Part shown: piece by piece, positions 1 to 64,000 of the stretch
How the letters are laid out: each line of letters begins with the position of its first letter
Position numbering within the stretch: the stretch's first letter is position 1
NCBI RefSeq assembly: GCF_011799805.1
Contig: NZ_WXUB01000001.1
Coordinates: 1,364,001 to 1,428,000, forward strand
Origin: Maribellus sediminis
GTDB taxonomy: Bacteria; Bacteroidota; Bacteroidia; Bacteroidales; Prolixibacteraceae
Length of the DNA stretch: 64,000 nucleotides
Direction: 5' to 3'
Notes under the pieces: generated by a model
What the model was told of the DNA's origin: nothing
What the model saw: the letters and a program-made list of their open reading frames with translations, nothing else
Database searches by the model: none
Translations under genes and position numbers: made by a program

Positions 1-577
1 CGAGCAACTAAAGGAACTGTATCAGTATAACGGGACCATCTGTTTGCTGGATACTTTGCATTATAAGGATCAGCCGGAGAAAGAGCTTACTATGAAACAG
101 CTGGCTGTGGCCGACCTTATACTTGTAAATAAATCGGAAAAGCTAGATAAGAGGTCTACAGCTGATATTAAATCTGAACTTCGCGCTATCAATCCATTTG
201 CTGTTGTTGATTTTACCTCATTTGGTCAAGCTGAAGAAATTGAATTAGATCAACTCCAAGAGAAGGAGCGGTCGGTTTTCGATTTTGTGAGTTTGGCTTC
301 TTCACACACACACATTCAAACAAAAACGTATAAGTTCGACCACCTGTTGAGCAGGGAAGAGTTTATGCGTAACCTGGAATACACCATCGACATTTATAAA
401 CGAGAGATTTACCGGGTAAAAGGAGTGCTGTACTTTCAAAACGAGCCTTTTGAATACATTCTTCAGGGCGTTGGCGGCAGTTTCGAATTGATCGAGGGAG
501 ATCCTTACCTAAAGCCCGGTGAAAGTAAAATTGTGTTTATCGGGAAACTGGAAAATGTAAAGTTCCGATCAGTTTAA
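1..577 (+). CDS. CobW/P47K-family GTPase (COG0523), C-terminal part
   Basis: The gene enters from the left edge and reads in the frame starting at base 2, so only the last 191 or so residues are present. An NKSE sequence preceded by a hydrophobic strand (ADLILVNKSE) matches the NKxD-type guanine-specificity loop of the G3E GTPases. The C-terminal half, with an HLLSREEF segment and a late beta-rich part (VKGVLYFQNEPFEYILQGVG), matches the CobW C-terminal domain. Family members act as metal chaperones (zinc, cobalt or nitrile hydratase metal centres); the metal here cannot be told. Its 3' end overlaps the convergent AEC transporter gene by 9 bases. The Walker A region lies outside the window. 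Confidence 0.8.
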   Translation, partial: EQLKELYQYNGTICLLDTLHYKDQPEKELTMKQLAVADLILVNKSEKLDKRSTADIKSELRAINPFAVVDFTSFGQAEEIELDQLQEKERSVFDFVSLASSHTHIQTKTYKFDHLLSREEFMRNLEYTIDIYKREIYRVKGVLYFQNEPFEYILQGVGGSFELIEGDPYLKPGESKIVFIGKLENVKFRSV

Positions 578-1498
578 CAAAGCGATCCACAACGGAATAA
601 TAATCACCGAAAGCAGTGTGCCCAGCACTACAATTCTAGCTACCAGTTTTGTTTCCAGTTTGTACTGAACAGCCAATGCGTAAGGTGTCAGTCCAAGCGG
701 CATGGCAGCGTCGAGGATGGTAGCTTTTAGTTGCAGGTCATTTAATCCGGCGGTGTGAATACCGAAGTGCAGCAGAAAAGGGAAAACAAACATCGTAATT
801 ACTACAAAAACAAAAACACGGATCCACTCACGGGGAGCGCCAATTTTATTCTGCCCGAGGAAAATTCCAAGCGAAAACAATACCACCGCGGTTACCGATT
901 CAGCAAAAAGGCTGATGGTTTTATCGATAAACGAAGGGACCTTGATTTGAAATACAACAATAGCAACTCCCACAAAAACCGAAAGCAGCAATGGGTTTTT
1001 GACCAGGCTAAGTACCAACTTTTTCGGCTGAATGCCTTCTTCACCGGTTGCTTCGATGAGGATGATCCCAAGCGTCAGCAGCCAGAAAACATACACTGAA
1101 GAAAGAATGGCTGCCACCGGCAAAATTTCATCTCCAAAACTGTTACGCAGAACCGGAATACCGAGGTACGCCACGTTACCAAACGAAAGAATCAGGAAGA
1201 GCGAACTTCTCAGTTGCTTTGAGAATTTGAAGATGCGTGCAATGGGGAAGGCCAGCAACATGCAACCCGCGATGTATGCCGAATTGATAAGAATAAGCTG
1301 CGTATAGGATTCGCCCTGCGGATCGAGGTGCATCAGCGAAGCGATCACCAGTGCCGGGAATCCGATCCAGAGCGCATACTTGTTAAGTACATCAACCCAC
1401 GGACCGTGTGAGGCTTTGCTGCGCGAAAATAGTGTTCCGGTAAAAATAACGAGAAACAGGGGAGCAACCGTTTTCAGGGCCAGCAGGAAATGTGCCAT
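569..1498 (-). CDS. AEC-family (auxin efflux carrier type) transporter
   Basis: The 309-residue protein is almost entirely hydrophobic, with about ten predicted membrane segments. It begins MAHFLLALKTVAPLFLVIFTG, the usual AEC opening, and has the family pattern of two five-helix halves, including the C-terminal segment AMPLGLTPYALAVQYKL. Bacterial members export or import small organic acids such as malate; the substrate cannot be predicted. The gene lies 10 bases downstream of the HAD phosphatase on the same strand, so the two are probably cotranscribed. It converges on the CobW-type gene. Confidence 0.88.
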   Translation of the reverse strand: MAHFLLALKTVAPLFLVIFTGTLFSRSKASHGPWVDVLNKYALWIGFPALVIASLMHLDPQGESYTQLILINSAYIAGCMLLAFPIARIFKFSKQLRSSLFLILSFGNVAYLGIPVLRNSFGDEILPVAAILSSVYVFWLLTLGIILIEATGEEGIQPKKLVLSLVKNPLLLSVFVGVAIVVFQIKVPSFIDKTISLFAESVTAVVLFSLGIFLGQNKIGAPREWIRVFVFVVITMFVFPFLLHFGIHTAGLNDLQLKATILDAAMPLGLTPYALAVQYKLETKLVARIVVLGTLLSVIIIPLWIALLN

Positions 1499-1508
1499 AA
1501 TACCCTTT

Positions 1509-2123
1509 TTACTTGTTAACGGGCAGCGCCCATTCGCCGTAACTGATGTGCTCGCGAACGTCGGTCACAAACATGCCCGCCTCTCTGGCTGCTGAAATAC
1601 CCAGATCGCCGTCTTCGAAAACCTGGCAAAATTGGGATTCAACGCCCATTAGTTCGGCACAGCGTACAAAGGTTTCGGGGTGTGGTTTGTGTTTCTCCAC
1701 ATCGTCGGCAGAAACAACAAAATCGAAATAATCCGTCAATCCCAATGCTTTCAGCTGCACTTCAGCGCTGCGGCCACTGGCACCGGTTCCAACTGCCATT
1801 GGCAATTTTCCGTGGTAGTTTTTTACAATGGCGATTACTTCTGCAACGGGCTCCAGCAAATGGGCCAGATCCCAAAACGATTGTTGCTTCAAACGCACCA
1901 GTACATTTGGATCTTCATCCAACTTGTATTGCTCAATTATTCGTTTGGCAAACTCGATGGTAGGCCGGCCCGTCATTTCGAAAATGATATTCGGATCAAA
2001 TTCAAATCCGTATTTTTCGCCTACCAGTTTCCATGTTTCCACATGCACCGGCAACGAATTCGAAAGCGTTCCGTCTAAATCAAAAATCAAAGCTTTAGCC
2101 TCAGAATGTACTGATATTCCCAT
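1509..2123 (-). CDS. HAD-superfamily phosphatase, beta-phosphoglucomutase-like
   Basis: The N-terminal motif ALIFDLDGTLSNS (Asp15 nucleophile, Asp17 acid/base) defines a HAD phosphatase. A helical cap follows, with motif II near VGTGASGRS and motif III/IV near KHKPHPETF and FEDGDLGISAA. The order and the 204-residue length fit the beta-phosphoglucomutase/GPH subfamily, which acts on sugar phosphates or phosphoglycolate. I chose the ATG at 2123; an upstream in-frame ATG at 2180 would add 19 residues that do not look like HAD sequence. It probably forms an operon with the AEC transporter downstream and is divergent from the GH16 gene. Confidence 0.88.
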   Translation of the reverse strand: MGISVHSEAKALIFDLDGTLSNSLPVHVETWKLVGEKYGFEFDPNIIFEMTGRPTIEFAKRIIEQYKLDEDPNVLVRLKQQSFWDLAHLLEPVAEVIAIVKNYHGKLPMAVGTGASGRSAEVQLKALGLTDYFDFVVSADDVEKHKPHPETFVRCAELMGVESQFCQVFEDGDLGISAAREAGMFVTDVREHISYGEWALPVNK

Positions 2124-2229
2124 CTTAAATTGTTTGCGTTCAAAAGTAATACAACCCAAAAATATGGCATTTGTTCCCAAAGCTTCCTACAAAAACTTAA
2201 TTATCACTTAATGGATGTATTGCATTTAT

Positions 2230-2237
2230 TATCTTTG
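2230..2237 (+). promoter_or_regulatory. Bacteroidota-type -7 box (TATCTTTG) before GH16 gene
   Basis: TATCTTTG matches the Bacteroidota -7 consensus TAnnTTTG and lies 27 bases upstream of the chosen ATG at 2265. No clear -33 TTG was found at the ideal spacing, so this is a half-site assignment. It supports starting the GH16 protein at 2265 rather than at the upstream in-frame ATGs. Confidence 0.45.
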
Positions 2238-2264
2238 AAGAAACCAATAAACCGTATAAATCCT

Positions 2265-3089
2265 ATGAAAAAGTTACTGCTCCTCGTCCTCTCATTCTTT
2301 ACTTTATTGTCATTTGCAAATGGCTCCGGCAATAATCCGAAAGGTAAGCAAAAAGATATCGTGTCGGAGAAATGGCAACTGGTATGGGAAGATAATTTTG
2401 ATGTTGACGGCTTGCCTGATTCCGAAATTTGGGGATACGAGGTTGGTTATGTTCGAAATCGTGAAGCGCAATATTATACGAAGGGCAGAGTGGAAAATGC
2501 CAGAGTTGAAAACGATTGTCTGGTAATTGAAGCGAGAAAGGACAACTGGGAGGGCCATGAAATCACATCGGCGAGTTTACAAACTTACGGTAAAAAGAGC
2601 ATCCTTTACGGAAAGATTGAAGTACGCGCAAAATTACCCACAGGCAAAGGCACCTGGCCCGCAATCTGGATGTTAGGCGACAGTTACGGCGAAGGTACCA
2701 GGTGGCCCGACTGCGGAGAAATCGATATCATGGAAAATGTAGGCTTTAATCCCGACCGGATTCATGCCAATGTTCATACTAAAAAATTCAATCACTCTAT
2801 TGGAACAGGCAGAGGAAGTTACATTGATATTGAGAAGCCGTTTGAAGATTTTCATGTTTATGCGCTCGAATGGGACGAGAAAGAATTGCGTTTTTATGTG
2901 GACGATCAGCTCTATTTTACCTGTAAAGATGACGGAACGGGTAACGATGCCTGGCCATTTGATAAACCTCAATACCTGATTTTGAATCTGGCAATCGGAG
3001 GAACCTGGGGCGGTCAGCAGGGAATAGCCGACGATCTCTTGCCCCAAAAATATTACATCGATTATGTTCGTGTATACAAACAAAAGTGA
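2265..3089 (+). CDS. GH16 family endo-beta-glucanase (laminarinase-like), secreted
   Basis: This 274-residue protein has an N-terminal signal peptide (MKKLLLLVLSFFTLLSFANG) and then one GH16 catalytic domain. The active-site motif GEIDIMENVG is visible, giving Glu152 as nucleophile, Asp154 as helper and Glu157 as acid/base. Flanking family signatures are WPAIWMLG before it and HVYALEWDEKELRFYVDD after it. The extra residue in the EIDIME motif is typical of the laminarinase/beta-1,3-glucanase branch and of many marine GH16 enzymes, so a beta-1,3 or mixed-linkage glucan is the likeliest substrate. Carrageenan- or agar-type specificity is less likely but not excluded. A terminator follows directly. 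Confidence 0.9.
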   Translation: MKKLLLLVLSFFTLLSFANGSGNNPKGKQKDIVSEKWQLVWEDNFDVDGLPDSEIWGYEVGYVRNREAQYYTKGRVENARVENDCLVIEARKDNWEGHEITSASLQTYGKKSILYGKIEVRAKLPTGKGTWPAIWMLGDSYGEGTRWPDCGEIDIMENVGFNPDRIHANVHTKKFNHSIGTGRGSYIDIEKPFEDFHVYALEWDEKELRFYVDDQLYFTCKDDGTGNDAWPFDKPQYLILNLAIGGTWGGQQGIADDLLPQKYYIDYVRVYKQK

Positions 3090-3100
3090 ATTGGAATAAA

Positions 3101-3131
3101 AAAGAGGCCCGTCCGTTTGGATGGCCTCTTT
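3101..3131. terminator. Bidirectional hairpin terminator between GH16 and SIMPL genes
   Basis: AAAGAGGC and GCCTCTTT form the base of a stem whose upper part (CGTCC/GGATG, one G-U pair and one bulged C) closes on a GTTT loop. A-rich sequence on one side and T-rich on the other let it work for the two convergent genes. Confidence 0.75.
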
Positions 3132-3156
3132 CCAGATATACTCTTGAATAGAACTC

Positions 3157-3882
3157 TTACTGGTCGATTTCCCACGAAATAACAATATTGGTTCCCATTT
3201 TTACCTCGTCGGGTTCCATCAGATCGATTATTTCACTATATGATTCAGCCTGCATCATTAGTCCTGATTTCCGCAAGGCGGGAGGATTATTAATTCCGAT
3301 GATATTCGGCTCGCCGTACTGAATAGCACTGATCTTGCTTAACTCAACACCTGATGCAGCGGCAATTATCCCTGCTTTTTCTTTTGCATCGTCAACGGCA
3401 AGCTTTATGAGCTTTGCTTTTACTTCGGCGATCTGTTTTTCCGAAAGCTGAAAGTTCAGGTTGAAATTCGATTCCAGATTGTCTTTAATGAGTGTGAAGA
3501 TCAAATCGTTTTTGTCGTAATCCCTTTTGGTGCGAACGGTTAGCGGAACGGTAGCCTGGTAGCCGTCGAATACCATTTTTCGCAGTTCGGGGTCATGGCG
3601 TTGAATTTCCCTGATGGAATAGTTGTTGGTTTTAATCAGGTTCTTATCGATACCATTATCGGTAAACAGCGATTTTATTTCCGCCAGTTTTTGCACCGCG
3701 AGATCGGAACAGGTTTTATAATCAGTATCTTTTACCGACATCATAACGTTGAACCAGATTTCCTCGGGAAGCAGTTTTACTTCCGATTTTCCTTCAACGG
3801 TTAACAAACTTTTTTCAGCCGATTGTGCAAACGAAGCTGCAGCAAAAAAGATTACCGCAAGAATTAAAACAACTTTCTTCAT
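3157..3882 (-). CDS. SIMPL-domain (DUF541) periplasmic protein
   Basis: The 241-residue product starts with a signal peptide (MKKVVLILAVIFFAAASFAQ). The rest is a single SIMPL/DUF541 domain: the opening LLTVEGKSEVKLLPEE strand, a central helical region, and the late KLAVDDAKEKAGIIAAASGVEL segment typical of the family. Members are envelope proteins such as BP26 or YggE, linked to oxidative stress or forming channel-like oligomers; the exact function is unsettled. The ATG at 3882 was chosen because it gives a clean signal peptide. It starts four bases after the stop codon of the GH5 gene upstream, so the two are likely translated from one message. Confidence 0.85.
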   Translation of the reverse strand: MKKVVLILAVIFFAAASFAQSAEKSLLTVEGKSEVKLLPEEIWFNVMMSVKDTDYKTCSDLAVQKLAEIKSLFTDNGIDKNLIKTNNYSIREIQRHDPELRKMVFDGYQATVPLTVRTKRDYDKNDLIFTLIKDNLESNFNLNFQLSEKQIAEVKAKLIKLAVDDAKEKAGIIAAASGVELSKISAIQYGEPNIIGINNPPALRKSGLMMQAESYSEIIDLMEPDEVKMGTNIVISWEIDQ

Positions 3883-3886
3883 GACC

Positions 3887-5611
3887 TTAATTTTTGATGA
3901 TTTTTGTAGTAAATCTGTTTTTCTGGTTTTGCAAGGAAACAAAATAAATGCCAGAAGTCAATGTGCTAAGTTCGATTTCGTTCTTAAAGTTATTTAAAGT
4001 CCGGCTTAGAACAATGCGACCCTGCAGGTTGCTGATCACTATCTGCTGAAAATCATCGCGGTTATTTAGTATCAGTTTGTTCTGAACCGGGTTTGGAAAT
4101 ATCTGGCTGTCCACATCTTTTTTCAATAAGGAAGATGAAGGTTCCTGTAGTTCGATCGATTCCAGAACAATGGATTTGAAAGACACATTTTCAGCCGAGC
4201 GCCCCATATCGAAAACGATTCTGGCGGCATTATCATTTTCCTTCATATCGAATACGTAGGAATACGTGGCGAATTCGGTGCCGATATTCGTGGAATTGTA
4301 TCCGCTGTACGACGACCATGGCGACACGCTTTGGCCGGTATAGGCGTTAATTTGTCGCTGCCCGGCGGCTTTTGCCACAAATGTTACCCGGTATTTTTTT
4401 CCCGCTTCAAGTCGGACGTTGTTTTTTACCAGCTGAACATGCCAGTTTTCGGTGCCAACACTGTTGATAGTAATGTCGAGATTGCCCGATGAATTTTCTT
4501 TGATGGCAGACGCGCCACCTTGAGTGTAGACGTTCCAGCCCGAAGTATTCTGCGAAAAGCCGGATGTATAAACAGGGGTACCGACATAATAAGCCGGTTC
4601 GGGCATCGGATTGTGCAGGAGTGCATCAACCAGAAACTTTCTGTAAGTGTCGCTGCCGGGATTGTAAATTCCAAAACCTGCGCTGAATTCCCAGTAGGCC
4701 CAGCTCCAGTTCTGGCTTTCGAAATAGCGGGCCAGGTAGGTAGTCCATTTGCCACGTGAGCTTTCGTCGGCTTTGCTGTACGAACCGAATTCGCCAATGT
4801 GAACAGGAACATTGTTTTGTGTTTCCATGGTTTTTAAAGGGGCAAAATCGTTTTGAATTACCTGCCGTTCGGTTTCGGTATCGTTCCATTTGGTTCCCAG
4901 CCAGGCGTCCGATCCTTCCGACCATTCCGCACCCTGGTGTGTAAAATGAAACGGGTTGTAGTAGTGGATGGTCAAAATAATATTGTCATCGTTGGGGAGT
5001 TCGAGTTTCGGTAATCCACCTAAACCTCCCCATTCCGGAGTGCCGATCAGAACTACGCGCTTAGGATTTGTTACCCTTATCTTCGCCAGCGCATCAACAA
5101 GGAAAGTATTCCATTTTGTGGCCGTCATGGCACCATTGGGTTCGTTTAATATTTCGAAAAGCAACTCGTCGGGGTAATCTTTAAAGAACTCTGCTATCTG
5201 TTCCCATTGAGCCAGGAAACGTGCCTTTTGCGCATCCGGATCTGTCAGCAATGCTTCGTGGTGGTGCATGTTTATAATTGCCAATAATCCGTTATTGAGG
5301 CACGAATCAACCACTTGCTTTATGCGATTGAGGAAAATTTCTTCTATGGTGAATGGGAAGGTGGAAGAGCTTCTGGCTTCCGGTTCCCAGCGAATCGGAA
5401 TTCGAACATGATGAAAGCCAAGATCAGCAATTATTCCTGCATATTCAGCCTGCCAGGGATTTCCCCAACCTGTTTCTGTGGGGGCCTCAAACATATTTCC
5501 GAAATTGACACCGCGCCCCAGTTTTTCGTTAATTTCAAAAGCATGTTCACGGTTTTGTGCAAAAACAGAGCAGGCACACGTAAGCAGCAACATCAAAAAG
5601 AAAGATTTCAT
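3887..5611 (-). CDS. GH5 endo-glucanase/mannanase with CBM and type IX sorting domain
   Basis: This 574-residue secreted enzyme has a signal peptide (about residues 1-19) and a GH5 (cellulase family) barrel (about 20-345). The acid/base Glu157 lies in ILNEPNG and the nucleophile Glu274 in HIGEFGSYS. Residues about 360-490 look like a jelly-roll carbohydrate-binding module of the CBM4/9 or CenC type. The last 75 or so residues (IFPNPVQNKL through GIYFVSLQ) are a type A C-terminal sorting domain for the type IX secretion system, so the protein is probably exported to the cell surface. Cellulose, beta-glucan or mannan are possible substrates. It reads into the SIMPL gene with a 4-base gap. Confidence 0.9.
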   Translation of the reverse strand: MKSFFLMLLLTCACSVFAQNREHAFEINEKLGRGVNFGNMFEAPTETGWGNPWQAEYAGIIADLGFHHVRIPIRWEPEARSSSTFPFTIEEIFLNRIKQVVDSCLNNGLLAIINMHHHEALLTDPDAQKARFLAQWEQIAEFFKDYPDELLFEILNEPNGAMTATKWNTFLVDALAKIRVTNPKRVVLIGTPEWGGLGGLPKLELPNDDNIILTIHYYNPFHFTHQGAEWSEGSDAWLGTKWNDTETERQVIQNDFAPLKTMETQNNVPVHIGEFGSYSKADESSRGKWTTYLARYFESQNWSWAYWEFSAGFGIYNPGSDTYRKFLVDALLHNPMPEPAYYVGTPVYTSGFSQNTSGWNVYTQGGASAIKENSSGNLDITINSVGTENWHVQLVKNNVRLEAGKKYRVTFVAKAAGQRQINAYTGQSVSPWSSYSGYNSTNIGTEFATYSYVFDMKENDNAARIVFDMGRSAENVSFKSIVLESIELQEPSSSLLKKDVDSQIFPNPVQNKLILNNRDDFQQIVISNLQGRIVLSRTLNNFKNEIELSTLTSGIYFVSLQNQKNRFTTKIIKN

Positions 5612-5643
5612 AAGGTTTGATTTTGTTGTGCTTGTAAAGGTAA

Positions 5644-5685
5644 AAAAAGAGGCCGCAAAACCTTTCGCTTGCAGCCTTAAAATCG
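5644..5685 (-). terminator. Rho-independent terminator after dienelactone hydrolase gene
   Basis: On the minus strand a G/C-rich stem (AGGCTGCAA pairing with TTGCGGCCT, one mismatch) is followed by CTTTTTTT. It separates the hydrolase gene from the GH5 gene downstream on the same strand. Confidence 0.65.
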
Positions 5686-5701
5686 TTTGGTATTTAGTGA
5701 A

Positions 5702-6589
5702 CTAAACCAGCTTTTTTTTGAAAAAATCAGCAGTACGTTGCCAGGCCAGTTTAGCGGCTTTTTCATCGTAACGCGGCGTGGTGTCGTTGTGAAATCCGTG
5801 ATTGGCGCCTTCATAAATATAGGCCGTGTACTCTTTGTTATTTGCTTTTAGCGCCGCTTCATAAGCGGGCCAGCCGGCATTTACACGCTGGTCGAGGCCG
5901 GCATAATGCAGCAACAAGGGCGCCTGAATCTTTGGAACATCTTCAGCATCAGGTTGCCCACCGTAAAACGGAACGGCAGCTTTCAAATCCGGAACCCGAA
6001 CAGCCATCATGTTCGAAATCCAGCCACCAAAACAAAAACCTACCACTCCAATATTTCCGTCACATTCGGGATGGTTTTTGAGGGTTTCAAAGGCAGCAAT
6101 AAAATCCTCCAGCATTTCATTTCGGTCGCGTTTGCTTTGAAGGGCACGGCCATCGTCGTCATTGCCCGGGTAACCACCCAGCGGTGTTAAAGCATCCGGC
6201 GAAAGCGAAATAAAACCTTCAAGTGCAGCTCTTCGTCCAACATCGGCGATGTGCGGATTCAGCCCACGATTTTCGTGAACAACCACAATGCCCGGTAATT
6301 TTTTAGTATTGCCTGCAGGTCTCGAAAGTTGTCCCCTGATTTTACCCCCGCCTTTTGGCGAGGCATATTCGATGGTCTCGGTCTTTAACCTGCTGTCATC
6401 GGCTTTTACCTGTATCTTTTCCTGGTAATCAGGCATTATAAAACTCATCAGCGACGCTACCGTCAATCCACCAACGGCATAAGCCGAAAGTCGTTCCATA
6501 AACTGCCGGCGATCGATCTTGTTGTGTGCGTACTCGTCGTACAGGTCAAATACTCCCTGGTCAACCTGTTCTTTTTTTATGTTTTTCAT
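5702..6589 (-). CDS. Dienelactone hydrolase family protein, twin-arginine-like leader
   Basis: An alpha/beta hydrolase of 295 residues. The nucleophile elbow is GFCFGG with Cys186 in place of serine, and Asp233 (GLDQR) and His264 (GANHGFH) complete the Cys-Asp-His triad that defines dienelactone hydrolases. The N-terminus ([26 protein letters not shown]) carries an Arg-Arg-x-Phe motif before a hydrophobic stretch. This resembles a Tat signal or anchor preceded by an unusually long 25-residue leader. The natural substrate is probably an ester or lactone; chlorocatechol breakdown should not be assumed. The gene stands alone between the metallophosphoesterase and the GH5 genes. Confidence 0.87.
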
Positions 6590-6703
6590 GGAAAAGTATT
6601 TTCATTAAAAACCTGAAAAAGAATGTTTTGTTCAAGAAGAGCAAAGGCTTTTTTCGAGAAGGTACAAAACGTAAGGAAAGTAAAACGAGGGATTACCCGG
6701 AAC

Positions 6704-7591
6704 TTAATTCAACGGGAGGATTCGGTGCTGTTCATTTCCAAAACCGGTCACTTCAATCTTGTTTTTGCTGAGTTTTACAATTGAAAAACTGTTGATATCA
6801 GCGGTTTCTACCATGCCTTTCAGGTTTAGGAAATGTATGCCATCGGTGAAGGTATAATTGCCTGCATGATTATGTCCGTTCATCCAGCATTTTACGCAAT
6901 CATATTTTTTCAGGAGGTCAACAACTTCTTCGGTGTTCCAAAGTGAATGGGCATCGTAGGGCAGAAGCGGATAATGACAAAACAGGATTACTTTTTGCTG
7001 CTTGTCTTGTGCTTCCTGCAGCTCGCGTTCCATCCATTGAAGTTGCTCGTTACCAATTCCACCGTTCCATTCGTGGTAATTGGGTTTGCCTTCGTTCTTC
7101 AAGGTTGTGGTGAGTGTCTTTGCTTTTTCAACGATATTGGGGTCGTTCGATTGAAACGTAACATCGCTCCCGTTCAAAAAGATAAAACGCCAGCCTTTTT
7201 TTACAAACGAATACCACGTTTTATCAAGCATTAGTTTTTGAGGTACTTCTTGCAAATCCGCAATATTAACTTCCAGATCGTGATTGCCGATCACCTGGAA
7301 AATTTCTGTTTTCGATTGCGCTAAAATGGGAGTTATACTGTCGTAACTCGAAATATCCCTGTCGATCAGATCGCCCAGTCCAACGATAAACTTTACATTG
7401 CTACTGTTAAATTGCCGGATGCAGTCGTTCAGTTTGCCGAGTGAATTTCTGTAAAAACGGGTGCCCTTGGTGTCGCAATCGCAATACTGGCAATCGGCGA
7501 ATACCCCAACTGTAATTTGCGATTTTGCCATTTGACTGAAACTGAATAGAAGCAGAACAAAGAATAGTTTTAGAATCGATTTTCCCGACAT
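6704..7591 (-). CDS. Secreted metallophosphoesterase, ADPRibase-Mn-like
   Basis: After a signal peptide (about residues 1-24, ending MAKSQ) the calcineurin-like phosphoesterase motifs appear in order: FADCQYCD (metal ligand Asp33), GLGDLIDR (73-78), GNHD (102-105), a FCHYP segment and GHNHAGNY near residue 245. The DxQYxD start, rather than DxH, is typical of the Mn-dependent ADP-ribose/CDP-alcohol diphosphatase group, so a nucleotide-diphosphate substrate is plausible. Length (295 residues) fits. It is transcribed divergently from the NTF2-like gene across 67 bases. Confidence 0.83.
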   Translation of the reverse strand: MSGKSILKLFFVLLLFSFSQMAKSQITVGVFADCQYCDCDTKGTRFYRNSLGKLNDCIRQFNSSNVKFIVGLGDLIDRDISSYDSITPILAQSKTEIFQVIGNHDLEVNIADLQEVPQKLMLDKTWYSFVKKGWRFIFLNGSDVTFQSNDPNIVEKAKTLTTTLKNEGKPNYHEWNGGIGNEQLQWMERELQEAQDKQQKVILFCHYPLLPYDAHSLWNTEEVVDLLKKYDCVKCWMNGHNHAGNYTFTDGIHFLNLKGMVETADINSFSIVKLSKNKIEVTGFGNEQHRILPLN

Positions 7592-7658
7592 TGAATTTAA
7601 TTTATGTTTCCTGTAACACCAGGATTGCTAATTTAGCAAGGAACATTCAAAATAGAAT

Positions 7659-8105
7659 ATGCAAAAGTCAATAATTCTTCTGGTTACCCTTTTTTTAGGG
7701 CTTTCGGCAATTGCCGAAAATCGCTTAAGTGAAAAGGATGAGCGCGCTATCCGTAACCTGCTTCAGCTGCAGTCGGAAGCCTGGAACGAAGGCAATCTCG
7801 AAAAATTTATGGAAACCTACTGGCACTCCGATCAACTGGCATTTGTTGGTGGTAATGGCCCCACTTATGGCTGGGATGCCACGCTCGAGCGCTACAAAAA
7901 AGGTTACCCCGACAAAAAAGCAATGGGCCACCTTCAGTTTAAGGTGCTTCGCCTTCAGAAAATCGACCGGAAAACAGTGTTTATGATCGGACGTTACGAC
8001 CTTACCCGTGAGATCGGCGATGCTGCCGGGCACTTTACGCTGGTGTTTCAAAAGATCGACGGAGCGTGGAAGATTGTTAGCGATCATTCCAGCGCGGAAA
8101 ACTGA
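7659..8105 (+). CDS. Secreted NTF2-like (SnoaL/DUF4440) protein
   Basis: The 148-residue protein has a short signal peptide (MQKSIILLVTLFLGLSAIAE) and then one NTF2-like cone fold. It has the opening helix with QSEAWNEGNLEKFMETYW, and strands ending FTLVFQKIDGAWKIVSDHSS. The pattern matches DUF4440/SnoaL-like domains, which are small-molecule-binding or enzymatic pockets of varied function; no specific role can be given. The spacing of 65 bases to the downstream peptidase gene, in the same direction, allows cotranscription. Confidence 0.8.
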   Translation: MQKSIILLVTLFLGLSAIAENRLSEKDERAIRNLLQLQSEAWNEGNLEKFMETYWHSDQLAFVGGNGPTYGWDATLERYKKGYPDKKAMGHLQFKVLRLQKIDRKTVFMIGRYDLTREIGDAAGHFTLVFQKIDGAWKIVSDHSSAEN

Positions 8106-8170
8106 TTATTCTTCTTTTTTTAGCGGATCACGAATAGTATTTTCGCCCTTCACATTCAAAATAGATTACC

Positions 8171-10291
8171 GTGAAGAGATTAGTCCTTTTATTTTTGATC
8201 CTCAGCCAGATTGCAGTTGCCCAAACCAAACAAATGAGTCTCGAAGACGCCGTTTGGGGACGCTACACCTATTTACGCCCCGAATCGGTAAGCGGGCTAA
8301 ACTGGAGAACCGACGGAACTTATACACAGGTTGACGAAAATGCACTGGTTGAAACCGATGCCAAAAGCGGCAACAAACAAACCTTGCTTACGGTGGCTCA
8401 GTTGAGTGAAATTACCAACAGGGACTTTACCCGCTTTCCGTATTACGAATGGAATTCTGAAAATGAGCTGCTGATCCGCACACAGCAAAGTTACCTGGTC
8501 GTTGATCTTGCAAAAACGCAGCTGAATTACGAAATCATAGTGCCCGAAGGAGCCGAGGATCTGAATTTCAGCAAAACCGGGAAATTTGTTGCCTACGTTC
8601 AGAATAATAACCTCTTTGTTGTTGATGCACAAAATAAAACAACACAAATAACCACCGACGGCGGCAACGGTATTGTAAACGGGAAGACCGTACACCGCAA
8701 CGAATTTGGCATTTCAGGCGGGATTTATATTTCACCGAAAGCCAATTTTATTGCTTTTTACCGCAAGGACGAAAGCATGGTAAAAGATTATCCGCTGGTT
8801 GATTTTATGGCACGCGAAGCCGAATACACCCCGGTGAAATACCCGATGGCCGGAATGGCAAGTCACCACGTTACGCTGGGTGTTTACACTATCGCAAGCG
8901 GAAAAACGGTATTTCTTAAGACCGGTGAACCGCTCGATCATTTTCTGACCAACGTGGCCTGGTCGCCCGACGAAAAAAACATTTACATGGCCGAGCTCAA
9001 CCGCGAACAAAACCACATGCAGCTAAATTGTTACGATGTTGCCAACGGCGAACGTGTTAAAACGCTGTTCGAAGAAACAGCCGATACTTATGTTGAGCCG
9101 CTGTACCCCATTCAGTTTTCGAAAGTAAATACCGGCGAGTTTTATTACCTGAGCCGCCAGGATGGCTGGTTTCATGTGTACAAATACAATACAAACGGCG
9201 ACTTGCTGCAGCAAATCACAAAAGGGGAGTGGGAGGTAACTGCAATCCTTGGTTTCGATGAAAAGGAAAAACAGTTGTTTGTTGAAGGTACCCTGGACGA
9301 TCCGCTGCAAAACAACCTGTACAAAGTGGATGTAAAGTCGGGGGCAACCACACGGCTGAGCAGCGACGAAGGCATTCATCACGGTACATTGAGCCCGAAT
9401 ACCACCTATCTTATCGATAGCTGGAACGCTACTTCGGTTCCCGGCAAAGTTGACGTGGTGAGCACCAAAGGCAAACCGGTGCGGAATGTTTTTACAGCCA
9501 ACGATCCGGTAGCGGATTACGACCTGGGCGAAAACAAACTGGTGACCTTAAAAACCAAAGACGGCAACTACGATCTGTATGGCCGCCTGATCCTGCCAAC
9601 CCATTTCGATCCTACGAAAAAATACCCGGTGGTGGTGTACGTTTACGGCGGGCCGCATTCGCAGCTGGTAGATAAGAGCTGGCACAACCAGGCACGCTGG
9701 TGGCAGTATTACATGGCTTCGCAGGGCTACATTGCGTTTACGCTCGATAACCGCGGAACCAGTAACCGCGGGCGCAGTTTCGAGACCGCGATCCACCGTC
9801 AGTTGGGCGTGTTGGAAACCGAAGACCAGATGCAGGGAATCGAGTTCCTGCTTTCGCTGCCTTATGTTGATGCCGACCGCATTGGTGTGCACGGCTGGAG
9901 CTACGGTGGTTTTATGACCCTGAACCTGATGACACGCCACCCCGAAGTGTTTAAAGTGGGTGTTGCCGGCGGGCCTGTGGTCGACTGGAGCATGTACGAG
10001 ATTATGTACGGCGAACGCTACATGGACATGCCGCAGGAAAACCCGGAAGGTTACGGAGAAACAAACATGACCAGCCATATCAAAAATTTGCAGGGAAAAT
10101 TAATGCTGATCCACGGCGTTCAGGACGAAACAGTGGTGATGCAGCACAGCATGAAGTACCTGCGCGAATGTGTGAAGGAAGGCAAGCAGGTCGACTTTTT
10201 TGCTTACCCGATTCACCCGCACAACGTACGCGGAAAAGACCGCATCCACCTGATGCAAAAAGTAAGTCAGTACTTTTTCGATTATTTGTAA
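8171..10291 (+). CDS. S9 family peptidase, dipeptidyl peptidase IV type
   Basis: A 706-residue secreted serine peptidase that begins with GTG and a signal peptide (MKRLVLLFLILSQIAVAQ). Residues about 40-440 form the DPP-IV N-terminal propeller; from about 450 on is the prolyl oligopeptidase catalytic domain. The triad is Ser577 (GWSYGGF), Asp652 (HGVQDETVV) and His684 (HPHNV). The spacing 75 and 32 is close to that of human DPP-IV (78 and 32). The propeller contains HRNEFGISGGIYISPKANFIAFYRKDES, where DPP-IV enzymes have the substrate-binding Glu-Glu region. It probably releases N-terminal dipeptides, often X-Pro, in the periplasm. A hairpin terminator follows. Confidence 0.9.
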   Translation: MKRLVLLFLILSQIAVAQTKQMSLEDAVWGRYTYLRPESVSGLNWRTDGTYTQVDENALVETDAKSGNKQTLLTVAQLSEITNRDFTRFPYYEWNSENELLIRTQQSYLVVDLAKTQLNYEIIVPEGAEDLNFSKTGKFVAYVQNNNLFVVDAQNKTTQITTDGGNGIVNGKTVHRNEFGISGGIYISPKANFIAFYRKDESMVKDYPLVDFMAREAEYTPVKYPMAGMASHHVTLGVYTIASGKTVFLKTGEPLDHFLTNVAWSPDEKNIYMAELNREQNHMQLNCYDVANGERVKTLFEETADTYVEPLYPIQFSKVNTGEFYYLSRQDGWFHVYKYNTNGDLLQQITKGEWEVTAILGFDEKEKQLFVEGTLDDPLQNNLYKVDVKSGATTRLSSDEGIHHGTLSPNTTYLIDSWNATSVPGKVDVVSTKGKPVRNVFTANDPVADYDLGENKLVTLKTKDGNYDLYGRLILPTHFDPTKKYPVVVYVYGGPHSQLVDKSWHNQARWWQYYMASQGYIAFTLDNRGTSNRGRSFETAIHRQLGVLETEDQMQGIEFLLSLPYVDADRIGVHGWSYGGFMTLNLMTRHPEVFKVGVAGGPVVDWSMYEIMYGERYMDMPQENPEGYGETNMTSHIKNLQGKLMLIHGVQDETVVMQHSMKYLRECVKEGKQVDFFAYPIHPHNVRGKDRIHLMQKVSQYFFDYL

Positions 10292-10298
10292 TCCAAAG

Positions 10299-10345
10299 GG
10301 ATCCGATCCGTATCCGTTGAACCCGGAATGGATCGGATCCTTCTT
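10299..10345 (+). terminator. Hairpin terminator after DPP-IV gene (GGATCCGATCC family)
   Basis: GGATCCGATCC pairs with GGATCGGATCC across a 20-base loop and is followed by a TTCTTTC tract, just after the peptidase stop codon. The same inverted repeat recurs at 10693-10738 and 18360-18405, so it is also a member of a small dispersed family. Confidence 0.55.
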
Positions 10346-10692
10346 TCAGTAGACCTTGGAGGTTTCAAAAAGCTTCAAGGTCTGAACTCACCATTGGTTT
10401 TCGTCCGGGACAACCAACAAGCTCTTATCAACTTTCTTCGCCGGACGAGTTGCTGGCTGGTCATTAACCCGGCGCTGCACACCGGGCTGATTGCTCGCGC
10501 CCCTTTGGGGCTTTTTCCCTCTTAGTCCTGAAGGGACGAAAGCTAACAGCCCGGGGCAAATGAATCCGGCGACTGACGGATGAAGGCCGCCCTGGGATAA
10601 ATGTGTGGGAAAAACAGGCGCAACCGCAGAACTATTTTGAAAATATGCATTGGCATGCGCCGCATAAGAATTGTTGATTAGAAGTGGGAGAG
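10346..10692. other. Intergenic stretch with several short hairpins, no gene
   Basis: No convincing coding sequence was found on either strand. The stretch holds separate small palindromes such as CCCCTTTGGGG followed by CTTTTT (about 10501-10517), AGTCCTGAAGGGACGAAA (about 10525-10543) and CAGCCCGGGGC. These resemble the modular hairpins of the dispersed repeats nearby, but this arrangement occurs only once in the window. Confidence 0.5.
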
Positions 10693-10738
10693 GGATCCGA
10701 TCCGTGTGAGATAAAACAATGACGGATCGGATCCTTTT
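10693..10738 (+). repeat. Second copy of GGATCCGATCC inverted repeat
   Basis: GGATCCGATCCGT pairs perfectly with ACGGATCGGATCC (13-base stem) and is followed by TTTTTA. It looks like a rho-independent terminator but has no gene directly upstream, so it is better seen as a mobile or duplicated hairpin. Confidence 0.6.
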
Positions 10739-10794
10739 TATAGAAGCGGCCTTGAAGGGTTCTTAAACCTTCAAGGTTTGGATGCTCGCACGTA

Positions 10795-10867
10795 GCTATC
10801 GCCCGATTTTATCGAATGAGTTCAAAATAAAATACTAGTCCGCGATACAATTGCGAACCAGCGGGGC
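10795..10867 (+). repeat. Dispersed intergenic repeat B, copy 1
   Basis: About 70 bases beginning GCTATCGCCCGATTTTATCG and ending with CCGCGATACAATTGCGAACC. Related copies are at 16837-16910, 18435-18500 and 19502-19571. Here and at 18435 it lies immediately before a copy of repeat A. Confidence 0.75.
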
Positions 10868-10894
10868 GAACCAGCAGAGGACTTAACATTCGGT

Positions 10895-11120
10895 GTCGTC
10901 CCTCCGGGACTTATGTTTGTGTTGGCATGATGTTTTACCAATCTGTCGTCCCTAATGGGACTTTTAACCTGCAGAAACTACTGAATCGATTTTAATCCCG
11001 GAGGGATGAAATATCTGTAGCCCCGCCTTTTAAGGCGGGGTATTGGGTGCAGCAAAAAAAGGCGGTGCAAGCAGTTGGTTGTTCGGGCTTGTTGGTGGTT
11101 TGCACCGCAATTATGGTGAG
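10895..11120 (+). repeat. Dispersed multi-hairpin repeat A, copy 1
   Basis: About 226 bases made of successive palindromes: GTCGTCCCTCCGGGAC, GTCCCTAATGGGAC, TTAATCCCGGAGGGATGAAA, CCCCGCCTTTTAAGGCGGGG, and an outer pair GCGGTGCAA/TTGCACCGC. Other copies are at 18505-18760, 21534-21788 and 22672-22895. It has no preserved reading frame. Confidence 0.85.
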
Positions 11121-11201
11121 ATTGCTTCTCCCGGGTGCCCGGGATCGCAATGACTGCATAAGTGTATAATATCCGGCAGCCGGCGGAAGGCGAAGCAATC
11201 T
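11119..11201. repeat. MITE-like repeat E, copy 1 (AGATTGCTTC ends)
   Basis: The 83-base element starts AGATTGCTTC and ends with its inverse GAAGCAATCT. It contains CCCGGGTGCCCGGG and the core CCGGCAGCCGGCGG. Similar elements with different centres lie at 18758-18831, 23215-23388 and 28883-28918. The ends resemble the widespread GCGAAGCAATC intergenic repeats known from many bacteria. Confidence 0.7.
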
Positions 11202-11302
11202 CAGATACTATCGAATCAATCTTAATCCCGGAGGGATGAAATGTTCGTAGGTCTGAGGATGCGAACGTACATTGCTCCGAACTTTCCCTGTTTTTTTCCT
11301 TC

Positions 11303-11645
11303 ACTCCCCATGGGAATTACCTTTCTCCCCGGGGTAACCATAGCTATTCCCTAAAAAAAATAGTTCCGATAACAGAGGAAACAGCTGTCGTGGACAAGGA
11401 AATAATGGCTGTGGACAAGTCCGGCATCGTTCCGGACAAGGAAATCATAGACATTCCCTAAGAAATAATGTCTCTGGCATAGGAAATAACTATGATGGAC
11501 AAGGAAATAATGCCTGTGGACAAGTCCGGCATCGTACCGGATAAGGAAATTATAGCTATTTCCTAAGAAATAATGTTGCTGGCATAGGAAATATCGATGA
11601 TGGACAAGGAAATAATCCCTCCGGATAAGGAAATTATCCTTCTCC
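11303..11645. repeat. Minisatellite: 21-bp units in a 105-bp higher-order repeat
   Basis: From 11391 the sequence divides exactly into 21-base units based on TGGACAAGGAAATAATGGCTG. Five successive variant units make a 105-base block; block starts at 11391, 11496 and 11601 show two full copies and a partial third. Degenerate units can be followed upstream to about 11303. Read in the frame of the ATG at 11495, each unit gives a heptapeptide like DKEIxxx, but two units per block carry TAA or TAG at the second codon of the unit. The array is therefore not an open coding region. Confidence 0.85.
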
Positions 11646-11957
11646 CCCGATGCTGCAAGCCTGTTCCCCGCTTACGAAAGCCGCGGAAACACTGTCTTTG
11701 TTATCATATTCAGGTGTTTAGCTGCAAAACATCCTGTGTTTCTGTTGAACAAAACATTTTTATTTCTATCTTCGGGAAAACTAAAAATTAATACCTTACT
11801 AATGAAAATGCTCCCTCCTATAAAATTCAGAAAAGATGGTATGCCCCATAATTTGGTTCCATTATCCAAAGTGATAAAAGTGAAATAATACAACTTGCTG
11901 GATTTCATGTATAGTAACGACAAATTTTTAAAAAATTTAGAACAAAATAACATAATT

Positions 11958-13628
11958 ATGATACATACTATAAGGTTAGGCAATTATAAGGCATTTAAAA
12001 GTGGCGAAATAAAAATTAAACCTATAACTATTCTACTTGGCACTAACAGTGCAGGGAAAAGTAGCTTAATACAATTATTGTTAATGATTACTCAAACATT
12101 CAGTAGTAGAAAAAATAGACAAAATATTCTTCAACTCAATGGTGATTTGGTAAAATTAGGAGAGAACAAAAATATTTTTCATAATAAAAAAACGAGTTCT
12201 AACATACGACTTTGTTTTGATATTTCCAATATAGAATATAAACGAGTTATTGAAAATGTCAATGAAAGAATATTTGAATTATTTTATACGCTAGATAAAA
12301 TTTATTCCCTTATTACCATTAAAGAAGACGATAACAGAATCATAAGAAGAGCTAGAGACATTCGTTACCAATTTACACCAAGTTTTGAAGAAATAATGGA
12401 TGTTGGTAATGTTTTCTCAAAGCTCAGTGGGCTAAAGAGAAAAATTAATATGGCCGCCAAAAACTTACCTTCAAAAGAATTTGAAAAAATAATGGATATA
12501 TATTTTCGGAATATGTGGAGATATGATGATTCGAATATTTATTCATCAGCTGAGAAGAAAATTATTGTGGATTTCGCTCCCTATAAACACGCTTCTCAGT
12601 TCGCAAACACTTTATCCAATATTGATTTTAAAAATTTGGAAATTGAGTATGTCATAAAATACAATGAAAAAAATAGAACTACTGAGCTAGAGGGATTTAC
12701 AATAAATGCAAAAAATCAAGTAATACTGAATTATTACTATAAAAATGTTCGAAGAGGAAAACATCATGTATTGCAAAGTGATGTGTTTGATAGTGAGTTG
12801 CTTGAAAAATACTCAAGTAAATTCGGAAACACTATAGATTTAACAAACCTGGAATTGGCAAGTCGTATGGTCGTAAGACGAAAAAGAGATAATTTTTTCA
12901 TTGAATTTCTTCTACAACTTATTGAACAAACAATAAGTCCTATAAAAGATAATTTCAACCATAGAAATATTAACTATATAAATCCATTAAGAGCGTACCC
13001 AAGACGTTATTATTTTCAAGATGAGGTTATAAATTCCTATTCTGTTAGCACAGTGGACTCAATACAATTAATTGAGCTTTTTAGAGAACGAACAGATATT
13101 AAAAGGAAGGTAAACTCCTGGATGAAGAAATTTAACATTAACGTAGACATTGACCAATTAGAAGAAGTAATTCACAAAATTAGAGTTCATCATAGTGGTT
13201 TAAGTTTAGATATCACAGATGTAGGCTTTGGCATATCACAAGTAATGCCAATTATTGCACAAAGTTATTTAGCTAGGAATAATTCAATTACTTTGATAGA
13301 ACAGCCAGAAATTCACTTACATCCAAAGATGCAAGCAGAACTAGCCGATTTATTTATTGATACATGTAAGGACGATAATATTACAAGAAACTTTATTATC
13401 GAAACACACAGTGAATATTTATTAAAAAGACTTAGAAGGAGGATATCTGATGGGAGCATCGACGCCTCGGATGTCGCCATTTACTTTATACATCCAAAAA
13501 ATGATTCAAGAAATCACGCAATAATTGAGAATGTAGAAATAAGCGATACTGGTGAGTTTGAGTGGCCAAGCGATTTTTATGCAGATGATTTAAAGGATAC
13601 TATTGAATTTCTAAAGAATCAGATATAA
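11958..13628 (+). CDS. AAA/ABC-type ATPase with DUF3696-like C-terminus, first gene of a candidate defence module
   Basis: The 556-residue ATPase has Walker A GTNSAGKSS (28-36), an ABC-signature-like DVGFGISQ (421-428), Walker B LIEQPEIHLHP (Glu448, Glu451) and a switch histidine in ETHSEYLL (His484). The insert of about 380 residues between Walker A and the signature is helical and charged. The end (GEFEWPSDFYADD) fits the DUF3696 branch of the AAA_15/OLD-like ATPases. Such ATPases act as sensors or motors in many antiphage systems, paired with a separate effector. I chose the ATG at 11958; the one at 11895 adds 21 residues outside the domain. The DNA is much more AT-rich than its neighbours, suggesting transfer. 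The next gene starts 2 bases after the stop. Confidence 0.85.
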   Translation: MIHTIRLGNYKAFKSGEIKIKPITILLGTNSAGKSSLIQLLLMITQTFSSRKNRQNILQLNGDLVKLGENKNIFHNKKTSSNIRLCFDISNIEYKRVIENVNERIFELFYTLDKIYSLITIKEDDNRIIRRARDIRYQFTPSFEEIMDVGNVFSKLSGLKRKINMAAKNLPSKEFEKIMDIYFRNMWRYDDSNIYSSAEKKIIVDFAPYKHASQFANTLSNIDFKNLEIEYVIKYNEKNRTTELEGFTINAKNQVILNYYYKNVRRGKHHVLQSDVFDSELLEKYSSKFGNTIDLTNLELASRMVVRRKRDNFFIEFLLQLIEQTISPIKDNFNHRNINYINPLRAYPRRYYFQDEVINSYSVSTVDSIQLIELFRERTDIKRKVNSWMKKFNINVDIDQLEEVIHKIRVHHSGLSLDITDVGFGISQVMPIIAQSYLARNNSITLIEQPEIHLHPKMQAELADLFIDTCKDDNITRNFIIETHSEYLLKRLRRRISDGSIDASDVAIYFIHPKNDSRNHAIIENVEISDTGEFEWPSDFYADDLKDTIEFLKNQI

Positions 13629-13630
13629 CT

Positions 13631-14071
13631 ATGGATTATACAGTTTGTTCAAAGGTACTAGAAACTGCAAGTAAAGAGTTAAAGTACGCATATGATTTAC
13701 TATGGCACTTTATTCAAGAAAATCCTAATAGAGTTGTAATTAATGATAAAATACTTGAGGAGTACATTAAATATGCCAATGAATCAGGTACAATTCGTGA
13801 ATGGATTAAAGGAATGGATTTTAAGAAATACTGGAAACCAGTTGCTATTAATGATTTTGAAAATCTATTTATTGATACCTGCAGAAGAACTCATGATAAA
13901 AGATTAATTGTATGTGAAAAGGAGGATTATAATCCTATTAATTATAATGGAATAACTGTTTTTAATAAAGATGAAGCGATTTCAGAATTACAACCAGCAG
14001 GGATCGTAATTAATCAAAGTGGCAATAATAACCAAGCTGCAACGGGCAATAATTCTTCAAATATTAAGTAA
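13631..14071 (+). CDS. Small soluble protein with C-terminal curlin-like motif, ATPase partner
   Basis: I do not recognise the family of this 146-residue protein. Residues 1-122 are mixed helix and strand, with acidic residues spread as in small nucleases (Asp39, Glu43, Glu44, Asp82, Asp89, Asp99). The segment RLIVCEKEDYNPINYNGITVF resembles the last strands of PIN-like folds, but the usual N-terminal Asp strand is missing, so a nuclease role is only a guess. The tail changes character: residues 127-145 read INQSGNNNQAATGNNSSNI, with the QxGxxNxA pattern of curlin amyloid repeats. Nearly the same sequence begins the next protein. The gene sits between the ATPase and the membrane protein, with 2- and 1-base gaps. 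Confidence 0.72.
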   Translation: MDYTVCSKVLETASKELKYAYDLLWHFIQENPNRVVINDKILEEYIKYANESGTIREWIKGMDFKKYWKPVAINDFENLFIDTCRRTHDKRLIVCEKEDYNPINYNGITVFNKDEAISELQPAGIVINQSGNNNQAATGNNSSNIK

Positions 14072-14072
14072 T

Positions 14073-14300
14073 ATGGCAACAATTAATCAGACTGGAAATG
14101 ATAACCAAGCATCAACAGGAGATAACTCTCCTAATATTAGAGGTAACAGAAATAAAATAGGAATTCCTGATAAAAGAAGCATTGGTTGGTTTACAAGTGG
14201 TGTTATTCTTCCAATATTGGTTGGATTAATACTTGAGATTACTAAACAAGGAAAAGTAAGTGAATTATTATACTATATAATTAGGATTTTTAGCGAATGA
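14073..14300 (+). CDS. 75-residue single-pass membrane protein with N-terminal curlin-like motif, putative effector
   Basis: Residues 4-22 read INQTGNDNQASTGDNSPNI, 14 of 19 identical to the tail of the preceding protein. Next come a short basic linker (RGNRNKIGIPDKRS) and one predicted membrane helix (about 37-57, WFTSGVILPILVGLILEI). A short amphipathic end (YYIIRIFSE) closes the protein. A small membrane protein with a motif matching that of its neighbour resembles effector/partner pairs joined by amyloid signalling motifs in bacterial and fungal immunity, where membrane disruption kills the cell. This is inference. The ATG at 14073 starts one base after the upstream stop, so translation is probably coupled. 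No homologue is recalled. Confidence 0.7.
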   Translation: MATINQTGNDNQASTGDNSPNIRGNRNKIGIPDKRSIGWFTSGVILPILVGLILEITKQGKVSELLYYIIRIFSE

Positions 14301-14347
14301 CGTTTGGCAACAATCTTTCGGATTAGTCTCTCGCTCCTGCTTCTCCT

Positions 14348-14414
14348 CCGCTCGCGCCTCCCGATCCGTCAGCTGACGGATGGGATGCAATCGGTGTGTC
14401 TCCGAAAGGATTGA
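14348..14414 (+). repeat. Direct repeat C, copy 1 (left of CPBP gene)
   Basis: A 67-base unit starting CCGCTCGCGCCTCCCGATCC, containing the palindrome ATCCGTCAGCTGACGGAT and ending GTCTCCGAAAGGATTGA. Its near-identical partner at 15308-15374 is in the same orientation, so the pair brackets the CPBP protease gene. Confidence 0.85.
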
Positions 14415-14453
14415 ATCTTTTCACGAACAAGATCATGAAAAAAAAACTAACCA

Positions 14454-15284
14454 ATGACAGAATTAACAACTCAAAATTATCCTAACGTAGCTCAAAGTTT
14501 TGGAATTACAGGGATTGTAATCCTCGGTATGATCTTCCTTGCGCCGGTTTTAGCATTGGAGAAATTGATTGGCAAAGAAGCCTCCATGCTGCTGTATTAC
14601 CTGCTGGCAATCGGGCTGCCTTTTTTTCTGGTTTATACCATACGTAAAAGAAAAACAAGTAAGCACTCGTTTAACATCGCTATTGAAAACAAGCTGATAA
14701 TTCCCTGGGTGGTAGTTGGAACAATTGCTTTATTGTTTGGAATTGTTTCACCGCTTGGAAATCTGATTCCCATGCCCGAGAGCATTAAAAAAGCATTTAT
14801 GGATTTTGGAAGTCAAACCGGGGTTTTTGCGTTTTTGATGATGGTGGTGGCCGCTCCAATACTGGAAGAATTAATATTTCGGGGGATAATCCTTGATGGA
14901 TTGCTGAAAAATTATTCACCCCAAAAATCCATCCTGATTTCCGCTTTGCTTTTTGGACTGGTGCACCTGAATCCCTGGCAATTTGTAACCGGACTGATTA
15001 TCGGAATCTTTTCGGGATGGGTGTATTACCGTACCAGGAGTTTGTCGTATTCGATAATCATACACGCATCGGCTAATTTAAGTGCCTATTTAACGCACTT
15101 TTTTGTTGATGATTCAACGGCCATGGATGAAACCCTGGTACAAATGTATGGCGGGCTAACAAATTTGATTTTAGCCATTGTTGGGTCAATAATTATCGTT
15201 TTGGTGAGTACTTACTTTTTGCAAAAGGAATTTAATAAAGCGCCGCTGAAAGTGGCAGCAGCGCACGAAGAGGAGAGCTCGTAG
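14454..15284 (+). CDS. CPBP family intramembrane glutamic protease (Abi/Rce1-type)
   Basis: A polytopic membrane protein of 276 residues with about eight hydrophobic segments. The three conserved CPBP motifs are present: EELIFRG (Glu138, Glu139, Arg143), FGLVHLNPWQF, and SIIIHASANL. These supply the glutamate and histidine residues of the Rce1/CAAX-protease-like active site inside the membrane. In bacteria such proteins process peptides or protect against self-made bacteriocins; the substrate is unknown here. The gene is a lone unit flanked by two direct copies of repeat C, which suggests it was inserted or duplicated as a cassette. Confidence 0.87.
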   Translation: MTELTTQNYPNVAQSFGITGIVILGMIFLAPVLALEKLIGKEASMLLYYLLAIGLPFFLVYTIRKRKTSKHSFNIAIENKLIIPWVVVGTIALLFGIVSPLGNLIPMPESIKKAFMDFGSQTGVFAFLMMVVAAPILEELIFRGIILDGLLKNYSPQKSILISALLFGLVHLNPWQFVTGLIIGIFSGWVYYRTRSLSYSIIIHASANLSAYLTHFFVDDSTAMDETLVQMYGGLTNLILAIVGSIIIVLVSTYFLQKEFNKAPLKVAAAHEEESS

Positions 15285-15307
15285 TTGTATGTGGTGACCC
15301 GCTCTCG

Positions 15308-15374
15308 CCGCTCGCGCCTCCCGATCCGTCAGCTGACGGATGGGATGTAATCGGTGTGTCTCCGAAAGGATTGA
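15308..15374 (+). repeat. Direct repeat C, copy 2 (right of CPBP gene)
   Basis: Differs from copy 1 by a single base (GTAA instead of GCAA after GGAT). The distance between the copies is 960 bases, the size of the enclosed gene with its flanks. Confidence 0.85.
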
Positions 15375-15443
15375 AATATAAATTTCAGCCTGTGGCTGAT
15401 TTTTGATTCGCGCCAGCCAAGGTCTAATGTTCAGATATAGCAT

Positions 15444-16823
15444 ATGAAAAACACAAAAACAGTTACACAAATATTGCTTCAGTCAGTAATGGTTTTCTGT
15501 ATACTGTTGTTGCCCATTGTGATTCTCAATATTTCGGTGGCAAAATTTGTGTTTACAAAAATAGTGATTGTTATACCCCTGGTAATTCTTAGCCTGGTAT
15601 TTTCATTTACCCTTCTGAAGAGTCGGGTTGCAGGCATTACAGTTGTTCTGTCATTTGCTTTTTTTATGTCTCTGGTTTCAATAGTAATTGGAACTATTGA
15701 AAAAGATTATGAGGAAGAAGTAGTCTGGAGTTTGAATGCGGACAAATTTACAAGTGACTTTACGGTTGGGAATGAAGGCCATTTATACCTGAAAGCACAA
15801 ATAAATGGTGCTCCGGGACTTTTTCTTTTCGATACGGGTTGTGGTGTAACTGTAGTTAATGAGAAATACATTAGCAACGGAAGCTTGAAGTGGAAACACC
15901 TTACAATTAAAGATGCGAATGGTATAAGACAAAATAAACCTTCTCATATTGTTAGAGAGTTCGAATTGGGCGACATTTCAATTAGAAACTTAAAAACCTA
16001 TCCCCTTGACTCGCTGACGTGGACTTCTTCTGATGGAATATTTTTTGGGCACGACAGTGTTGTTGGAGTTCTCGGAAATGATATCATATCCAAATTTACC
16101 TGGGATTTCGATCTCTTAAATCAATGTGTTACCGTCTCAAATAACAAAGCGTATTGCAGTACTTTATCCGACTCCCTGGCTATTGATTTAGTTTCAAAAA
16201 ATAACGTTAAAGAAATCCCGGTGTTTATCAACGAAACAGCGAAAATGCTTCTTCTCGATTTCGGGTGTAGTTCTCCTATAATTCTTTCCGATTCAATACC
16301 ACAGGGAAAAGAGTCTGAAAAGGAGAAAATAACTTTTTATCAGGCTCGCGGGAAAGGAGGATTAAACCATTTAGATTCAATTAATAATCAGACCATCGAT
16401 GGCAGTTTTGTTGACATAAAATTCGGGAAATATGAATATAACAATATTAGATGTGTTAATAATAACCATGCCGATTTATTAGGCATTCCCTTTATATGGT
16501 CGTTTGAAAGGGTCGTTTTAGATTTTCCGAATAACAAATCCTACTTTATTTCCGCCAACTTAAATGCAAGCCAATTCAGCGTTAAGAACCATAGTTGGCA
16601 GTCCGTTATAGATAATGATAATACCATAGAACTATATCCAAAACCCGGGGGAACTGTAATTTCAATTGAAAGTGAATCAAAACAGGTTAATTATGTGGCT
16701 TTTGGATACACAAAATTATATAAGCAGAAAGGTCGTGTTTATCGTATGTTCTGTCAGGACTCTGTTCGTTTACCGGATGGCAAAACGATAAACGGACCGG
16801 TAACAATGGAACTAAACAACTAA
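15444..16823 (+). CDS. Membrane-anchored retropepsin-like aspartic protease with two half-domains
   Basis: The 459-residue protein begins with about three membrane helices (residues 10-90). Two aspartyl-protease-like halves follow. The first has FLFDTGCGVTVVN with Asp130 in a canonical Asp-Thr-Gly. The second has LLLDFGCSSPIIL, where Asp272 is kept but the motif is Asp-Phe-Gly. Each half is followed by strands like those of retropepsins. Bacteroidota secrete many such proteins; here the N-terminal helices probably tether the domain to the inner membrane. The DFG variant may still work as the second catalytic Asp. The gene starts 69 bases after repeat C copy 2. Confidence 0.8.
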   Translation: MKNTKTVTQILLQSVMVFCILLLPIVILNISVAKFVFTKIVIVIPLVILSLVFSFTLLKSRVAGITVVLSFAFFMSLVSIVIGTIEKDYEEEVVWSLNADKFTSDFTVGNEGHLYLKAQINGAPGLFLFDTGCGVTVVNEKYISNGSLKWKHLTIKDANGIRQNKPSHIVREFELGDISIRNLKTYPLDSLTWTSSDGIFFGHDSVVGVLGNDIISKFTWDFDLLNQCVTVSNNKAYCSTLSDSLAIDLVSKNNVKEIPVFINETAKMLLLDFGCSSPIILSDSIPQGKESEKEKITFYQARGKGGLNHLDSINNQTIDGSFVDIKFGKYEYNNIRCVNNNHADLLGIPFIWSFERVVLDFPNNKSYFISANLNASQFSVKNHSWQSVIDNDNTIELYPKPGGTVISIESESKQVNYVAFGYTKLYKQKGRVYRMFCQDSVRLPDGKTINGPVTMELNN

Positions 16824-16836
16824 GACCCTGCTCGCC

Positions 16837-16910
16837 GCTATCGCACGATCTTATTGTGTGATTAAAAAATAAACTATTGGTCCGCGATGCAATCGCTAAC
16901 CAGCTGGGCT
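16837..16910 (+). repeat. Dispersed intergenic repeat B, copy 2
   Basis: Begins GCTATCGCACGATCTTATTG and ends near GCAATCGCTAACCAGC. Unlike copies 1 and 3 it is not followed by repeat A. The rest of the gap to 17118 is AT-rich and shows no gene. Confidence 0.65.
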
Positions 16911-17118
16911 TTGGAAAATGGAAATACTGAAAATGAAGAAAGTAACTTAGAACAGGAATAAATAACTGATATTTTTTGTTCGGGTTGCGATAACATTTGA
17001 AAACGTAAATTTTACATTGATATAAAACAAAAAATTCTAAAATAATATGTAGAGTCGCGGCACTTCTGAAAAGTAAAAGGAAGACGTGATGGACAAAAAA
17101 CTTTAAAATTTTTATCAG

Positions 17119-18294
17119 ATGGAAAAATCAATTATTCTACTAACCTTATTGTTTGCCTTTGGAGGTGCTTTTGCCCAAAAAGGTAAAGTTACAAGTGCTC
17201 AGAATTTTAAAGACACCGGTAAACTCGACAAGGCTTTGGAAGCCATTAAAGAAGCCATTGATCCTTCTAACGAGAAGGCTGAAAAGTCTATTCCATGGTC
17301 AAAAACATGGGAAGTTCGTGGCGAAATTTACCAGGCAATATTTGAGAGTCAGGATGCCAATGTGAAAGCTTTAGCGGAAGATCCGTTAACAACAGCTTTG
17401 GAATCGTACAAAAAAGCTTTGGAACTCGACGACAAAGGTAAAGGCTCTAACAGCATTAAAATTAAACTGACTCTGTTGACCAACAACCTGAGCAACCAGG
17501 CGGTTGAAGCTTTTAATACTAACGATTACGAAACTGCACTTAGATCTTTCGAGCAGATTCTTGATATTCAGAACATCGATATTGTAAAAGCTGATAATCC
17601 GGATGCTGTTGATACGGTGATTATATATAATAGCGGTTTGGCCGCATACTATTCTCAACAGTACGAAAAAGCCATCACATATTATGGTGAGGCTGCAAAA
17701 TACAATTACAATGGTGAGAGCGCTTACCGAATGATTTATGAATCATACATGAATCTGAAGGACACGACAAAAGCGCTGGAAACAATTAAGGAAGGGTTTG
17801 AGAAATATCCGGCTGACAATGATATTCTGACCAGTATGATCGACTTGTACCTTAAAACCAATCAGACTAAGGAAGCGATGAAATATTTGGATATGGCTAT
17901 CAAGCAGGATCCAAATAACGTTACTTATCACTTTGCACAGGGTACTTTATACGAGCGTTTTGGCGATGAAGAAAATGCTATTAAATGCTACGAAGAGGCT
18001 ATGAAAGTTGATCCAACTTTCTTTGACGCTCATTACAACATTGGTGCATTGTACTACAACAAAGGAGTACAGCAATATGATGTAGCCCGCGATGTTCCGG
18101 CTAACGAAAATGAAAAGTACGAGGCCGAACTGAAAAAAGTCGATCAGTGGTTCGAGAAATCATTGCCTTACATGGAAAAATGCCTTGAGCTGAATCCTGA
18201 AGATATTAATACGCTTGAGTCGTTGAAAAGCCTGTACTACCGTATGAAAGATATGGACAAGTACAACGCCATTCTTGAAAAGCTGGGGGAGTAA
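17119..18294 (+). CDS. Secreted tetratricopeptide repeat protein
   Basis: A 391-residue protein with a signal peptide (MEKSIILLTLLFAFGGAFAQ) and then TPR helices throughout. Clear repeat units include FEQILDIQNIDIVK, YSQQYEKAITYYGEAAKYN, YHFAQGTLYERFGDEENAIKCYEEAMKVDP and HYNIGALYYNKG. An Asp/Lys-rich segment resembles the sequences seen in periplasmic TPR proteins common in Bacteroidota. It is likely a periplasmic scaffold for protein contacts; partners are unknown. It stands alone with its own terminator. Codon choice and composition look like the conserved core genome rather than the AT-rich ATPase module. Confidence 0.85.
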   Translation: MEKSIILLTLLFAFGGAFAQKGKVTSAQNFKDTGKLDKALEAIKEAIDPSNEKAEKSIPWSKTWEVRGEIYQAIFESQDANVKALAEDPLTTALESYKKALELDDKGKGSNSIKIKLTLLTNNLSNQAVEAFNTNDYETALRSFEQILDIQNIDIVKADNPDAVDTVIIYNSGLAAYYSQQYEKAITYYGEAAKYNYNGESAYRMIYESYMNLKDTTKALETIKEGFEKYPADNDILTSMIDLYLKTNQTKEAMKYLDMAIKQDPNNVTYHFAQGTLYERFGDEENAIKCYEEAMKVDPTFFDAHYNIGALYYNKGVQQYDVARDVPANENEKYEAELKKVDQWFEKSLPYMEKCLELNPEDINTLESLKSLYYRMKDMDKYNAILEKLGE

Positions 18295-18318
18295 TCACAC
18301 TGTTTCCTTATGATATCG

Positions 18319-18348
18319 AAAGCCGTTCTGTTTACAGATCGGCTTTTT
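18319..18348 (+). terminator. Rho-independent terminator after TPR gene
   Basis: AAAGCCG pairs with CGGCTTT; the stem continues past one T-T mismatch into TCTG/CAGA and a TTTA loop. A TTTTT tract follows, 25 bases after the stop codon. Confidence 0.85.
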
Positions 18349-18359
18349 AGCGTTTTCAC

Positions 18360-18405
18360 GGATTCGATCCGAACGTGTTTCAACTGGAAAGGATCGGATC
18401 CCTTT
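18360..18405 (+). repeat. Third copy of GGATCCGATCC-type inverted repeat
   Basis: GGATTCGATCC and GGATCGGATCC flank a 20-base centre and are followed by CTTT. It lies directly after the TPR terminator, so it seems to be an extra hairpin rather than the functional terminator. Confidence 0.55.
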
Positions 18406-18434
18406 ATCGTAGCGTCTGTACCTAGACTAACGCC

Positions 18435-18500
18435 GCTATAGCTCTATTTTATCGAATGATCTCAAAATAAATACTAGTCCGCGATGCAATCGCGAATCAG
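18435..18500 (+). repeat. Dispersed intergenic repeat B, copy 3
   Basis: Begins GCTATAGCTCTATTTTATCG, ends GCGATGCAATCGCGAATC, and leads straight into repeat A copy 2 after four bases. With copy 1 this indicates that B and A can travel as one composite unit. Confidence 0.75.
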
Positions 18501-18504
18501 CGAT

Positions 18505-18760
18505 GTCGTCCCGCTGGGACTTATGTTTGTAATCACATTCTGTTATACCAACCTGCCGTCCCTAACGGGACTTTTAATCTGCAGAAACTACTGAATCGAT
18601 TTTAATCCCGGAGGGATGAAATGTGTTTAGCCTCCCGACGTTCGCAAACTCAGTCGGGACAGGCCGTCCTTTTAAGGCGGGGTAGTAAGTGCAGCAAAAA
18701 AGCTGTGCAGGCAATTGGTTGTTCGGGCTGATCGGTGTTTTGCACCGCAATTGTGGTGAG
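18505..18760 (+). repeat. Dispersed multi-hairpin repeat A, copy 2
   Basis: Same order of hairpins as copy 1 but with a 33-base insertion-like segment (TCCCGACGTTCGCAAACTCA onward) between the GGAGGGATGAAA and AAGGCGGGG parts. The same segment is found in copy 3. Confidence 0.85.
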
Positions 18761-18831
18761 CTTGTTTTTCCCGAGTGCCCGGGATCGCAATTGCCACACG
18801 ATTTGTCAACTGCCGAAAAACGAAGCAATCT
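18758..18831. repeat. MITE-like repeat E, copy 2
   Basis: Starts with a decayed end (GAGCTTGTTTTTCCCGAG), keeps TGCCCGGGATCGCAAT and ends CGAAGCAATCT. A separate imperfect hairpin (GGGCACTTACTGAAAA/TTTTCGGTAAGCGCCC) follows at 18844-18875, just before the cupin gene. Confidence 0.55.
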
Positions 18832-18965
18832 GTTTCGCGGCGTGGGCACTTACTGAAAATTTTCGGTAAGCGCCCGCAAAAATTTTAACTTTACAGTTAC
18901 TTGTCTACCGGTAAAAAACATTTCGAATGAAATGGATGTTTAAACGATCCAAAAACAACAACAAT

Positions 18966-19472
18966 ATGGCAACAATTTTTAAAGCACAGGAAAGAGAATT
19001 TAAGGAACATCCGAACAGAATTGATAACTACCGCCTGTTTACGGAAGTATCGAGAAGCAAAAAAGGAATAAATCCGGAGAACTTAAACTTTGATTTGAGG
19101 CAATTGAATCCCGAACAGTACTCAGCTCCTTTTCATTTCCATCGATTTGCGGAAGAACTGTTCATGATTATTTCCGGATCAGCTACATTGAGAACGCCTG
19201 AAGGACTGACCGTGGTGAATACCGGCGACCTGATCTTTTTTGAAAAAGGAGAAACAGGGGCACATCAATTATACAATCATACAACAGAAAGTTGTGTTTA
19301 CCTCGATATAAGAACGTACATAGGTTACGATATTGCTGAATATCCCGATTCGAATAAAATATTGATAGCTCCTACCTTTGAAATTTTTGAGAATAGCGCT
19401 CAGGTTGGCTATTTTAAAGGTGAAGAGAATATTAAGGAGGTGTGGAAACAAGTTGAAGACGAAGAAAAGTAA
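18966..19472 (+). CDS. Cupin-domain protein
   Basis: A 168-residue protein with one cupin barrel. Motif 1 is APFHFHRFAEELFMIISG (histidines and Glu as metal ligands), and motif 2 is around GDLIFFEKGETGAHQLYNHT, giving the usual His/Glu/His set. Members bind Mn, Fe or Zn and range from enzymes to sugar-binding proteins, so no reaction is assigned. The ATG at 18966 was chosen; one at 18927 would add a lysine- and asparagine-rich stretch outside the fold. The gene stands between repeat clusters with no partner. Confidence 0.78.
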   Translation: MATIFKAQEREFKEHPNRIDNYRLFTEVSRSKKGINPENLNFDLRQLNPEQYSAPFHFHRFAEELFMIISGSATLRTPEGLTVVNTGDLIFFEKGETGAHQLYNHTTESCVYLDIRTYIGYDIAEYPDSNKILIAPTFEIFENSAQVGYFKGEENIKEVWKQVEDEEK

Positions 19473-19501
19473 GAGCGTGCACTCAAACAGTTCTTTTCGC
19501 C

Positions 19502-19571
19502 GCTATCGCCCGATTTTATCGTGTGATTTCAAAATAAACTAGTGGTCTGCGAAGCAATCGCGAACCGGCGG
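19502..19571 (+). repeat. Dispersed intergenic repeat B, copy 4
   Basis: Begins GCTATCGCCCGATTTTATCG, ends GCAATCGCGAACCGGCGGGG. It is followed by AAACAAACCTGTCAATACGAG, the kind of sequence found inside repeat E copy 3 (23335-23355), so fragments of different repeat families are joined here. Confidence 0.7.
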
Positions 19572-19704
19572 GGACGTTAAACAAACCTGTCAATACGAGC
19601 CAATCCGCCTGCAGAATAAAACGTGATAGCCCAAAAAACAACCGATACTCAGGAACTTAAGTTCTCATTAACTGTTGTAACAGAATCATGTAGCAACTTA
19701 ACTG

Positions 19705-20916
19705 ATGAAATCGAATCGTTTAGCTTTTATTTCTCTGCTTCTTATTTCGCTTGCCTGCTCAGGTCAGCAAAGCAAAAAGATCGATAGGGAAACCGGCAGA
19801 GCAACTCCGGCTCCAAGGCTCAGGGTTTATTAGACCGACTCGGAGGAGGAAAAGGAAGCACTCGGCGAATCCTTTACTGGAATTACCAGCGACGGGAAAA
19901 TTCGTCAGGGGCTTTATCCCATCGAGGTGACCGGTCTGAGCACGGAACCCATAAAAAATGCAGTTGAAAATTTCCTGCGCTCGTTAAACGATGAACAAAA
20001 GGAAAGCTGTGTTTTTCCGGTCGACGATAAGGAATGGCGTCGGTGGAGCAATATCGATATCGGATTGTACAAACGCACCGGAATTGGACTTGCTGATCTA
20101 AGCGAAGAGCAGAAAGATCTGTCCTTTCAAATCCTCCATGAGAGCTTAAGTCCAAAGGGATTCGAAAAAACGCAGGACATCATGAAAATGGAGGATTATC
20201 TGGCCCGTTTGTCAGGTGAATTCGAAAACCTGGGGCACGACAAATACTGGTTTACATTTTTTGGAAAACCTTCGGATACCGAACCCTGGGGCTGGCAACT
20301 CGACGGCCATCACCTGGTAATTAATTACTTTGTGCTGGGCGGTCAGATTGTTATGACACCCACCTTTATGGGATCGGAACCAAATTACATTGAAGATGGT
20401 GAAAATGCCGGAACCCGGACATTTGAAAAGGAAGAACTACTCGGATTGACCTTGTACCATTCGTTAGATGATGAACAAAAGCAGCAGGCTACTTTATTCG
20501 ACAGAAAAGAGGTGGCCTACAACCAAACGGAGTCGTTTCGTGATAATGCTGTTCTTCCGTATGCCGGCATTAAAGCATCCGCGTTCAGCGAATCACAACT
20601 AATGCTGTTGAAAGGCTTAATTTCTGAATATGTTGGCAATATGCGCGAAGGCTATTCAAAAATAAAAATGGATGAGGTGTTGGCGCATATCGATGAAACT
20701 TACTTTTCGTGGGTAGGCGCGATGGACGGAAGTGGGCCGTTTTATTACCGGATTCAAAGCCCGGTAATAATCATTGAATTCGATCATCAAAAGCCGGTTT
20801 TCCTCGAAGGAGATAAACCCTCGAAGAAACACGTTCACACTGTAGTGAGAACGCCCAACGGAAACGATTATGGAAAAGATCTGCTTCGTCAGCATTTGGA
20901 ACAACATGCGCATTAA
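19705..20916 (+). pseudogene. DUF3500 lipoprotein gene interrupted by in-frame TAG at codon 43
   Basis: An ATG at 19705 opens a good lipoprotein signal (MKSNRLAFISLLLISLACSG, lipobox Cys18). The same frame hits TAG at 19831-19833 and then stays open to 20916. The downstream 360 residues form a DUF3500 domain, with ILHESLSPKGFEKTQDIM, WGWQLDGHHLVINYF and a late histidine-rich segment (FDHQKPVFLEGDKPSKKHVH) visible. The function of DUF3500 is not established. A GTG at 19927 could restart translation but would give a protein without its export signal. One substitution explains the break, so it is recent, or a sequencing error. Confidence 0.82.
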
Positions 20917-21081
20917 CTTTCAGTGCTTAAGGAGATTGCCTGAATCGCTTGCCGGCATCGAAGGCATCCGATTGGGGTAGTACGGCACCGGCGGGAGCTT
21001 CATAAAATTACCCTTACACCAATTGGCACGAGCTGCTCAACAAAAAGCAAAATACAGTTGTTTTGGAGAAAACATAACTAA

Positions 21082-21525
21082 ATGGCACAAATTAATCCTT
21101 ACATCCATTTTAACGGAAATGCAGAAGAAGCATTTTCCTTTTATAAATCGGTTTTTGGCGGAGAGTTCGCCATGATCATGCGTTTCAAAGATATGCCGGG
21201 CGTCCCTGAAGGTTCGTTTTCAGAAAGTGAAGCCAACAAAATTATGCACATTGCCTTACCCATTGGTGAAAGCGATGTTTTAATGGGGAGCGATACCCCA
21301 CAATCGCTGGGAAAGCACAACGAAAATGAAACGAGAAGCAAAATTTCGATAAATGCTGAAACCCGGGAAGAAGCTGATATATTATTTAAGGGGCTTTCGG
21401 AAGGAGGGAAAATAGAAGTGCCGATTGCCGACAGCCCGTGGGGTTCGTATTTTGGCATGTTCAGAGACAAATATGGGATTGAATGGATAGTGGATTTCGA
21501 CCCAAATTATAATGGGCGGGTATAA
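21082..21525 (+). CDS. VOC-superfamily protein, PhnB/glyoxalase-like
   Basis: The 147-residue protein begins MAQINPYIHFNGNAEEAFSFYKSVFGG, the standard opening of PhnB-like (3-demethylubiquinone methyltransferase-like, misnamed) VOC proteins. It ends with WGSYFGMFRDKYGIEWIVDF, the second beta-alpha-beta-beta-beta half. These are small dimeric proteins related to glyoxalase and bleomycin-resistance proteins; the ligand is unknown. It lies 165 bases after the broken DUF3500 gene and is followed directly by repeat A copy 3. Confidence 0.85.
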   Translation: MAQINPYIHFNGNAEEAFSFYKSVFGGEFAMIMRFKDMPGVPEGSFSESEANKIMHIALPIGESDVLMGSDTPQSLGKHNENETRSKISINAETREEADILFKGLSEGGKIEVPIADSPWGSYFGMFRDKYGIEWIVDFDPNYNGRV

Positions 21526-21533
21526 CATCCGAT

Positions 21534-21788
21534 GTCGTCCCGCCGGGACTTATTGTTGTGATCGCATTATATTTTACCGATATGCCGTCCCTATCGGGAC
21601 TTTTAATCAGCAACAACACCGAATCAATTTTAATCCCGGAGGGATGAAATATCTGTAGCCTCCCGACGTTCGCAAACTCAGTCGGGACAGGCCGTCCTTT
21701 TAAGGCGGGGTATTAAGTGCCACAAATATAGCGGTGCAATCAGTAAGTTCTTCGGGCATGTTGGTGGTTTGCACCGCAATTATGGCGT
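21534..21788 (+). repeat. Dispersed multi-hairpin repeat A, copy 3
   Basis: Starts GTCGTCCCGCCGGGAC eight bases after the VOC stop codon. It includes the same 33-base CCTCCCGACGTTCGC insertion as copy 2 and ends at GCACCGCAATTATGG. The remaining gap to 21936 shows no gene. Confidence 0.85.
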
Positions 21789-21936
21789 AATTGTTTCAAT
21801 TATCCCTACTGAATCCATGTTCACGCCTCCTGCTAACAAATTTCACAACCCAACAACTTTTTCATCCCCTTAGCGGTTATTGAACGGGAAAGGCATTCAA
21901 AATAATTTCTTCTTGTAAACCAAACGAATCAAACAA

Positions 21937-22557
21937 ATGAGCAAGATAATCTTCGACAGCGGCATATCGCTCGATGGCTTTTTCGCAGGCGAAAACAGAA
22001 GTCCCAAAAATCCGATGGGCGGAGTATCAGGAAAACTGCACCAGTGGATGTTTCAGCAAAAAGCATTTTGGAAACAGATAAAAATGGAAGGCGGTGCAGA
22101 ATATGGTGCCGACAGTAAAGTAATTGAAGCGGTGTTTGCACGGACAGGCGCTTACATCATGGGGAAACGCATGTTCGAAGAAGGCGAAGTGGCCTGGGCA
22201 GAAGATTTATACGAAGCCGATGTTTTTGTGCTGACACACGAAAAACGGGAACCCTGGGCGCATGGCAAGCGCACTACCTTTTATTTCGTTAACGACGGGA
22301 TAGAAAGTGCACTGGAGAAAGCCAGGCAATCGGCCCGGGGAAAGGATATTCGAATACAGGGCGGGGCGAATACGATCCAGCAGTTTCTGAACGCAGGGCT
22401 TATCGACGAATTTTTGATACACATCGCACCCGTATTTCTGGGTAGCGGAATCCGGCTTTTCGACGGGATTGAAAAAGAAAAGTATGACATTGAGATTGCA
22501 GAAGTTATTCCATCGGACCTGACGACACATATACGCTATAAACTGACAAAAAAATAG
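21937..22557 (+). CDS. Dihydrofolate reductase family protein (RibD C-terminal fold)
   Basis: A 206-residue protein with the RibD_C/dihydrofolate-reductase-like fold. It opens MSKIIFDSGISLDGFFAG, has YIMGKRMFEEGEVAWA in the middle, and the NADPH-binding segment IRIQGGANTIQQFLNAGLIDEFLIHIAPVFLGSG. In Bacteroidota these stand-alone proteins are usually called YwjB/RibD-like; they are probably NADPH-dependent reductases with unknown substrates and are not the main folate enzyme. It is flanked on both sides by copies of repeat A. Confidence 0.87.
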   Translation: MSKIIFDSGISLDGFFAGENRSPKNPMGGVSGKLHQWMFQQKAFWKQIKMEGGAEYGADSKVIEAVFARTGAYIMGKRMFEEGEVAWAEDLYEADVFVLTHEKREPWAHGKRTTFYFVNDGIESALEKARQSARGKDIRIQGGANTIQQFLNAGLIDEFLIHIAPVFLGSGIRLFDGIEKEKYDIEIAEVIPSDLTTHIRYKLTKK

Positions 22558-22671
22558 GACAGGCTGCCCGCCGAACGTGCCTTCCGGGAAGTATAGGGGT
22601 AAGCAGCAAAGTAAGATTGCAGCTGTGGTTCATCCTTCGCAATGACTTTGCCCGGAATGAACAACCGGGTA

Positions 22672-22895
22672 TCGTCCCGCCGGGACTTATGTTTGTGTTC
22701 GCATGATGGTTTACCAATCTGTCGTCCCTAACGGGACTTTTAATCTGCAGAAACTACTGAATCGATTTTAATCCCGGAGGGATGAAATAGTTGTAGCCCC
22801 GCCTTTTAAGGCGGGGTAATAAGTGCCACAAATATAGCGGTGCAAGCAGTTAGTTGTTCGGGCTTGTCGGTGGTTTGCACCGCAATTATTGCGAG
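22672..22895 (+). repeat. Dispersed multi-hairpin repeat A, copy 4
   Basis: Most similar to copy 1: it lacks the 33-base insertion and has CCCCGCCTTTTAAGGCGGGG intact. It ends at CACCGCAATTATTGCGAG and is followed by a short hairpin CCCCGAACAATCGGGG (22907-22922). Confidence 0.85.
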
Positions 22896-22970
22896 CTTGC
22901 TTCAGTCCCCGAACAATCGGGGCAGGCTGTTCTTCCTGTCTTCATCTGCGAATGATAGAAACTGGTGCGA

Positions 22971-23133
22971 CCACCTCCCTCTCGCATACTCGGGTACTCC
23001 TCCTGGTCAGGAGGAGAAATTCTTTTTACAAAACAGACTTTGAAATACAATAAATATCCCGGCACGAATTTTTCCCATCCTCTCTGAGGAGGGGTGCCCC
23101 GATCCGTCAGTTGACGGACGGGGTGGGGTGGTG
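22971..23133. repeat. MITE-like repeat D, copy 1
   Basis: A 163-base element with imperfect inverted ends (CCACCTCCCT and GGGGTGGGGTGGTG), inner stems built from ACTCCTCCTGGTCAGGAGGAG and CCTCTCTGAGGAGGGG, and the core CCGTCAGTTGACGG. Its middle is unrelated to that of copy 2 at 27458-27636. Confidence 0.65.
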
Positions 23134-23214
23134 TTCTAGTTGAAAAATAAAACAGGCTGCTCGCATGTGAACAACCTGTTTCCTTATGTGATAAATCTTG
23201 TAATCGGATTCTAT

Positions 23215-23388
23215 AGATTGCTTCTCCCGGGTGCTCGGGATCGCAATGACGATGTACAGAGGGGATACCTGGCAGCGGACAATGAATTGATTTATTCTGA
23301 CATGATTCCTGATAGTCCGCTGCCTGCGACTTTAAACAAACCTGTCATTGCGAGCCAATCCGCCAGCCGGCGGAAGGCGAAGCAATCT
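23215..23388. repeat. MITE-like repeat E, copy 3
   Basis: Bounded by AGATTGCTTC and GAAGCAATCT, with GGATCGCAATGACG on the left and TGTCATTGCGAGCCAATCC on the right forming the second arm. The 90-base centre has its own loose palindrome (GGCAGCGGACA and TGATAGTCCGCTGCC). No gene was seen between 22558 and 23419. Confidence 0.7.
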
Positions 23389-23419
23389 GTGGCAATTTAA
23401 TTAAGTTACCCTATTCCGT

Positions 23420-26400
23420 TCAGAAATTTACAGTATTCAAATACTTGTCAACCAGCAAACCATTTTTGATTTCCGGGTTGAAGGTAAAAGCACGTTTGGC
23501 TTTAAACTGAAGGATCAGGATGGTGCCGTCGCCTTCTACCGCTGCCTGATCGCCGATGTTTACAAAAGTGGGGTAGAGCACCCTGTCGCCGTTCGAGTGC
23601 AAACGGTTGTAGGTGAAGTTGTCCATTTCTTTTGTATTCACGGTTGTTACACCAACATATTCCAAGTCGTTACCGCTGTAGGGGAGTGCAAAACTAAAGG
23701 CATTCACCGATGTTAGCCCGCTGCCTTCCACTTTTATCTCCACGGTTTCGCCGGCTTTGTAGCTGCTTTTTGCTGAACTTAAAGTCAGTTTTCCTGCTAC
23801 TTTTTCTACCGGCGCGTTGCTGATCCCGTCGTTTAGCTGGGTGCTTACGTTTGATATATCGTAGGCATCGATCAGGCCGTTCTTGTTTACGTCGCCACGA
23901 CTCACATAACCAAAATCGCTGTCGCCTTCGCGCAAACCGGTGTAGTTCATGTACGAGGTCAGGTCGTTTTTGTCGATCACACCGTCGTTGTTGATGTCGC
24001 CCGGCAGGAAGCTTTCGGTTCCCGGAACTTTGAAAATGTAGATTTGCCGTCCGGAGCCAAAATCGCCATACGCTTTGTCAACCGACAGTTTGATGTAACG
24101 AACCACAGGCTGGTCTTTCAATACAAATGTTTTCGCTTCGTTATCAGCTTTCCACTCAAAACTTCCGGCATCCGTCCAGTTTTCCTTGTCGCTGCTGTAG
24201 GAAATATTGCCAGTTTGTATGATGCCGTTTTTCCCGCTCAGACGTGGCAGGTAAACAATTTTCTCCAGCTGGTTAATCGATTTCAGATCGATCACAATTT
24301 CAAACGGAAGCGCGTTTTCACCGTAGCGGGTATGCATCATCGAATTTTCATCGAAGTCGAACAGTTTGCTCAAACCTTCGCCCCCCTGCATGTTGGCCGT
24401 ACATTCTGCCCTGATTCCCTTAATTGCAAACTGCAGCGGATCGGCTTTTGTTGTAGCCGTGAAACTGATCCATGCTGAAGTTCCGCTTTTATTTACAGCG
24501 CGGGCTTTGAAGGTATAATTCGTTTCCGGTCTTAGATTTTCGAACAGCAATTCGTTGTTTTTGATGTGGGTGTACAACATGCCATTGAACTGCAGTTCGT
24601 AGTAATCGGCATTGTCCACTTTTTCCCAGCTAGGTTTCAGAGTATAAGCCGTAGCGTTGGTGCCGGCAACCGCAACATTTTTAAAATCAGATAAATCGCC
24701 TGAATTGTTTAGCAACTTGTTTTCCATTTTATACTCATAGCCGCTAAGCTGAAGCTGAACGCTGTTTTGGCTAATGTCGGTTTTTTTAACCTTTACCAGC
24801 AACTGCGGGTTTTTGGTGATCTTTACTTTTTCGAATTCGCTGCCTTTCGTAGCAAACTGATTCATGTTTACCGCCGGATTGTAATAGTAAACATTGCTTC
24901 TCTTCCTGAAAGCCTCCATCGATTTCACATGTTTTAGGCGCACTTTTTTATCGCCGATTTTTGCTGAAACATTTTTGGGTTGGCTTGTTACATTGATCCG
25001 GAATTCCGTTGCTTTCTCTTTTTCGAAACCATTGAAAGAACCGTTTGTCGGTTCCACAGTCAGGTTCACTACATCGCCGTCAACTTCCGAAGTAATGCGT
25101 GTTTTGGCAAATTCGTTGTTGAGGTAGGCGGTAGTTACACCGTCGTCGTCGTATTCGGTGAAAGATGATTTTCCGTAAGGATAGATCTCAAAGATCCTCA
25201 CTTGTTTGTTGATCTCGTTGACATTGTTGTTCGGGTTTACCATTGGAATAATGGCGCCTCGTTTTACAAACACCGGAAGTTTCCAGATCGGAGCATCAAA
25301 ATTGTTGATGATCCGTCCGCCTTCGTAAACCTCGCCTGTAAAATAGTCGACCCAGCTTCCTTCGGGTAAATAAATGTGGTCGCGAATGTCGTTCCCCTCT
25401 TCATCCGATTTGGTATCCTGATAAATGGGAGCAACCAGAAAATCGGGGCCGAACATAAACTGGTATTCGGTATTTTCCCCCAATGTGTACGCATTCTGTT
25501 CTTCGAGGAACATCGCCCTGATTGCCGGCAATCCGTCAACCGCTTCGTGCGCCACACTGTAGGCATATGGCAACAATTCCGATTTCAGTTTTAAATAGTT
25601 TCGGTTGATCGAAGTGGCAGGTTCATTCAAAGCGTGCGGATATTTCTCGTTGGCGCCCCAGCCGTCCATGTTCAACTCCATTAATGTAAACGTCTTCCAT
25701 TGGAAATCGCGCATATTGATGATCGGGTTTTTACCTCCGAAAATGCCGTCCATGTCGTTGGTAATGTTGGGTTGCCCCGACAATCCCGAGCCAATAAATG
25801 TAGGAATGTGGAAACGAATGTACTCCCATTTGCCACCCGTTTGGTCGCCCGACCAGATTGTGGCATAGCGTTGTGTACCTGCCCAGCCGTCAAGCGAAAT
25901 GATAAAGGGACGTGCGTTGTTTCCGTGTTCCTGCATAATTTCGGCAGCATCCTGCACGCCGTTCAATCCAAACGAATAGCCGGCGCCTACCCAGGCCACA
26001 TCGGTTTTTAACACGCGAACTCCGGCTACGCCAACTTCCTTTACAATATCGCGCTGCAAAAGCGCTTCAATGGTATCGATGGGGTGGAGATCAGACTGTG
26101 TCCACAAACCAATTTCAACACCCTGCTCACGGGCGTAGTCGCCAAAATCTTTCAGGTTGGCAATGTTTCCGTCTAAAGTTGAGGTTTGTCCGTACCCCGC
26201 GCCATAACCGTCGTTGGGCAAGATCCAGCCAAGTGGCATATCGTGGTTTTTGTAGCGGTCGACAACGGCCCTGGCTGAAAACTGGTAGTTGTTCAGCTCG
26301 CCGTTCAGCGACTCTTTGGTACCGCCGTTGTCCTTTTGCGATTCTTTGTAACGTTTGCCGTCTTCAAAAAGAATTCCGGTTGAATCTTCTTTCCAGTAGT

Positions 26401-27244
26401 CGCGGTTGTAGGCGTTCAGGTGGCCTTCGTAGAATCCGAATTTCGGGATCAGCACCGGATTTCCGGTAAGTTGATAGAAATCGTTCAACAAAGCCACAGC
26501 GCCGTCATTTACCATAAAAAATACGTCGAGGTAATCGGTGTCGTGCGAGAGTGTTACATGATCTTTGTTTCTGGCGCCAAAGCTGTAGGTGCCTTTTTTG
26601 AACGTGTAGGCCATAAAACCATAGCCATTGGTCGACCAGTAAAAGGGATTCGGAGAAGCCACACCTCCGTCGGTCCAGCTGTTTTGGTTCTCGATGGCGA
26701 TTACTTTTCCTTTATGCGAAAAACGTCCGTTTTGCACGCCACCACCATAGAAATATTCATCCGCACCTTCGCTTAACTGAATTTCTACTTTGTTTTTTCC
26801 GAAGGCGATCGGAGCGATGGATTGTACAACCGTTTTCCCTGTTTTCAGATTTTTAAGTTCGAAGGTTGTTGTCTTTTTATTGATGTTTAGCTGAACATCA
26901 GTCGTTTTTATCGTGATCGTGTTTCCGGCGTCACATACATCCAGTTCTGTAACTGCCTTTCGTGGATTCTTAACCAGAATTTCTGCAGGTGGTTCAGCCT
27001 GAGGTGCTCGCATGCCTTTGCCACTGTTGTCCTGAAACATCCGGAAAATATTGTTTCCGTAAAAGTCAATCAACATAAGCTGATTGTTCGAAAACTCAAT
27101 TTCTACGGTGGTGGAATTTGTTTTTTTTGCAGCGGTAATTTCTACTTGCTCTTCTTCGTTGCTCTGTGCACCAACACAGGTTGAGCTAAAAACAAGAAGC
27201 ATTGAAAGGATAAATGCGCTGATTTTTCTTACTGAATTCTGCAT
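23420..27244 (-). CDS. GH31 glycosidase with FN3, F5/8C-like, dockerin and cohesin domains
   Basis: The 1274-residue secreted protein has a signal peptide (1-26), an N-terminal sandwich, and a GH31 barrel (about 265-620). Asp415 in RVLKTDVAWVG is the likely nucleophile and Asp467 in IWSGDQTGG the acid/base. After the barrel come beta domains, a fibronectin III-like domain (about 870-955), a discoidin-like domain (about 960-1110), a dockerin pair (GDINNDGVIDKNDLTSYM and GDVNKNGLIDAYDISNV) and a cohesin-like domain to the end. Alpha-galactosidase, alpha-xylosidase or transglucosidase activity are possible. The ATG at 27244 gives the clean signal peptide. The gene is isolated, with repeat elements on both sides. 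Confidence 0.88.
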   Translation of the reverse strand: MQNSVRKISAFILSMLLVFSSTCVGAQSNEEEQVEITAAKKTNSTTVEIEFSNNQLMLIDFYGNNIFRMFQDNSGKGMRAPQAEPPAEILVKNPRKAVTELDVCDAGNTITIKTTDVQLNINKKTTTFELKNLKTGKTVVQSIAPIAFGKNKVEIQLSEGADEYFYGGGVQNGRFSHKGKVIAIENQNSWTDGGVASPNPFYWSTNGYGFMAYTFKKGTYSFGARNKDHVTLSHDTDYLDVFFMVNDGAVALLNDFYQLTGNPVLIPKFGFYEGHLNAYNRDYWKEDSTGILFEDGKRYKESQKDNGGTKESLNGELNNYQFSARAVVDRYKNHDMPLGWILPNDGYGAGYGQTSTLDGNIANLKDFGDYAREQGVEIGLWTQSDLHPIDTIEALLQRDIVKEVGVAGVRVLKTDVAWVGAGYSFGLNGVQDAAEIMQEHGNNARPFIISLDGWAGTQRYATIWSGDQTGGKWEYIRFHIPTFIGSGLSGQPNITNDMDGIFGGKNPIINMRDFQWKTFTLMELNMDGWGANEKYPHALNEPATSINRNYLKLKSELLPYAYSVAHEAVDGLPAIRAMFLEEQNAYTLGENTEYQFMFGPDFLVAPIYQDTKSDEEGNDIRDHIYLPEGSWVDYFTGEVYEGGRIINNFDAPIWKLPVFVKRGAIIPMVNPNNNVNEINKQVRIFEIYPYGKSSFTEYDDDGVTTAYLNNEFAKTRITSEVDGDVVNLTVEPTNGSFNGFEKEKATEFRINVTSQPKNVSAKIGDKKVRLKHVKSMEAFRKRSNVYYYNPAVNMNQFATKGSEFEKVKITKNPQLLVKVKKTDISQNSVQLQLSGYEYKMENKLLNNSGDLSDFKNVAVAGTNATAYTLKPSWEKVDNADYYELQFNGMLYTHIKNNELLFENLRPETNYTFKARAVNKSGTSAWISFTATTKADPLQFAIKGIRAECTANMQGGEGLSKLFDFDENSMMHTRYGENALPFEIVIDLKSINQLEKIVYLPRLSGKNGIIQTGNISYSSDKENWTDAGSFEWKADNEAKTFVLKDQPVVRYIKLSVDKAYGDFGSGRQIYIFKVPGTESFLPGDINNDGVIDKNDLTSYMNYTGLREGDSDFGYVSRGDVNKNGLIDAYDISNVSTQLNDGISNAPVEKVAGKLTLSSAKSSYKAGETVEIKVEGSGLTSVNAFSFALPYSGNDLEYVGVTTVNTKEMDNFTYNRLHSNGDRVLYPTFVNIGDQAAVEGDGTILILQFKAKRAFTFNPEIKNGLLVDKYLNTVNF

Positions 27245-27457
27245 CTGATTTGTATTGGTTATTCTATTTGTCAGTTTTATTGATCGATAATTTTGCTGTG
27301 CTGTAAAGTAAAACAAAACAAGCAAATTGAATCATGACTTTTGTAAATATTTTAAAAGTTTAGGGATGGCTTAAAATATTTCATAAAGTGGAAGGCGGAA
27401 ATTGGAGGTTGAAAACAGGTATTTTTGAGCTATATAATTGATTTATTTATTTTTAAA

Positions 27458-27636
27458 CCACCTCCCCCTGACACTCATTTCAATCGGTCAAGGTACTCCT
27501 CCTTGTCAAGGAGGAGAAATGTTTGTACCACACAACTTGTCATTTGGAATTCAACAAACTTTTGTAATTCGGATTTCCCCTCCTTGCTGAGGAGGGGTGC
27601 CCCGATCCGTCAGCTGACGGACGGGGTGGGGTGGTG
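27458..27636. repeat. MITE-like repeat D, copy 2
   Basis: A 179-base element with ends CCACCTCCCC and GGGGTGGGGTGGTG, inner stems ACTCCTCCTTGTCAAGGAGG and CCTCCTTGCTGAGGAGG, and the core CCGTCAGCTGACGG. It occupies most of the gap between the GH31 and MEMO-like genes; the remaining bases show nothing. Confidence 0.65.
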
Positions 27637-27677
27637 AAACTTTGGAAAAGGTTATACCCAAAAGGAACAGAAACTGA

Positions 27678-28790
27678 TTATTTAAACCCAACAGCAGCAT
27701 AGCCCACCCAGTGGTGCGGCGTGGCAATGGCGGTGCGTCCCATGTCGAGGTCGTCAACCGGAATATGTTTTTGGCTTATGCTGGTTTCGTATGCAAGCGG
27801 AACACCGGCAAGAGGCGTTGCATTTTCCTCTTGTTGCAGTTTCAAGGCTACTTTTAGCCCGAGTGGAACAGAATAGCGTCCACACCAGGTCCATTTGTAT
27901 TGGCGGAAATCGTCGTCCTTAACCGTATAGCCGATAAAACGATTGGGCTGCTCATCGGTAAGTTCGCCTGTAAAACAGTTTTGAATGATCTCATGTTCCA
28001 GCGCAACGGCCTGCCGGTAGCCTGTGCTGTCGCAACCAAAACGGGCGTAATTACTGCCGCCCCATTCTTCATCGCCGTAATGCACAGCATCGGTTGTGAT
28101 CAGTATCGAAAAATCTTTTCCCCAAACCAGTTGGTCAGCTGAAGTAACTGATTTGATTGCAGTGGCCAGCTGCCCGGCGATCGTATCCATTTTTGCGGAA
28201 GACATGTATGGAACAAGGATGGAGATAATTTCGGTTTCAGGATTTTGCATTTGCAGAAAGGGGAGCATCGACTCCACCGAGTGTTCGATCATTTGCATGC
28301 TATCGTGAACTACATACAGTTCTTTTGGAAGTTGCTGGATGATCTTATCGCGCAGCGGTGAAACCTGCACTTCTCCCTTTGGCCCCTGCCAGGCATCGAA
28401 ACTATCGAATACAATCCGGTCTTCGAGCTCGAAATTCAAGGCCCGGTGCGCTACCCCAAAAATGATCACAGTTTTTGAACGCACGTTTTTCAAAACAGCC
28501 GGATACAGCCAGCTGGCGTAGGTATAATCGTCGTGCGGACAGATGGCGGCTCTCCATGCCGTTTCCGGCGATTGCGAAACGGCGTCAAGTTCGCTTCCGA
28601 AGTCTTTATTGATTCGATACAACACCGAATCCATTTGCCAACTCAAATGAGCAAAACCAACGGTATCAACCACCTGCCGTACTCTCGCTTCGCCCGTTTC
28701 ACTGTTTTTTGGCGAAGAACAACTTGAGAATAAAATAGAAATGACAAGGAATGAAAAGAGAGCGTTCAGATTCATTTTTGTGTTTTTCAT
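27678..28790 (-). CDS. MEMO1-family (AmmeMemoRadiSam system protein B-like) lipoprotein
   Basis: A 370-residue protein with a lipoprotein signal (ISILFSSCSS). A MEMO-like domain follows, built on the extradiol dioxygenase class III fold: PHDDYTYASWL in place of the usual PHAGY, VIIFGVAHRA, MIEHSVESMLPFLQ and ITTDAVHYGDE. These hold the conserved histidines of the family. MEMO proteins often occur with AMMECR1 and a radical SAM protein in the AmmeMemoRadiSam set, whose role is unproven; neither partner is in this window. The lipid anchor is unusual for the family. ATGs at 28790 or 28775 are both possible starts. Confidence 0.82.
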   Translation of the reverse strand: MKNTKMNLNALFSFLVISILFSSCSSPKNSETGEARVRQVVDTVGFAHLSWQMDSVLYRINKDFGSELDAVSQSPETAWRAAICPHDDYTYASWLYPAVLKNVRSKTVIIFGVAHRALNFELEDRIVFDSFDAWQGPKGEVQVSPLRDKIIQQLPKELYVVHDSMQMIEHSVESMLPFLQMQNPETEIISILVPYMSSAKMDTIAGQLATAIKSVTSADQLVWGKDFSILITTDAVHYGDEEWGGSNYARFGCDSTGYRQAVALEHEIIQNCFTGELTDEQPNRFIGYTVKDDDFRQYKWTWCGRYSVPLGLKVALKLQQEENATPLAGVPLAYETSISQKHIPVDDLDMGRTAIATPHHWVGYAAVGFK

Positions 28791-28882
28791 AAAGATAGAC
28801 GATTTCTTCAAAACTGCTGATCAAATGTTTTCAAACTGAGCTTCCTTCCGTTCTATTTAAAAGCTGGATAGAGAGTGGGATT

Positions 28883-28918
28883 AGATTGCTTCTCCGCCAG
28901 CTGGCGGAGAAGCAATCT
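28883..28918. repeat. Perfect 36-base palindrome (repeat E, minimal copy)
   Basis: The two arms run AGATTGCTTCTCCGCCAG and its exact inverse complement, joined without a loop. The end lies one base from the stop codon of the DUF2867 gene, so it may act as a terminator-like hairpin, though no T tract follows on the minus strand. Confidence 0.8.
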
Positions 28919-28919
28919 C

Positions 28920-30377
28920 TCATTCTGCCGAGGAAGGTAATGTTGAGTTTTTACCGGTGTTGGCAATATTCCGGATCATGCCGTTAAAAATAAAATAGTG
29001 AAAGGGGGAAGTAAGGATCCAGTATAAACGTCCCCAAATGCCACGGGGCCGGAAGGTGGCTGTTTGGTGCAGCACATTATTTTCATCAATTTTGAATTCG
29101 AGCCAGGCCTCGCCTGGAAGTTTCATTTCGGCAAAAAGCAGAAGGCGTTTTTTCTCGCGGCTGGCATACAATACGCGCCAGAAATCCAGCGACTCGCCCG
29201 GCTTTATATCATCCGGAAGTTTCCGCCCGCGACGCAGCCCAACACCTCCAAACAGCATGTCGAACAAACCACGGATCTTCCACAACCAGTTGGCGAAATA
29301 ATAGCCTTTGTCGCCGCCGATTGTCCAAATGTTATGCATTACTTTGTTCACGTCGGTGATCTCCACTTTTTTTATGTCTTTGTAACAACCAAAATTCGGG
29401 ACTTCAATAAAATCAGACAAAGTAAGTCCGAGGCTGCTGCTGATGATCGAATCGCGCCAACTGCTTAGTACCAGGTGCTGCTTGATTCGCAGAAAGGCAT
29501 ATTTAAGTGCGGTCTTGTAGGTGATCGGCTGAATGTTAAGGATTTGCTGCAGTTCATTGTCCCTGCAGGTAACGTCATTTTTCATGCTGTCGGCAAGACT
29601 AATCGCCAGTTTGTACGAAACCGTGGTAATAAAAAACAACCAGTACGACGACACGCGCGGCGTGATGAGCGAGGTGGTGTAGATCCGGCGTTTCAGGTGA
29701 CGAACTTCAGCGTATTGCAGCATCATATCTTTGTAGGTCAGTATTTCGGGGCCTCCAATATCGAAGGTGCGGCCGAAGCACTGATCGTGTCCCATCACAC
29801 CCACCAGAAACTTAATGACGTCGCGAATGGCAATCGGTTGCGATGGCGTAAGTATCCATTTGGGAGTGACCATTATTGGCAATTTCTCCACAATGTCGCG
29901 GATGATCTCAAAGGACGCACTGCCTGAGCCAACAATTATTCCTGCACGCAGCACGGTAAGTTGATAATGTTCGCTTTTCAGAATATCTTCCACTTTCCGG
30001 CGCGAACTCAGGTGTTTCGAAAGTTTATCGGTGTTGGAAATGCCACTCAGGTAAATTACCTGTTTTACTGCCGTAGAGTGCATGTAACTTTTAAAGTTGC
30101 TGGCTGCCAGCGATTCAAGCGCATCAAATTTATCCTGCGATGTCGACATGGAATGGATGAGGTAGTAGGCAATATCAATATCCTGCGGCAGAAGATCGGG
30201 GGTGATTGGGTGCAGAAAATCAATTTCAATCAGTTCAATTTTATCGAGCAGCGCCTGGTGTAATCCGATCCGGCTTTTTTCGCGCACGCAACAAATAACC
30301 TCGTGTCCTTTATCGATAAGAACAGGGAGGAGTCTTTTGCCGACATAGCCGGTTACACCGGTTAAAAGTATCTTCAT
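28920..30377 (-). CDS. NAD(P)-binding SDR/epimerase-like protein with DUF2867 domain
   Basis: The 485-residue protein starts MKILLTGVTGYVGKRLLPVL, a Rossmann fold of the atypical SDR/NmrA-like group with the glycine-rich TGVTGYVG. Later it has the SDR-like segment VIYLSGIS and GGPEILTYKDMM. The C-terminal third (about 330-475) is DUF2867, a START-like lipid-binding fold, with GDKGYYFANWLWKIRG and FWRV visible. Proteins with this pairing are often called YlbE or DUF2867 oxidoreductases; a lipid or quinone-related substrate is possible but unproven. It is divergent from the LysM operon across 192 bases. Confidence 0.85.
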   Translation of the reverse strand: MKILLTGVTGYVGKRLLPVLIDKGHEVICCVREKSRIGLHQALLDKIELIEIDFLHPITPDLLPQDIDIAYYLIHSMSTSQDKFDALESLAASNFKSYMHSTAVKQVIYLSGISNTDKLSKHLSSRRKVEDILKSEHYQLTVLRAGIIVGSGSASFEIIRDIVEKLPIMVTPKWILTPSQPIAIRDVIKFLVGVMGHDQCFGRTFDIGGPEILTYKDMMLQYAEVRHLKRRIYTTSLITPRVSSYWLFFITTVSYKLAISLADSMKNDVTCRDNELQQILNIQPITYKTALKYAFLRIKQHLVLSSWRDSIISSSLGLTLSDFIEVPNFGCYKDIKKVEITDVNKVMHNIWTIGGDKGYYFANWLWKIRGLFDMLFGGVGLRRGRKLPDDIKPGESLDFWRVLYASREKKRLLLFAEMKLPGEAWLEFKIDENNVLHQTATFRPRGIWGRLYWILTSPFHYFIFNGMIRNIANTGKNSTLPSSAE

Positions 30378-30509
30378 TGCACTAACTTATTGCAATTTAA
30401 ACTTCAGTGTGTTTAAGAAAGTTTAGAACTTCATGCGCGAAAACTTGCTTTAAGTTAGTAAAATTCGAATTTTAGCGGCAGCCATCGGCAACTTTTACAT
30501 ATGATTTCA

Positions 30510-30517
30510 TATTTTTG
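30510..30517 (+). promoter_or_regulatory. Candidate -7 box (TATTTTTG) for the LysM/SGNH/MBOAT operon
   Basis: TATTTTTG fits TAnnTTTG and lies 52 bases before the TTG start of the first operon gene. No TTG was found at 19 bases upstream, so the call rests on one box. Confidence 0.4.
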
Positions 30518-30569
30518 CCCACCTGAGAACGTTAATTAAATCAATTACAAAGTCAAAGGTTTTTTCCGA

Positions 30570-32048
30570 TTGAAATACCAGCTCAAATATCTTTTTCTGC
30601 TACTTTTCCTGCCTTTGGTAAGTCGATCGCAACCTGATACGATCTCAAATCTCACCCTTCAAAATTTTGCTCAGAACCTTAGCGGACATGAGATTTATGT
30701 TGCCGGCACTTCAAATAGTAGTGAACCCAGCACTACTTTTCCCGATCAGTTTAAAGCGAATAAAGGAAGTTTGTTTCACGACGAACTCGCATTGTCTGCT
30801 AAATTTTACGACTTTCTAAACCGCTTTCCTGCATCGGACAGGGAAAAGCTGGTGCAGCGTTTTGCGAACTACGATAACTATTTTGCGACGGTTTTAAAGG
30901 AGGCAGGCTTGCCTGAAGATTTGAAATACCTGGCACCGGCCCTATCGGCCATGAACCCGGTGGCTGCCGATCAGGATAAACGTGCCGGGATTTGGCAACT
31001 GACGCATTTTCAGGGTGTTTTTAACGATCTGGAAATAAACAAACTTGTTGATGAGCGTTTCGATACTTATAAATCAACGGAAGCATTTACTACACAACTA
31101 AAAAAGAATATCGATTTGTTTGGCTCGACGGAATATGCTGTTCTGGCTTATCTCTCGGGAAATACGAGTTTCAGAAATGCACTCGCTGTTGTTGGTGATC
31201 GTGCTTCGGTACCAAGTCTGATAACCTATTTGCCCGATGATGTGAATGAAAGCCTGGCTGCTTTTCAGGCGGTAACAGTTTTTCTGAAAAATGTGGAAGT
31301 TACGGAGCCTGCAGTGTCAGGTAACCCGGATACCGTTTTTGTTGTTCAGAAAATGCATTTTCAGCAGGTGTCGAAAGTGTTGGACATTTCTTTAAAGGAT
31401 TTACAAAACCTGAATCCGAAATACCGTTATTCCATCGTTCCGGGCGACGAAGAAAAATCCGTGCTGCTGCTTCCGGCAGGCAAGGGGGCCGATTATTTGA
31501 CCATGCAGGACACAATTGCTACTGCTTTTGATTCTACTTTGTTTGAAGTTCTGGCGCAAAAGGTGGAATATCCGCCGGCTCCGAATCGGCAATATGTGGG
31601 CGAACCTGTTAAGGACCTTGAAATTGAAGGCAAAACAAAAATTAAATACACCATAAAAACCGGTGATGTATTGGGATTTATTGCTGAGGATTTTGACGTG
31701 CGGGTAGCCGACCTGAAATACTGGAACAATATTTACAACGAACGAAAAATACGGGCAGGGGCTACACTCGATATTTTTGTGGATGACGAAAATGCCGATT
31801 ATTACCGCAAGCGTTATCCGGAGCCAACGGCAAAAGCGGCAACTGCCGAATCAACAGCGCCTACTGTTTATCCGATTCCTGAATCAGCGAAAAAGATCGA
31901 GCACGTGGTTAAAAGCGGCGAATCGCCCTATGTAATCGCTAAAAAGTACCAGGGAGTAACACCCGAAGCCATTTTGTACTGGAACGGTATCAGCGATGCA
32001 CGGAAAATTCAGATCGGTCAGAAACTAACCATTTATTCCATCCAATGA
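30570..32048 (+). CDS. LysM protein with inactive-looking lytic transglycosylase domain
   Basis: A 492-residue exported protein (TTG start, signal peptide to about residue 20) with an SLT/MltD-like domain (about 85-225). In the signature YLAxxES the catalytic Glu is replaced: the sequence is LKYLAPALSAMNP, with Leu125 where Glu is expected, although the later RAGIWQLT remains. Two clear LysM domains follow (about 353-400 and 445-491; VLGFIAEDFDVRVADLKYWN and SPYVIAKKYQGVTPEAILYW), plus a weaker one near 250. It probably binds peptidoglycan or glycan without cutting. It is the first gene of the operon and overlaps the next by 4 bases (ATGA). Confidence 0.84.
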   Translation: MKYQLKYLFLLLFLPLVSRSQPDTISNLTLQNFAQNLSGHEIYVAGTSNSSEPSTTFPDQFKANKGSLFHDELALSAKFYDFLNRFPASDREKLVQRFANYDNYFATVLKEAGLPEDLKYLAPALSAMNPVAADQDKRAGIWQLTHFQGVFNDLEINKLVDERFDTYKSTEAFTTQLKKNIDLFGSTEYAVLAYLSGNTSFRNALAVVGDRASVPSLITYLPDDVNESLAAFQAVTVFLKNVEVTEPAVSGNPDTVFVVQKMHFQQVSKVLDISLKDLQNLNPKYRYSIVPGDEEKSVLLLPAGKGADYLTMQDTIATAFDSTLFEVLAQKVEYPPAPNRQYVGEPVKDLEIEGKTKIKYTIKTGDVLGFIAEDFDVRVADLKYWNNIYNERKIRAGATLDIFVDDENADYYRKRYPEPTAKAATAESTAPTVYPIPESAKKIEHVVKSGESPYVIAKKYQGVTPEAILYWNGISDARKIQIGQKLTIYSIQ

Positions 32049-33514
32049 GACCCTTACAAACATTAGCATACATTTTGGGCGTTTTTCTGCTGCTATCGGG
32101 GGTGATGCTGATCACGCCAAAGAACGGTGTAGAAATTGGCGGCTTTACTTTTCATATGCCAACGCTAAAGGAAATGCTGGTGAACGATAAGGTGGAATAC
32201 GCCGATCTTTCTGATATCATTAATCAACAGTTTGAAATCGATTCGCTGGTGGAGTTCGAGGTGGACACCCTGATGGGCGATACTCTGGTTGAAGTGATTC
32301 ACCGTGCCAATTACGATACGCTGGTACAACGCATCCAAAAGCTGGAGATGAACCGGCTTGGGCGCGAGAACCTCGAAAAATTCTTTTATCATTTGCAACA
32401 CGATTCGCTAACCCGGATCATGCATTATGGCGACAGCCAGATTGAAGGTGACCGGATCACTTCTTTTGTAAGAAACAAACTGCAGGTGCGTTTTGGCGGA
32501 ACCGGAGTGGGTTTGCGCCCGGCACTTCAACCTTACGATTACGTATTTAGTGCCAACCAGTTTAACTCTGAAAACTGGAAACGCTACCCGATTTACGGTG
32601 CGGTGGATTCGACCATTACCCACAGCAGGTACGGCGTAATGGGGGCTTTTTCGCGCTATGCTCCGTTAGTGCCGGATTCGGTACCATTTACAGATTCTAC
32701 TTTTTATGAAGCTGAAATGACTGTTTCGAAATCGGATATATCCTACCGAAAAACACGCGAATACGATTACATGCGCCTGTTCTATGGAAATACAAGACGT
32801 CCGGTTAAAACGGTGGTCATTGCCCGGGGAGATACGGTGTTGACTGATTCGCTTCAGGCTGATATTGATTATGCGGTGCTGGAATGTGCTTTGCCCGATT
32901 CCACCGAAAGTGTAACCATCAAATTCACGGGTTACGATGGTCCCGATGTTTACGGAATAGAACTGGCATCACAAAGCGGTGTGATCATGGATAACATTGC
33001 CTTGCGTGGAAGTTCGGGCACCATTTTCACAAAAGCCGATTACGAGCATAGCCTGAAAATGTACAACGATTTACATCCTTCACTTTTCATCCTGCAATTT
33101 GGCGGAAATGTGGTGCCGTACATACAGAGCAGTAAAGCCATAAAACGCTACGGCCGCTATTTTGGCAGTCAGATAAAACGCATAAAGGAACTGTGTCCGG
33201 AGGCTGCGATTCTGGTGATTGGCCCAAGTGATATGTCTACCAAGGAGAAGGACAAATATGTGACTTACGCTCACCTGCCTGAACTGGTGGCAACATTGCG
33301 CGAAGTTACCGTTACCAGTGGCTGTGCCTACTGGGATATGTATACGGCAATGGGAGGTTACAACAGCATGCCCTCGTGGGTGAATGCCGATCCTGAACTG
33401 GCACGTCCCGATTATGTGCACTTTTCGGCAAAAGGTGCCCGCCTGGTCGCCAATATGTTCTACAATTCACTGATGTTCGAGTACAATAACTATTTGGAGG
33501 AGGCCAGGAAATGA
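32045..33514 (+). CDS. SGNH/GDSL hydrolase-like protein, first of pair
   Basis: A 489-residue protein with an N-terminal membrane or signal segment (LAYILGVFLLLSGVMLIT). The block I motif is HYGDSQIEGDR with Ser131 as predicted nucleophile; block V is DYVHFSAKG with Asp456 and His459. The usual block III (GxND) appears as FGGNVVP. This resembles SGNH acetylesterases or acetyltransferases such as AlgX/AlgJ and PatB that work on surface glycans. It starts inside the stop of the LysM gene and its stop overlaps the next start, so all are one translation unit. Confidence 0.83.
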   Translation: MRPLQTLAYILGVFLLLSGVMLITPKNGVEIGGFTFHMPTLKEMLVNDKVEYADLSDIINQQFEIDSLVEFEVDTLMGDTLVEVIHRANYDTLVQRIQKLEMNRLGRENLEKFFYHLQHDSLTRIMHYGDSQIEGDRITSFVRNKLQVRFGGTGVGLRPALQPYDYVFSANQFNSENWKRYPIYGAVDSTITHSRYGVMGAFSRYAPLVPDSVPFTDSTFYEAEMTVSKSDISYRKTREYDYMRLFYGNTRRPVKTVVIARGDTVLTDSLQADIDYAVLECALPDSTESVTIKFTGYDGPDVYGIELASQSGVIMDNIALRGSSGTIFTKADYEHSLKMYNDLHPSLFILQFGGNVVPYIQSSKAIKRYGRYFGSQIKRIKELCPEAAILVIGPSDMSTKEKDKYVTYAHLPELVATLREVTVTSGCAYWDMYTAMGGYNSMPSWVNADPELARPDYVHFSAKGARLVANMFYNSLMFEYNNYLEEARK

Positions 33515-34977
33515 GGGGAAGTGGGAGTTTAGAGTTCAGAGCCTGTTCGGCTTATGTTTGTAGACGGATTCAGGGCTTATTCAATCTTGTAGCCCAGTCT
33601 CCACACAATCTCTTTTCAATCTCTATCAATCTTCATCAATCCGTAAAAGCCCGAAGCTCGTGGCTCGCAACCAGAAACTTGCCGCTAATTGTTCTTGGCA
33701 TTTTCATGCTGCTATCTGGAGCTAGTTTTGCTCAGGAAGAAGCCTACCTCTATCATATAAATCCATACAACTTTATTCGGTACGATCTCAATCAGATGCA
33801 CTATCCCGGTGGCAGGGAAAACATTGACCGCTTTCAGAATAAGCTTGAAAAACTGATGACGACCGGGGAAGGCCGCATGAATATTGTACACATTGGCGGA
33901 TCGCACATTCAGGCAGGATCGTTTTCGGGGCAAATGCGCACCCGTTTTCAGCAAATGAACGGCGACATGAATGCCGGCTGGGGATTTATGTTTCCTTACC
34001 GGATTTCGAGAACCAATTCGCCTTTTGGCTATTACATCCGTTACAACGGAAGCTGGAGAAGTTTCAGAAATGTAGAAAGCAAAAAAAGCGGAACCCTTGG
34101 AGTGGGAGGGATTTCGGCTACAACCGCTTCGCCAAAAGCTGAGCTAACCATTTTGCTCGAGAAGGAAAATGTACTGGATTACAGTTTTAATCAACTTCGG
34201 ATCTACTATCAAAATAAGGCTGATAATTATTCGGTTTCGGTTGATAGCGCTTTGATTTCGAAATCAACAAAAACCGATGATTACATCGACTTCACACTGA
34301 ATGAATTTGTCGACAGTTTGAAAATAACACTAACCAAAGATCCGGGTAAAGCCGGTGAGTTTACGCTGTTTGGGATGACTACTGAAAAAGCTACGAACGG
34401 TATCATGTACCACAGCATCGGGGTGAACGGGGCGCATGTTCCGGCTTATTTGCGTTGCCAGCTTTTTAGCGAGCAGCTGGCCGAAATGCAGCCTGATATG
34501 GTTATTCTGGGAATCGGGATTAATGATGCGTACGGCCGGCGTTTTTCCGAAAGCCGCTTCGAAAGCAACTATGCACAGCTGATTGCCGAAATAAAACAGG
34601 CAGCTCCCGAAGCGCTGATTGTTTTTACCACCAACAACGACAGTTACCTGTACCGAAGATATGTGAACAAGAACGGTGAGAAAGTGCGCGATAGCATGTT
34701 TCGTATGGCCGAACAATACAAGGCTGGTGTGTGGGACATGTTTGAAGTAATGGGTGGTTTGAACTCGATTGTACTGTGGCAGAAAAATCAGCTGGCACAA
34801 AGCGATAAAATTCATTTTACCCGCGAAGGTTATTTACTTATTGCCGACCTGTTTTTTACCGCTTTTATGCAGGATTTTGAAAAACAACTTCAAACCAAAC
34901 ATAAGCTTGCAGAAGATGCGGCGCAACCGGAAAGGAATGATCTTTCAAAACCTTCGGACACAAATAACGGAGAATAA
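33511..34977 (+). CDS. SGNH/GDSL hydrolase-like protein, second of pair
   Basis: The SGNH domain begins after residue 80: HIGGSHIQAG with Ser131, GIGINDAYG as block III, and SDKIHFTREG with Asp432 and His435, so all four blocks are present. The ATG at 33511 overlaps the upstream stop, but residues 1-50 look like translated intergenic sequence. A TTG at 33679 (before LPLIVLGIFMLLSGASFAQ) would give a normal signal peptide and may be the real start. With its partner and the MBOAT protein it probably transfers or removes acyl groups on an exported polymer. It ends 22 bases before the MBOAT gene. Confidence 0.82.
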   Translation: MRGSGSLEFRACSAYVCRRIQGLFNLVAQSPHNLFSISINLHQSVKARSSWLATRNLPLIVLGIFMLLSGASFAQEEAYLYHINPYNFIRYDLNQMHYPGGRENIDRFQNKLEKLMTTGEGRMNIVHIGGSHIQAGSFSGQMRTRFQQMNGDMNAGWGFMFPYRISRTNSPFGYYIRYNGSWRSFRNVESKKSGTLGVGGISATTASPKAELTILLEKENVLDYSFNQLRIYYQNKADNYSVSVDSALISKSTKTDDYIDFTLNEFVDSLKITLTKDPGKAGEFTLFGMTTEKATNGIMYHSIGVNGAHVPAYLRCQLFSEQLAEMQPDMVILGIGINDAYGRRFSESRFESNYAQLIAEIKQAAPEALIVFTTNNDSYLYRRYVNKNGEKVRDSMFRMAEQYKAGVWDMFEVMGGLNSIVLWQKNQLAQSDKIHFTREGYLLIADLFFTAFMQDFEKQLQTKHKLAEDAAQPERNDLSKPSDTNNGE

Positions 34978-34999
34978 CAAATTAGAAAACCGCTAAAAC

Positions 35000-36688
35000 T
35001 TGGACTTACTTCAACAAATAGATTTTTCGGAACTGGCAAGAAATATTTTCTTCTACGATAAAAGCGCACCCCTGATTTTTACGCGTTTTTTCTTTTGGGC
35101 TTTTTTTGCCATTGTATTGTTGGGGTACTCGCTTGTTTACAAGAATAAAAACCGAAGCATCAGGGCAGGATACCTGTTTATGGCAAGTTTGTTTTTCTAT
35201 TATAAATCGAGCGGATTTTTCTTTTTTATTCTGCTCTTTAGTACACTCACCGATTTTTTTATTGGAAAATGGATTTACAATTCGAAAAACGAATTGTTAC
35301 GAAAAACGTTGATCGCTACCAGTGTGGTTGTCAACCTGGGATTGCTGGCCTATTTTAAGTATGCCTATTTCTTTGTCGACAGCGTTAACCTGATGTTCGG
35401 CACCGATGTTCATGTGATCAATCACCTGGCGCTTTGGGCGAATGAAGCCACCGGAACGCATTTTAATGTGAACCAGATTCTGCTGCCTGTAGGTATTTCG
35501 TTTTTTACTTTTCAAACCATCAGTTATTCGGTCGACGTTTATCGCGGCGAGACGAAACCGGTGAATAACCTTATTGATTTTGGGTTTTATGTCTCGTTTT
35601 TTCCGCAGCTGGTGGCAGGACCAATCGTTCGTGCTTCGGGCTTTATAAAACAGATTTACGAGGATTACCACCTTACGCGTCCGGAGTTTGGATGGGCACT
35701 ATTTATGATCTTAAAAGGACTAATAAAAAAGATATTTATCGGCGACTACATTGCCATTAATTTTGTCGACCGTGTGTTTTCCGATCCGCTGCATTATTCA
35801 GGCTTCGAAAACCTGATGGCACTGTTTGGCTATTCGCTGCAGGTGTATGTCGATTTTTCGGGCTATACCGATATTGCCATCGGCGTTGCCCTGTTAATGG
35901 GCTATCGTTTGCCGCAAAATTTTAATTCGCCTTACAAAGCCAAAAACGTGGGCGAATTCTGGAAACGCTGGCATATGTCGCTGTCGTCGTGGTTGAAGGA
36001 TTATTTGTACATCCCGATTGGCGGAAACCGCGAAGGTTCGGTATTTAGTTACATCAGTTTGGGTGTAATCCTGGCCATCATTGTTTTGTTGGCAGGCAAA
36101 CTCATTCTGGTCCCTATTTTTGCAGCTCTGGTACTTGTTTTTGGCTTACTCGCCCGGTTCTCCTCAAAAATCAGGCGTAGTATCGATACCAACATCAACC
36201 TGATGCTGACCATGTTGCTGGGCGGATTGTGGCACGGTGCTTCGTGGCAGTTCATCATCTGGGGCGGATTAAACGGAATTGGTCTGGTTGTTTATAAATT
36301 CTGGCGAAAAATCAGTCCGTGGGAGAACAGAAGCAATATCCTGGTAAACGTTTGGAAGATCGCCATTACCTTCACTTTCATCACTTTTACGCGTGTGTTT
36401 TTCCGTTCCGAATCAATGGATGTAGTGAACGGAATGCTACACCAGATCGGTACCAACCTCGATCTTACCCTTATTCCGAAAGTTTTGGTAGCCTATAAAC
36501 TGGTGTTTCTGGTGATGTTGTTCGGATTTGTAATCCACTGGCTCAGTCAGAAATGGAAAGACCGGATCATGAACTGGTTCATCGATTCGCCAATCTGGAT
36601 GCAAGCTGTTGTTGCCGCAGTTACGGTGGTCATCGTTTACCAATCCATTTCGTCGGACATGCAACCTTTTATTTACTTCCAGTTCTAA
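35000..36688 (+). CDS. MBOAT family membrane-bound O-acyltransferase
   Basis: The 562-residue polytopic protein begins with TTG and has about eleven hydrophobic segments. The MBOAT signature LLGGLWHGASWQFIIWGGLNG holds the conserved His412, and GEFWKRWHMSLSSWLKDYLYIPIGGNR is the other family hallmark, as in AlgI, DltB and PatA. Such proteins pass acetyl groups across the inner membrane to a periplasmic partner, here probably the two SGNH proteins encoded upstream. The polymer acetylated could be an exopolysaccharide, capsule or peptidoglycan. It ends six bases before the convergent barrel gene. Confidence 0.92.
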   Translation: MDLLQQIDFSELARNIFFYDKSAPLIFTRFFFWAFFAIVLLGYSLVYKNKNRSIRAGYLFMASLFFYYKSSGFFFFILLFSTLTDFFIGKWIYNSKNELLRKTLIATSVVVNLGLLAYFKYAYFFVDSVNLMFGTDVHVINHLALWANEATGTHFNVNQILLPVGISFFTFQTISYSVDVYRGETKPVNNLIDFGFYVSFFPQLVAGPIVRASGFIKQIYEDYHLTRPEFGWALFMILKGLIKKIFIGDYIAINFVDRVFSDPLHYSGFENLMALFGYSLQVYVDFSGYTDIAIGVALLMGYRLPQNFNSPYKAKNVGEFWKRWHMSLSSWLKDYLYIPIGGNREGSVFSYISLGVILAIIVLLAGKLILVPIFAALVLVFGLLARFSSKIRRSIDTNINLMLTMLLGGLWHGASWQFIIWGGLNGIGLVVYKFWRKISPWENRSNILVNVWKIAITFTFITFTRVFFRSESMDVVNGMLHQIGTNLDLTLIPKVLVAYKLVFLVMLFGFVIHWLSQKWKDRIMNWFIDSPIWMQAVVAAVTVVIVYQSISSDMQPFIYFQF

Positions 36689-36694
36689 TGCTAG

Positions 36695-38536
36695 CTACTC
36701 AAATGGTTTTGGGTAGGGTTGCACCGGTTCAAACGACATAAATCTACTTTTCGACTGTTCGTCGAGCACTACGCCAACAAAGCTCATGTCGCTGGGGTGG
36801 AAGGGGTAAAACGCCAGCCTGAAACGGAAGGTCTCAAAAACAAGGTTTTCGTTGTGAAGCCTTATTCCCACTCCGAGTCCGGAATAATAATTCTGAGTGA
36901 AGATCAGTTTGTTGCTTTCTCCAATGATTCCAAGATCGGCGAATCCAAAGAGTGCCATATTAAACTTGTAGAATTGGCGGGGCAGAAAAACAACGTGTTC
37001 AAACTTGGCAGAAAACCGTTGTTGCCCAATTGCCGTTCGGCTGTTAAACCCGCGAATATGATCGAAGCGTCTCAATGTAAGGTATTCCAGATCGTAGCGT
37101 TCAATGCCAAGTGTATAACTCAGATTAATAAACGAACGTACCTGTTTACTTCCTGCTGAAACCAGTTTTGTAATGAACTCGAGCTCACCGTTGATCTGTC
37201 CCTGTTCAAAATTCCCCTTATTGAAGTAGCCTCCAATTCCGGTGGACATAAACACGTAACCTGTACGGCTTAAGAGAAGATTACCGTTAGAGGTTTCGAA
37301 TTGAAAAAAATGCCGGTCGCCAAATTCGTTGGCATCGTAACCGTAAAGCAGTTCGTGTTTGTAGCCTTCCGGAATATCCTCGGTGATGCCATAACTGTAG
37401 ATCAACTGGTCCTGAACGTAGCGGCGTTGTGTGAGGTTGATACCGGCCATATACATGGAGCGGTTGGCGAAAAGATGCTCGTTGCCCGGTTCTATTTTCG
37501 GTTTCTCAAAAAAGCTAACGTTGTGAAAGGATGCTGTTAAGGTTAGCTGTGTCAGGTTTTCGTTATTGGTATTCAGGTTAAAACTGTGGCCGGCCCATAA
37601 GTTATAGTATGATTCGTTTAAGGGTTCCTCAAATTTTATGGGATCGTCGTTGGTTATTCGCTCGGTTCTGAACAATCGGTTCACACTCAGCCCGTAACCC
37701 CATTTTATTTCTTCGGTAATAAAGGGCTTTTCCAGGTTGTAAATAAAGCCTTCGTCTCTGAAAGTGTTCAGGTAGCCCAGTTCCATATCGAGGAAACGGC
37801 CGCCAATGTTGTTTATCTTGTAATAGGTTTCAATGCCCAGGTAAGGCTCCTGGTTCAGGTGACCCACAAATTTTACCGAAAACTCGTGGCCTATACCGAA
37901 GATATTTTTGTTATACAGCCTGATATCGCCCGAACTTGTGCCGTTAACCCCGCCCGATGCACCAAACGAAAACCGGTCTTTTGTAAGTACCTTCACATTT
38001 GCGAACGCGGAGTAAATGCTGTCCTGTTCGATTACAAATTTTACATCTTTCAGGTAAGGCAGTTTACGTATCAAGCGTTCGTTCTCGTACATCAGCTCCG
38101 GATCGATGATGTCGCCAATTTTAAAAAGCAGTTGCTTTTCAATGGTTTTCAGGTTCGATTTGGTATGAATGGTATTGGCAAAGCGTTCAGCCCAGTTATC
38201 GACTTTTTTATCGGGGTTGGTAAATGATGGTCCGAAAACTTCGAGTGCCTCAATTTCTATTTTTGCAATCACCATTCCCTCATATTGGTTGAAATAGTCG
38301 AGCGCAAGCGCCTTTTTATCTACATATGGGCGGGGTGGCGAAATCAGAACGTCGTAAAGCCAACCGGTGAATTTATTTCGGTTGGCCCGGTTGGCAAGGC
38401 TATCGTAAAATTCGTCTTGTCGCTGAAATTTGATCATGGAAGCAGAATCGGGCAAAACGACCTGTGCTACGGCAGGTGATCCCATAACAGACCTAACTAT
38501 TGCCAGCAAAAGAAATATGTACCACCGTCTTATCAT
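36695..38536 (-). CDS. BamA/Omp85-like outer membrane protein with POTRA region
   Basis: A 613-residue protein with a signal peptide (MIRRWYIFLLLAIVRSVMG). Residues about 90-220 look POTRA-like (ELMYENERLIRKLPYLKDVKFVIE), and the rest forms a long amphipathic beta barrel ending FVGVVLDEQSKSRFMSFEPV. It carries short IRGFNSRTAIGQ-like segments that match the RGF loop found in Omp85 proteins. It is likely an outer membrane assembly or translocation factor (surface antigen family) rather than the main BamA, since it has at most two POTRA units. It is transcribed towards the MBOAT gene. Confidence 0.8.
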   Translation of the reverse strand: MIRRWYIFLLLAIVRSVMGSPAVAQVVLPDSASMIKFQRQDEFYDSLANRANRNKFTGWLYDVLISPPRPYVDKKALALDYFNQYEGMVIAKIEIEALEVFGPSFTNPDKKVDNWAERFANTIHTKSNLKTIEKQLLFKIGDIIDPELMYENERLIRKLPYLKDVKFVIEQDSIYSAFANVKVLTKDRFSFGASGGVNGTSSGDIRLYNKNIFGIGHEFSVKFVGHLNQEPYLGIETYYKINNIGGRFLDMELGYLNTFRDEGFIYNLEKPFITEEIKWGYGLSVNRLFRTERITNDDPIKFEEPLNESYYNLWAGHSFNLNTNNENLTQLTLTASFHNVSFFEKPKIEPGNEHLFANRSMYMAGINLTQRRYVQDQLIYSYGITEDIPEGYKHELLYGYDANEFGDRHFFQFETSNGNLLLSRTGYVFMSTGIGGYFNKGNFEQGQINGELEFITKLVSAGSKQVRSFINLSYTLGIERYDLEYLTLRRFDHIRGFNSRTAIGQQRFSAKFEHVVFLPRQFYKFNMALFGFADLGIIGESNKLIFTQNYYSGLGVGIRLHNENLVFETFRFRLAFYPFHPSDMSFVGVVLDEQSKSRFMSFEPVQPYPKPFE

Positions 38537-38661
38537 GTTCTACTTCTACCCAATTTCCTGCTTCTTCAACAACTGTTTTCAAGGTCTATCGAAAATTAGC
38601 CAATTTTATGTGATTCGTTATTAATTGCCGTTAAATTTCGTTAAACAGGTGTTGATTTCAA

Positions 38662-38696
38662 AAAAAAACCATCTGCTAAATGCAAATGGTTTTTAT
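38662..38696 (-). terminator. Terminator after the first sulfatase gene
   Basis: AAAAACCAT/ATGGTTTTT arms with an inner TGC/GCA pair and a TAAAT loop. On the minus strand the stem is followed by a long T run, 21 bases after the sulfatase stop codon. Confidence 0.8.
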
Positions 38697-38716
38697 CATC
38701 GTCTTGTACTTAATTT

Positions 38717-40300
38717 CTATTTATTTCGGTGTTCCAGAAAGGCATTCAGGAATTTCTGATCGTTCTCATCGCTGTCGCCGTAGGAGGCACGTAGCTCGAC
38801 CAGTCTTTTATGCAGATCTTCCCTGATGTCTGTGTAGACCGGATCGTCGTATACATTATTCATTTCATGCGGATCGGTTTCCAGATCGTACAGTTCCCAT
38901 TCATCAACATCGTAATAAAAATGAATGAGTTTGTAACGTTCAGTTGCGATCCCGTAATGGCGTTTTACCATGTGCTCGGCCGGATATTCATAATAGGTAT
39001 AATACACCGCATCGCGCCACTCGCTTGTTTTGCCACTAACCAGATCACGGAACGAAATACCCTGCATTTCTTTGGGGATTTCAATGCCTGCATAATCAAG
39101 AAAAGTTGGAGCAAAGTCGAGGTTCTGTACCAGTTTATCGATTTTTGTTCCGGCTTTAATTTCTTTAGGAAATCGCACCAGCAGCGGTGTGCGGAACGAT
39201 TCTTCGTACATGAAACGTTTGTCGAACCAGCCGTGTTCGCCTAAATAAAAACCCTGGTCCGAAGTATAAACCACAATGGTATTTTCAGCAAGTCCGGCTT
39301 CTTCGAGGTAATCGAGTACCTCGCCAACACCGTCGTCAACCGATTTTATGGTACGCAGGTAGTCTTTAATGTATCGGTTGAATTTCCATTTGGCCAATTC
39401 TTCACCTTCTAATTTAGCGGCACGAAAGGCATCGTTTTTTGGCGTGTAGGCGGCCAGCCAGTCGGCGCGTTGTTTTTCAGTAAAACGATCGAGTTGTTTT
39501 TCAAATCCGGTAGGATTTCCGTCAGGATCAGTTATCAGTTTAAAATCGTGCCCCCAGCGTGCATCACCGTCAATTTTCATTTCCTGCGTTTTTGCCGCAG
39601 TGCCCCGGTTGCTGTAATCGTCGAAATAGTTTACCGGAGGTTCAAAAGTTATATCATCATATAAAGTAAGGTATTCAGGTGCTGGTTTCCAGTTACGGTG
39701 TGGTGCTTTCTGATGATATAAGGCGCAAAAAGGTTTGTTCGGATCTCTTTTGTTTTTTAACCAGTCGAGCATGCGTTCGGTCACAATATCGGTACAATAG
39801 CCTTCAATCCGTTCCCATTTTCCACTTCCGTTCAGCATGAACTCAGGATTGTAGTAACTTCCCTGTCCGCGCAATACCATCGAATAATCAAATCCCTGAG
39901 GAGCACCATCGAGGTGTATTTTTCCGATCATCGCCGTTTCGTATCCGTTGGCCTGCATCAGCTTCGGGAAATTGTCCTGATCCCAGTTAAAAGGTTGCAG
40001 GTTGTCGACTTTCCCGTTTATAAAACTGTGTTTACCGGTGAGCAATACTGCACGGCTTGGTGCGCATATTGAGTTGGTAACACAGGCACGGTTAAAAATT
40101 GCTCCTTCCTCGGCAATACGGTCGATGTTGGGTGTTTTATTGAGTCCGTAACCATAAGCGCTGATTGCCTGGTAGGCATGGTCGTCGCTCATTATAAACA
40201 GGATGTTTGGTCGTTGGGGAGTTTTTTCAACGTTGCCACTACACCCGAACAGGATAGCACCGAATGACAACAGGAGAACAAAAAGGCTCAAATTCTTCAT
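38717..40300 (-). CDS. Sulfatase (FGly-type, S1 family) lipoprotein
   Basis: A 527-residue sulfatase with lipoprotein signal (ILFGCSG, Cys20). The N-terminal NILFIMSDDHAY contributes metal ligands, and the activation motif CAPSR (Cys79) is the site of conversion to formylglycine in anaerobic or aerobic maturation. It is followed by AVLLTGKHSF; later HQKAPHRNW and YTSDQGFYLGEHGW are S1 hallmarks. It acts in the periplasm or on the cell surface to remove sulfate esters from a glycan. It diverges from the ROK-SusCD genes, so it likely belongs to the same locus. The ATG at 40300 gives the signal peptide. Confidence 0.92.
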   Translation of the reverse strand: MKNLSLFVLLLSFGAILFGCSGNVEKTPQRPNILFIMSDDHAYQAISAYGYGLNKTPNIDRIAEEGAIFNRACVTNSICAPSRAVLLTGKHSFINGKVDNLQPFNWDQDNFPKLMQANGYETAMIGKIHLDGAPQGFDYSMVLRGQGSYYNPEFMLNGSGKWERIEGYCTDIVTERMLDWLKNKRDPNKPFCALYHQKAPHRNWKPAPEYLTLYDDITFEPPVNYFDDYSNRGTAAKTQEMKIDGDARWGHDFKLITDPDGNPTGFEKQLDRFTEKQRADWLAAYTPKNDAFRAAKLEGEELAKWKFNRYIKDYLRTIKSVDDGVGEVLDYLEEAGLAENTIVVYTSDQGFYLGEHGWFDKRFMYEESFRTPLLVRFPKEIKAGTKIDKLVQNLDFAPTFLDYAGIEIPKEMQGISFRDLVSGKTSEWRDAVYYTYYEYPAEHMVKRHYGIATERYKLIHFYYDVDEWELYDLETDPHEMNNVYDDPVYTDIREDLHKRLVELRASYGDSDENDQKFLNAFLEHRNK

Positions 40301-40561
40301 TATTGTAGTTGTTTTAGATTTCTTCAGCCGTGCAATTTTACCCAAAAAAAACAGAACTTAAAAAAGTTAACCACGATCTGGATATTGTTGCTTACACAGT
40401 AAATTTGATTTCACTGCATATTTAAGACTTTTTTGTTTTGCGATAAGTTATTAATGAAATTTAGCTTGACAAAAATCTTATTAAAATATTTAAAAAAGAT
40501 TTGGATTAGTGTTAAATCTTTCCGTAACTTGCACCGGTTACTAACTTAACTATTTAGTCTT

Positions 40562-41788
40562 ATGATTCTCATCCAGGAAATTGAGCATGTAGAATTGACC
40601 GGTAACGTTTTAAAGAATTATCGGAGAAAGAAAAAGATTCTTGATCTGCTCTATCATAAGGAAACCCTTTCGGCAACTGAATTAAGTAAGAAAATCGGAG
40701 TAAGTGTACCTACCTCAATTTCGCTACTAAAGGAATTAAGCGAAGACGAGTTGGTTGAAGTTCGTGGTACAGGTCCATCGAAAGGTGGTAGAAGACCGGC
40801 TGTATTTGGTTTAAAAAGCGATTCCATTTTTGTGGTTTCTTGTGAGCTTGGCCGATATACCGGAAAAGTTGGCATTTTCGATGCACATAACCAGTTAGTT
40901 GCACCTATCGTAAAATTCAAGACCAGTATCGACGACGACGAACTTATTGATAAGATCTACAACGAAGTTGCCAGTATTGTACGTGCAAAACGAATTAATC
41001 CGAAGCGGATATACGGTGTAGGAATTGCTATGCCTGGTTTGGTTGACGAAAAAGAAGGATATAACCATACCATAAAAAAGGAAGAGTTACGCAATGTAGC
41101 CAAACGCATGCGTACAAAGTTCAATAAGCTGGTTTATGTAAATAACGATGCCCGAATGCAAGCATATGGAGAATTTATTTTTGGAGCTGCAAAAGGACAT
41201 AAGAATGCACTCATTCTTAACTGGAACTGGGGACTTGGATTGGGAATGATCCTGGACGGTAAGATCTACAGCGGGGCAGCCGGTTTTGCCGGTGAGTTTT
41301 CTCATATAAAATTTATCGACGACGGTGAATTATGTATCTGCGGTAAAAGAGGCTGTTTAGAAACTGTTTCTTCAGCTTACGTCATAATTCGTCGTGCGCA
41401 GGAAGCAGTGAAAGCGAACACGGTTTCGCAACTAACCGCAAAATTCAAGGGGCGTGAATCTGAAATTACCGTTGAAGATATTATTCAGGCAGCCCGTCTG
41501 GGCGACGAATGCTCCATAAATCTGCTTGGTGAAGTAGGTGCCGCAGTTGGAAAGGCACTGGCAAATGCCATTCAGCTTTTAAATCCCGATGTAATAGTAC
41601 TCGGAGGCGTCGTTTCTGCGGCCAAACAATATGTGCTGAATCCTATTCAGCAATCGATTCACACGCATAGTCTGGAACAAATTTCGGGCGATGTACAACT
41701 TCTTATTTCTGAAAGCTGGGAACAAGCCGGACTTCTGGGGACGACGGCCATGTTATTTCAGAAGCTATTTAGTAATATGTATAATTAA
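40562..41788 (+). CDS. ROK family transcriptional regulator (NagC/Mlc-like)
   Basis: The 408-residue protein has a winged helix-turn-helix (about 25-80; ATELSKKIGVSVPTSISLLKELSEDELVE) followed by a ROK domain with VGIAMPGLVDEKEG, NWNWGLGLGMILDG and the zinc motif CICGKRGCLE (Cys258, Cys260, Cys265). Such proteins repress or activate sugar uptake genes in response to a free or phosphorylated sugar. It is 29 bases upstream of the SusC gene in the same direction, so it probably controls its own operon. This differs from the more common hybrid two-component or sigma/anti-sigma control of Bacteroidota glycan loci. Confidence 0.9.
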   Translation: MILIQEIEHVELTGNVLKNYRRKKKILDLLYHKETLSATELSKKIGVSVPTSISLLKELSEDELVEVRGTGPSKGGRRPAVFGLKSDSIFVVSCELGRYTGKVGIFDAHNQLVAPIVKFKTSIDDDELIDKIYNEVASIVRAKRINPKRIYGVGIAMPGLVDEKEGYNHTIKKEELRNVAKRMRTKFNKLVYVNNDARMQAYGEFIFGAAKGHKNALILNWNWGLGLGMILDGKIYSGAAGFAGEFSHIKFIDDGELCICGKRGCLETVSSAYVIIRRAQEAVKANTVSQLTAKFKGRESEITVEDIIQAARLGDECSINLLGEVGAAVGKALANAIQLLNPDVIVLGGVVSAAKQYVLNPIQQSIHTHSLEQISGDVQLLISESWEQAGLLGTTAMLFQKLFSNMYN

Positions 41789-41817
41789 TCTAGTTCAAAT
41801 CGTTTAAATTAAAATCT

Positions 41818-44800
41818 ATGCAAAAGATTTTTTTGATTTTGGTAATGTGTTTTGCACTACTAGGTAGTGCTTACGCACAACAAACAGTATCGGGGACGGT
41901 GACAGGCGATGATGGCCTGGGCATTCCCGGTGTGTCAATTTTGGAGCAGGGTACTGCAAACGGTACCGTGACCGATATTGATGGAAAGTATTCTCTTTCC
42001 GTTAAAGATGATGCAATACTGGTTTATTCATTTGTTGGGATGGAAATGGTGGAAGAAACCGTTGCCGGCCGTTCAACAATTGATGTAGTAATGAAGGCCA
42101 GTACAGTTGGTCTTGATGAAGTTGTAGTAACAGCTTTGGGTATTCAAAAAGAAGCAAAAGCCCTGGGTTATTCTGTTGCTAAAGTGGATAACGAAAGAAT
42201 TCTGGCCAGTGGTACGCCGGTAAACGCTTTACAATCATTGTACGGTAGTGCTGCGGGTGTTCAGGTTGCTTCAACAGCAACAGGCCCGGCTGGTGGTATG
42301 AAAATCAACATTCGTAACGCAGTTTCTTTTGATGCCAATTCAACAACACGTCCGTTAATTGTTGTTGACGGTGTTCCAATTCACGATGAAAATACAGGGA
42401 TGAATTATAATGCCCGTACGGGTAGGGATAATGGTACCGGTATCAACGACATCAACCCTGATGATATTGCATCCTTTGAGATTCTTAAAGGCGCAAAAGC
42501 TTCGGTTCTTTACGGAAGTGAAGGTGCCAACGGTGTTATTTTAATTACCACAAAAAGTGGTTCAAGAAGTGGTGGATTAGGAATTTCTGCTTCGTTCACA
42601 ACATCGTGGGATAACATTGCTTTTATGCCTGAATTACAAGACCAGTATGGTACAGGTAGAAGCCCGAGTAATTCCCAAACCGATGCACAAGGTTATTACC
42701 TGGATGAAAATGGTGTAAGAACCTTGGATTACAGCGGAAGTGCTTTCGGACCAAAATTCGATCCTAGTGTTCAACTGAAATGGTGGGATGGAACTACCCG
42801 CCCATGGGTTGCTCAGGATAAATCAATTTATGATCAGTTATTTGAGCAGGGACGTCAAAACACTACCAACGTGGCATTAAGCTCTGGTAACGATAAAGGA
42901 TCGATTCGTTTTTCATACACTAATATGCAGCTCGACCCGGTATACCCAGGATCGGAATACGACAAAAATACTTTTAGTATTAGTGCCATGTACAAAATGA
43001 ATGATTACATCACAGTAAAATACTCAGGTAACTATTATGTTACAAGTAACCTTAATTCAGCCTATGCCGGTTCGTTTGATGCGCAGGGTGCAAGGGCAAG
43101 CCTGGGAGCATATTCTGCTGATATTGATGTAGCCTTGTTAGAACAATACATGGTTACTGAGGATGGATACAACTATTTTGCAAATCCTAACCTTACCAAT
43201 TTTGTTTCAACAGGTCGTCAGTCAATTGTTGGTACACTTTGGGACTGGACCCAAAATGAATCGAATTTTGATCGTATTCACAACATTCAATCACTTACTG
43301 TTGATCTGAAACTGAATAAAACCTTCAGTGCAACCATCATGGGTGGATTGGATAATACCAATGAAAGAAGTGTTTACAAAGGAAAATTGCAGGACCCAAG
43401 TTTAATTGGACCTAACAGTGGTGCTGTTTTTACAGACCAGGCAAGGATTATCCGCAAAACTTATGGTCAGGGAATGATCAACTTTGATACAGATGTAAAC
43501 GAATTTAATATTTCAGGTTTTGTAGGTGGAGTTATTCGTCAGAATTACATGGAAATGAAAGGAGCCACACAAATTGGAGGAATGGTAATTCCAAACTTCT
43601 TCTCATTTTCGAACCTTCCTTCTGGTGTACAACCTGTTTATATGTACGAAAACGGAGAAGATATTTTATACAGTTTACTGGGATCAGCTCAGTTGGCCTG
43701 GAAAGACCAGGTTTATGTTGAAGCACAGGTTCGTAACGACTGGTCTTCAATTCTTCCTCCACAAAACAACAGCTACTTTTACCCTGGTGTAAGTGCTTCA
43801 TGGATTGCATCAAGTTCGCTCGATTTGCCTGAAATAATTGAATTCCTTAAGGTAAGAGCATCCTGGGCAGACGTAGGTCGTCCCGGACCACGCTACTTTA
43901 GTAACGTAAACCTTGGAGTATCGGCTTCAGGCGGAGGTTATATTGTATCTCCTCCAAGCGACCTTCCTCCAATGGATGATGATTTCGTTCCGAACCTGAA
44001 ACCTGAAAGAAAACGTGAATACGAGTTTGGTTTGGAGAGTTACCTTTTCGCAAATCAACGTCTGGGAATTGATTTCTCGATTTACCATTCGAATACATAC
44101 GACCAGATTATGTCGGTTACTGCACCTCCCGGACTTGGTGTAAACAACATCAGAATGAATGCCGGAGATGTAGCCAACAATGGTTGGGAACTTGCGTTAA
44201 AGACAAAACCTGTATTTGGCCGTGATTTTAAATGGAACCTCGACCTTACATTTGCAGGAAGTAAAACAAGGGTTAAAGAACTTGATGGAAGCTTATCTTC
44301 GCTTACTTTATGGAGTACCAACGGTTTGAATGCTGTTGCCGAAGTAGGTGGCGAATATGGTTTGATTTACCAGCAGACAGGATGGCAACATTACATCAAT
44401 CCTTCGGATGAAAATGATCCGAATAATGGTAAACGCATTGTTCAAGACAGTGGTACACGCTATAAGTACTCGTCGACCAGTAGTAAAATGGTTGGAAAAT
44501 TGTTGCCTGATGTAACAGGTGGATTGTTTACATCTTTCCAATACAAAAACTTCAACCTGAAAGTTAATATGGACTACTCATTTGGTGCCTTCTTTATTTC
44601 AGAAGGAGAAACCTATATGATGGCTGCCGGTGTACTTAAAGAATCGTTGAAATACAGGGATGAAGCATCGGGTGGTGTTGCGTATTATTTAGATAATACC
44701 GGAAAGAAAATTGCAGGAAATAATCCTTCAGGTGATACTTACCACGATGGTGTTTTACTGGATGGAGTATTTGCCAACGGAAATGTAAACAATCAGGTTG

Positions 44801-45117
44801 TTTCAGCTGAAGATTACTATTACGATTCTTACTTCTCTAACGGATTTTATCCTGAAGACAGGTTGTTTAAAAGCGATTATATCGCATTGCGTAACATAGC
44901 ATTGGATTACACCGTACCATATACTATTTCGAAAAAAGTTGGTTTAAATAATTTAGTGCTTTCGGTATTTGCAAACAACGTAGCATACTTGTACAAAGAT
45001 GCACCAAATACCTATCCTGAGTCATCCAATGGTACCAGTTGGAATAACAGTAGTTACGGAACTACTGCCTTACCTTCTCAGCGTTCAATTGGATTAGCAA
45101 TTAAAGTTAAACTATAA
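41818..45117 (+). CDS. SusC/RagA-family TonB-dependent outer membrane transporter
   Basis: A 1099-residue protein: signal peptide (MQKIFLILVMCFALLGSAYAQ), a carboxypeptidase-D-like beta sandwich (about 22-95, VSGTVTGDDGLGIPGVSI through DGKYSL), a plug domain beginning LDEVVVTALGIQKEAKALGY, and a large barrel ending in LAIKVKL. The plug carries NIRNAVSFDANSTTRPLIVVDGVP, a SusC hallmark. It transports oligosaccharides into the periplasm with TonB, with the SusD partner as lid. The stop and the SusD start are two bases apart. No N-terminal signalling extension is present, consistent with regulation by the neighbouring ROK protein. Confidence 0.94.
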   Translation: MQKIFLILVMCFALLGSAYAQQTVSGTVTGDDGLGIPGVSILEQGTANGTVTDIDGKYSLSVKDDAILVYSFVGMEMVEETVAGRSTIDVVMKASTVGLDEVVVTALGIQKEAKALGYSVAKVDNERILASGTPVNALQSLYGSAAGVQVASTATGPAGGMKINIRNAVSFDANSTTRPLIVVDGVPIHDENTGMNYNARTGRDNGTGINDINPDDIASFEILKGAKASVLYGSEGANGVILITTKSGSRSGGLGISASFTTSWDNIAFMPELQDQYGTGRSPSNSQTDAQGYYLDENGVRTLDYSGSAFGPKFDPSVQLKWWDGTTRPWVAQDKSIYDQLFEQGRQNTTNVALSSGNDKGSIRFSYTNMQLDPVYPGSEYDKNTFSISAMYKMNDYITVKYSGNYYVTSNLNSAYAGSFDAQGARASLGAYSADIDVALLEQYMVTEDGYNYFANPNLTNFVSTGRQSIVGTLWDWTQNESNFDRIHNIQSLTVDLKLNKTFSATIMGGLDNTNERSVYKGKLQDPSLIGPNSGAVFTDQARIIRKTYGQGMINFDTDVNEFNISGFVGGVIRQNYMEMKGATQIGGMVIPNFFSFSNLPSGVQPVYMYENGEDILYSLLGSAQLAWKDQVYVEAQVRNDWSSILPPQNNSYFYPGVSASWIASSSLDLPEIIEFLKVRASWADVGRPGPRYFSNVNLGVSASGGGYIVSPPSDLPPMDDDFVPNLKPERKREYEFGLESYLFANQRLGIDFSIYHSNTYDQIMSVTAPPGLGVNNIRMNAGDVANNGWELALKTKPVFGRDFKWNLDLTFAGSKTRVKELDGSLSSLTLWSTNGLNAVAEVGGEYGLIYQQTGWQHYINPSDENDPNNGKRIVQDSGTRYKYSSTSSKMVGKLLPDVTGGLFTSFQYKNFNLKVNMDYSFGAFFISEGETYMMAAGVLKESLKYRDEASGGVAYYLDNTGKKIAGNNPSGDTYHDGVLLDGVFANGNVNNQVVSAEDYYYDSYFSNGFYPEDRLFKSDYIALRNIALDYTVPYTISKKVGLNNLVLSVFANNVAYLYKDAPNTYPESSNGTSWNNSSYGTTALPSQRSIGLAIKVKL

Positions 45118-45131
45118 AAATGGAAGACACG

Positions 45132-47126
45132 ATGAAAAATATAATTTCTAAATCAATTCTCGCTCTACTGGTATTGCTGGGATCTTTTGGCTGTCAGGAC
45201 AAGTTGGAAGAATTGTACCAGGATCCTGATGGATTTTCAAAAGCCCAGGCCGACAAGGCGGGTGTGAGTGTGATTGCAGGATACTTTACCTCGCAATGTA
45301 CACGTGGATTTTTATTGAGAGGTGAATATGGAGCATCCTACCACCAAATGAGAAGTGGTTCTCGTGTTATGGGAACCGGTGTACAGATCTATTATACTAC
45401 CAATGCTTATGGTTTCTCTTACACTTTAAGAGATGTTGAAGGTGACTGGGGATCGAACGGATTTAATCAAACCGTTTTTAATAAAATCAACAGCGACTGG
45501 ATCAAACAGGTACTTTGGGCGCAAAAGGAATTCAACAAAACTCCTGAAGAAGAGCGTACTACAATGGACGTTTTATTCATGCGCCTCTTACATGTACTAA
45601 AAGCAGTAGGATATCAGCGTGCGATCGATCTCTACGACGAAGTTCCTTATTTCGAAACAGGATCGGCTGGTGCTCTTGAAGGTGATAAAGCAAACTACAT
45701 TGGACAGAGCGAGATTTATCCGAAGATTATTGCGGAAATGAAAGAAATTGATGACTATTTGGCTGGCTTGGAACTAACTGATTCAGAACAGGCAATTTTT
45801 ACACAGCAAGACGTTATCTTCCAGGGGGATATCATGCAGTGGCGCAAATATGTGAATTCATTGCGTGTGCGTTGGGCACTTACAATTAGTGAAGTTGAAC
45901 CTGGCATTACTCAAACCGTACTTTCTGAAACCAGCGGAAAACCATTGTTCGACTCGTATAATGATGTGGCAGGTTTAGCCGACATTGCTATTGTTGAACC
46001 TTATCGTTTGCAGGTAGAACTTGGTATTACCCGTGCATTTAGAGAACGTGCTGACGAATGTCGTGCTCCTAAACTTTTCCTGGATGATGTAATGCATTGC
46101 ACTCCAGTTGAAAAAAGTGTTGAAATGAATGGTGAAACACTCTATTATTTCGACGGGGATAATTCAGAAGAAGGTTTAATGAATGGAACAGTTGATCCAA
46201 GGGTAGCTTACCTGTTCTCGAAAGATGTTATGGGAAGGTATGTTGGCGCAGAAACCGGATGGGATGACGGAACCGATGCTAACAGTTACTTCAACAAAGC
46301 TATGAGAGGATATTATATCAATGATCCGATCATGACTGACATCAATGTAACATCAATTACATTTGGTGCAGAAGGTTACGAGCAAACCATTAACTTAAAT
46401 GATGAAGCCGCAGCCGATTTGTCGAAACGTGAAGCTTATTTACGTGAAGCTTTCCGCACACGTTGTGGACAGTACCTTGATATTAACTGGACCATCGGTA
46501 CCGACCGCAACATGGTTTCTGAATATAATGTTCGTCCACAGTACAACTTCGATATTCGTTACCCCACCTTACATGCTGTTGAAACAGAGTTGAATTTGGC
46601 CGAGGCAGCCGTAAGAGGTTTTGGTACTGTGAACGGTTCTGCACGCGAACACTACAAGAACGCGATTATATTGTCATGCGATTACTGGTATCATATGAAT
46701 GTGGACAATAAGTACTCGAAACAAACTACTCCTTCCTATCCAAGTAATATGGATAATTCAAGGATTGAAAGAGACAGGCCAACTATGCAGTACGATGCAA
46801 GCGCTTATGCCGAATACGAAGCTCAGCGTTTTGATGGATTATCCGATCAGGAAAAAGTAGAGGCAATTTTCTATCAGTTGCAATTGCACTACAATTTCTT
46901 CAATTTTGAAACTCCATATACTGCAGCACGTCGTTTAATTAAATACCTTGGAGATAATCCTGGTTCTCCGTTTGAATTATTCAAATGGAAAGAAAGAATG
47001 ACCTATAATCCGAGTATTCAGGCATCCGATCCTGAAAACTGGGCAAAAATCAGTCAGCATAACGATCCTGACCTGCCAATTTGGTTCACCGGTCGAACTG
47101 AAAAATGGAAAAACGTTCTCGAGTAA
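45132..47126 (+). CDS. SusD/RagB-family glycan-binding lipoprotein
   Basis: A 664-residue surface lipoprotein (signal with LLGSFGCQD; Cys20) built of SusD-like TPR helices. It includes QVLWAQKEFNKTPEEE, LFMRLLHVLKAVGYQRAIDLYDEVPYFETG and late FKWKERMTYNPSIQ. It binds oligosaccharide with the SusC channel on the outer membrane. At 664 residues it is longer than the average of about 500-600, which fits the larger SusD-like groups. I prefer the ATG at 45132; an ATG at 45120 adds four residues. It is followed by a small lipoprotein gene in the same transcript. Confidence 0.93.
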   Translation: MKNIISKSILALLVLLGSFGCQDKLEELYQDPDGFSKAQADKAGVSVIAGYFTSQCTRGFLLRGEYGASYHQMRSGSRVMGTGVQIYYTTNAYGFSYTLRDVEGDWGSNGFNQTVFNKINSDWIKQVLWAQKEFNKTPEEERTTMDVLFMRLLHVLKAVGYQRAIDLYDEVPYFETGSAGALEGDKANYIGQSEIYPKIIAEMKEIDDYLAGLELTDSEQAIFTQQDVIFQGDIMQWRKYVNSLRVRWALTISEVEPGITQTVLSETSGKPLFDSYNDVAGLADIAIVEPYRLQVELGITRAFRERADECRAPKLFLDDVMHCTPVEKSVEMNGETLYYFDGDNSEEGLMNGTVDPRVAYLFSKDVMGRYVGAETGWDDGTDANSYFNKAMRGYYINDPIMTDINVTSITFGAEGYEQTINLNDEAAADLSKREAYLREAFRTRCGQYLDINWTIGTDRNMVSEYNVRPQYNFDIRYPTLHAVETELNLAEAAVRGFGTVNGSAREHYKNAIILSCDYWYHMNVDNKYSKQTTPSYPSNMDNSRIERDRPTMQYDASAYAEYEAQRFDGLSDQEKVEAIFYQLQLHYNFFNFETPYTAARRLIKYLGDNPGSPFELFKWKERMTYNPSIQASDPENWAKISQHNDPDLPIWFTGRTEKWKNVLE

Positions 47127-47153
47127 AATCTAACTTAAATATTGAATACGAAT

Positions 47154-47489
47154 ATGAAAAAGATATTATTTATAATGATAATTGCATTTGCAGCCTTTGC
47201 ATGTAGCAAGGATGAAGGAACAATTATGGGAACTGCAAGTGCTGATGGTGGAAACGTTGTTTCAGGAATAACGGTGAAGCTATATAACGAAAATGCCAGT
47301 CACCTGAAAGAGACCACGACTGACAGTGGAGGTAATTTCTCTTTTTCCGGACTAAAATCAGGGAATTATTATATTGCTGCTACAGTTACAGTCAATGGTG
47401 AAGTTTGGGATACCGGCAATACACCACAGATGGTTTTTGTAAGCGATGATATTGAAAAAGAAGTAGCTCTTACACTCAGTAAGAAGTAG
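47154..47489 (+). CDS. Small lipoprotein with carboxypeptidase-regulatory-like fold
   Basis: The 111-residue protein has a lipoprotein signal (IIAFAAFACSK, Cys17). It then has one seven-stranded beta sandwich resembling the carboxypeptidase regulatory or SdrD B-like domain: GTIMGTASADGGNVVSGITVKLY, TTTDSGGNFSFSGLKSGNYYIAATV. It is probably displayed on the surface beside the SusCD complex and may bind glycan or stabilise the complex. It closes the locus and is followed by a strong terminator. I do not know a named family for it in this setting. Confidence 0.78.
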   Translation: MKKILFIMIIAFAAFACSKDEGTIMGTASADGGNVVSGITVKLYNENASHLKETTTDSGGNFSFSGLKSGNYYIAATVTVNGEVWDTGNTPQMVFVSDDIEKEVALTLSKK

Positions 47490-47507
47490 GACTAGTTTGG
47501 TTAGATT

Positions 47508-47545
47508 AAACCGCTGTTCGTCGTTTGACGGATGGCGGTTTTTTT
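47508..47545 (+). terminator. Terminator closing the ROK-SusCD operon
   Basis: AAACCGC pairs with GCGGTTT, with inner CGTC/GACG arms and a GTTT loop, followed by TTTTTTT. It lies 19 bases after the stop of the small lipoprotein. Confidence 0.88.
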
Positions 47546-47605
47546 ATGCTTTAATTGTTCCACAGCAGAAATGGCAGGGTTTTTAGCTGAAGGTATTGAT
47601 TATCT

Positions 47606-47613
47606 TATGTTTG
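47606..47613 (+). promoter_or_regulatory. Candidate -7 box (TATGTTTG) before alpha/beta hydrolase
   Basis: TATGTTTG fits TAnnTTTG and is 25 bases before the ATG at 47639, which favours that start over an in-frame TTG at 47627 that would lie within a few bases of the expected transcription start. Confidence 0.45.
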
Positions 47614-47638
47614 TGTTGTATCTTTTTTGAAAAAGACC

Positions 47639-48766
47639 ATGTCTACTATTCTCAACTATTTTGGGCTGATTCTGAAATGGCTCCTCATCATCCTGTTCTT
47701 ATTATTCGCATTGACCACCTTCCTGGGGAAATCCTATGTACAAACACTTGTTTTGTTGCTGGTAGTTGCTTCGCTCGTTTGGTGGCCCGCAGTAATCGGT
47801 AAAAAATGGAATAGGGCTATTGCGCTTGGTTCGCGCATAGCTTTTGTGATCATTTTATTAGTGGTCAATTTTGTGGCTTTCAGACCTGGTCCCAAAACCA
47901 CCATTTACACTTCCGACACAGGAAAAAAAGAACTCTACCGTGTTTATCGTGACCAGCTAAAGAACTGGCCGGATAATACTGAAAATATTTTGATCGAAAC
48001 GGAGTATGGCCGCGTTCATGTATTGGCTTGTGGGGAGAAAACAAATCCTCCAATTGTACTGTTACATGCCGCATCGATGGGGGCACACTCCTGGGCCGAA
48101 AACCTGGCTCCCTTGTTGCCGTATTATCGTATTTTTGCCATCGACAACATTGGAGAAGGAAACCTGAGTGAACTCACCGATGCATCGATCTATCCGATGA
48201 ACGGGCAGCAGATTGCCGACCTGTATTCCATGATTTTTGATGAATTGAATATCGAAAGTGCTCCTGTTCTTGGCGCTTCAAATGGCGGATATATCGCGCA
48301 GTGCCTGGCTTATTATCATCCGGGGAAAGTAGATAAACTGGCCTTGTTCTGCCCGATGGGGATTACGCAACTGAGCGGTTCAAGCATTTTTATGCTGGCA
48401 GTAGCCTCCATGTATCCTTTCGATTTTATACGAGACTGGGTAGCCAACTGGGCGCTTGGTACAGATCCCGCTGTACATAAGAAATATGGCAAGTGGTTTA
48501 ATTGCATTATGGCGTCAACCATTCCTTCGGTTGCCCAACCTGTTCCCATGTTAACTGAGCAGAAACAAACAATGGATTTGCCGGTGTTGTTGTTTCTTGG
48601 AACCAGTGATAAACTGGTTGGAGACGTCAGGCTCGCCGCAAACCTGGCCGGCGATTATCCGAATATTCAAACTAAAGTGCTGGAATCGGGACACATGATC
48701 GCAGTAGAGCATGCCGATACTGTTAATCCGATTTTAATCTCCTTTCTGCTCAACGATATCAATTAG
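47639..48766 (+). CDS. Membrane-anchored alpha/beta hydrolase
   Basis: The 375-residue protein has three hydrophobic helices in its first 85 residues. An alpha/beta hydrolase fold follows: PPIVLLHAASMGAHSW (oxyanion hole), FAIDNIGEGN, and the nucleophile elbow GASNGGYIAQ. The acid appears in LGTSDKLVGD and the base His in ESGHMIAVEHAD. The catalytic domain probably faces one side of the inner membrane. No substrate can be named; related proteins are annotated as lipases or esterases. It has its own promoter and no operon partner. Confidence 0.83.
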   Translation: MSTILNYFGLILKWLLIILFLLFALTTFLGKSYVQTLVLLLVVASLVWWPAVIGKKWNRAIALGSRIAFVIILLVVNFVAFRPGPKTTIYTSDTGKKELYRVYRDQLKNWPDNTENILIETEYGRVHVLACGEKTNPPIVLLHAASMGAHSWAENLAPLLPYYRIFAIDNIGEGNLSELTDASIYPMNGQQIADLYSMIFDELNIESAPVLGASNGGYIAQCLAYYHPGKVDKLALFCPMGITQLSGSSIFMLAVASMYPFDFIRDWVANWALGTDPAVHKKYGKWFNCIMASTIPSVAQPVPMLTEQKQTMDLPVLLFLGTSDKLVGDVRLAANLAGDYPNIQTKVLESGHMIAVEHADTVNPILISFLLNDIN

Positions 48767-48929
48767 AGGCAGTATTTCAATTGTAAGAATATCAGGATTT
48801 TAATTAAGTAGTCGTTTTTTATTGTTAAAAAAGTTATTCTTCACGCAACCTCATTTCACCACTTCCCATCTACTAGTTAATGGAAGTCCAAAACTTCCGC
48901 ATTGCTGCTAAAAACTAAAATTCAAACGA

Positions 48930-49697
48930 ATGAAGAAATTGTGTCTGTTATTACTTGGGCTGGTTTTTCTTTTACCCACCTTCGCCCAATCCGAAAAAGG
49001 GTACATTCATTTAAAGAATGGATCTGTTGTCAAAGGAAAATATATCTATTCTGCCGATGCTGAAAAGGTCAGTGTTCAGTCGGGTGGAAGCCTCTGGATG
49101 TTTGATGCGGCCGAAATTGACAGCATCACTTCGCACCGAGGTGGTAAACCGGCTTATGTCCCCGAAAATGACAACTCCAAACTGTTCTATCGCACCGAAC
49201 TGGGTGTGCTTGCAGGAAATGCCGACAACAGTCAGTCGGCACCTTTCAGTATTACCGGATCGGTAAATTACCGGGTTACTCCACGGTTGTCTGCCGGTCT
49301 TGGTTTAGGTGTCGAATTCTTAAAAGAATCTTACCTGCCGGTGTTTGGCAACTTCGAATATAAATTCCGGAGCTCGCTTTCATCGCCTTATGTATTCCTG
49401 AAAGCTGGTTACCAGGTTCCGATCGAAGAATCAAACGCAGTGTATTACGATGTGGTGCCCTTGTGGATGAGTTACTGGCCCTGGCCAAATGTAAGTGGCG
49501 ATGAACCGCTTGATACCAAAGGCGGATTTCTGATCAACCCGGGAGTTGGCTATCAGCAAATGTTTTCGCAGAATTTTGGGATGACATTCGCAGTTGGTTA
49601 CCAGTTTCATCGTCTCAATTATGCTGCAAGCGATGATTACGAACTGGATATTGATTACAACCGTGTAACGGTTAAAGTGGGTATCATTTTTAAATAA
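48930..49697 (+). CDS. Outer membrane beta-barrel protein
   Basis: A 255-residue exported protein (signal peptide MKKLCLLLLGLVFLLPTFAQ). The first part (GYIHLKNGSVVKGKYIY, KVSVQSGGSLWMFDAAEIDSI) resembles a small beta domain that reads KNGSxxxGxxxxYS, common in Bacteroidota barrels. Residues 90-255 are alternating amphipathic strands ending in NRVTVKVGIIFK, a typical OmpA/OmpW-like barrel of about eight strands. No function is assigned. The next gene starts nine bases later and is probably cotranscribed. Confidence 0.78.
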   Translation: MKKLCLLLLGLVFLLPTFAQSEKGYIHLKNGSVVKGKYIYSADAEKVSVQSGGSLWMFDAAEIDSITSHRGGKPAYVPENDNSKLFYRTELGVLAGNADNSQSAPFSITGSVNYRVTPRLSAGLGLGVEFLKESYLPVFGNFEYKFRSSLSSPYVFLKAGYQVPIEESNAVYYDVVPLWMSYWPWPNVSGDEPLDTKGGFLINPGVGYQQMFSQNFGMTFAVGYQFHRLNYAASDDYELDIDYNRVTVKVGIIFK

Positions 49698-49706
49698 AGC
49701 TGAACT

Positions 49707-50993
49707 ATGAAAACAATACGAAATATATTCTTTTTACTGACGGTTGTATTTGGATTCACTTCTTGCATGGACGAATACACCGAAGAATTTACAGCCAACA
49801 AACCGATTTATCTTTCCTACGAAGATTTACGAACTTCGGTGAAATACTCCGATGCCCGCGTTCTGGTAAATCCCGGGAAGATTTATTTCAAAGACGATCT
49901 GATTTTTATAAATGAAGAATTTCAGGGTGTGCACATCATCAACAATGCCAATCCTGCCGATCCGCAAAATATTGGTTTTATCGAAATTCCGGGCAACGTC
50001 GACATTGCCATCAAAAACAACACACTTTATGCCGATAGTTACATCGATTTGGTAGCTATTGATATCAGCGATATCAGCAATCCAACTGAACTTAATCGTG
50101 TTGAAGATGTGTTTCCGTATACTTTACCTCCTTATGATGAGGAGCATAGGGTTGCCGACATCGATGAGGAAAAAGGTGTGGTGATTGGTTGGGAGCTAAC
50201 CCGGGTGCGCCAGGAAATGGAGTACCATTACTACCCGGTTTACAGGTGGGGCTATTACGAAGATTTTGCAATGATGGATGGAGCATTAAGCAGTGGTGGC
50301 GGATCAGCTCAGGGCTCAACCTTCGGAATTGGTGGTTCGATGGCACGCTTCGGATTATACGACGATTACCTGTATGTGGTTGATCACAGTAACCTGAATA
50401 TTTTCGAGGTGAAAACCGATGGGCAGCCTAAAGATATCGGAAAGCAATACGTTGGCTGGAATGTGGAAACCATGTTTATGTACGATAATCATATGTTTCT
50501 GGGAACACAATCAGGAATGATCGTTTTTAGCCTCGAAGTTCCAACGGTACCTTCTTATGTCAGCGATTTCTGGCACGTTACCAGTTGCGACCCGGTTGTA
50601 ATTGCCGATGGATATGCCTACATTACTTTAAGAGGTGGAACAACCTGCGGAAGCACGGTTAATCGCCTGGATGTGCTGGAACTGGCCGACAATTATGTCG
50701 ACAATAACCTGGTTGCTTCGTACCCTCTCAATGGCCCATACGGCCTTGGAATTGATGATGATATTCTTTTTGTATGTGATGGCGATGCCGGCCTTAAAGT
50801 TTATGATGCTACCGACAAAACCCAGATAGACGACCACATGATTGCCATTTTCCCCAACATTAATACCTACGATGTAATTCCGGTGAACGGTTACCTTTTT
50901 ATGATTGGTGACGATGGTTTTTATTTGTACGATTATTCCGACCTGAATAACATTCAGAAAATTGGTGAAATTCCGGTGTTCAGAGAAGATTAA
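49707..50993 (+). CDS. LVIVD-repeat beta-propeller lipoprotein
   Basis: A 428-residue lipoprotein (signal with VVFGFTSCMD). It has repeated units such as IYFKDDLIFINEEFQGVHIINNANP, TLYADSYIDLVAIDISDISNPTE, LYVVDHSNLNIFEVK and ILFVCDGDAGLKVYDATDKT, which match LVIVD repeats that form a beta propeller. Such lipoproteins are surface-exposed in Bacteroidota and often take part in protein contacts. Its neighbour upstream is a small barrel, so they may act together. A glycine-rich segment (SSGGGSAQGSTFGIGGS) forms a loop near residue 195. Confidence 0.82.
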   Translation: MKTIRNIFFLLTVVFGFTSCMDEYTEEFTANKPIYLSYEDLRTSVKYSDARVLVNPGKIYFKDDLIFINEEFQGVHIINNANPADPQNIGFIEIPGNVDIAIKNNTLYADSYIDLVAIDISDISNPTELNRVEDVFPYTLPPYDEEHRVADIDEEKGVVIGWELTRVRQEMEYHYYPVYRWGYYEDFAMMDGALSSGGGSAQGSTFGIGGSMARFGLYDDYLYVVDHSNLNIFEVKTDGQPKDIGKQYVGWNVETMFMYDNHMFLGTQSGMIVFSLEVPTVPSYVSDFWHVTSCDPVVIADGYAYITLRGGTTCGSTVNRLDVLELADNYVDNNLVASYPLNGPYGLGIDDDILFVCDGDAGLKVYDATDKTQIDDHMIAIFPNINTYDVIPVNGYLFMIGDDGFYLYDYSDLNNIQKIGEIPVFRED

Positions 50994-51148
50994 ACAATGT
51001 TCGAAATACGTCATGCCTTCACTTTTGTGAGGGTGTGACTATATGTTTTGAATACGAGAAATGCTGTGAAAATAGTATCATTTGTATAAAACTGCGGTTC
51101 GCACCAAGTAAATGAACGGATTTCCATAAATAGAGGTAACGCGAACAC

Positions 51149-51178
51149 TTTGACTTTCATTCATTTTTGGTAATTTTG
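51149..51178 (+). promoter_or_regulatory. Promoter of toxin-antitoxin pair (TTTG, 18 bases, TAATTTTG)
   Basis: The -33 box TTTG (51149-51152) and -7 box TAATTTTG (51171-51178) match the Bacteroidota consensus with 18 bases between them. The -7 box ends two bases before the ATG at 51180, so transcription would start after that ATG, which points to 51204 as the true translation start. Confidence 0.6.
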
Positions 51179-51203
51179 GATGAAATGCAACAAGAAGAAA
51201 GTC

Positions 51204-51407
51204 ATGGATGGAATTAAATACATAACAGATGAGGCAGGACGGCGTATAGCTGTTCAAATTGATTTAGAAAAACATAAACAGTTTATCGAGGATTATCTGG
51301 ATTTTATCGAGGATGAAAATGATGTTCGGAATGTTGTAAACGAACCATTGATCCCATTAGAAGAAGTAATTTCAAAATTTGAAAAACTTCATGGGGAAAA
51401 ATTATAA
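51204..51407 (+). CDS. Antitoxin of a RelE/ParE-type toxin-antitoxin system
   Basis: The 67-residue protein (MDGIKYITDEAGRRIAVQI onward) has a short N-terminal beta/DNA-binding part and a helical acidic C-terminus (FIEDYLDFIEDENDV, then PLEEVISKFEKLHGEKL) typical of small antitoxins that wrap the toxin. An ATG at 51180 would add eight residues, but the promoter position argues against it. The gene overlaps the toxin start, the usual coupled order of antitoxin then toxin. Autorepression by the complex is likely. Confidence 0.78.
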   Translation: MDGIKYITDEAGRRIAVQIDLEKHKQFIEDYLDFIEDENDVRNVVNEPLIPLEEVISKFEKLHGEKL

Positions 51408-51654
51408 AATAGTTTTTCGAAAATCAGCAGAAAAGCAATTGCTTAAATTACCCAAAGAAACAGCAAGAAATATTCTGAAACAGATTCAATCACTTTCTGC
51501 AAATCCTGTCCCTTCCAGATCAAAGAAAATGGCAGGTTTCGATAATGTTTTTAGATTACGCTTTCGTAATTACAGGATAGTCTACCGTATTGAAAAGGAT
51601 GAATTAATAATAGAAATTATTAAGATAGGTCACCGTCAAAATATTTATAAATAA
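51391..51654 (+). CDS. RelE/ParE-family toxin
   Basis: An 87-residue basic protein with the RelE fold: NYKIVFRKSAEKQLLKLPKE (opening strand and helix), FRLRFRNYRIVYRIE, and the end IIEIIKIGHRQNIYK with the C-terminal His-Arg-x-x-x-Tyr pattern of YoeB/RelE toxins. It overlaps the antitoxin reading frame by 17 bases and is probably a ribosome-dependent mRNA interferase; a gyrase-type ParE action is less likely. An ATG 12 bases upstream is an alternative start. Confidence 0.82.
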   Translation: MGKNYKIVFRKSAEKQLLKLPKETARNILKQIQSLSANPVPSRSKKMAGFDNVFRLRFRNYRIVYRIEKDELIIEIIKIGHRQNIYK

Positions 51655-51759
51655 CTAACATTCCGGATTAATAAACGCATTGAGCGCTGTGCAATGACAA
51701 TAGTTAATCTCTGGTGATAAATATATTTTAAGGCTCGGCAAACTGTCGGGCTTGTTTCA

Positions 51760-51789
51760 TTGTTAAGCTAGTGTAATTCTGTATTTTTG
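51760..51789 (+). promoter_or_regulatory. Promoter of transglycosylase gene (TTG, 19 bases, TATTTTTG)
   Basis: TTG at 51760-51762 and TATTTTTG at 51782-51789 are spaced 19 bases apart, close to the Bacteroidota -33/-7 consensus, and lie 50 bases before the ATG at 51839. Confidence 0.6.
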
Positions 51790-51838
51790 TCCTTCTGTTT
51801 CAGGATACAGGAATATTTATTATTGACTATCAAATCAA

Positions 51839-52759
51839 ATGGCGATGAGTAAGAAAAAGGGATGGAGAGTAGCAATGACAGTGATGACCTTGTTTAATAT
51901 TGTGGCTTTGGTCATGGTTTTGAGTTCGGCAAGTCCCGATGATTCAAAGAAAAAAGAAGCCGGTGAAGCACGTTACGAAAGCGTTAGATTACCCGACAAA
52001 GTAAGTTTTGCCGGCGAAGCCATGCCGCTCGATCGTTTCTATGTGAAGGAAGCACTCGACCGTGAACTGTTGTCGAATGCCTATTTTCATTCGCAAACCA
52101 TTCGCTACATCAAAATGGCGCCGCGTTATTTTAAAATCATCGAGCCCATTCTGAAAGAAAAAGGTATTCCTGATGATTTTAAATACCTGGCAGTAGCCGA
52201 AAGCGGCCTCGATCCGCGTGCGGTTTCTCCGGCGCGTGCCGTTGGTTTCTGGCAGTTGCTCGAAGGAACCGGAAAAGATTACGGTTTGGAGATCAACAGC
52301 GAAGTGGATGAACGTTATCACGTCGAAAAAGCAACATACGTGGCATGCGATTACCTGAAAGATGCCTACGAAAAATTTGGTAGCTGGACACTAGTTGCGG
52401 CAGCATACAATCGTGGTATGACCGGTGTGAAAAAGCAAATGGACCGCCAGGAACAGGAAGATTATTACGACCTGTTGATCACGACCGAAACAGCCCGTTA
52501 TGTGTACCGGATCGTGGCGCTGAAACTGATTATGGAGAATCCCGAGAAATACCATTTTTACATTTCAGAAGCCGATAAATACCCGGTTATTCCAACTAAA
52601 AAAGTTGAAATTACCGGCTCGGTGGCCAACTTTGCCGATTATGCAAAAGAACAGGGACTGAGTTACAAACTATTTAAGGATTTTAATCCCTGGTTGCGCG
52701 AAAACACGCTCACTTACTCGGGAAAAAAAAGATACTGGGTGGAAATCCCGAAATTGTAA
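51839..52759 (+). CDS. Membrane-anchored lytic transglycosylase (SLT family)
   Basis: A 306-residue protein with an N-terminal anchor helix (about 8-30) and an SLT/MltD-like domain (about 75-230). The active-site Glu121 is intact in FKYLAVAESGLDP, followed by VGFWQLLEGTGKDYGL and VAAAYNRGMTGVKKQM, all conserved in lytic transglycosylases. It cleaves peptidoglycan glycan strands in the periplasm. No LysM domain is present. Comparison with the LysM protein at 30570, which lacks the Glu, shows the difference clearly. The gene starts at ATG 51839; an ATG two codons later is equally possible. Confidence 0.88.
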   Translation: MAMSKKKGWRVAMTVMTLFNIVALVMVLSSASPDDSKKKEAGEARYESVRLPDKVSFAGEAMPLDRFYVKEALDRELLSNAYFHSQTIRYIKMAPRYFKIIEPILKEKGIPDDFKYLAVAESGLDPRAVSPARAVGFWQLLEGTGKDYGLEINSEVDERYHVEKATYVACDYLKDAYEKFGSWTLVAAAYNRGMTGVKKQMDRQEQEDYYDLLITTETARYVYRIVALKLIMENPEKYHFYISEADKYPVIPTKKVEITGSVANFADYAKEQGLSYKLFKDFNPWLRENTLTYSGKKRYWVEIPKL

Positions 52760-52779
52760 ATTAAGTTTTATAACCCGTC

Positions 52780-52809
52780 ATGCTGTCCGCCAACTGGCGG
52801 ATTCAGCAT
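52780..52809. repeat. Hairpin upstream of UvrA gene, core CCGCCAACTGGCGG
   Basis: ATGCTG and CAGCAT arms surround the core CCGCCAACTGGCGG, inside a CCGTCATGCTG...GGAATGACG setting (52775-52850). It belongs to the group of CCGnCAnnTGnCGG palindromes seen in repeats C, D and E and may also end the transglycosylase transcript. Confidence 0.55.
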
Positions 52810-52865
52810 CTGCTAAAGGTTCCTATCCTGCAATTGAAGGACGGAATGACGTATTGCTAAGATGA

Positions 52866-55733
52866 ATGGCTAAAAAAGCAAAAACAGATATCGACGAACA
52901 ACTGGAGCTCGAATCGGAAGAAAAGATTGTGGTTCATGGTGCACGTGTTCACAATCTGAAGAACATCGATGTGGAAATTCCGCGAAACAAACTCACCGTG
53001 ATTACCGGTTTGAGTGGCAGTGGAAAATCGTCGCTGGCATTCGATACCATTTACGCTGAAGGACAACGCCGCTACATCGAAACGTTTTCGGCGTACGCGC
53101 GTTCGTTCCTCGGTAACATGGAACGCCCCGATGTGGACAAGATCACCGGATTAAGCCCAGTAATCTCGATCGAGCAAAAAGTGACCACCCGCAATCCAAG
53201 ATCGACTGTTGGAACGGTAACCGAGATCTACGATTTTCTGCGTTTGCTGTATGCTCGCGCCGGCGAAGCTTATTCGTACAATACGGGCGAAAAAATGGTG
53301 AAGTACACCGAGGAAAAGATCATCCAACTCATAAAGTCTGATTTCGCAGGAAAACGCATCAATATTCTGGCTCCGGTGGTAAAAGGCCGGAAAGGACATT
53401 ACCGCGAGTTGTTCGAGTCGATTTTAAGGAAAGGATTTCTGACTGCCCGTGTTGATGGCGAACTCACCGAACTGAGGCATAATTTTAAGGTCGATCGTTA
53501 TAAAAACCACTTTATCGAAATCCTGATCGATAAGCTGATTGTGGATGAAGCCGATACAAAGCGTTTGAAAGAAAGTGTGCAAACGGCACTGAAACACGGC
53601 CACGGGATATTGATGATCCTCGATCACGACACTCAGATAGCCAAGTATTACAGCCGTTTGTTGATGTGCCCTACCACCGGGATCTCCTACAATGAACCGG
53701 CACCACATAATTTTTCGTTTAACTCGCCACAAGGAGCCTGCCCGAAATGCAACGGGTTGGGGCGCATCACCGAGATTGACATGGACAAGGTGATCCCCGA
53801 TAGAAACCTGAGCATTGGCAAAGGGGCGATCGCTCCGCTCGGACCTTTTAAAAATTCGCTTATTTTCTGGCAGATCGAAGCACTGGGCGAGAAATACGAT
53901 TTCGATTTGAAAACGCCAGTTAAAGAAATTTCTGAAGAAGGAATCGACGCGGTGCTGTTTGGAAGTAACGAACGCATACAGCTAAAAAATACACCGCTGG
54001 GCAGCAGCATGAATTACATGATGAGCTACGATGGTGTTATCAAATACATCGATAATCAGCGTGAAGAAAGTACGTCGAAAAAGGCACAAAAGTGGGCCAA
54101 CCAGTTTGTAAAGAAAATTGAGTGTCCCGAGTGCCACGGCATGCGTCTGAAAAAGGAATCGCTGCATTTTAAAATCGACGATAAAAACATCTCCGAACTC
54201 TCGAAACTCGATCTCGATGAGCTGGGTGTCTGGCTCGATGGTCTGGAAGAACGGATCACCGAACGTCAGCGCATTATTGGTGCCGAAGTGATCAAAGAAA
54301 TTCGCGACCGCCTGGGTTTTATGCTGGGTGTTGGACTGAATTACCTCGCACTCGACCGAACGGCTCAAAGTCTTTCGGGTGGGGAGTCGCAGCGTATCAG
54401 GCTGGCTACTCAAATCGGTTCGCAGCTGGTGAATGTGCTGTATATTCTTGACGAGCCAAGTATTGGCCTTCATCACCGCGATAACCTGAAACTGATTCAG
54501 GCGCTCGAGCAGCTTCGCGATTCAGGGAACTCGGTGGTTGTGGTGGAACACGATAAAGATACCATGCTGCACGCCGATCACCTGATCGACATGGGGCCAC
54601 ACGCCGGCCGTCATGGAGGAGAGGTGGTTTTTGAAGGCAAGCCGGAAGATGTACTTAAAGCCAAAACACTCACTTCCGACTACCTGAACGAACGCAAAAC
54701 GATTGAAATTCCGAAGGTACGCCGAAACGGAAAATCAGACATTCTAAAAATTAGTGGCTGCTCGGGTAATAACCTGCAGAATGTGACCATCGAAATTCCC
54801 TTAGGCAAGTTTATTTGCGTGACGGGTGTTTCGGGAAGTGGAAAATCAACCCTGATAAACGAAACGCTGCAACCCATTTTAAGCCAGTATTTTTACAAAT
54901 CGGTGAAGGATCCGCTGCCTTACAAAAAGGTGGAAGGATTGAAACTTGTTGATAAAGTGATCCGTGTTGATCAGTCGCCGATCGGCCGCACACCGCGTTC
55001 AAATCCGGTGACGTATACCAATGTTTTTTCCGATATCCGAAACCTGTTCTCGCAATTGCCTGAGGCAAAAATACGGGGCTACAAACCCGGTCGTTTTTCG
55101 TTTAACGTAAAAGGTGGCCGTTGCGAAGAATGCCAGGGTGGGGGACTCAAACTCATTGAAATGAATTTTCTGCCCGATGTGTATGTGCATTGCGACAAAT
55201 GCGACGGGAAACGCTACAACCGCGAAACGCTGGAGGTGCGTTACAAAGGAAAATCGATCAGCGATGTGCTGGATATGACCATCAACCAGGGCGTGGAATT
55301 TTTTGAAAATATCCCGTCGATTGCCGTTAAACTCGAGACGCTTAAAGACGTGGGACTGGGTTATATAACGCTGGGTCAGTCAGCCACAACACTGTCGGGA
55401 GGAGAGGCACAACGCGTAAAATTGGCCTCAGAGCTGGCCAAACGCGATACCGGCCAAACACTTTACATTCTCGATGAACCGACTACCGGTCTGCATTTCG
55501 AAGACATTCGTGTGTTGCTCGAAGTCCTCAATAAACTCGTTGACAAAGGGAATACCGTAATTGTGATCGAGCATAATCTGGATGTGATTAAAGTAGCCGA
55601 CCACATCATCGATTTGGGCCCCGAAGGCGGAAAGCATGGCGGCAAAATTCTTTGCAGCGGTACTCCTGAAGAGGTGGCGCTGAATAAAAAGTCGTACACC
55701 GCAAAATTTCTGAAAGCAGAGTTGGGATTATAA
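52866..55733 (+). CDS. uvrA: Excinuclease ABC subunit A
   Basis: The 955-residue protein has two ABC ATPase halves. The first has Walker [15 protein letters not shown] and the UvrA-specific [16 protein letters not shown], the second [13 protein letters not shown]. Two signature motifs, [12 protein letters not shown] and [12 protein letters not shown], and Walker B motifs ([20 protein letters not shown]) are present. Zinc-binding sequences [17 protein letters not shown] and CEECQGGG with CDKCDGKRY are intact. It detects bulky DNA lesions with UvrB in nucleotide excision repair. Length is normal (about 940-960). A hairpin repeat lies just upstream and no regulatory box of SOS type was seen. Confidence 0.97.
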
Positions 55734-55788
55734 AATTAGAAATTGAACTGTGTTGTAATGTAGTAGTCGAATATCGGCATCTGCGTCA

Positions 55789-57108
55789 TTAGTTCCACTT
55801 TGGATGCTTCTTAAGCTCGTTTTCCAAAGCCGCTTTTATAGTCAGTTCTTCAGGTTTTAGTGAATCTGAAGTTAAGGGATATTTCTCCAGTTTATCATTC
55901 GTTAGCTTGAAAAATGTACTGTTCTGGTACAATTTGTAATCCAGCGTTCGAACAAATTGATTCCGGTATTGATTTACATTTTTTCCCCATCGAGGATCGT
56001 AATGAACAAAGGCAGTTTCCCGGGGCTTGTATTCGCCACCAACCAGCAAGGGATAAAAACTCTTTCCGTCGTTTTCCTTGCCTTCAATGCCTGCCAGTTC
56101 GGCGAGTGTCGGGAAGAAGTCGCTAAACTCAATAAGATCTTCGTAAACACTGCTTTCCTTTATTTGCCCGGGCCACGAAACAATTAAAGGTACGTGCGTG
56201 CCGGCATCGATGGTATTTCCTTTGGCTCCCTGAATAGGCGTACCCGCACGCATTTTGGAAGTGATAGTTGGATGCGTGCCGTTATCGCCGGTGAAAATTA
56301 CCAACGTGTTTTCATCCAGGTTCAGTTCTTTTAATTTATCCATGATTTTACCGACAATTTTATCGGTGTAAGCCACCATGTCCTTAAAATAGGCGGTATC
56401 GTTTTTATAGCGGTTTTCTTTAACAACCCAGTCTTTTGAATCGGGTGTTGGAACAAAAGGATCGTGCACCAGTACCATAGGATAGTAAACAAAGAAGGGC
56501 TGATCTTTTTTACGTTCGATAAAATCCAGTATGTAGTCCGCAAAAATATTCGGGCCATAGATGTCGGCATTTCTTTCCAGCGCCATCCCGTTCTGTTCGA
56601 TCATCGGATCGGCATAACGTTCGCCTTCGCTTCTGTCTTTGGTAAGTTGCCACAGGCAATATTCATCAAATCCGAATTTATTGGGGCGGGTGTTGTCGTT
56701 CCAATCCGCAATCTGATCTTTATACGACAGCCCGTTCAGTTGCCATTTGCCGGCAATACAGGTGGCGTAGCCTGCATCTTGCATCACATTTCCGAAGGTA
56801 TATTCCGAAAGGTTTAGATGGCCGAAATAATCATAGTTACGGTAGTTGTATTTCCCGGTCATTATTTTCACCCGCGAAGGCGTGCACAAAGGCTGAGAAA
56901 CACAGTTCTCGAAACGTATGCCTTCCGATGCCAGCTGATCGATGCGTGGTGTTTGATACGAGGCGGAACCGTAAGCTCCCACACATTCGTAGCCCATGTC
57001 ATCGGCCATGATCAGTATCACATTTGGCATTTTTTTATCCGTGCTCGTAGTGCACGAAAGCAGAAAAAGTACAAATGATAAGAGGGATATTTTAAAAACG
57101 AATTTCAT
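55789..57108 (-). CDS. Sulfatase (FGly-type, S1 family) lipoprotein, second copy
   Basis: A 439-residue sulfatase with lipoprotein signal (LFLLSCTTS, Cys19). Metal-binding NVILIMADDMGYE, the formylglycine motif CTPSR (Cys75) followed by VKIMTGKYNYRNY, and TGDNGTHPT are present. It is shorter than the first sulfatase and differs from it in sequence (CTPSR versus CAPSR and a tyrosine-rich loop), so a different sulfated glycan or position is likely. It stands alone and converges with uvrA. The ATG at 57108 was preferred over 57117. Confidence 0.92.
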   Translation of the reverse strand: MKFVFKISLLSFVLFLLSCTTSTDKKMPNVILIMADDMGYECVGAYGSASYQTPRIDQLASEGIRFENCVSQPLCTPSRVKIMTGKYNYRNYDYFGHLNLSEYTFGNVMQDAGYATCIAGKWQLNGLSYKDQIADWNDNTRPNKFGFDEYCLWQLTKDRSEGERYADPMIEQNGMALERNADIYGPNIFADYILDFIERKKDQPFFVYYPMVLVHDPFVPTPDSKDWVVKENRYKNDTAYFKDMVAYTDKIVGKIMDKLKELNLDENTLVIFTGDNGTHPTITSKMRAGTPIQGAKGNTIDAGTHVPLIVSWPGQIKESSVYEDLIEFSDFFPTLAELAGIEGKENDGKSFYPLLVGGEYKPRETAFVHYDPRWGKNVNQYRNQFVRTLDYKLYQNSTFFKLTNDKLEKYPLTSDSLKPEELTIKAALENELKKHPKWN

Positions 57109-57318
57109 AACATTCATTGATCTGCAATAAATAAAATGTTTTGCAAGATACTATCATCTGCTTTTCCGTCCACTTTTATATTCAAGTTTTTTAGCCCGGT
57201 CGCTTTAAGTGCACCTGGACTGTATTTCGATATTATGGTTTTATTATAGCATAATTACTGGTAGCCTATTCTAATGTTCTTTTGTCATTTTAATAGTAAC
57301 GATATTTATGAGTTTGGG

Positions 57319-60204
57319 TTAATTTTCAAATTCCAACTGACCTATTTGTCTGGTTTCTTTATTGTCTGCGAGTTGCACTGTAATGTGTTTGGCTTCTTGC
57401 TGCTCTGTTCCATAGTTGGTAAATAAAGTAGCATAAATAGTAACGGGGCCGGTAATTGTTTGTCTTGCCTCACTGAAATAGTTCACATACACTGTATAAG
57501 TGCCACGTTTTGCCTCTTTCAACGAATATTCTTCCGGACCGTATCCTCGTGTGAAATCTGAGCTTATTTTTCCTCCGATTTTGGTTTGGGTATGCTCGTA
57601 ATAGCATTTCTCCCCATTCGGATCAATAACCCATAAATCGATATCATTTTCGTTGCTACTCCAATCTATTGTTATTCTGATATCCAGAGGCATTGGAACA
57701 ATATACTCAGGATTAACAGATTTAATGTCCAGATCAGTTTTGTGCAACAGAATCAGATTATTGAATTCGTTAAGAACAACATCTTTTATTTCTTCAAAAC
57801 GATTCCAATCACTATCTAAAATGTATAAATATGTATCCAAAGCCTTTTGGAATTGCTTGTTTGCGGCAAAGGCCAAAGCTAAATCCCGAAACGATTGAGG
57901 TTCCTCAGGACGAAGCCTTTTTATTTCTTCGTAAATTTCAATTGCAGTTGAATATTCTCCTTCGTGCATCAGGCGTTTTGCCACCACTTTTAACAGCTCA
58001 GGATTCTCGAGATCCAGTTCTAGGGTATTTGATAGAATCCGAACTGCCTTATCATTCATTTTCTTTTCAAACAGAAAGTCAGCAACTTGTATGTAGAATG
58101 ACGGACGGTTTCTGTTTTCCTCTTTAAAAACATAATAGAGCGAATCAATAGCAGTGTCAGAAGCATCACGCAATACGTTCATGTACGGTGCATCGGGCAA
58201 CCAAGCCTGAACCTTTATTTCAGGTTTAGAAATTGTTTTTAATGCAGGTGAGTCATCAACTTCCGATTCTTCTGCCAATTCAAGATCATCATTAATCATC
58301 ATTAATGCATCTACATCTCTGACCGGAGGTGGTGGAGGAGGAGGTGGATTTGATCCTTCCTCCCTTGTAATTGGTATAACTTCATCTGCTTCAGAAATGG
58401 AGAACAGTACATCGGCATTTTCGCCTGATTGTGTGTTGTTTTTGGTTGAGGTTGGTATTGGATTTACATACCAGGACTGAAGTCTTTCGATTCGCTCCAA
58501 ATTTCTTTTATGAATTACTTTAGGAGATACCTCTTTTTCTTTCACAAAAGTTGCCAATACTTTGTTGTATTCGTCCTTTAATTCTTCAGGCGGACTAATA
58601 TTGTATTGAACATAGTCTTCTACCCGGTCGAGAACAATAAAGGCTGTATTTGGGGTGACGATATTGAATTTACTGCCAAGCTGTAATATTTCTTTTTCGT
58701 TTCTTTTGTAATTCATTTCCAGGGCTGCTATCTTCTTCCCGGCCCAAATTCTGGAAATAGCAGTGTTTGAAATTTTGCTTATTTCAAAAGTCTGAGTTTT
58801 TGTAATTGTTCCGCTATTTCCATAATTAACATCCAATACTGCCTTCTCTCCGGTTAAAATGCCTGCAAGCTCGAAGTATCCGTTTATGCGGGTAGGAGTA
58901 TTGGGAAAGACTTCTTTCAGTTTAGAATTGTTGTAATTACACGACAAAAATTTCTCTTCGGTATGCAACATCATTTGCAATGCTTCATCCACTGATGTAA
59001 AGTTTAAATCAATGAATTCTCCATCAGTCACGCTTGCAACTCTTTTTAAAAATGAATAATTGCTTCCTATACTTGACGAGATGGAATAAACCGGAATAGC
59101 AGAAGTTTCAAATTGATCTTCCCCAATTGTATTTATTGCATCTGAAAACAGGAGGATTTCGTCGCAATTTTTGTCCGGTTTAATTTTGTCTAAGCAAGTA
59201 GCTCCATCGTTTTTTAGCTGTTTGATATAATTAATCAGTTCGCCAGGATCTTGTTTAATACTAAAAATTTTAGGAGAGCCTAACCTTTGATTAAAAGTAA
59301 TAAGGGTAACCTCTTTATTACCTTTTAGTGCAAGCAGGTAATTTTTCAGTAAAACCAATTCTTTGTCTATATCCCGATTGAATGCAGAGAATGAATTGTC
59401 CCAGTATATTGTGATTTTCCCGGGCACTTCTTTTTCAGCAGAGCTTAGTTCTGGCGTTTTTATGATCAGGTAGAAATATGTTTGACCGTCCACCTCACAA
59501 GTAAACAGTTGATGATTCGATTTGGAAAATCTTGGAATTGTAAACTTCAATGGAGAATTGGATGAGAAGTTTTGTCTTACGAGGTTTAAACAATAGGCGT
59601 CATCCGTATTGTCAAATTTAATGTTTTCAAAGTTGGTTGAAATGTGCTTGTCTTCAGATTGACTCTTAACCACTTTTACATCGAGCTTAAATTCACCGAT
59701 GTTTTTGGATGTCTTCAATGGCAGCGAATAATACAAATTATCATCATCTCCGCGAAGTGTTTCAGATATTGCCAAAACAACTCTTTTTGTCCCATTTCCC
59801 GGAATTGGAAAAATTCGTGTTTTAAAGAAATTTCCTTTGGTGATATTCGCAATTCCGGGATCAATATTTTGTCTGATGACAGCTTCAAAAGTTTGCCGTG
59901 CTTTTATTTTTTCCACGATAGCACCTTCTCTTAATTTACCATTAACCTCCAAGGCATACCTGCAGATTTCCTGACCATCGGCAAGTGGCAACGATAACTC
60001 ACCTTCCAGGTTCCGATTAAACGGATTATAAAAGATAATGTCGAAAGTTGTTGTTGAAATATTTCCAACAACATCTACATTTACCTTAAGTTGGGATATC
60101 TCAAGGTCTTGTTTTTTTTCTGCATTTTGAATGCTGAGTGAAGGAATCTGGCCAAAAGTCAATTGGCAAATAATAAGTCCTAGAATTGTTGTTAGTGTTT
60201 TCAT
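57319..60204 (-). CDS. VIT and VWA domain protein with TPR and DUF2135 C-terminus
   Basis: The 961-residue secreted protein has a signal peptide (MKTLTTILGLIICQLTFG) and a VIT domain (about 28-150, with NISTTTFDIIFYNPFNRNLEG and KARQTFEAVIRQNIDPG). A VWA domain (about 265-430) follows with the metal-site sequence WDNSFSAF (DxSxS). A Pro-rich linker of eight prolines (about 622-630), TPR helices (about 715-830) and a DUF2135-like beta domain (about 850-940, SSNENDIDLWVIDPNGEKCYY) follow. The arrangement resembles inter-alpha-inhibitor-like proteins used for protein contacts on the surface. No partner can be named. Confidence 0.86.
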   Translation of the reverse strand: MKTLTTILGLIICQLTFGQIPSLSIQNAEKKQDLEISQLKVNVDVVGNISTTTFDIIFYNPFNRNLEGELSLPLADGQEICRYALEVNGKLREGAIVEKIKARQTFEAVIRQNIDPGIANITKGNFFKTRIFPIPGNGTKRVVLAISETLRGDDDNLYYSLPLKTSKNIGEFKLDVKVVKSQSEDKHISTNFENIKFDNTDDAYCLNLVRQNFSSNSPLKFTIPRFSKSNHQLFTCEVDGQTYFYLIIKTPELSSAEKEVPGKITIYWDNSFSAFNRDIDKELVLLKNYLLALKGNKEVTLITFNQRLGSPKIFSIKQDPGELINYIKQLKNDGATCLDKIKPDKNCDEILLFSDAINTIGEDQFETSAIPVYSISSSIGSNYSFLKRVASVTDGEFIDLNFTSVDEALQMMLHTEEKFLSCNYNNSKLKEVFPNTPTRINGYFELAGILTGEKAVLDVNYGNSGTITKTQTFEISKISNTAISRIWAGKKIAALEMNYKRNEKEILQLGSKFNIVTPNTAFIVLDRVEDYVQYNISPPEELKDEYNKVLATFVKEKEVSPKVIHKRNLERIERLQSWYVNPIPTSTKNNTQSGENADVLFSISEADEVIPITREEGSNPPPPPPPPVRDVDALMMINDDLELAEESEVDDSPALKTISKPEIKVQAWLPDAPYMNVLRDASDTAIDSLYYVFKEENRNRPSFYIQVADFLFEKKMNDKAVRILSNTLELDLENPELLKVVAKRLMHEGEYSTAIEIYEEIKRLRPEEPQSFRDLALAFAANKQFQKALDTYLYILDSDWNRFEEIKDVVLNEFNNLILLHKTDLDIKSVNPEYIVPMPLDIRITIDWSSNENDIDLWVIDPNGEKCYYEHTQTKIGGKISSDFTRGYGPEEYSLKEAKRGTYTVYVNYFSEARQTITGPVTIYATLFTNYGTEQQEAKHITVQLADNKETRQIGQLEFEN

Positions 60205-60560
60205 ATTGGCTGGTTTTTTAGTTAATTCCCGTTAATGGAAATTTCTGTTTTTATGTTTAACCATTAACTAAAAACATACAACCAAAAATCGTTCCGATAA
60301 TTTTAACTTGTAAAATTATGTTTATATGTGCTGGTTTACAGGCGAATATTTTTTGTACTCAGCACAATTAGATTGGCAGGAGGTAGCACACTCGTTTGTA
60401 TTGTCAAATGAAATAACAAAAATACAACAGTGAATGGTATGTTGTCGTTGCGGATTGCGATTGATGTCCGTATACAGAACGAAGCTAATCATGCGGGAAT
60501 GCGGGGCTACTAACTGCATCAGACATCGCAATACTATTTAGAAAATGTAAAAGGTTACTT
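60205..60560. other. Intergenic stretch without gene
   Basis: No convincing open reading frame, repeat copy or terminator hairpin was seen. It is AT-rich near 60250-60320 and contains the promoter region of the VIT gene, but no clear TAnnTTTG box was found. Confidence 0.5.
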
Positions 60561-61025
60561 TTATTTTTTTATTTCCCATTTCGGAGTAACAGCAATTCTT
60601 TTTCCATCTTCCGTTGAATATTCCTCTAATGAGTTTTCTTTTGCCTGTATACAAATGTACACCATGTTTTCTTCTGACGTGTTGCATAAGCTTCTGATAC
60701 CATCAGGTGCAACTCTTATTACACTTCCTTCCTGAATGGGAAAACAATCATCATCTACCTGATAATAACCTGAACCTTTAAGTATGATATAAGTTTCTTC
60801 GTCGTTGTAATGTATATGGAAATATCCTAATTCTGATTTTGGCGGTATTGTTGTAAATGATATTTCTGTTCCGGTTGATTTGGTAAGGTCTTTTAAAAAA
60901 ACTTTCCCAATAATCTCTGTTTTTAGAATTGGATGAATAAGTGAATATTTTTCTACATCTTTTAATCTGCCAACATTTACCGCTGTATAATTCTTGTTTT
61001 CTGAAATCAATGCTAGTTTTTTCAT
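60561..61025 (-). CDS. Cupin-domain protein
   Basis: A 154-residue protein with one cupin barrel. Motif 1 is LGYFHIHYNDEETYIILKGSGYYQ (His, His, Glu ligands) and motif 2 follows VRVAPDGIRSLCNTS, where the usual second His is missing (APDGIRSL rather than PGxxH). The metal site may therefore be incomplete. The N-terminal 40 residues (NYTAVNVGRLKDVEKYSLIHP) form an extra beta part. No function is assigned. It is downstream of the ABC pair but 122 bases away, so cotranscription is uncertain. Confidence 0.78.
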   Translation of the reverse strand: MKKLALISENKNYTAVNVGRLKDVEKYSLIHPILKTEIIGKVFLKDLTKSTGTEISFTTIPPKSELGYFHIHYNDEETYIILKGSGYYQVDDDCFPIQEGSVIRVAPDGIRSLCNTSEENMVYICIQAKENSLEEYSTEDGKRIAVTPKWEIKK

Positions 61026-61147
61026 TTTCCTGTGCTTTATTGATTGGATAATCTTTGAATTAATTCCACTATCTCTTCTTTCTTAAAAATATTTATTTGT
61101 TTAGTTTAAAGCAGCGCTGCCTTATACCATGTCATAACAAAAGTTTT

Positions 61148-61807
61148 CTAGTTTTTATTTAAATATCCAAGTTTCATTAAGTCGTTATTGTCTTTAGTTA
61201 AATAAGTTATGCCATTCGAAATTACATAAATTTCATCGCAGGTGTCGATAATATGTTCATACAAATGGTCGGTAATGATAATGCCTTTGTTTGTTTTCTC
61301 GTGCCGGATCAACTTTTTTATTGTTTCAACATGCACCGGCATTACCTGTGAGAATGGTTCGTCAAGCATACAAAATTTTGTCTTGGAGGCGAGAATCACG
61401 TAAATCTCTACAATCCTGCTTTCTCCTCCCGAAAGCTTACCAATCTTAAAACTGTAATACTTTTTAAATTCGGGAAAGTATCCTGCGAAACGGGAAAAGT
61501 CCAATCTGAAATCGTTAAATATTCTTTTAATTGTGATGTTTCCCGGCATAAAATTAAACTGAGGCAGGTATCTTATGTTCCCGGGATTTCGATAAGCGTC
61601 GTAAATGACATTCCCATCCAGTCTAATTGATTTATTAGTTGTTTTAAGTTCGCCATATATAATGTTCATCAGGCATGTTTTGCCGGAACCATTACGCCCC
61701 AGAATTCCGGTTGCTTTCCCGGTTTCATTTTTGAGATAAACATCCTGCAGAACTCTTTTGGTATCGAATTCAAGAATTATACTGTCAACTTCCAGGGTGT
61801 GTTTCAT
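61148..61807 (-). CDS. ABC transporter ATP-binding protein
   Basis: The 219-residue protein has Walker A GRNGSGKT (37-44), the signature KLSGGESRIVEIY, Walker B FCMLDEPFSQVMPV and the H-loop IIITDHLYEH. The Q-loop region is short. It is a typical small ABC export or lipid/peptide transporter ATPase. It overlaps the upstream membrane-protein gene by 23 bases. With only a three-helix partner the complex would need dimers or another subunit encoded elsewhere, which sets it apart from usual ABC exporters. Confidence 0.88.
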   Translation of the reverse strand: MKHTLEVDSIILEFDTKRVLQDVYLKNETGKATGILGRNGSGKTCLMNIIYGELKTTNKSIRLDGNVIYDAYRNPGNIRYLPQFNFMPGNITIKRIFNDFRLDFSRFAGYFPEFKKYYSFKIGKLSGGESRIVEIYVILASKTKFCMLDEPFSQVMPVHVETIKKLIRHEKTNKGIIITDHLYEHIIDTCDEIYVISNGITYLTKDNNDLMKLGYLNKN

Positions 61808-62114
61808 GAAGATGTGATGCTAAAATTAGAAGTGCAGTCAGAAAAAATAAAAAGTCGAATACCAGAATAGGAACCCACAATGCAATTTTCGAAACTCCGA
61901 GATTTTTATAATAGTAATACTGTTTGGCTTTGTACTCATTAATGGAATACAAGGTGAGGCCAAGCGTAATAATTTTGAACCAAAACAAAACCTGAATGAG
62001 GTAAATTCCTTTTGCACCGAAACCATATAAAATACCCAGGCAAATAAACGTTATCAAGAAACTTGAAAGTGCGAAGGATTTATAAAAGGTAAGTATTAGT
62101 CGTATGGTTCTCAT
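61785..62114 (-). CDS. Small three-helix membrane protein, ABC partner
   Basis: The 109-residue protein is mostly hydrophobic, with three predicted helices (about 12-33, 38-60, 78-104), a central charged loop (YSINEYKAKQYYYYKNLGVSK) and a short hydrophilic tail. It overlaps the ATPase gene by 23 bases, so the two are translated together and probably form one membrane complex. It is too short for a standard permease (about six helices per subunit). I do not recognise a family. Confidence 0.7.
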   Translation of the reverse strand: MRTIRLILTFYKSFALSSFLITFICLGILYGFGAKGIYLIQVLFWFKIITLGLTLYSINEYKAKQYYYYKNLGVSKIALWVPILVFDFLFFLTALLILASHLHETHPGS

Positions 62115-62749
62115 TTATAGATTATACTGTTGCTGTAAGAAGACGGGATTTCACACTACCCCCCTGTGTTCATTTTTAATTCAACTTAAGCGGTGTTTTT
62201 GGTTTTGATTTCTTTTGGTTATGGAATAAAATTAAACATAAAACTTTGAATATGTTAATTAAAAAACATTAAAAAAAGCTAATGAAGTAAGCTCAGTTAT
62301 TCATTATCAGCTGTTTCTTTATCTGAGCCTTGCTTGATCCCCGGACTTACTGTTGCTGTGTAAGGGATGTCATCTTTTGAAAAGATGACATCCTTCAGCG
62401 AGATCCGATCCCTGGTTTAAATTTGTAAGTTGCCATGAAAAAACATTGTTTAACATTAATCGGCTATTGAAATGTATACTTTGTACTGTATCGGTACTTC
62501 AAACCGGGCTTTTCCCACACCGAAAGTCTGAAGTTTATTGTTTTCAATCCCTCTCTTTAATTGGCACTATTGCCGTCGGCAAATCTATGCAAGCATTTTC
62601 GTATTTTCTCATTAAAGCATTTGAAACCTCAATCCCTCAGTCCTTCAATCCCTCAATCCTTTAATCCATCAGTCTCTCTTCCTCCGCCTTCTTCTCCTTC
62701 TTGCAACTTGCCAACTTTTACCTACATTTACTTTTGAAAACAGACAGCG
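62115..62749. other. Divergent intergenic region with palindrome and low-complexity stretch
   Basis: No gene supported. It contains a perfect inverted repeat with 14-base arms and a one-base centre (62365-62393), a GAGATCCGATCCC fragment of the GGATCCGATCC family (62400-62412), and a pyrimidine-rich stretch with repeated CAATCCCTCA-like units (62629-62671). It must also contain the promoters of the two divergent neighbours, but none is clear. Confidence 0.5.
62365..62393. repeat. Perfect inverted repeat, 14-base arms
   Basis: GGATGTCATCTTTT and AAAAGATGACATCC surround a single G. There is no T tract on the plus strand, and it lies between divergent genes, so it is not an obvious terminator. 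Confidence 0.8.
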
Positions 62750-64000
62750 ATGAAAGAAGTAGAAATTTTTTGCAAGAATACCGGTTCGTACCACAGTTAT
62801 CCCATGGGCACTTCGCTGCTCGAAATCAGTAACGATCTGAATATTAAAGACGATCATTGTGTGTGCGGTGCCATTGTTAACAACCAGGCCCGCGAACTTT
62901 CGTTTTGCGTGGTAAAACCCAAGCAGATCGAGTTTATCGATGTATCGCATCCCGATGGCATGCGGCTGTACACACGCAGCCTGATATTTATTTTGTATGC
63001 AGCCGTTAAGGAAGTTTTCCCTCATGTCGATTTCAGGGTGCAAAACGGTATCTCGAATGGCTACTTCTGCGAACTTCGTGGACTGGAGCGCGAGATCAGC
63101 GAATCGGATGTGTTTTCGATAAAACAGGAAATGCAGGCACTTATCGATGCCGATCTTCCCTTTGTAAAAAAGGATTTGCTGACGACCGAAGCCGTGGATC
63201 TGTTAATGAAACAGGGCCTCGAAGAAAAGGCGCAGTTGATCGGGCAACAGGGACAATTGTACACGCATCTGTATTTTTTGAACGAGCTTGCCGATTACCT
63301 CTATGGACATTTACTCCCTTCAACCGCTTACATCCGGAATTTTGGGCTGATCCCTTATTACGATGGTCTGTTGCTTATCGTCCCGCGCCGGAAGAACTTT
63401 TTGAAATTGCGCAAAGTGAGTTACCACGATAAACTGTTCGAGATTTTCCAGGAACAAAAAGACTGGGCCGGAATTATTGATGTTTCAACGGTAGGTAGTT
63501 TAAACGAGCGTACCCTAAATGGAAGGGGAGGCGATGTGATAAAAATTTCGGAAGCCCTGCACGAAAAGAAAATTGCCGAAATCGCGAACATGATCTCGCA
63601 ACGAAACGGCGACGCAAAAGTGGTGCTGATTGCCGGACCGTCGGCGTCGGGAAAAACCACTTTTAGCAAACGTTTGGGGGTTCAACTGGCAGTAAATGGC
63701 TTGCGCCCTCACCATGTTTCACTCGACGATTATTTTGTCGACCGCGAACAAACACCCAAAGACGAGCACGGCGAATACGATTTCGAAGCCCTGGAAGCCA
63801 TCGACATAAAGTTTTTTAACCAGCAGATGATCGAGTTGTTCGACGGACAGAAGGTGAGGTTGCCCCGCTTCGATTTTCACCTGGGAAAACGTGCACAGAA
63901 TGGCGACACACTGCAGCTCACTCCCGGCGATATTCTGATAGTTGAAGGAATTCACGGCATGAATCCCGGCCTGCTCACACAAATTGAGGAACGTAACACT
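62750..64000 (+). CDS. Nucleoside (uridine) kinase family protein, N-terminal part
   Basis: The reading frame runs from an ATG at 62750 to the window end (417 codons, no stop). The first 60 or so residues (MKEVEIFCKNTGSYHSYPMG) resemble a TGS-like domain. Residues 70-290 are like the threonyl-tRNA-synthetase-related SAD region of the uridine-kinase fusion family. The kinase domain starts with Walker A GPSASGKTTF (296-304) and continues to HHVSLDDYFVDREQTPKD, with a lid-like EGIHGMNPGLL at the end. It phosphorylates a nucleoside, probably uridine or cytidine, for salvage. The C-terminus lies outside the window. Confidence 0.85.
   Translation, partial: MKEVEIFCKNTGSYHSYPMGTSLLEISNDLNIKDDHCVCGAIVNNQARELSFCVVKPKQIEFIDVSHPDGMRLYTRSLIFILYAAVKEVFPHVDFRVQNGISNGYFCELRGLEREISESDVFSIKQEMQALIDADLPFVKKDLLTTEAVDLLMKQGLEEKAQLIGQQGQLYTHLYFLNELADYLYGHLLPSTAYIRNFGLIPYYDGLLLIVPRRKNFLKLRKVSYHDKLFEIFQEQKDWAGIIDVSTVGSLNERTLNGRGGDVIKISEALHEKKIAEIANMISQRNGDAKVVLIAGPSASGKTTFSKRLGVQLAVNGLRPHHVSLDDYFVDREQTPKDEHGEYDFEALEAIDIKFFNQQMIELFDGQKVRLPRFDFHLGKRAQNGDTLQLTPGDILIVEGIHGMNPGLLTQIEERNT

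Follow-up and report, generated by a model that had tools for sequence, protein, structure and literature searches.

A three-gene module of Maribellus sediminis that looks like a suicide-type alarm, with one short motif shared by a predicted PIN-fold protein and a small membrane protein

What might be the role of an ATPase gene that is followed, almost without a gap, by genes for a 146-residue protein and a 75-residue membrane protein in Maribellus sediminis? This question is raised by a locus in the window considered here, i.e., the whole stretch of 64,000 nucleotides that was analyzed (contig NZ_WXUB01000001.1, positions 1,364,001 to 1,428,000). The main point of the present analysis is that the tail of the second protein and the head of the third carry the same short motif. 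The trio has the look of a suicide-type alarm whose go-between is shaped like an enzyme but apparently inactive, and this go-between bears the same tag as a small membrane protein. Our preferred reading, to which we give a probability of about one half, draws on sequences, a structure model, and analogy. It describes a killing system in three parts that would act conditionally, most likely against phages, with a PIN-fold adaptor and a membrane killer that would be recruited through the motif.

The coordinates of the operon are given in Table 1; the ATPase gene has an alternative TTG start at 11895. The three genes are as tightly packed as the preliminary description had stated, with 2 nt between the ATPase and 146-aa genes and 1 nt between the 146-aa and 75-aa genes. 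A conserved gene order, named in that description as a possible support, is found in Winogradskyella ludwigii (locus L004), where the same three genes stand in the same order, which argues against a chance cluster. The DNA is AT-rich, as claimed: when the window is divided into 64 blocks of 1 kb, 12001-13000 (G+C 28.5%) and 13001-14000 (30.8%) rank lowest in G+C. The nearby minisatellite lies upstream of the operon (11391-11620, 105-nt unit, 2.2 copies), and dispersed repeats, one of them a palindromic element with 15 genome matches, bear out the description of the zone as repeat-rich.

Table 1. Positions in the window of the three genes and of the features discussed in the text
Feature	Position	Strand	Remarks
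ATPase gene, 556 aa; proposed sensor and holder	11958..13628	+	ABC/SMC-type, AAA_15-AAA_21
146-aa partner gene	13631..14071	+	predicted PIN-fold core (residues 1-124) without the first catalytic acid, plus disordered tail
Class-1 motif, tail copy, residues 127-146 of the 146-aa protein, INQSGNNNQAATGNNSSNIK	14009..14068	+	
75-aa single-pass membrane protein gene; proposed effector	14073..14300	+	
Class-1 motif, head copy, residues 4-23 of the 75-aa protein, INQTGNDNQASTGDNSPNIR	14082..14141	+	
Predicted transmembrane segment, residues 36-54 of the 75-aa protein	14178..14234	+	highest Kyte-Doolittle window

The palindromic element is 68 nt long and has two copies, 99% identical, one behind the operon (14348-14415) and one behind the CAAX protease gene (15308-15375). 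Its palindrome measures 18 nt, and the 15 genome matches, mostly partial, were obtained with a 76-base query that includes the element. The module is flanked, at 10891-11151 and 18501-18791 (about 7.6 kb apart), by imperfect repeats that measure 132 and 96 nt and are 86-87% identical. On the minus strand next to the W. ludwigii operon (L004, 7460-9684), there are genes that resemble, by eye, those of a replication protein and of a helix-turn-helix protein of the excisionase type, which suggests the edge of a mobile element.

The proposed setting in a defense island is not supported, as six flanking genes were scanned (SnoaL-like, DPP IV, CAAX protease, aspartyl protease, TPR, and cupin) and none of them looks defense-related. 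The DPP IV gene was found in all 14 same-genus loci compared. The genes downstream of it (ATPase, 146-aa protein, CAAX protease, aspartyl protease, TPR, and cupin) had no counterpart at E 1e-8 in these 14 stretches, so that no clean empty site can be demonstrated.

The 75-aa protein has one hydrophobic stretch, with a best 19-residue Kyte-Doolittle mean of 2.02, in agreement with the single membrane pass assigned to it earlier; for the 146-aa protein the corresponding value is 0.38. The membrane protein matches no Pfam family even at E 10 and no PADLOC or NCBIfam family, and the PHROG scans of both small proteins returned a single row in all (E 0.98). Six relatives were found for the 75-aa protein, and further effectors were read from the loci of W. 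ludwigii (P0023), Desulfobacula (P0026), and Leptospira (P0028). As a faint signal in the membrane segment, Pfam Fst_toxin appears below the cut-off in six of eight effectors scanned (best E 0.02; 15.3 of the 36 bits for P0023) and is absent from the 75-aa protein of the window. No above-cut-off match to it, which would place these proteins among the Fst or type I toxin peptides, occurs in any of the eight.

The motif was recognized through a 59-nt direct repeat (D13, 80% identical) that, in a repeat search, links the 3' end of gene 2 with the beginning of gene 3. Its translation corresponds to the final 20 residues of the second protein and to residues 4-23 of the third. The tail/head similarity of this pair scores 78, while the next value is 31 and the mean 17.1 (SD 5.7) for 179 adjacent same-strand pairs taken from 464 kb of this genome, delimited by crude longest-frame gene calls. 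A protein search gave nine relatives of the 146-aa protein and a search with an alignment 19 at E ≤0.01 among 764 candidates. Including that of the window, the partners amount to 20 distinct proteins, where P0030 and P0027 differ in their starts but represent a single gene and P0037 is a fragment of 100 aa.

These sequences fall into two motif classes, for both of which the expressions were composed after inspection of the sequences. The class-1 motif, Q-x-G-x2-N-Q-x3-G-x2-S-x-N, is carried by all 16 class-1 proteins (eight partners and eight effectors). The other 12 partners and the two membrane neighbors read have instead a class-2 motif, S-[ITV]-x-A-x3-[SA]-x-I, whose finer form, [NDR]-S-[ITV]-[VIG]-A-x2-[GHN]-[SA]-x-I, fits 14 of 14 (12 partners and two effectors, the latter known from two loci only). 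Neither motif reaches the cut-off of a curated family, and DNA patterns of the motifs had no match in viral_contigs.

Cognate class-1 pairs score 58-78 and the Desulfobacula pair 63, compared to 13-27 across the classes, and none of 5000 shuffles reaches any of these seven pairs (six of class 1 and that of Desulfobacula). The Leptospira pair is weak (score 29, reached by 206 of 5000 shuffles). Four of the pairings (P0004-P0017, P0005-P0019, P0007-P0021, and P0008-P0022) were inferred from matching contig numbers and lengths, and the independent class-1 pairs number about five, because P0004 (98% identical) may belong to the window's own lineage. The cognate head is the top scorer in only three of the six class-1 pairs, and the matching is thus by class and not by strain, with no fine specificity. 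P0010-P0012 and P0029 are 49-51% identical to P0002, yet they have the class-2 tail of a group that is 22-26% identical, which indicates that the tail has been exchanged between partners. Judged from the sequences, then, tail motifs pass from one system to another, and neighboring genes carry matching ones.

How would such a pair of motifs act? Several observations point to homotypic, cross-beta stacking: the same motif is present on both sides, two classes of it are swapped, the W. ludwigii effector P0023 has a near second copy in tandem, and there is a faint curlin-repeat signal. The last consists of Pfam Curlin_rpt below the cut-off in two of eight effectors (best E 0.027), and Curlin is absent among the 16 Pfam families listed for the 19 partners. 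A more specific form of our reading is an NLR-independent amyloid signalosome, in which an ABC-type ATPase would release a dead-enzyme adaptor whose tail seeds amyloid on a membrane killer of 60-90 residues, the motif cassettes being exchanged as matched pairs. We put this forward tentatively, at somewhat short of even odds.

The same circuit could also operate through an ordinary small protein contact, either by beta-strand addition or because both motifs dock at a single site of the ATPase. With about 16-20 residues, the motif is short, and the tail that bears it is disordered in the structure model. Moreover, two dissimilar classes serve, as peptide docking would also permit, and fine pair specificity is lacking in class 1. 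However, a motif that is the same on both sides is better suited to homotypic stacking than to docking, its Q-x-G-x2-N part resembles the curlin repeat at a sub-threshold level, and the tandem near-copy in W. ludwigii has parallels in the effector-side repeats reported, in the excerpts available of PMC8086366, for BASS4 and HET-s. We regard an ordinary contact as somewhat unlikely.

The ATPase had been described as OLD/DUF3696-like. An ATPase with AAA_15 and AAA_21 is indeed found, but neither DUF3696 nor Toprim is above the cut-off; many of its plasmid relatives are annotated as DUF3696. The Walker A residues, IEQPEIHLHP, and ETHS are invariant in a four-row ATPase alignment. In PADLOC, the best match is NsnB (1.9e-54), and PDC-M55A (9e-50), HEC-03B (8.2e-48), and AriA (5.2e-31) are matched as well, so that the ATPase resembles those of known and candidate antiphage systems. 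Of the earlier proposal of an ATPase with a small partner and a membrane effector in a defense island, the architecture stands, and the island context is not supported.

Relatives of the ATPase lie in a P2 prophage record and, according to a scan of IMG/VR with the ATPase alignment, in 26 viral contigs, and the gene behind the ATPase was examined in 25 of the 26 (L029 was omitted, its match coordinates and E-value being identical to those of L028). The most common type, in 14 loci, is a partner of 332-335 aa with a PD-(D/E)XK-like C-terminal half (L018 is cut by the contig end). D212 and E226 are invariant in its 13-row alignment A6 (12 of the 14 loci and P0014), and Pfam PDDEXK_4 matches P0013 below the cut-off (E 0.08). 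Six loci have a stand-alone partner of 175-204 aa. Together with L008 (alignment A7), these share invariant D8, D101, and D119, which we take to be the pattern of an active PIN domain, and no Pfam PIN family is matched by any of the seven. Three loci have other partner types. Different partners are seen, for instance, behind the ATPase relatives of L024 (4746-5273, 175 aa) and L026 (5512-6381, 289 aa), which indicates that the ATPase chassis takes several partner types.

In the remaining two of the 25 loci (L010 from Desulfobacula and L023 from Leptospira noguchii), the ATPase is followed by a motif-tailed partner and then by a membrane protein of 60-69 aa with the motif of the same class, so that the trio recurs in viral contigs. 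The 3' part of L023 is 99.4% identical to Leptospira phage LE1. Behind the motif-pair operon, at 6634-9207, there is a His-Xaa-Ser (hxs) system, as judged from the way in which the matching Leptospira phage is annotated. Thirteen of the nuclease-type loci are not cut by a contig end, and none of these shows a membrane gene of this kind among the frames of ≥40 aa that begin within 150 nt. In the nuclease-type partner, the N-terminal part resembles the motif-tailed core from end to end, with one of 300 shuffled profiles being as good, which is no more than suggestive of homology between the two.

Pairwise searches of the 146-aa core against the ORF333-type partners were not significant, with E 0.10 (BLASTP) and 0.088 and 0.54 (hhalign), and the E of 0.021 reached with deeper profiles is suggestive only. 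Homology to the stand-alone partners of A7 was rejected, as the E-value was 0.055 and 89 of 300 decoys were as good; the profiles of the nuclease-type (A6) and stand-alone (A7) partners matched each other at E 0.092.

In single-protein scans, the 146-aa protein has no match in Pfam (E 1), PADLOC (E 10), or NCBIfam. Pfam DUF7043 and the YafO toxin are each matched by three of the 19 partners, with best E-values of 1.9e-4 and 0.086, respectively. The structure was modeled with an input of 19 sequences, a model from 10 sequences (pLDDT 44.1, poor) having been set aside. A Foldseek search with it gave no PDB match at E ≤0.001, the top two rows being an archaeal RuvB-like helicase (E 0.013 and 0.014) and the PIN chains, VapC among them, starting at 0.017; a search of BFVD gave no match at E 0.001. 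The core (residues 1-124) is predicted to be a PIN fold. The first catalytic acid of a PIN domain sits after strand 1. Positions 4-8, behind this strand, have letters in 17 rows, of which 16 lack both D and E; the one acid is E7 of P0031. A PIN fold that lacks its usual first catalytic acid suggests that the 146-aa protein is probably an adaptor rather than an RNase.

The opposite assignment would make the 146-aa protein an active RNase toxin restrained by the ATPase, with the membrane protein as an anchor or antitoxin. PIN folds are commonly RNases, as illustrated by the VapC chains among the structural matches, the acidic residues 114 and 115 are kept in 19 of 19 rows and residue 22 in 17 of 18, and the stand-alone partners of the viral ATPase relatives have their three invariant aspartates. 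On the other hand, positions 4-8 lack the acid in nearly all rows, the profile comparison with those stand-alone partners is null, and the membrane protein matches no antitoxin family. An active toxin is an unlikely explanation, and the adaptor remains our preferred assignment.

The module is rare and patchy. A search of genome_contigs for the operon, limited by the pattern used, yielded one locus. In viral_contigs, no relative was found with A1, P0011, or P0035, and the Desulfobacula partner matched its own contig only. Three class-2 partners had no relative in plasmids and one had none in phages; a search of E. coli genomes with the Leptospira operon gave no near match, nor did one of phages with the Desulfobacula locus. 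In draws of whole genomes that possibly overlap, the partner profile matched two of 395 genomes of the phylum, namely its own and G314 (E 5.1e-5, a doubtful match inside an 869-aa frame), and only its own among 395 genomes of the class and 334 of the order. It matched none of 393 genomes of one other family, a group without a positive control. The ATPase was found in two of 41 genomes, its own and one with a partial match of 32%, and in one of 397, as a partial match of 37%. At E 1e-20, it is absent from 24 of 24 other same-genus genomes searched.

Could the trio be a stress or membrane module without a defense function that has spread with mobile DNA? The absence of defense-related genes among the six flanking genes scanned and the annotation of all named relatives as "hypothetical" would fit such a role. 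Against it stand the absence of the ATPase, at E 1e-20, from the 24 other same-genus genomes searched, its relatives in viral contigs and their similarity to defense ATPases, and the low G+C content, and we consider this quite improbable.

The second codon positions of the motif copies agree more than the third ones, both in the window (18 of 20 vs 12 of 20) and in W. ludwigii (15 of 19 vs 7 of 19, for the tail and the first head copy), which argues that the motif is kept for the protein. In the Desulfobacula pair, the same codon is used at 11 of 13 shared residues, and a recent DNA copy is possible there. That the shared stretch is in general a recent, functionless tandem duplication, as D13 and the Desulfobacula codons could suggest, is very improbable, given that the motif is found in six class-1 pairs, that another sequence plays the same part in class 2, and that different codons encode six of 14 (window) and six of 12 (W. 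ludwigii) shared residues.

The conditional killing system that we prefer would work in five steps. An oligomer of the ATPase would bind and restrain the 146-aa partner, as its family and PARIS suggest, until a phage or stress trigger alters the ATPase and the partner is freed or clustered. The PIN-fold core, without its first acid, would then act as a probable adaptor, presenting the motif on the disordered C-terminal tail. The clustered tails may act as a template for the copy of the motif that stands at the N-terminus of the membrane protein, by stacking that is probably cross-beta, i.e., amyloid-like. Finally, the recruited membrane protein would oligomerize and break the membrane, so that the infected cell stops. 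In the relatives with a PD-(D/E)XK-like nuclease C-terminus on the partner, the signal would be passed through that partner, without a motif.

It is useful to compare this scheme with known systems. In PARIS, AriA holds AriB and releases it upon a viral trigger (PMC11455837), and by analogy the ATPase of the window may hold its partner until triggered. The two systems (the AriA ATPase with the AriB Toprim tRNase in PARIS) have in common an AAA_15/AAA_21 ATPase followed by a partner, but the window module differs in the fold predicted for its partner, PIN instead of DUF4435/Toprim, and in having a membrane gene as its third member. The P2-EC5 ORF555-ORF333 pair (prophage P2 of E. coli ECOR5) is also similar, with an ATPase that is 38.6% identical over 65% of the query and a partner directly behind it. 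Its partner, however, is a protein of 333 aa that lacks the motif and ends in a PD-(D/E)XK-like part. The annotation lists no gene after ORF333, but the record, 3,023 bases long, stops 110 bases behind it. Menshen (NsnABC) is related through NsnB, presumably its ATPase and the top PADLOC match of the window ATPase. Menshen includes DUF262 and OLD parts according to the portion available of PMC10952713, and no DUF262 was found among the nine proteins scanned (the trio and the six flanking ones).

The layout is like that of prion-like signaling in fungal and animal immunity, although it is built on a different sensor type. A close bacterial counterpart is NLR-associated amyloid signaling, with the motifs BASS1-10 and NLR and Bell proteins (Dyrka et al. 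2020, as described in excerpts of PMC7889193, PMC8086366, and PMC12261475). There, too, as far as these excerpts go, adjacent genes encode a receptor-side and a membrane-effector-side protein with one short motif, of which several classes exist. In contrast to the NLR of those systems, the window module has an ABC-type ATPase and a pseudo-PIN partner, and the Pfam matches of its three proteins (E 1) include no NB-ARC or NACHT. The motif is N-terminal in the NLR and C-terminal in Bell according to the same excerpts, whereas this is reversed here (C-terminal on the signaling side, N-terminal on the effector). The excerpts of PMC7889193 name filamentous actinobacteria and cyanobacteria, and the present module lies outside them. 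The Q-x-G-x2-N core resembles the repeats of curli (CsgA/CsgB) at the sub-threshold level given above; curli have five repeats according to an excerpt of PMC12261475. The window-type motif differs in occurring in one or two copies on intracellular proteins, while curli are secreted. By the features tested, the module is outside PARIS, Menshen, and NLR-associated BASS, being set apart by the partner fold, the absence of DUF262 from the nine proteins scanned, and the receptor type, respectively. Its construction suggests that it works like an ATPase of the PARIS type coupled to a motif pair of the BASS type.

A review from 2021 asks, in the part available, whether fungal or bacterial signaling amyloids exist in NLR-independent pathways (PMC7889193). 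Among the matches listed in the open literature, as titles and starts of abstracts, there was no paper on NLR-independent bacterial amyloid signaling or on a trio of ATPase, PIN, and membrane proteins. The operon offers a concrete three-gene candidate, with two motif classes, for such NLR-independent amyloid signaling. If this is true, one ATPase chassis would change its killer, using either a nuclease within the partner polypeptide or a membrane peptide that is plugged in through a short motif.
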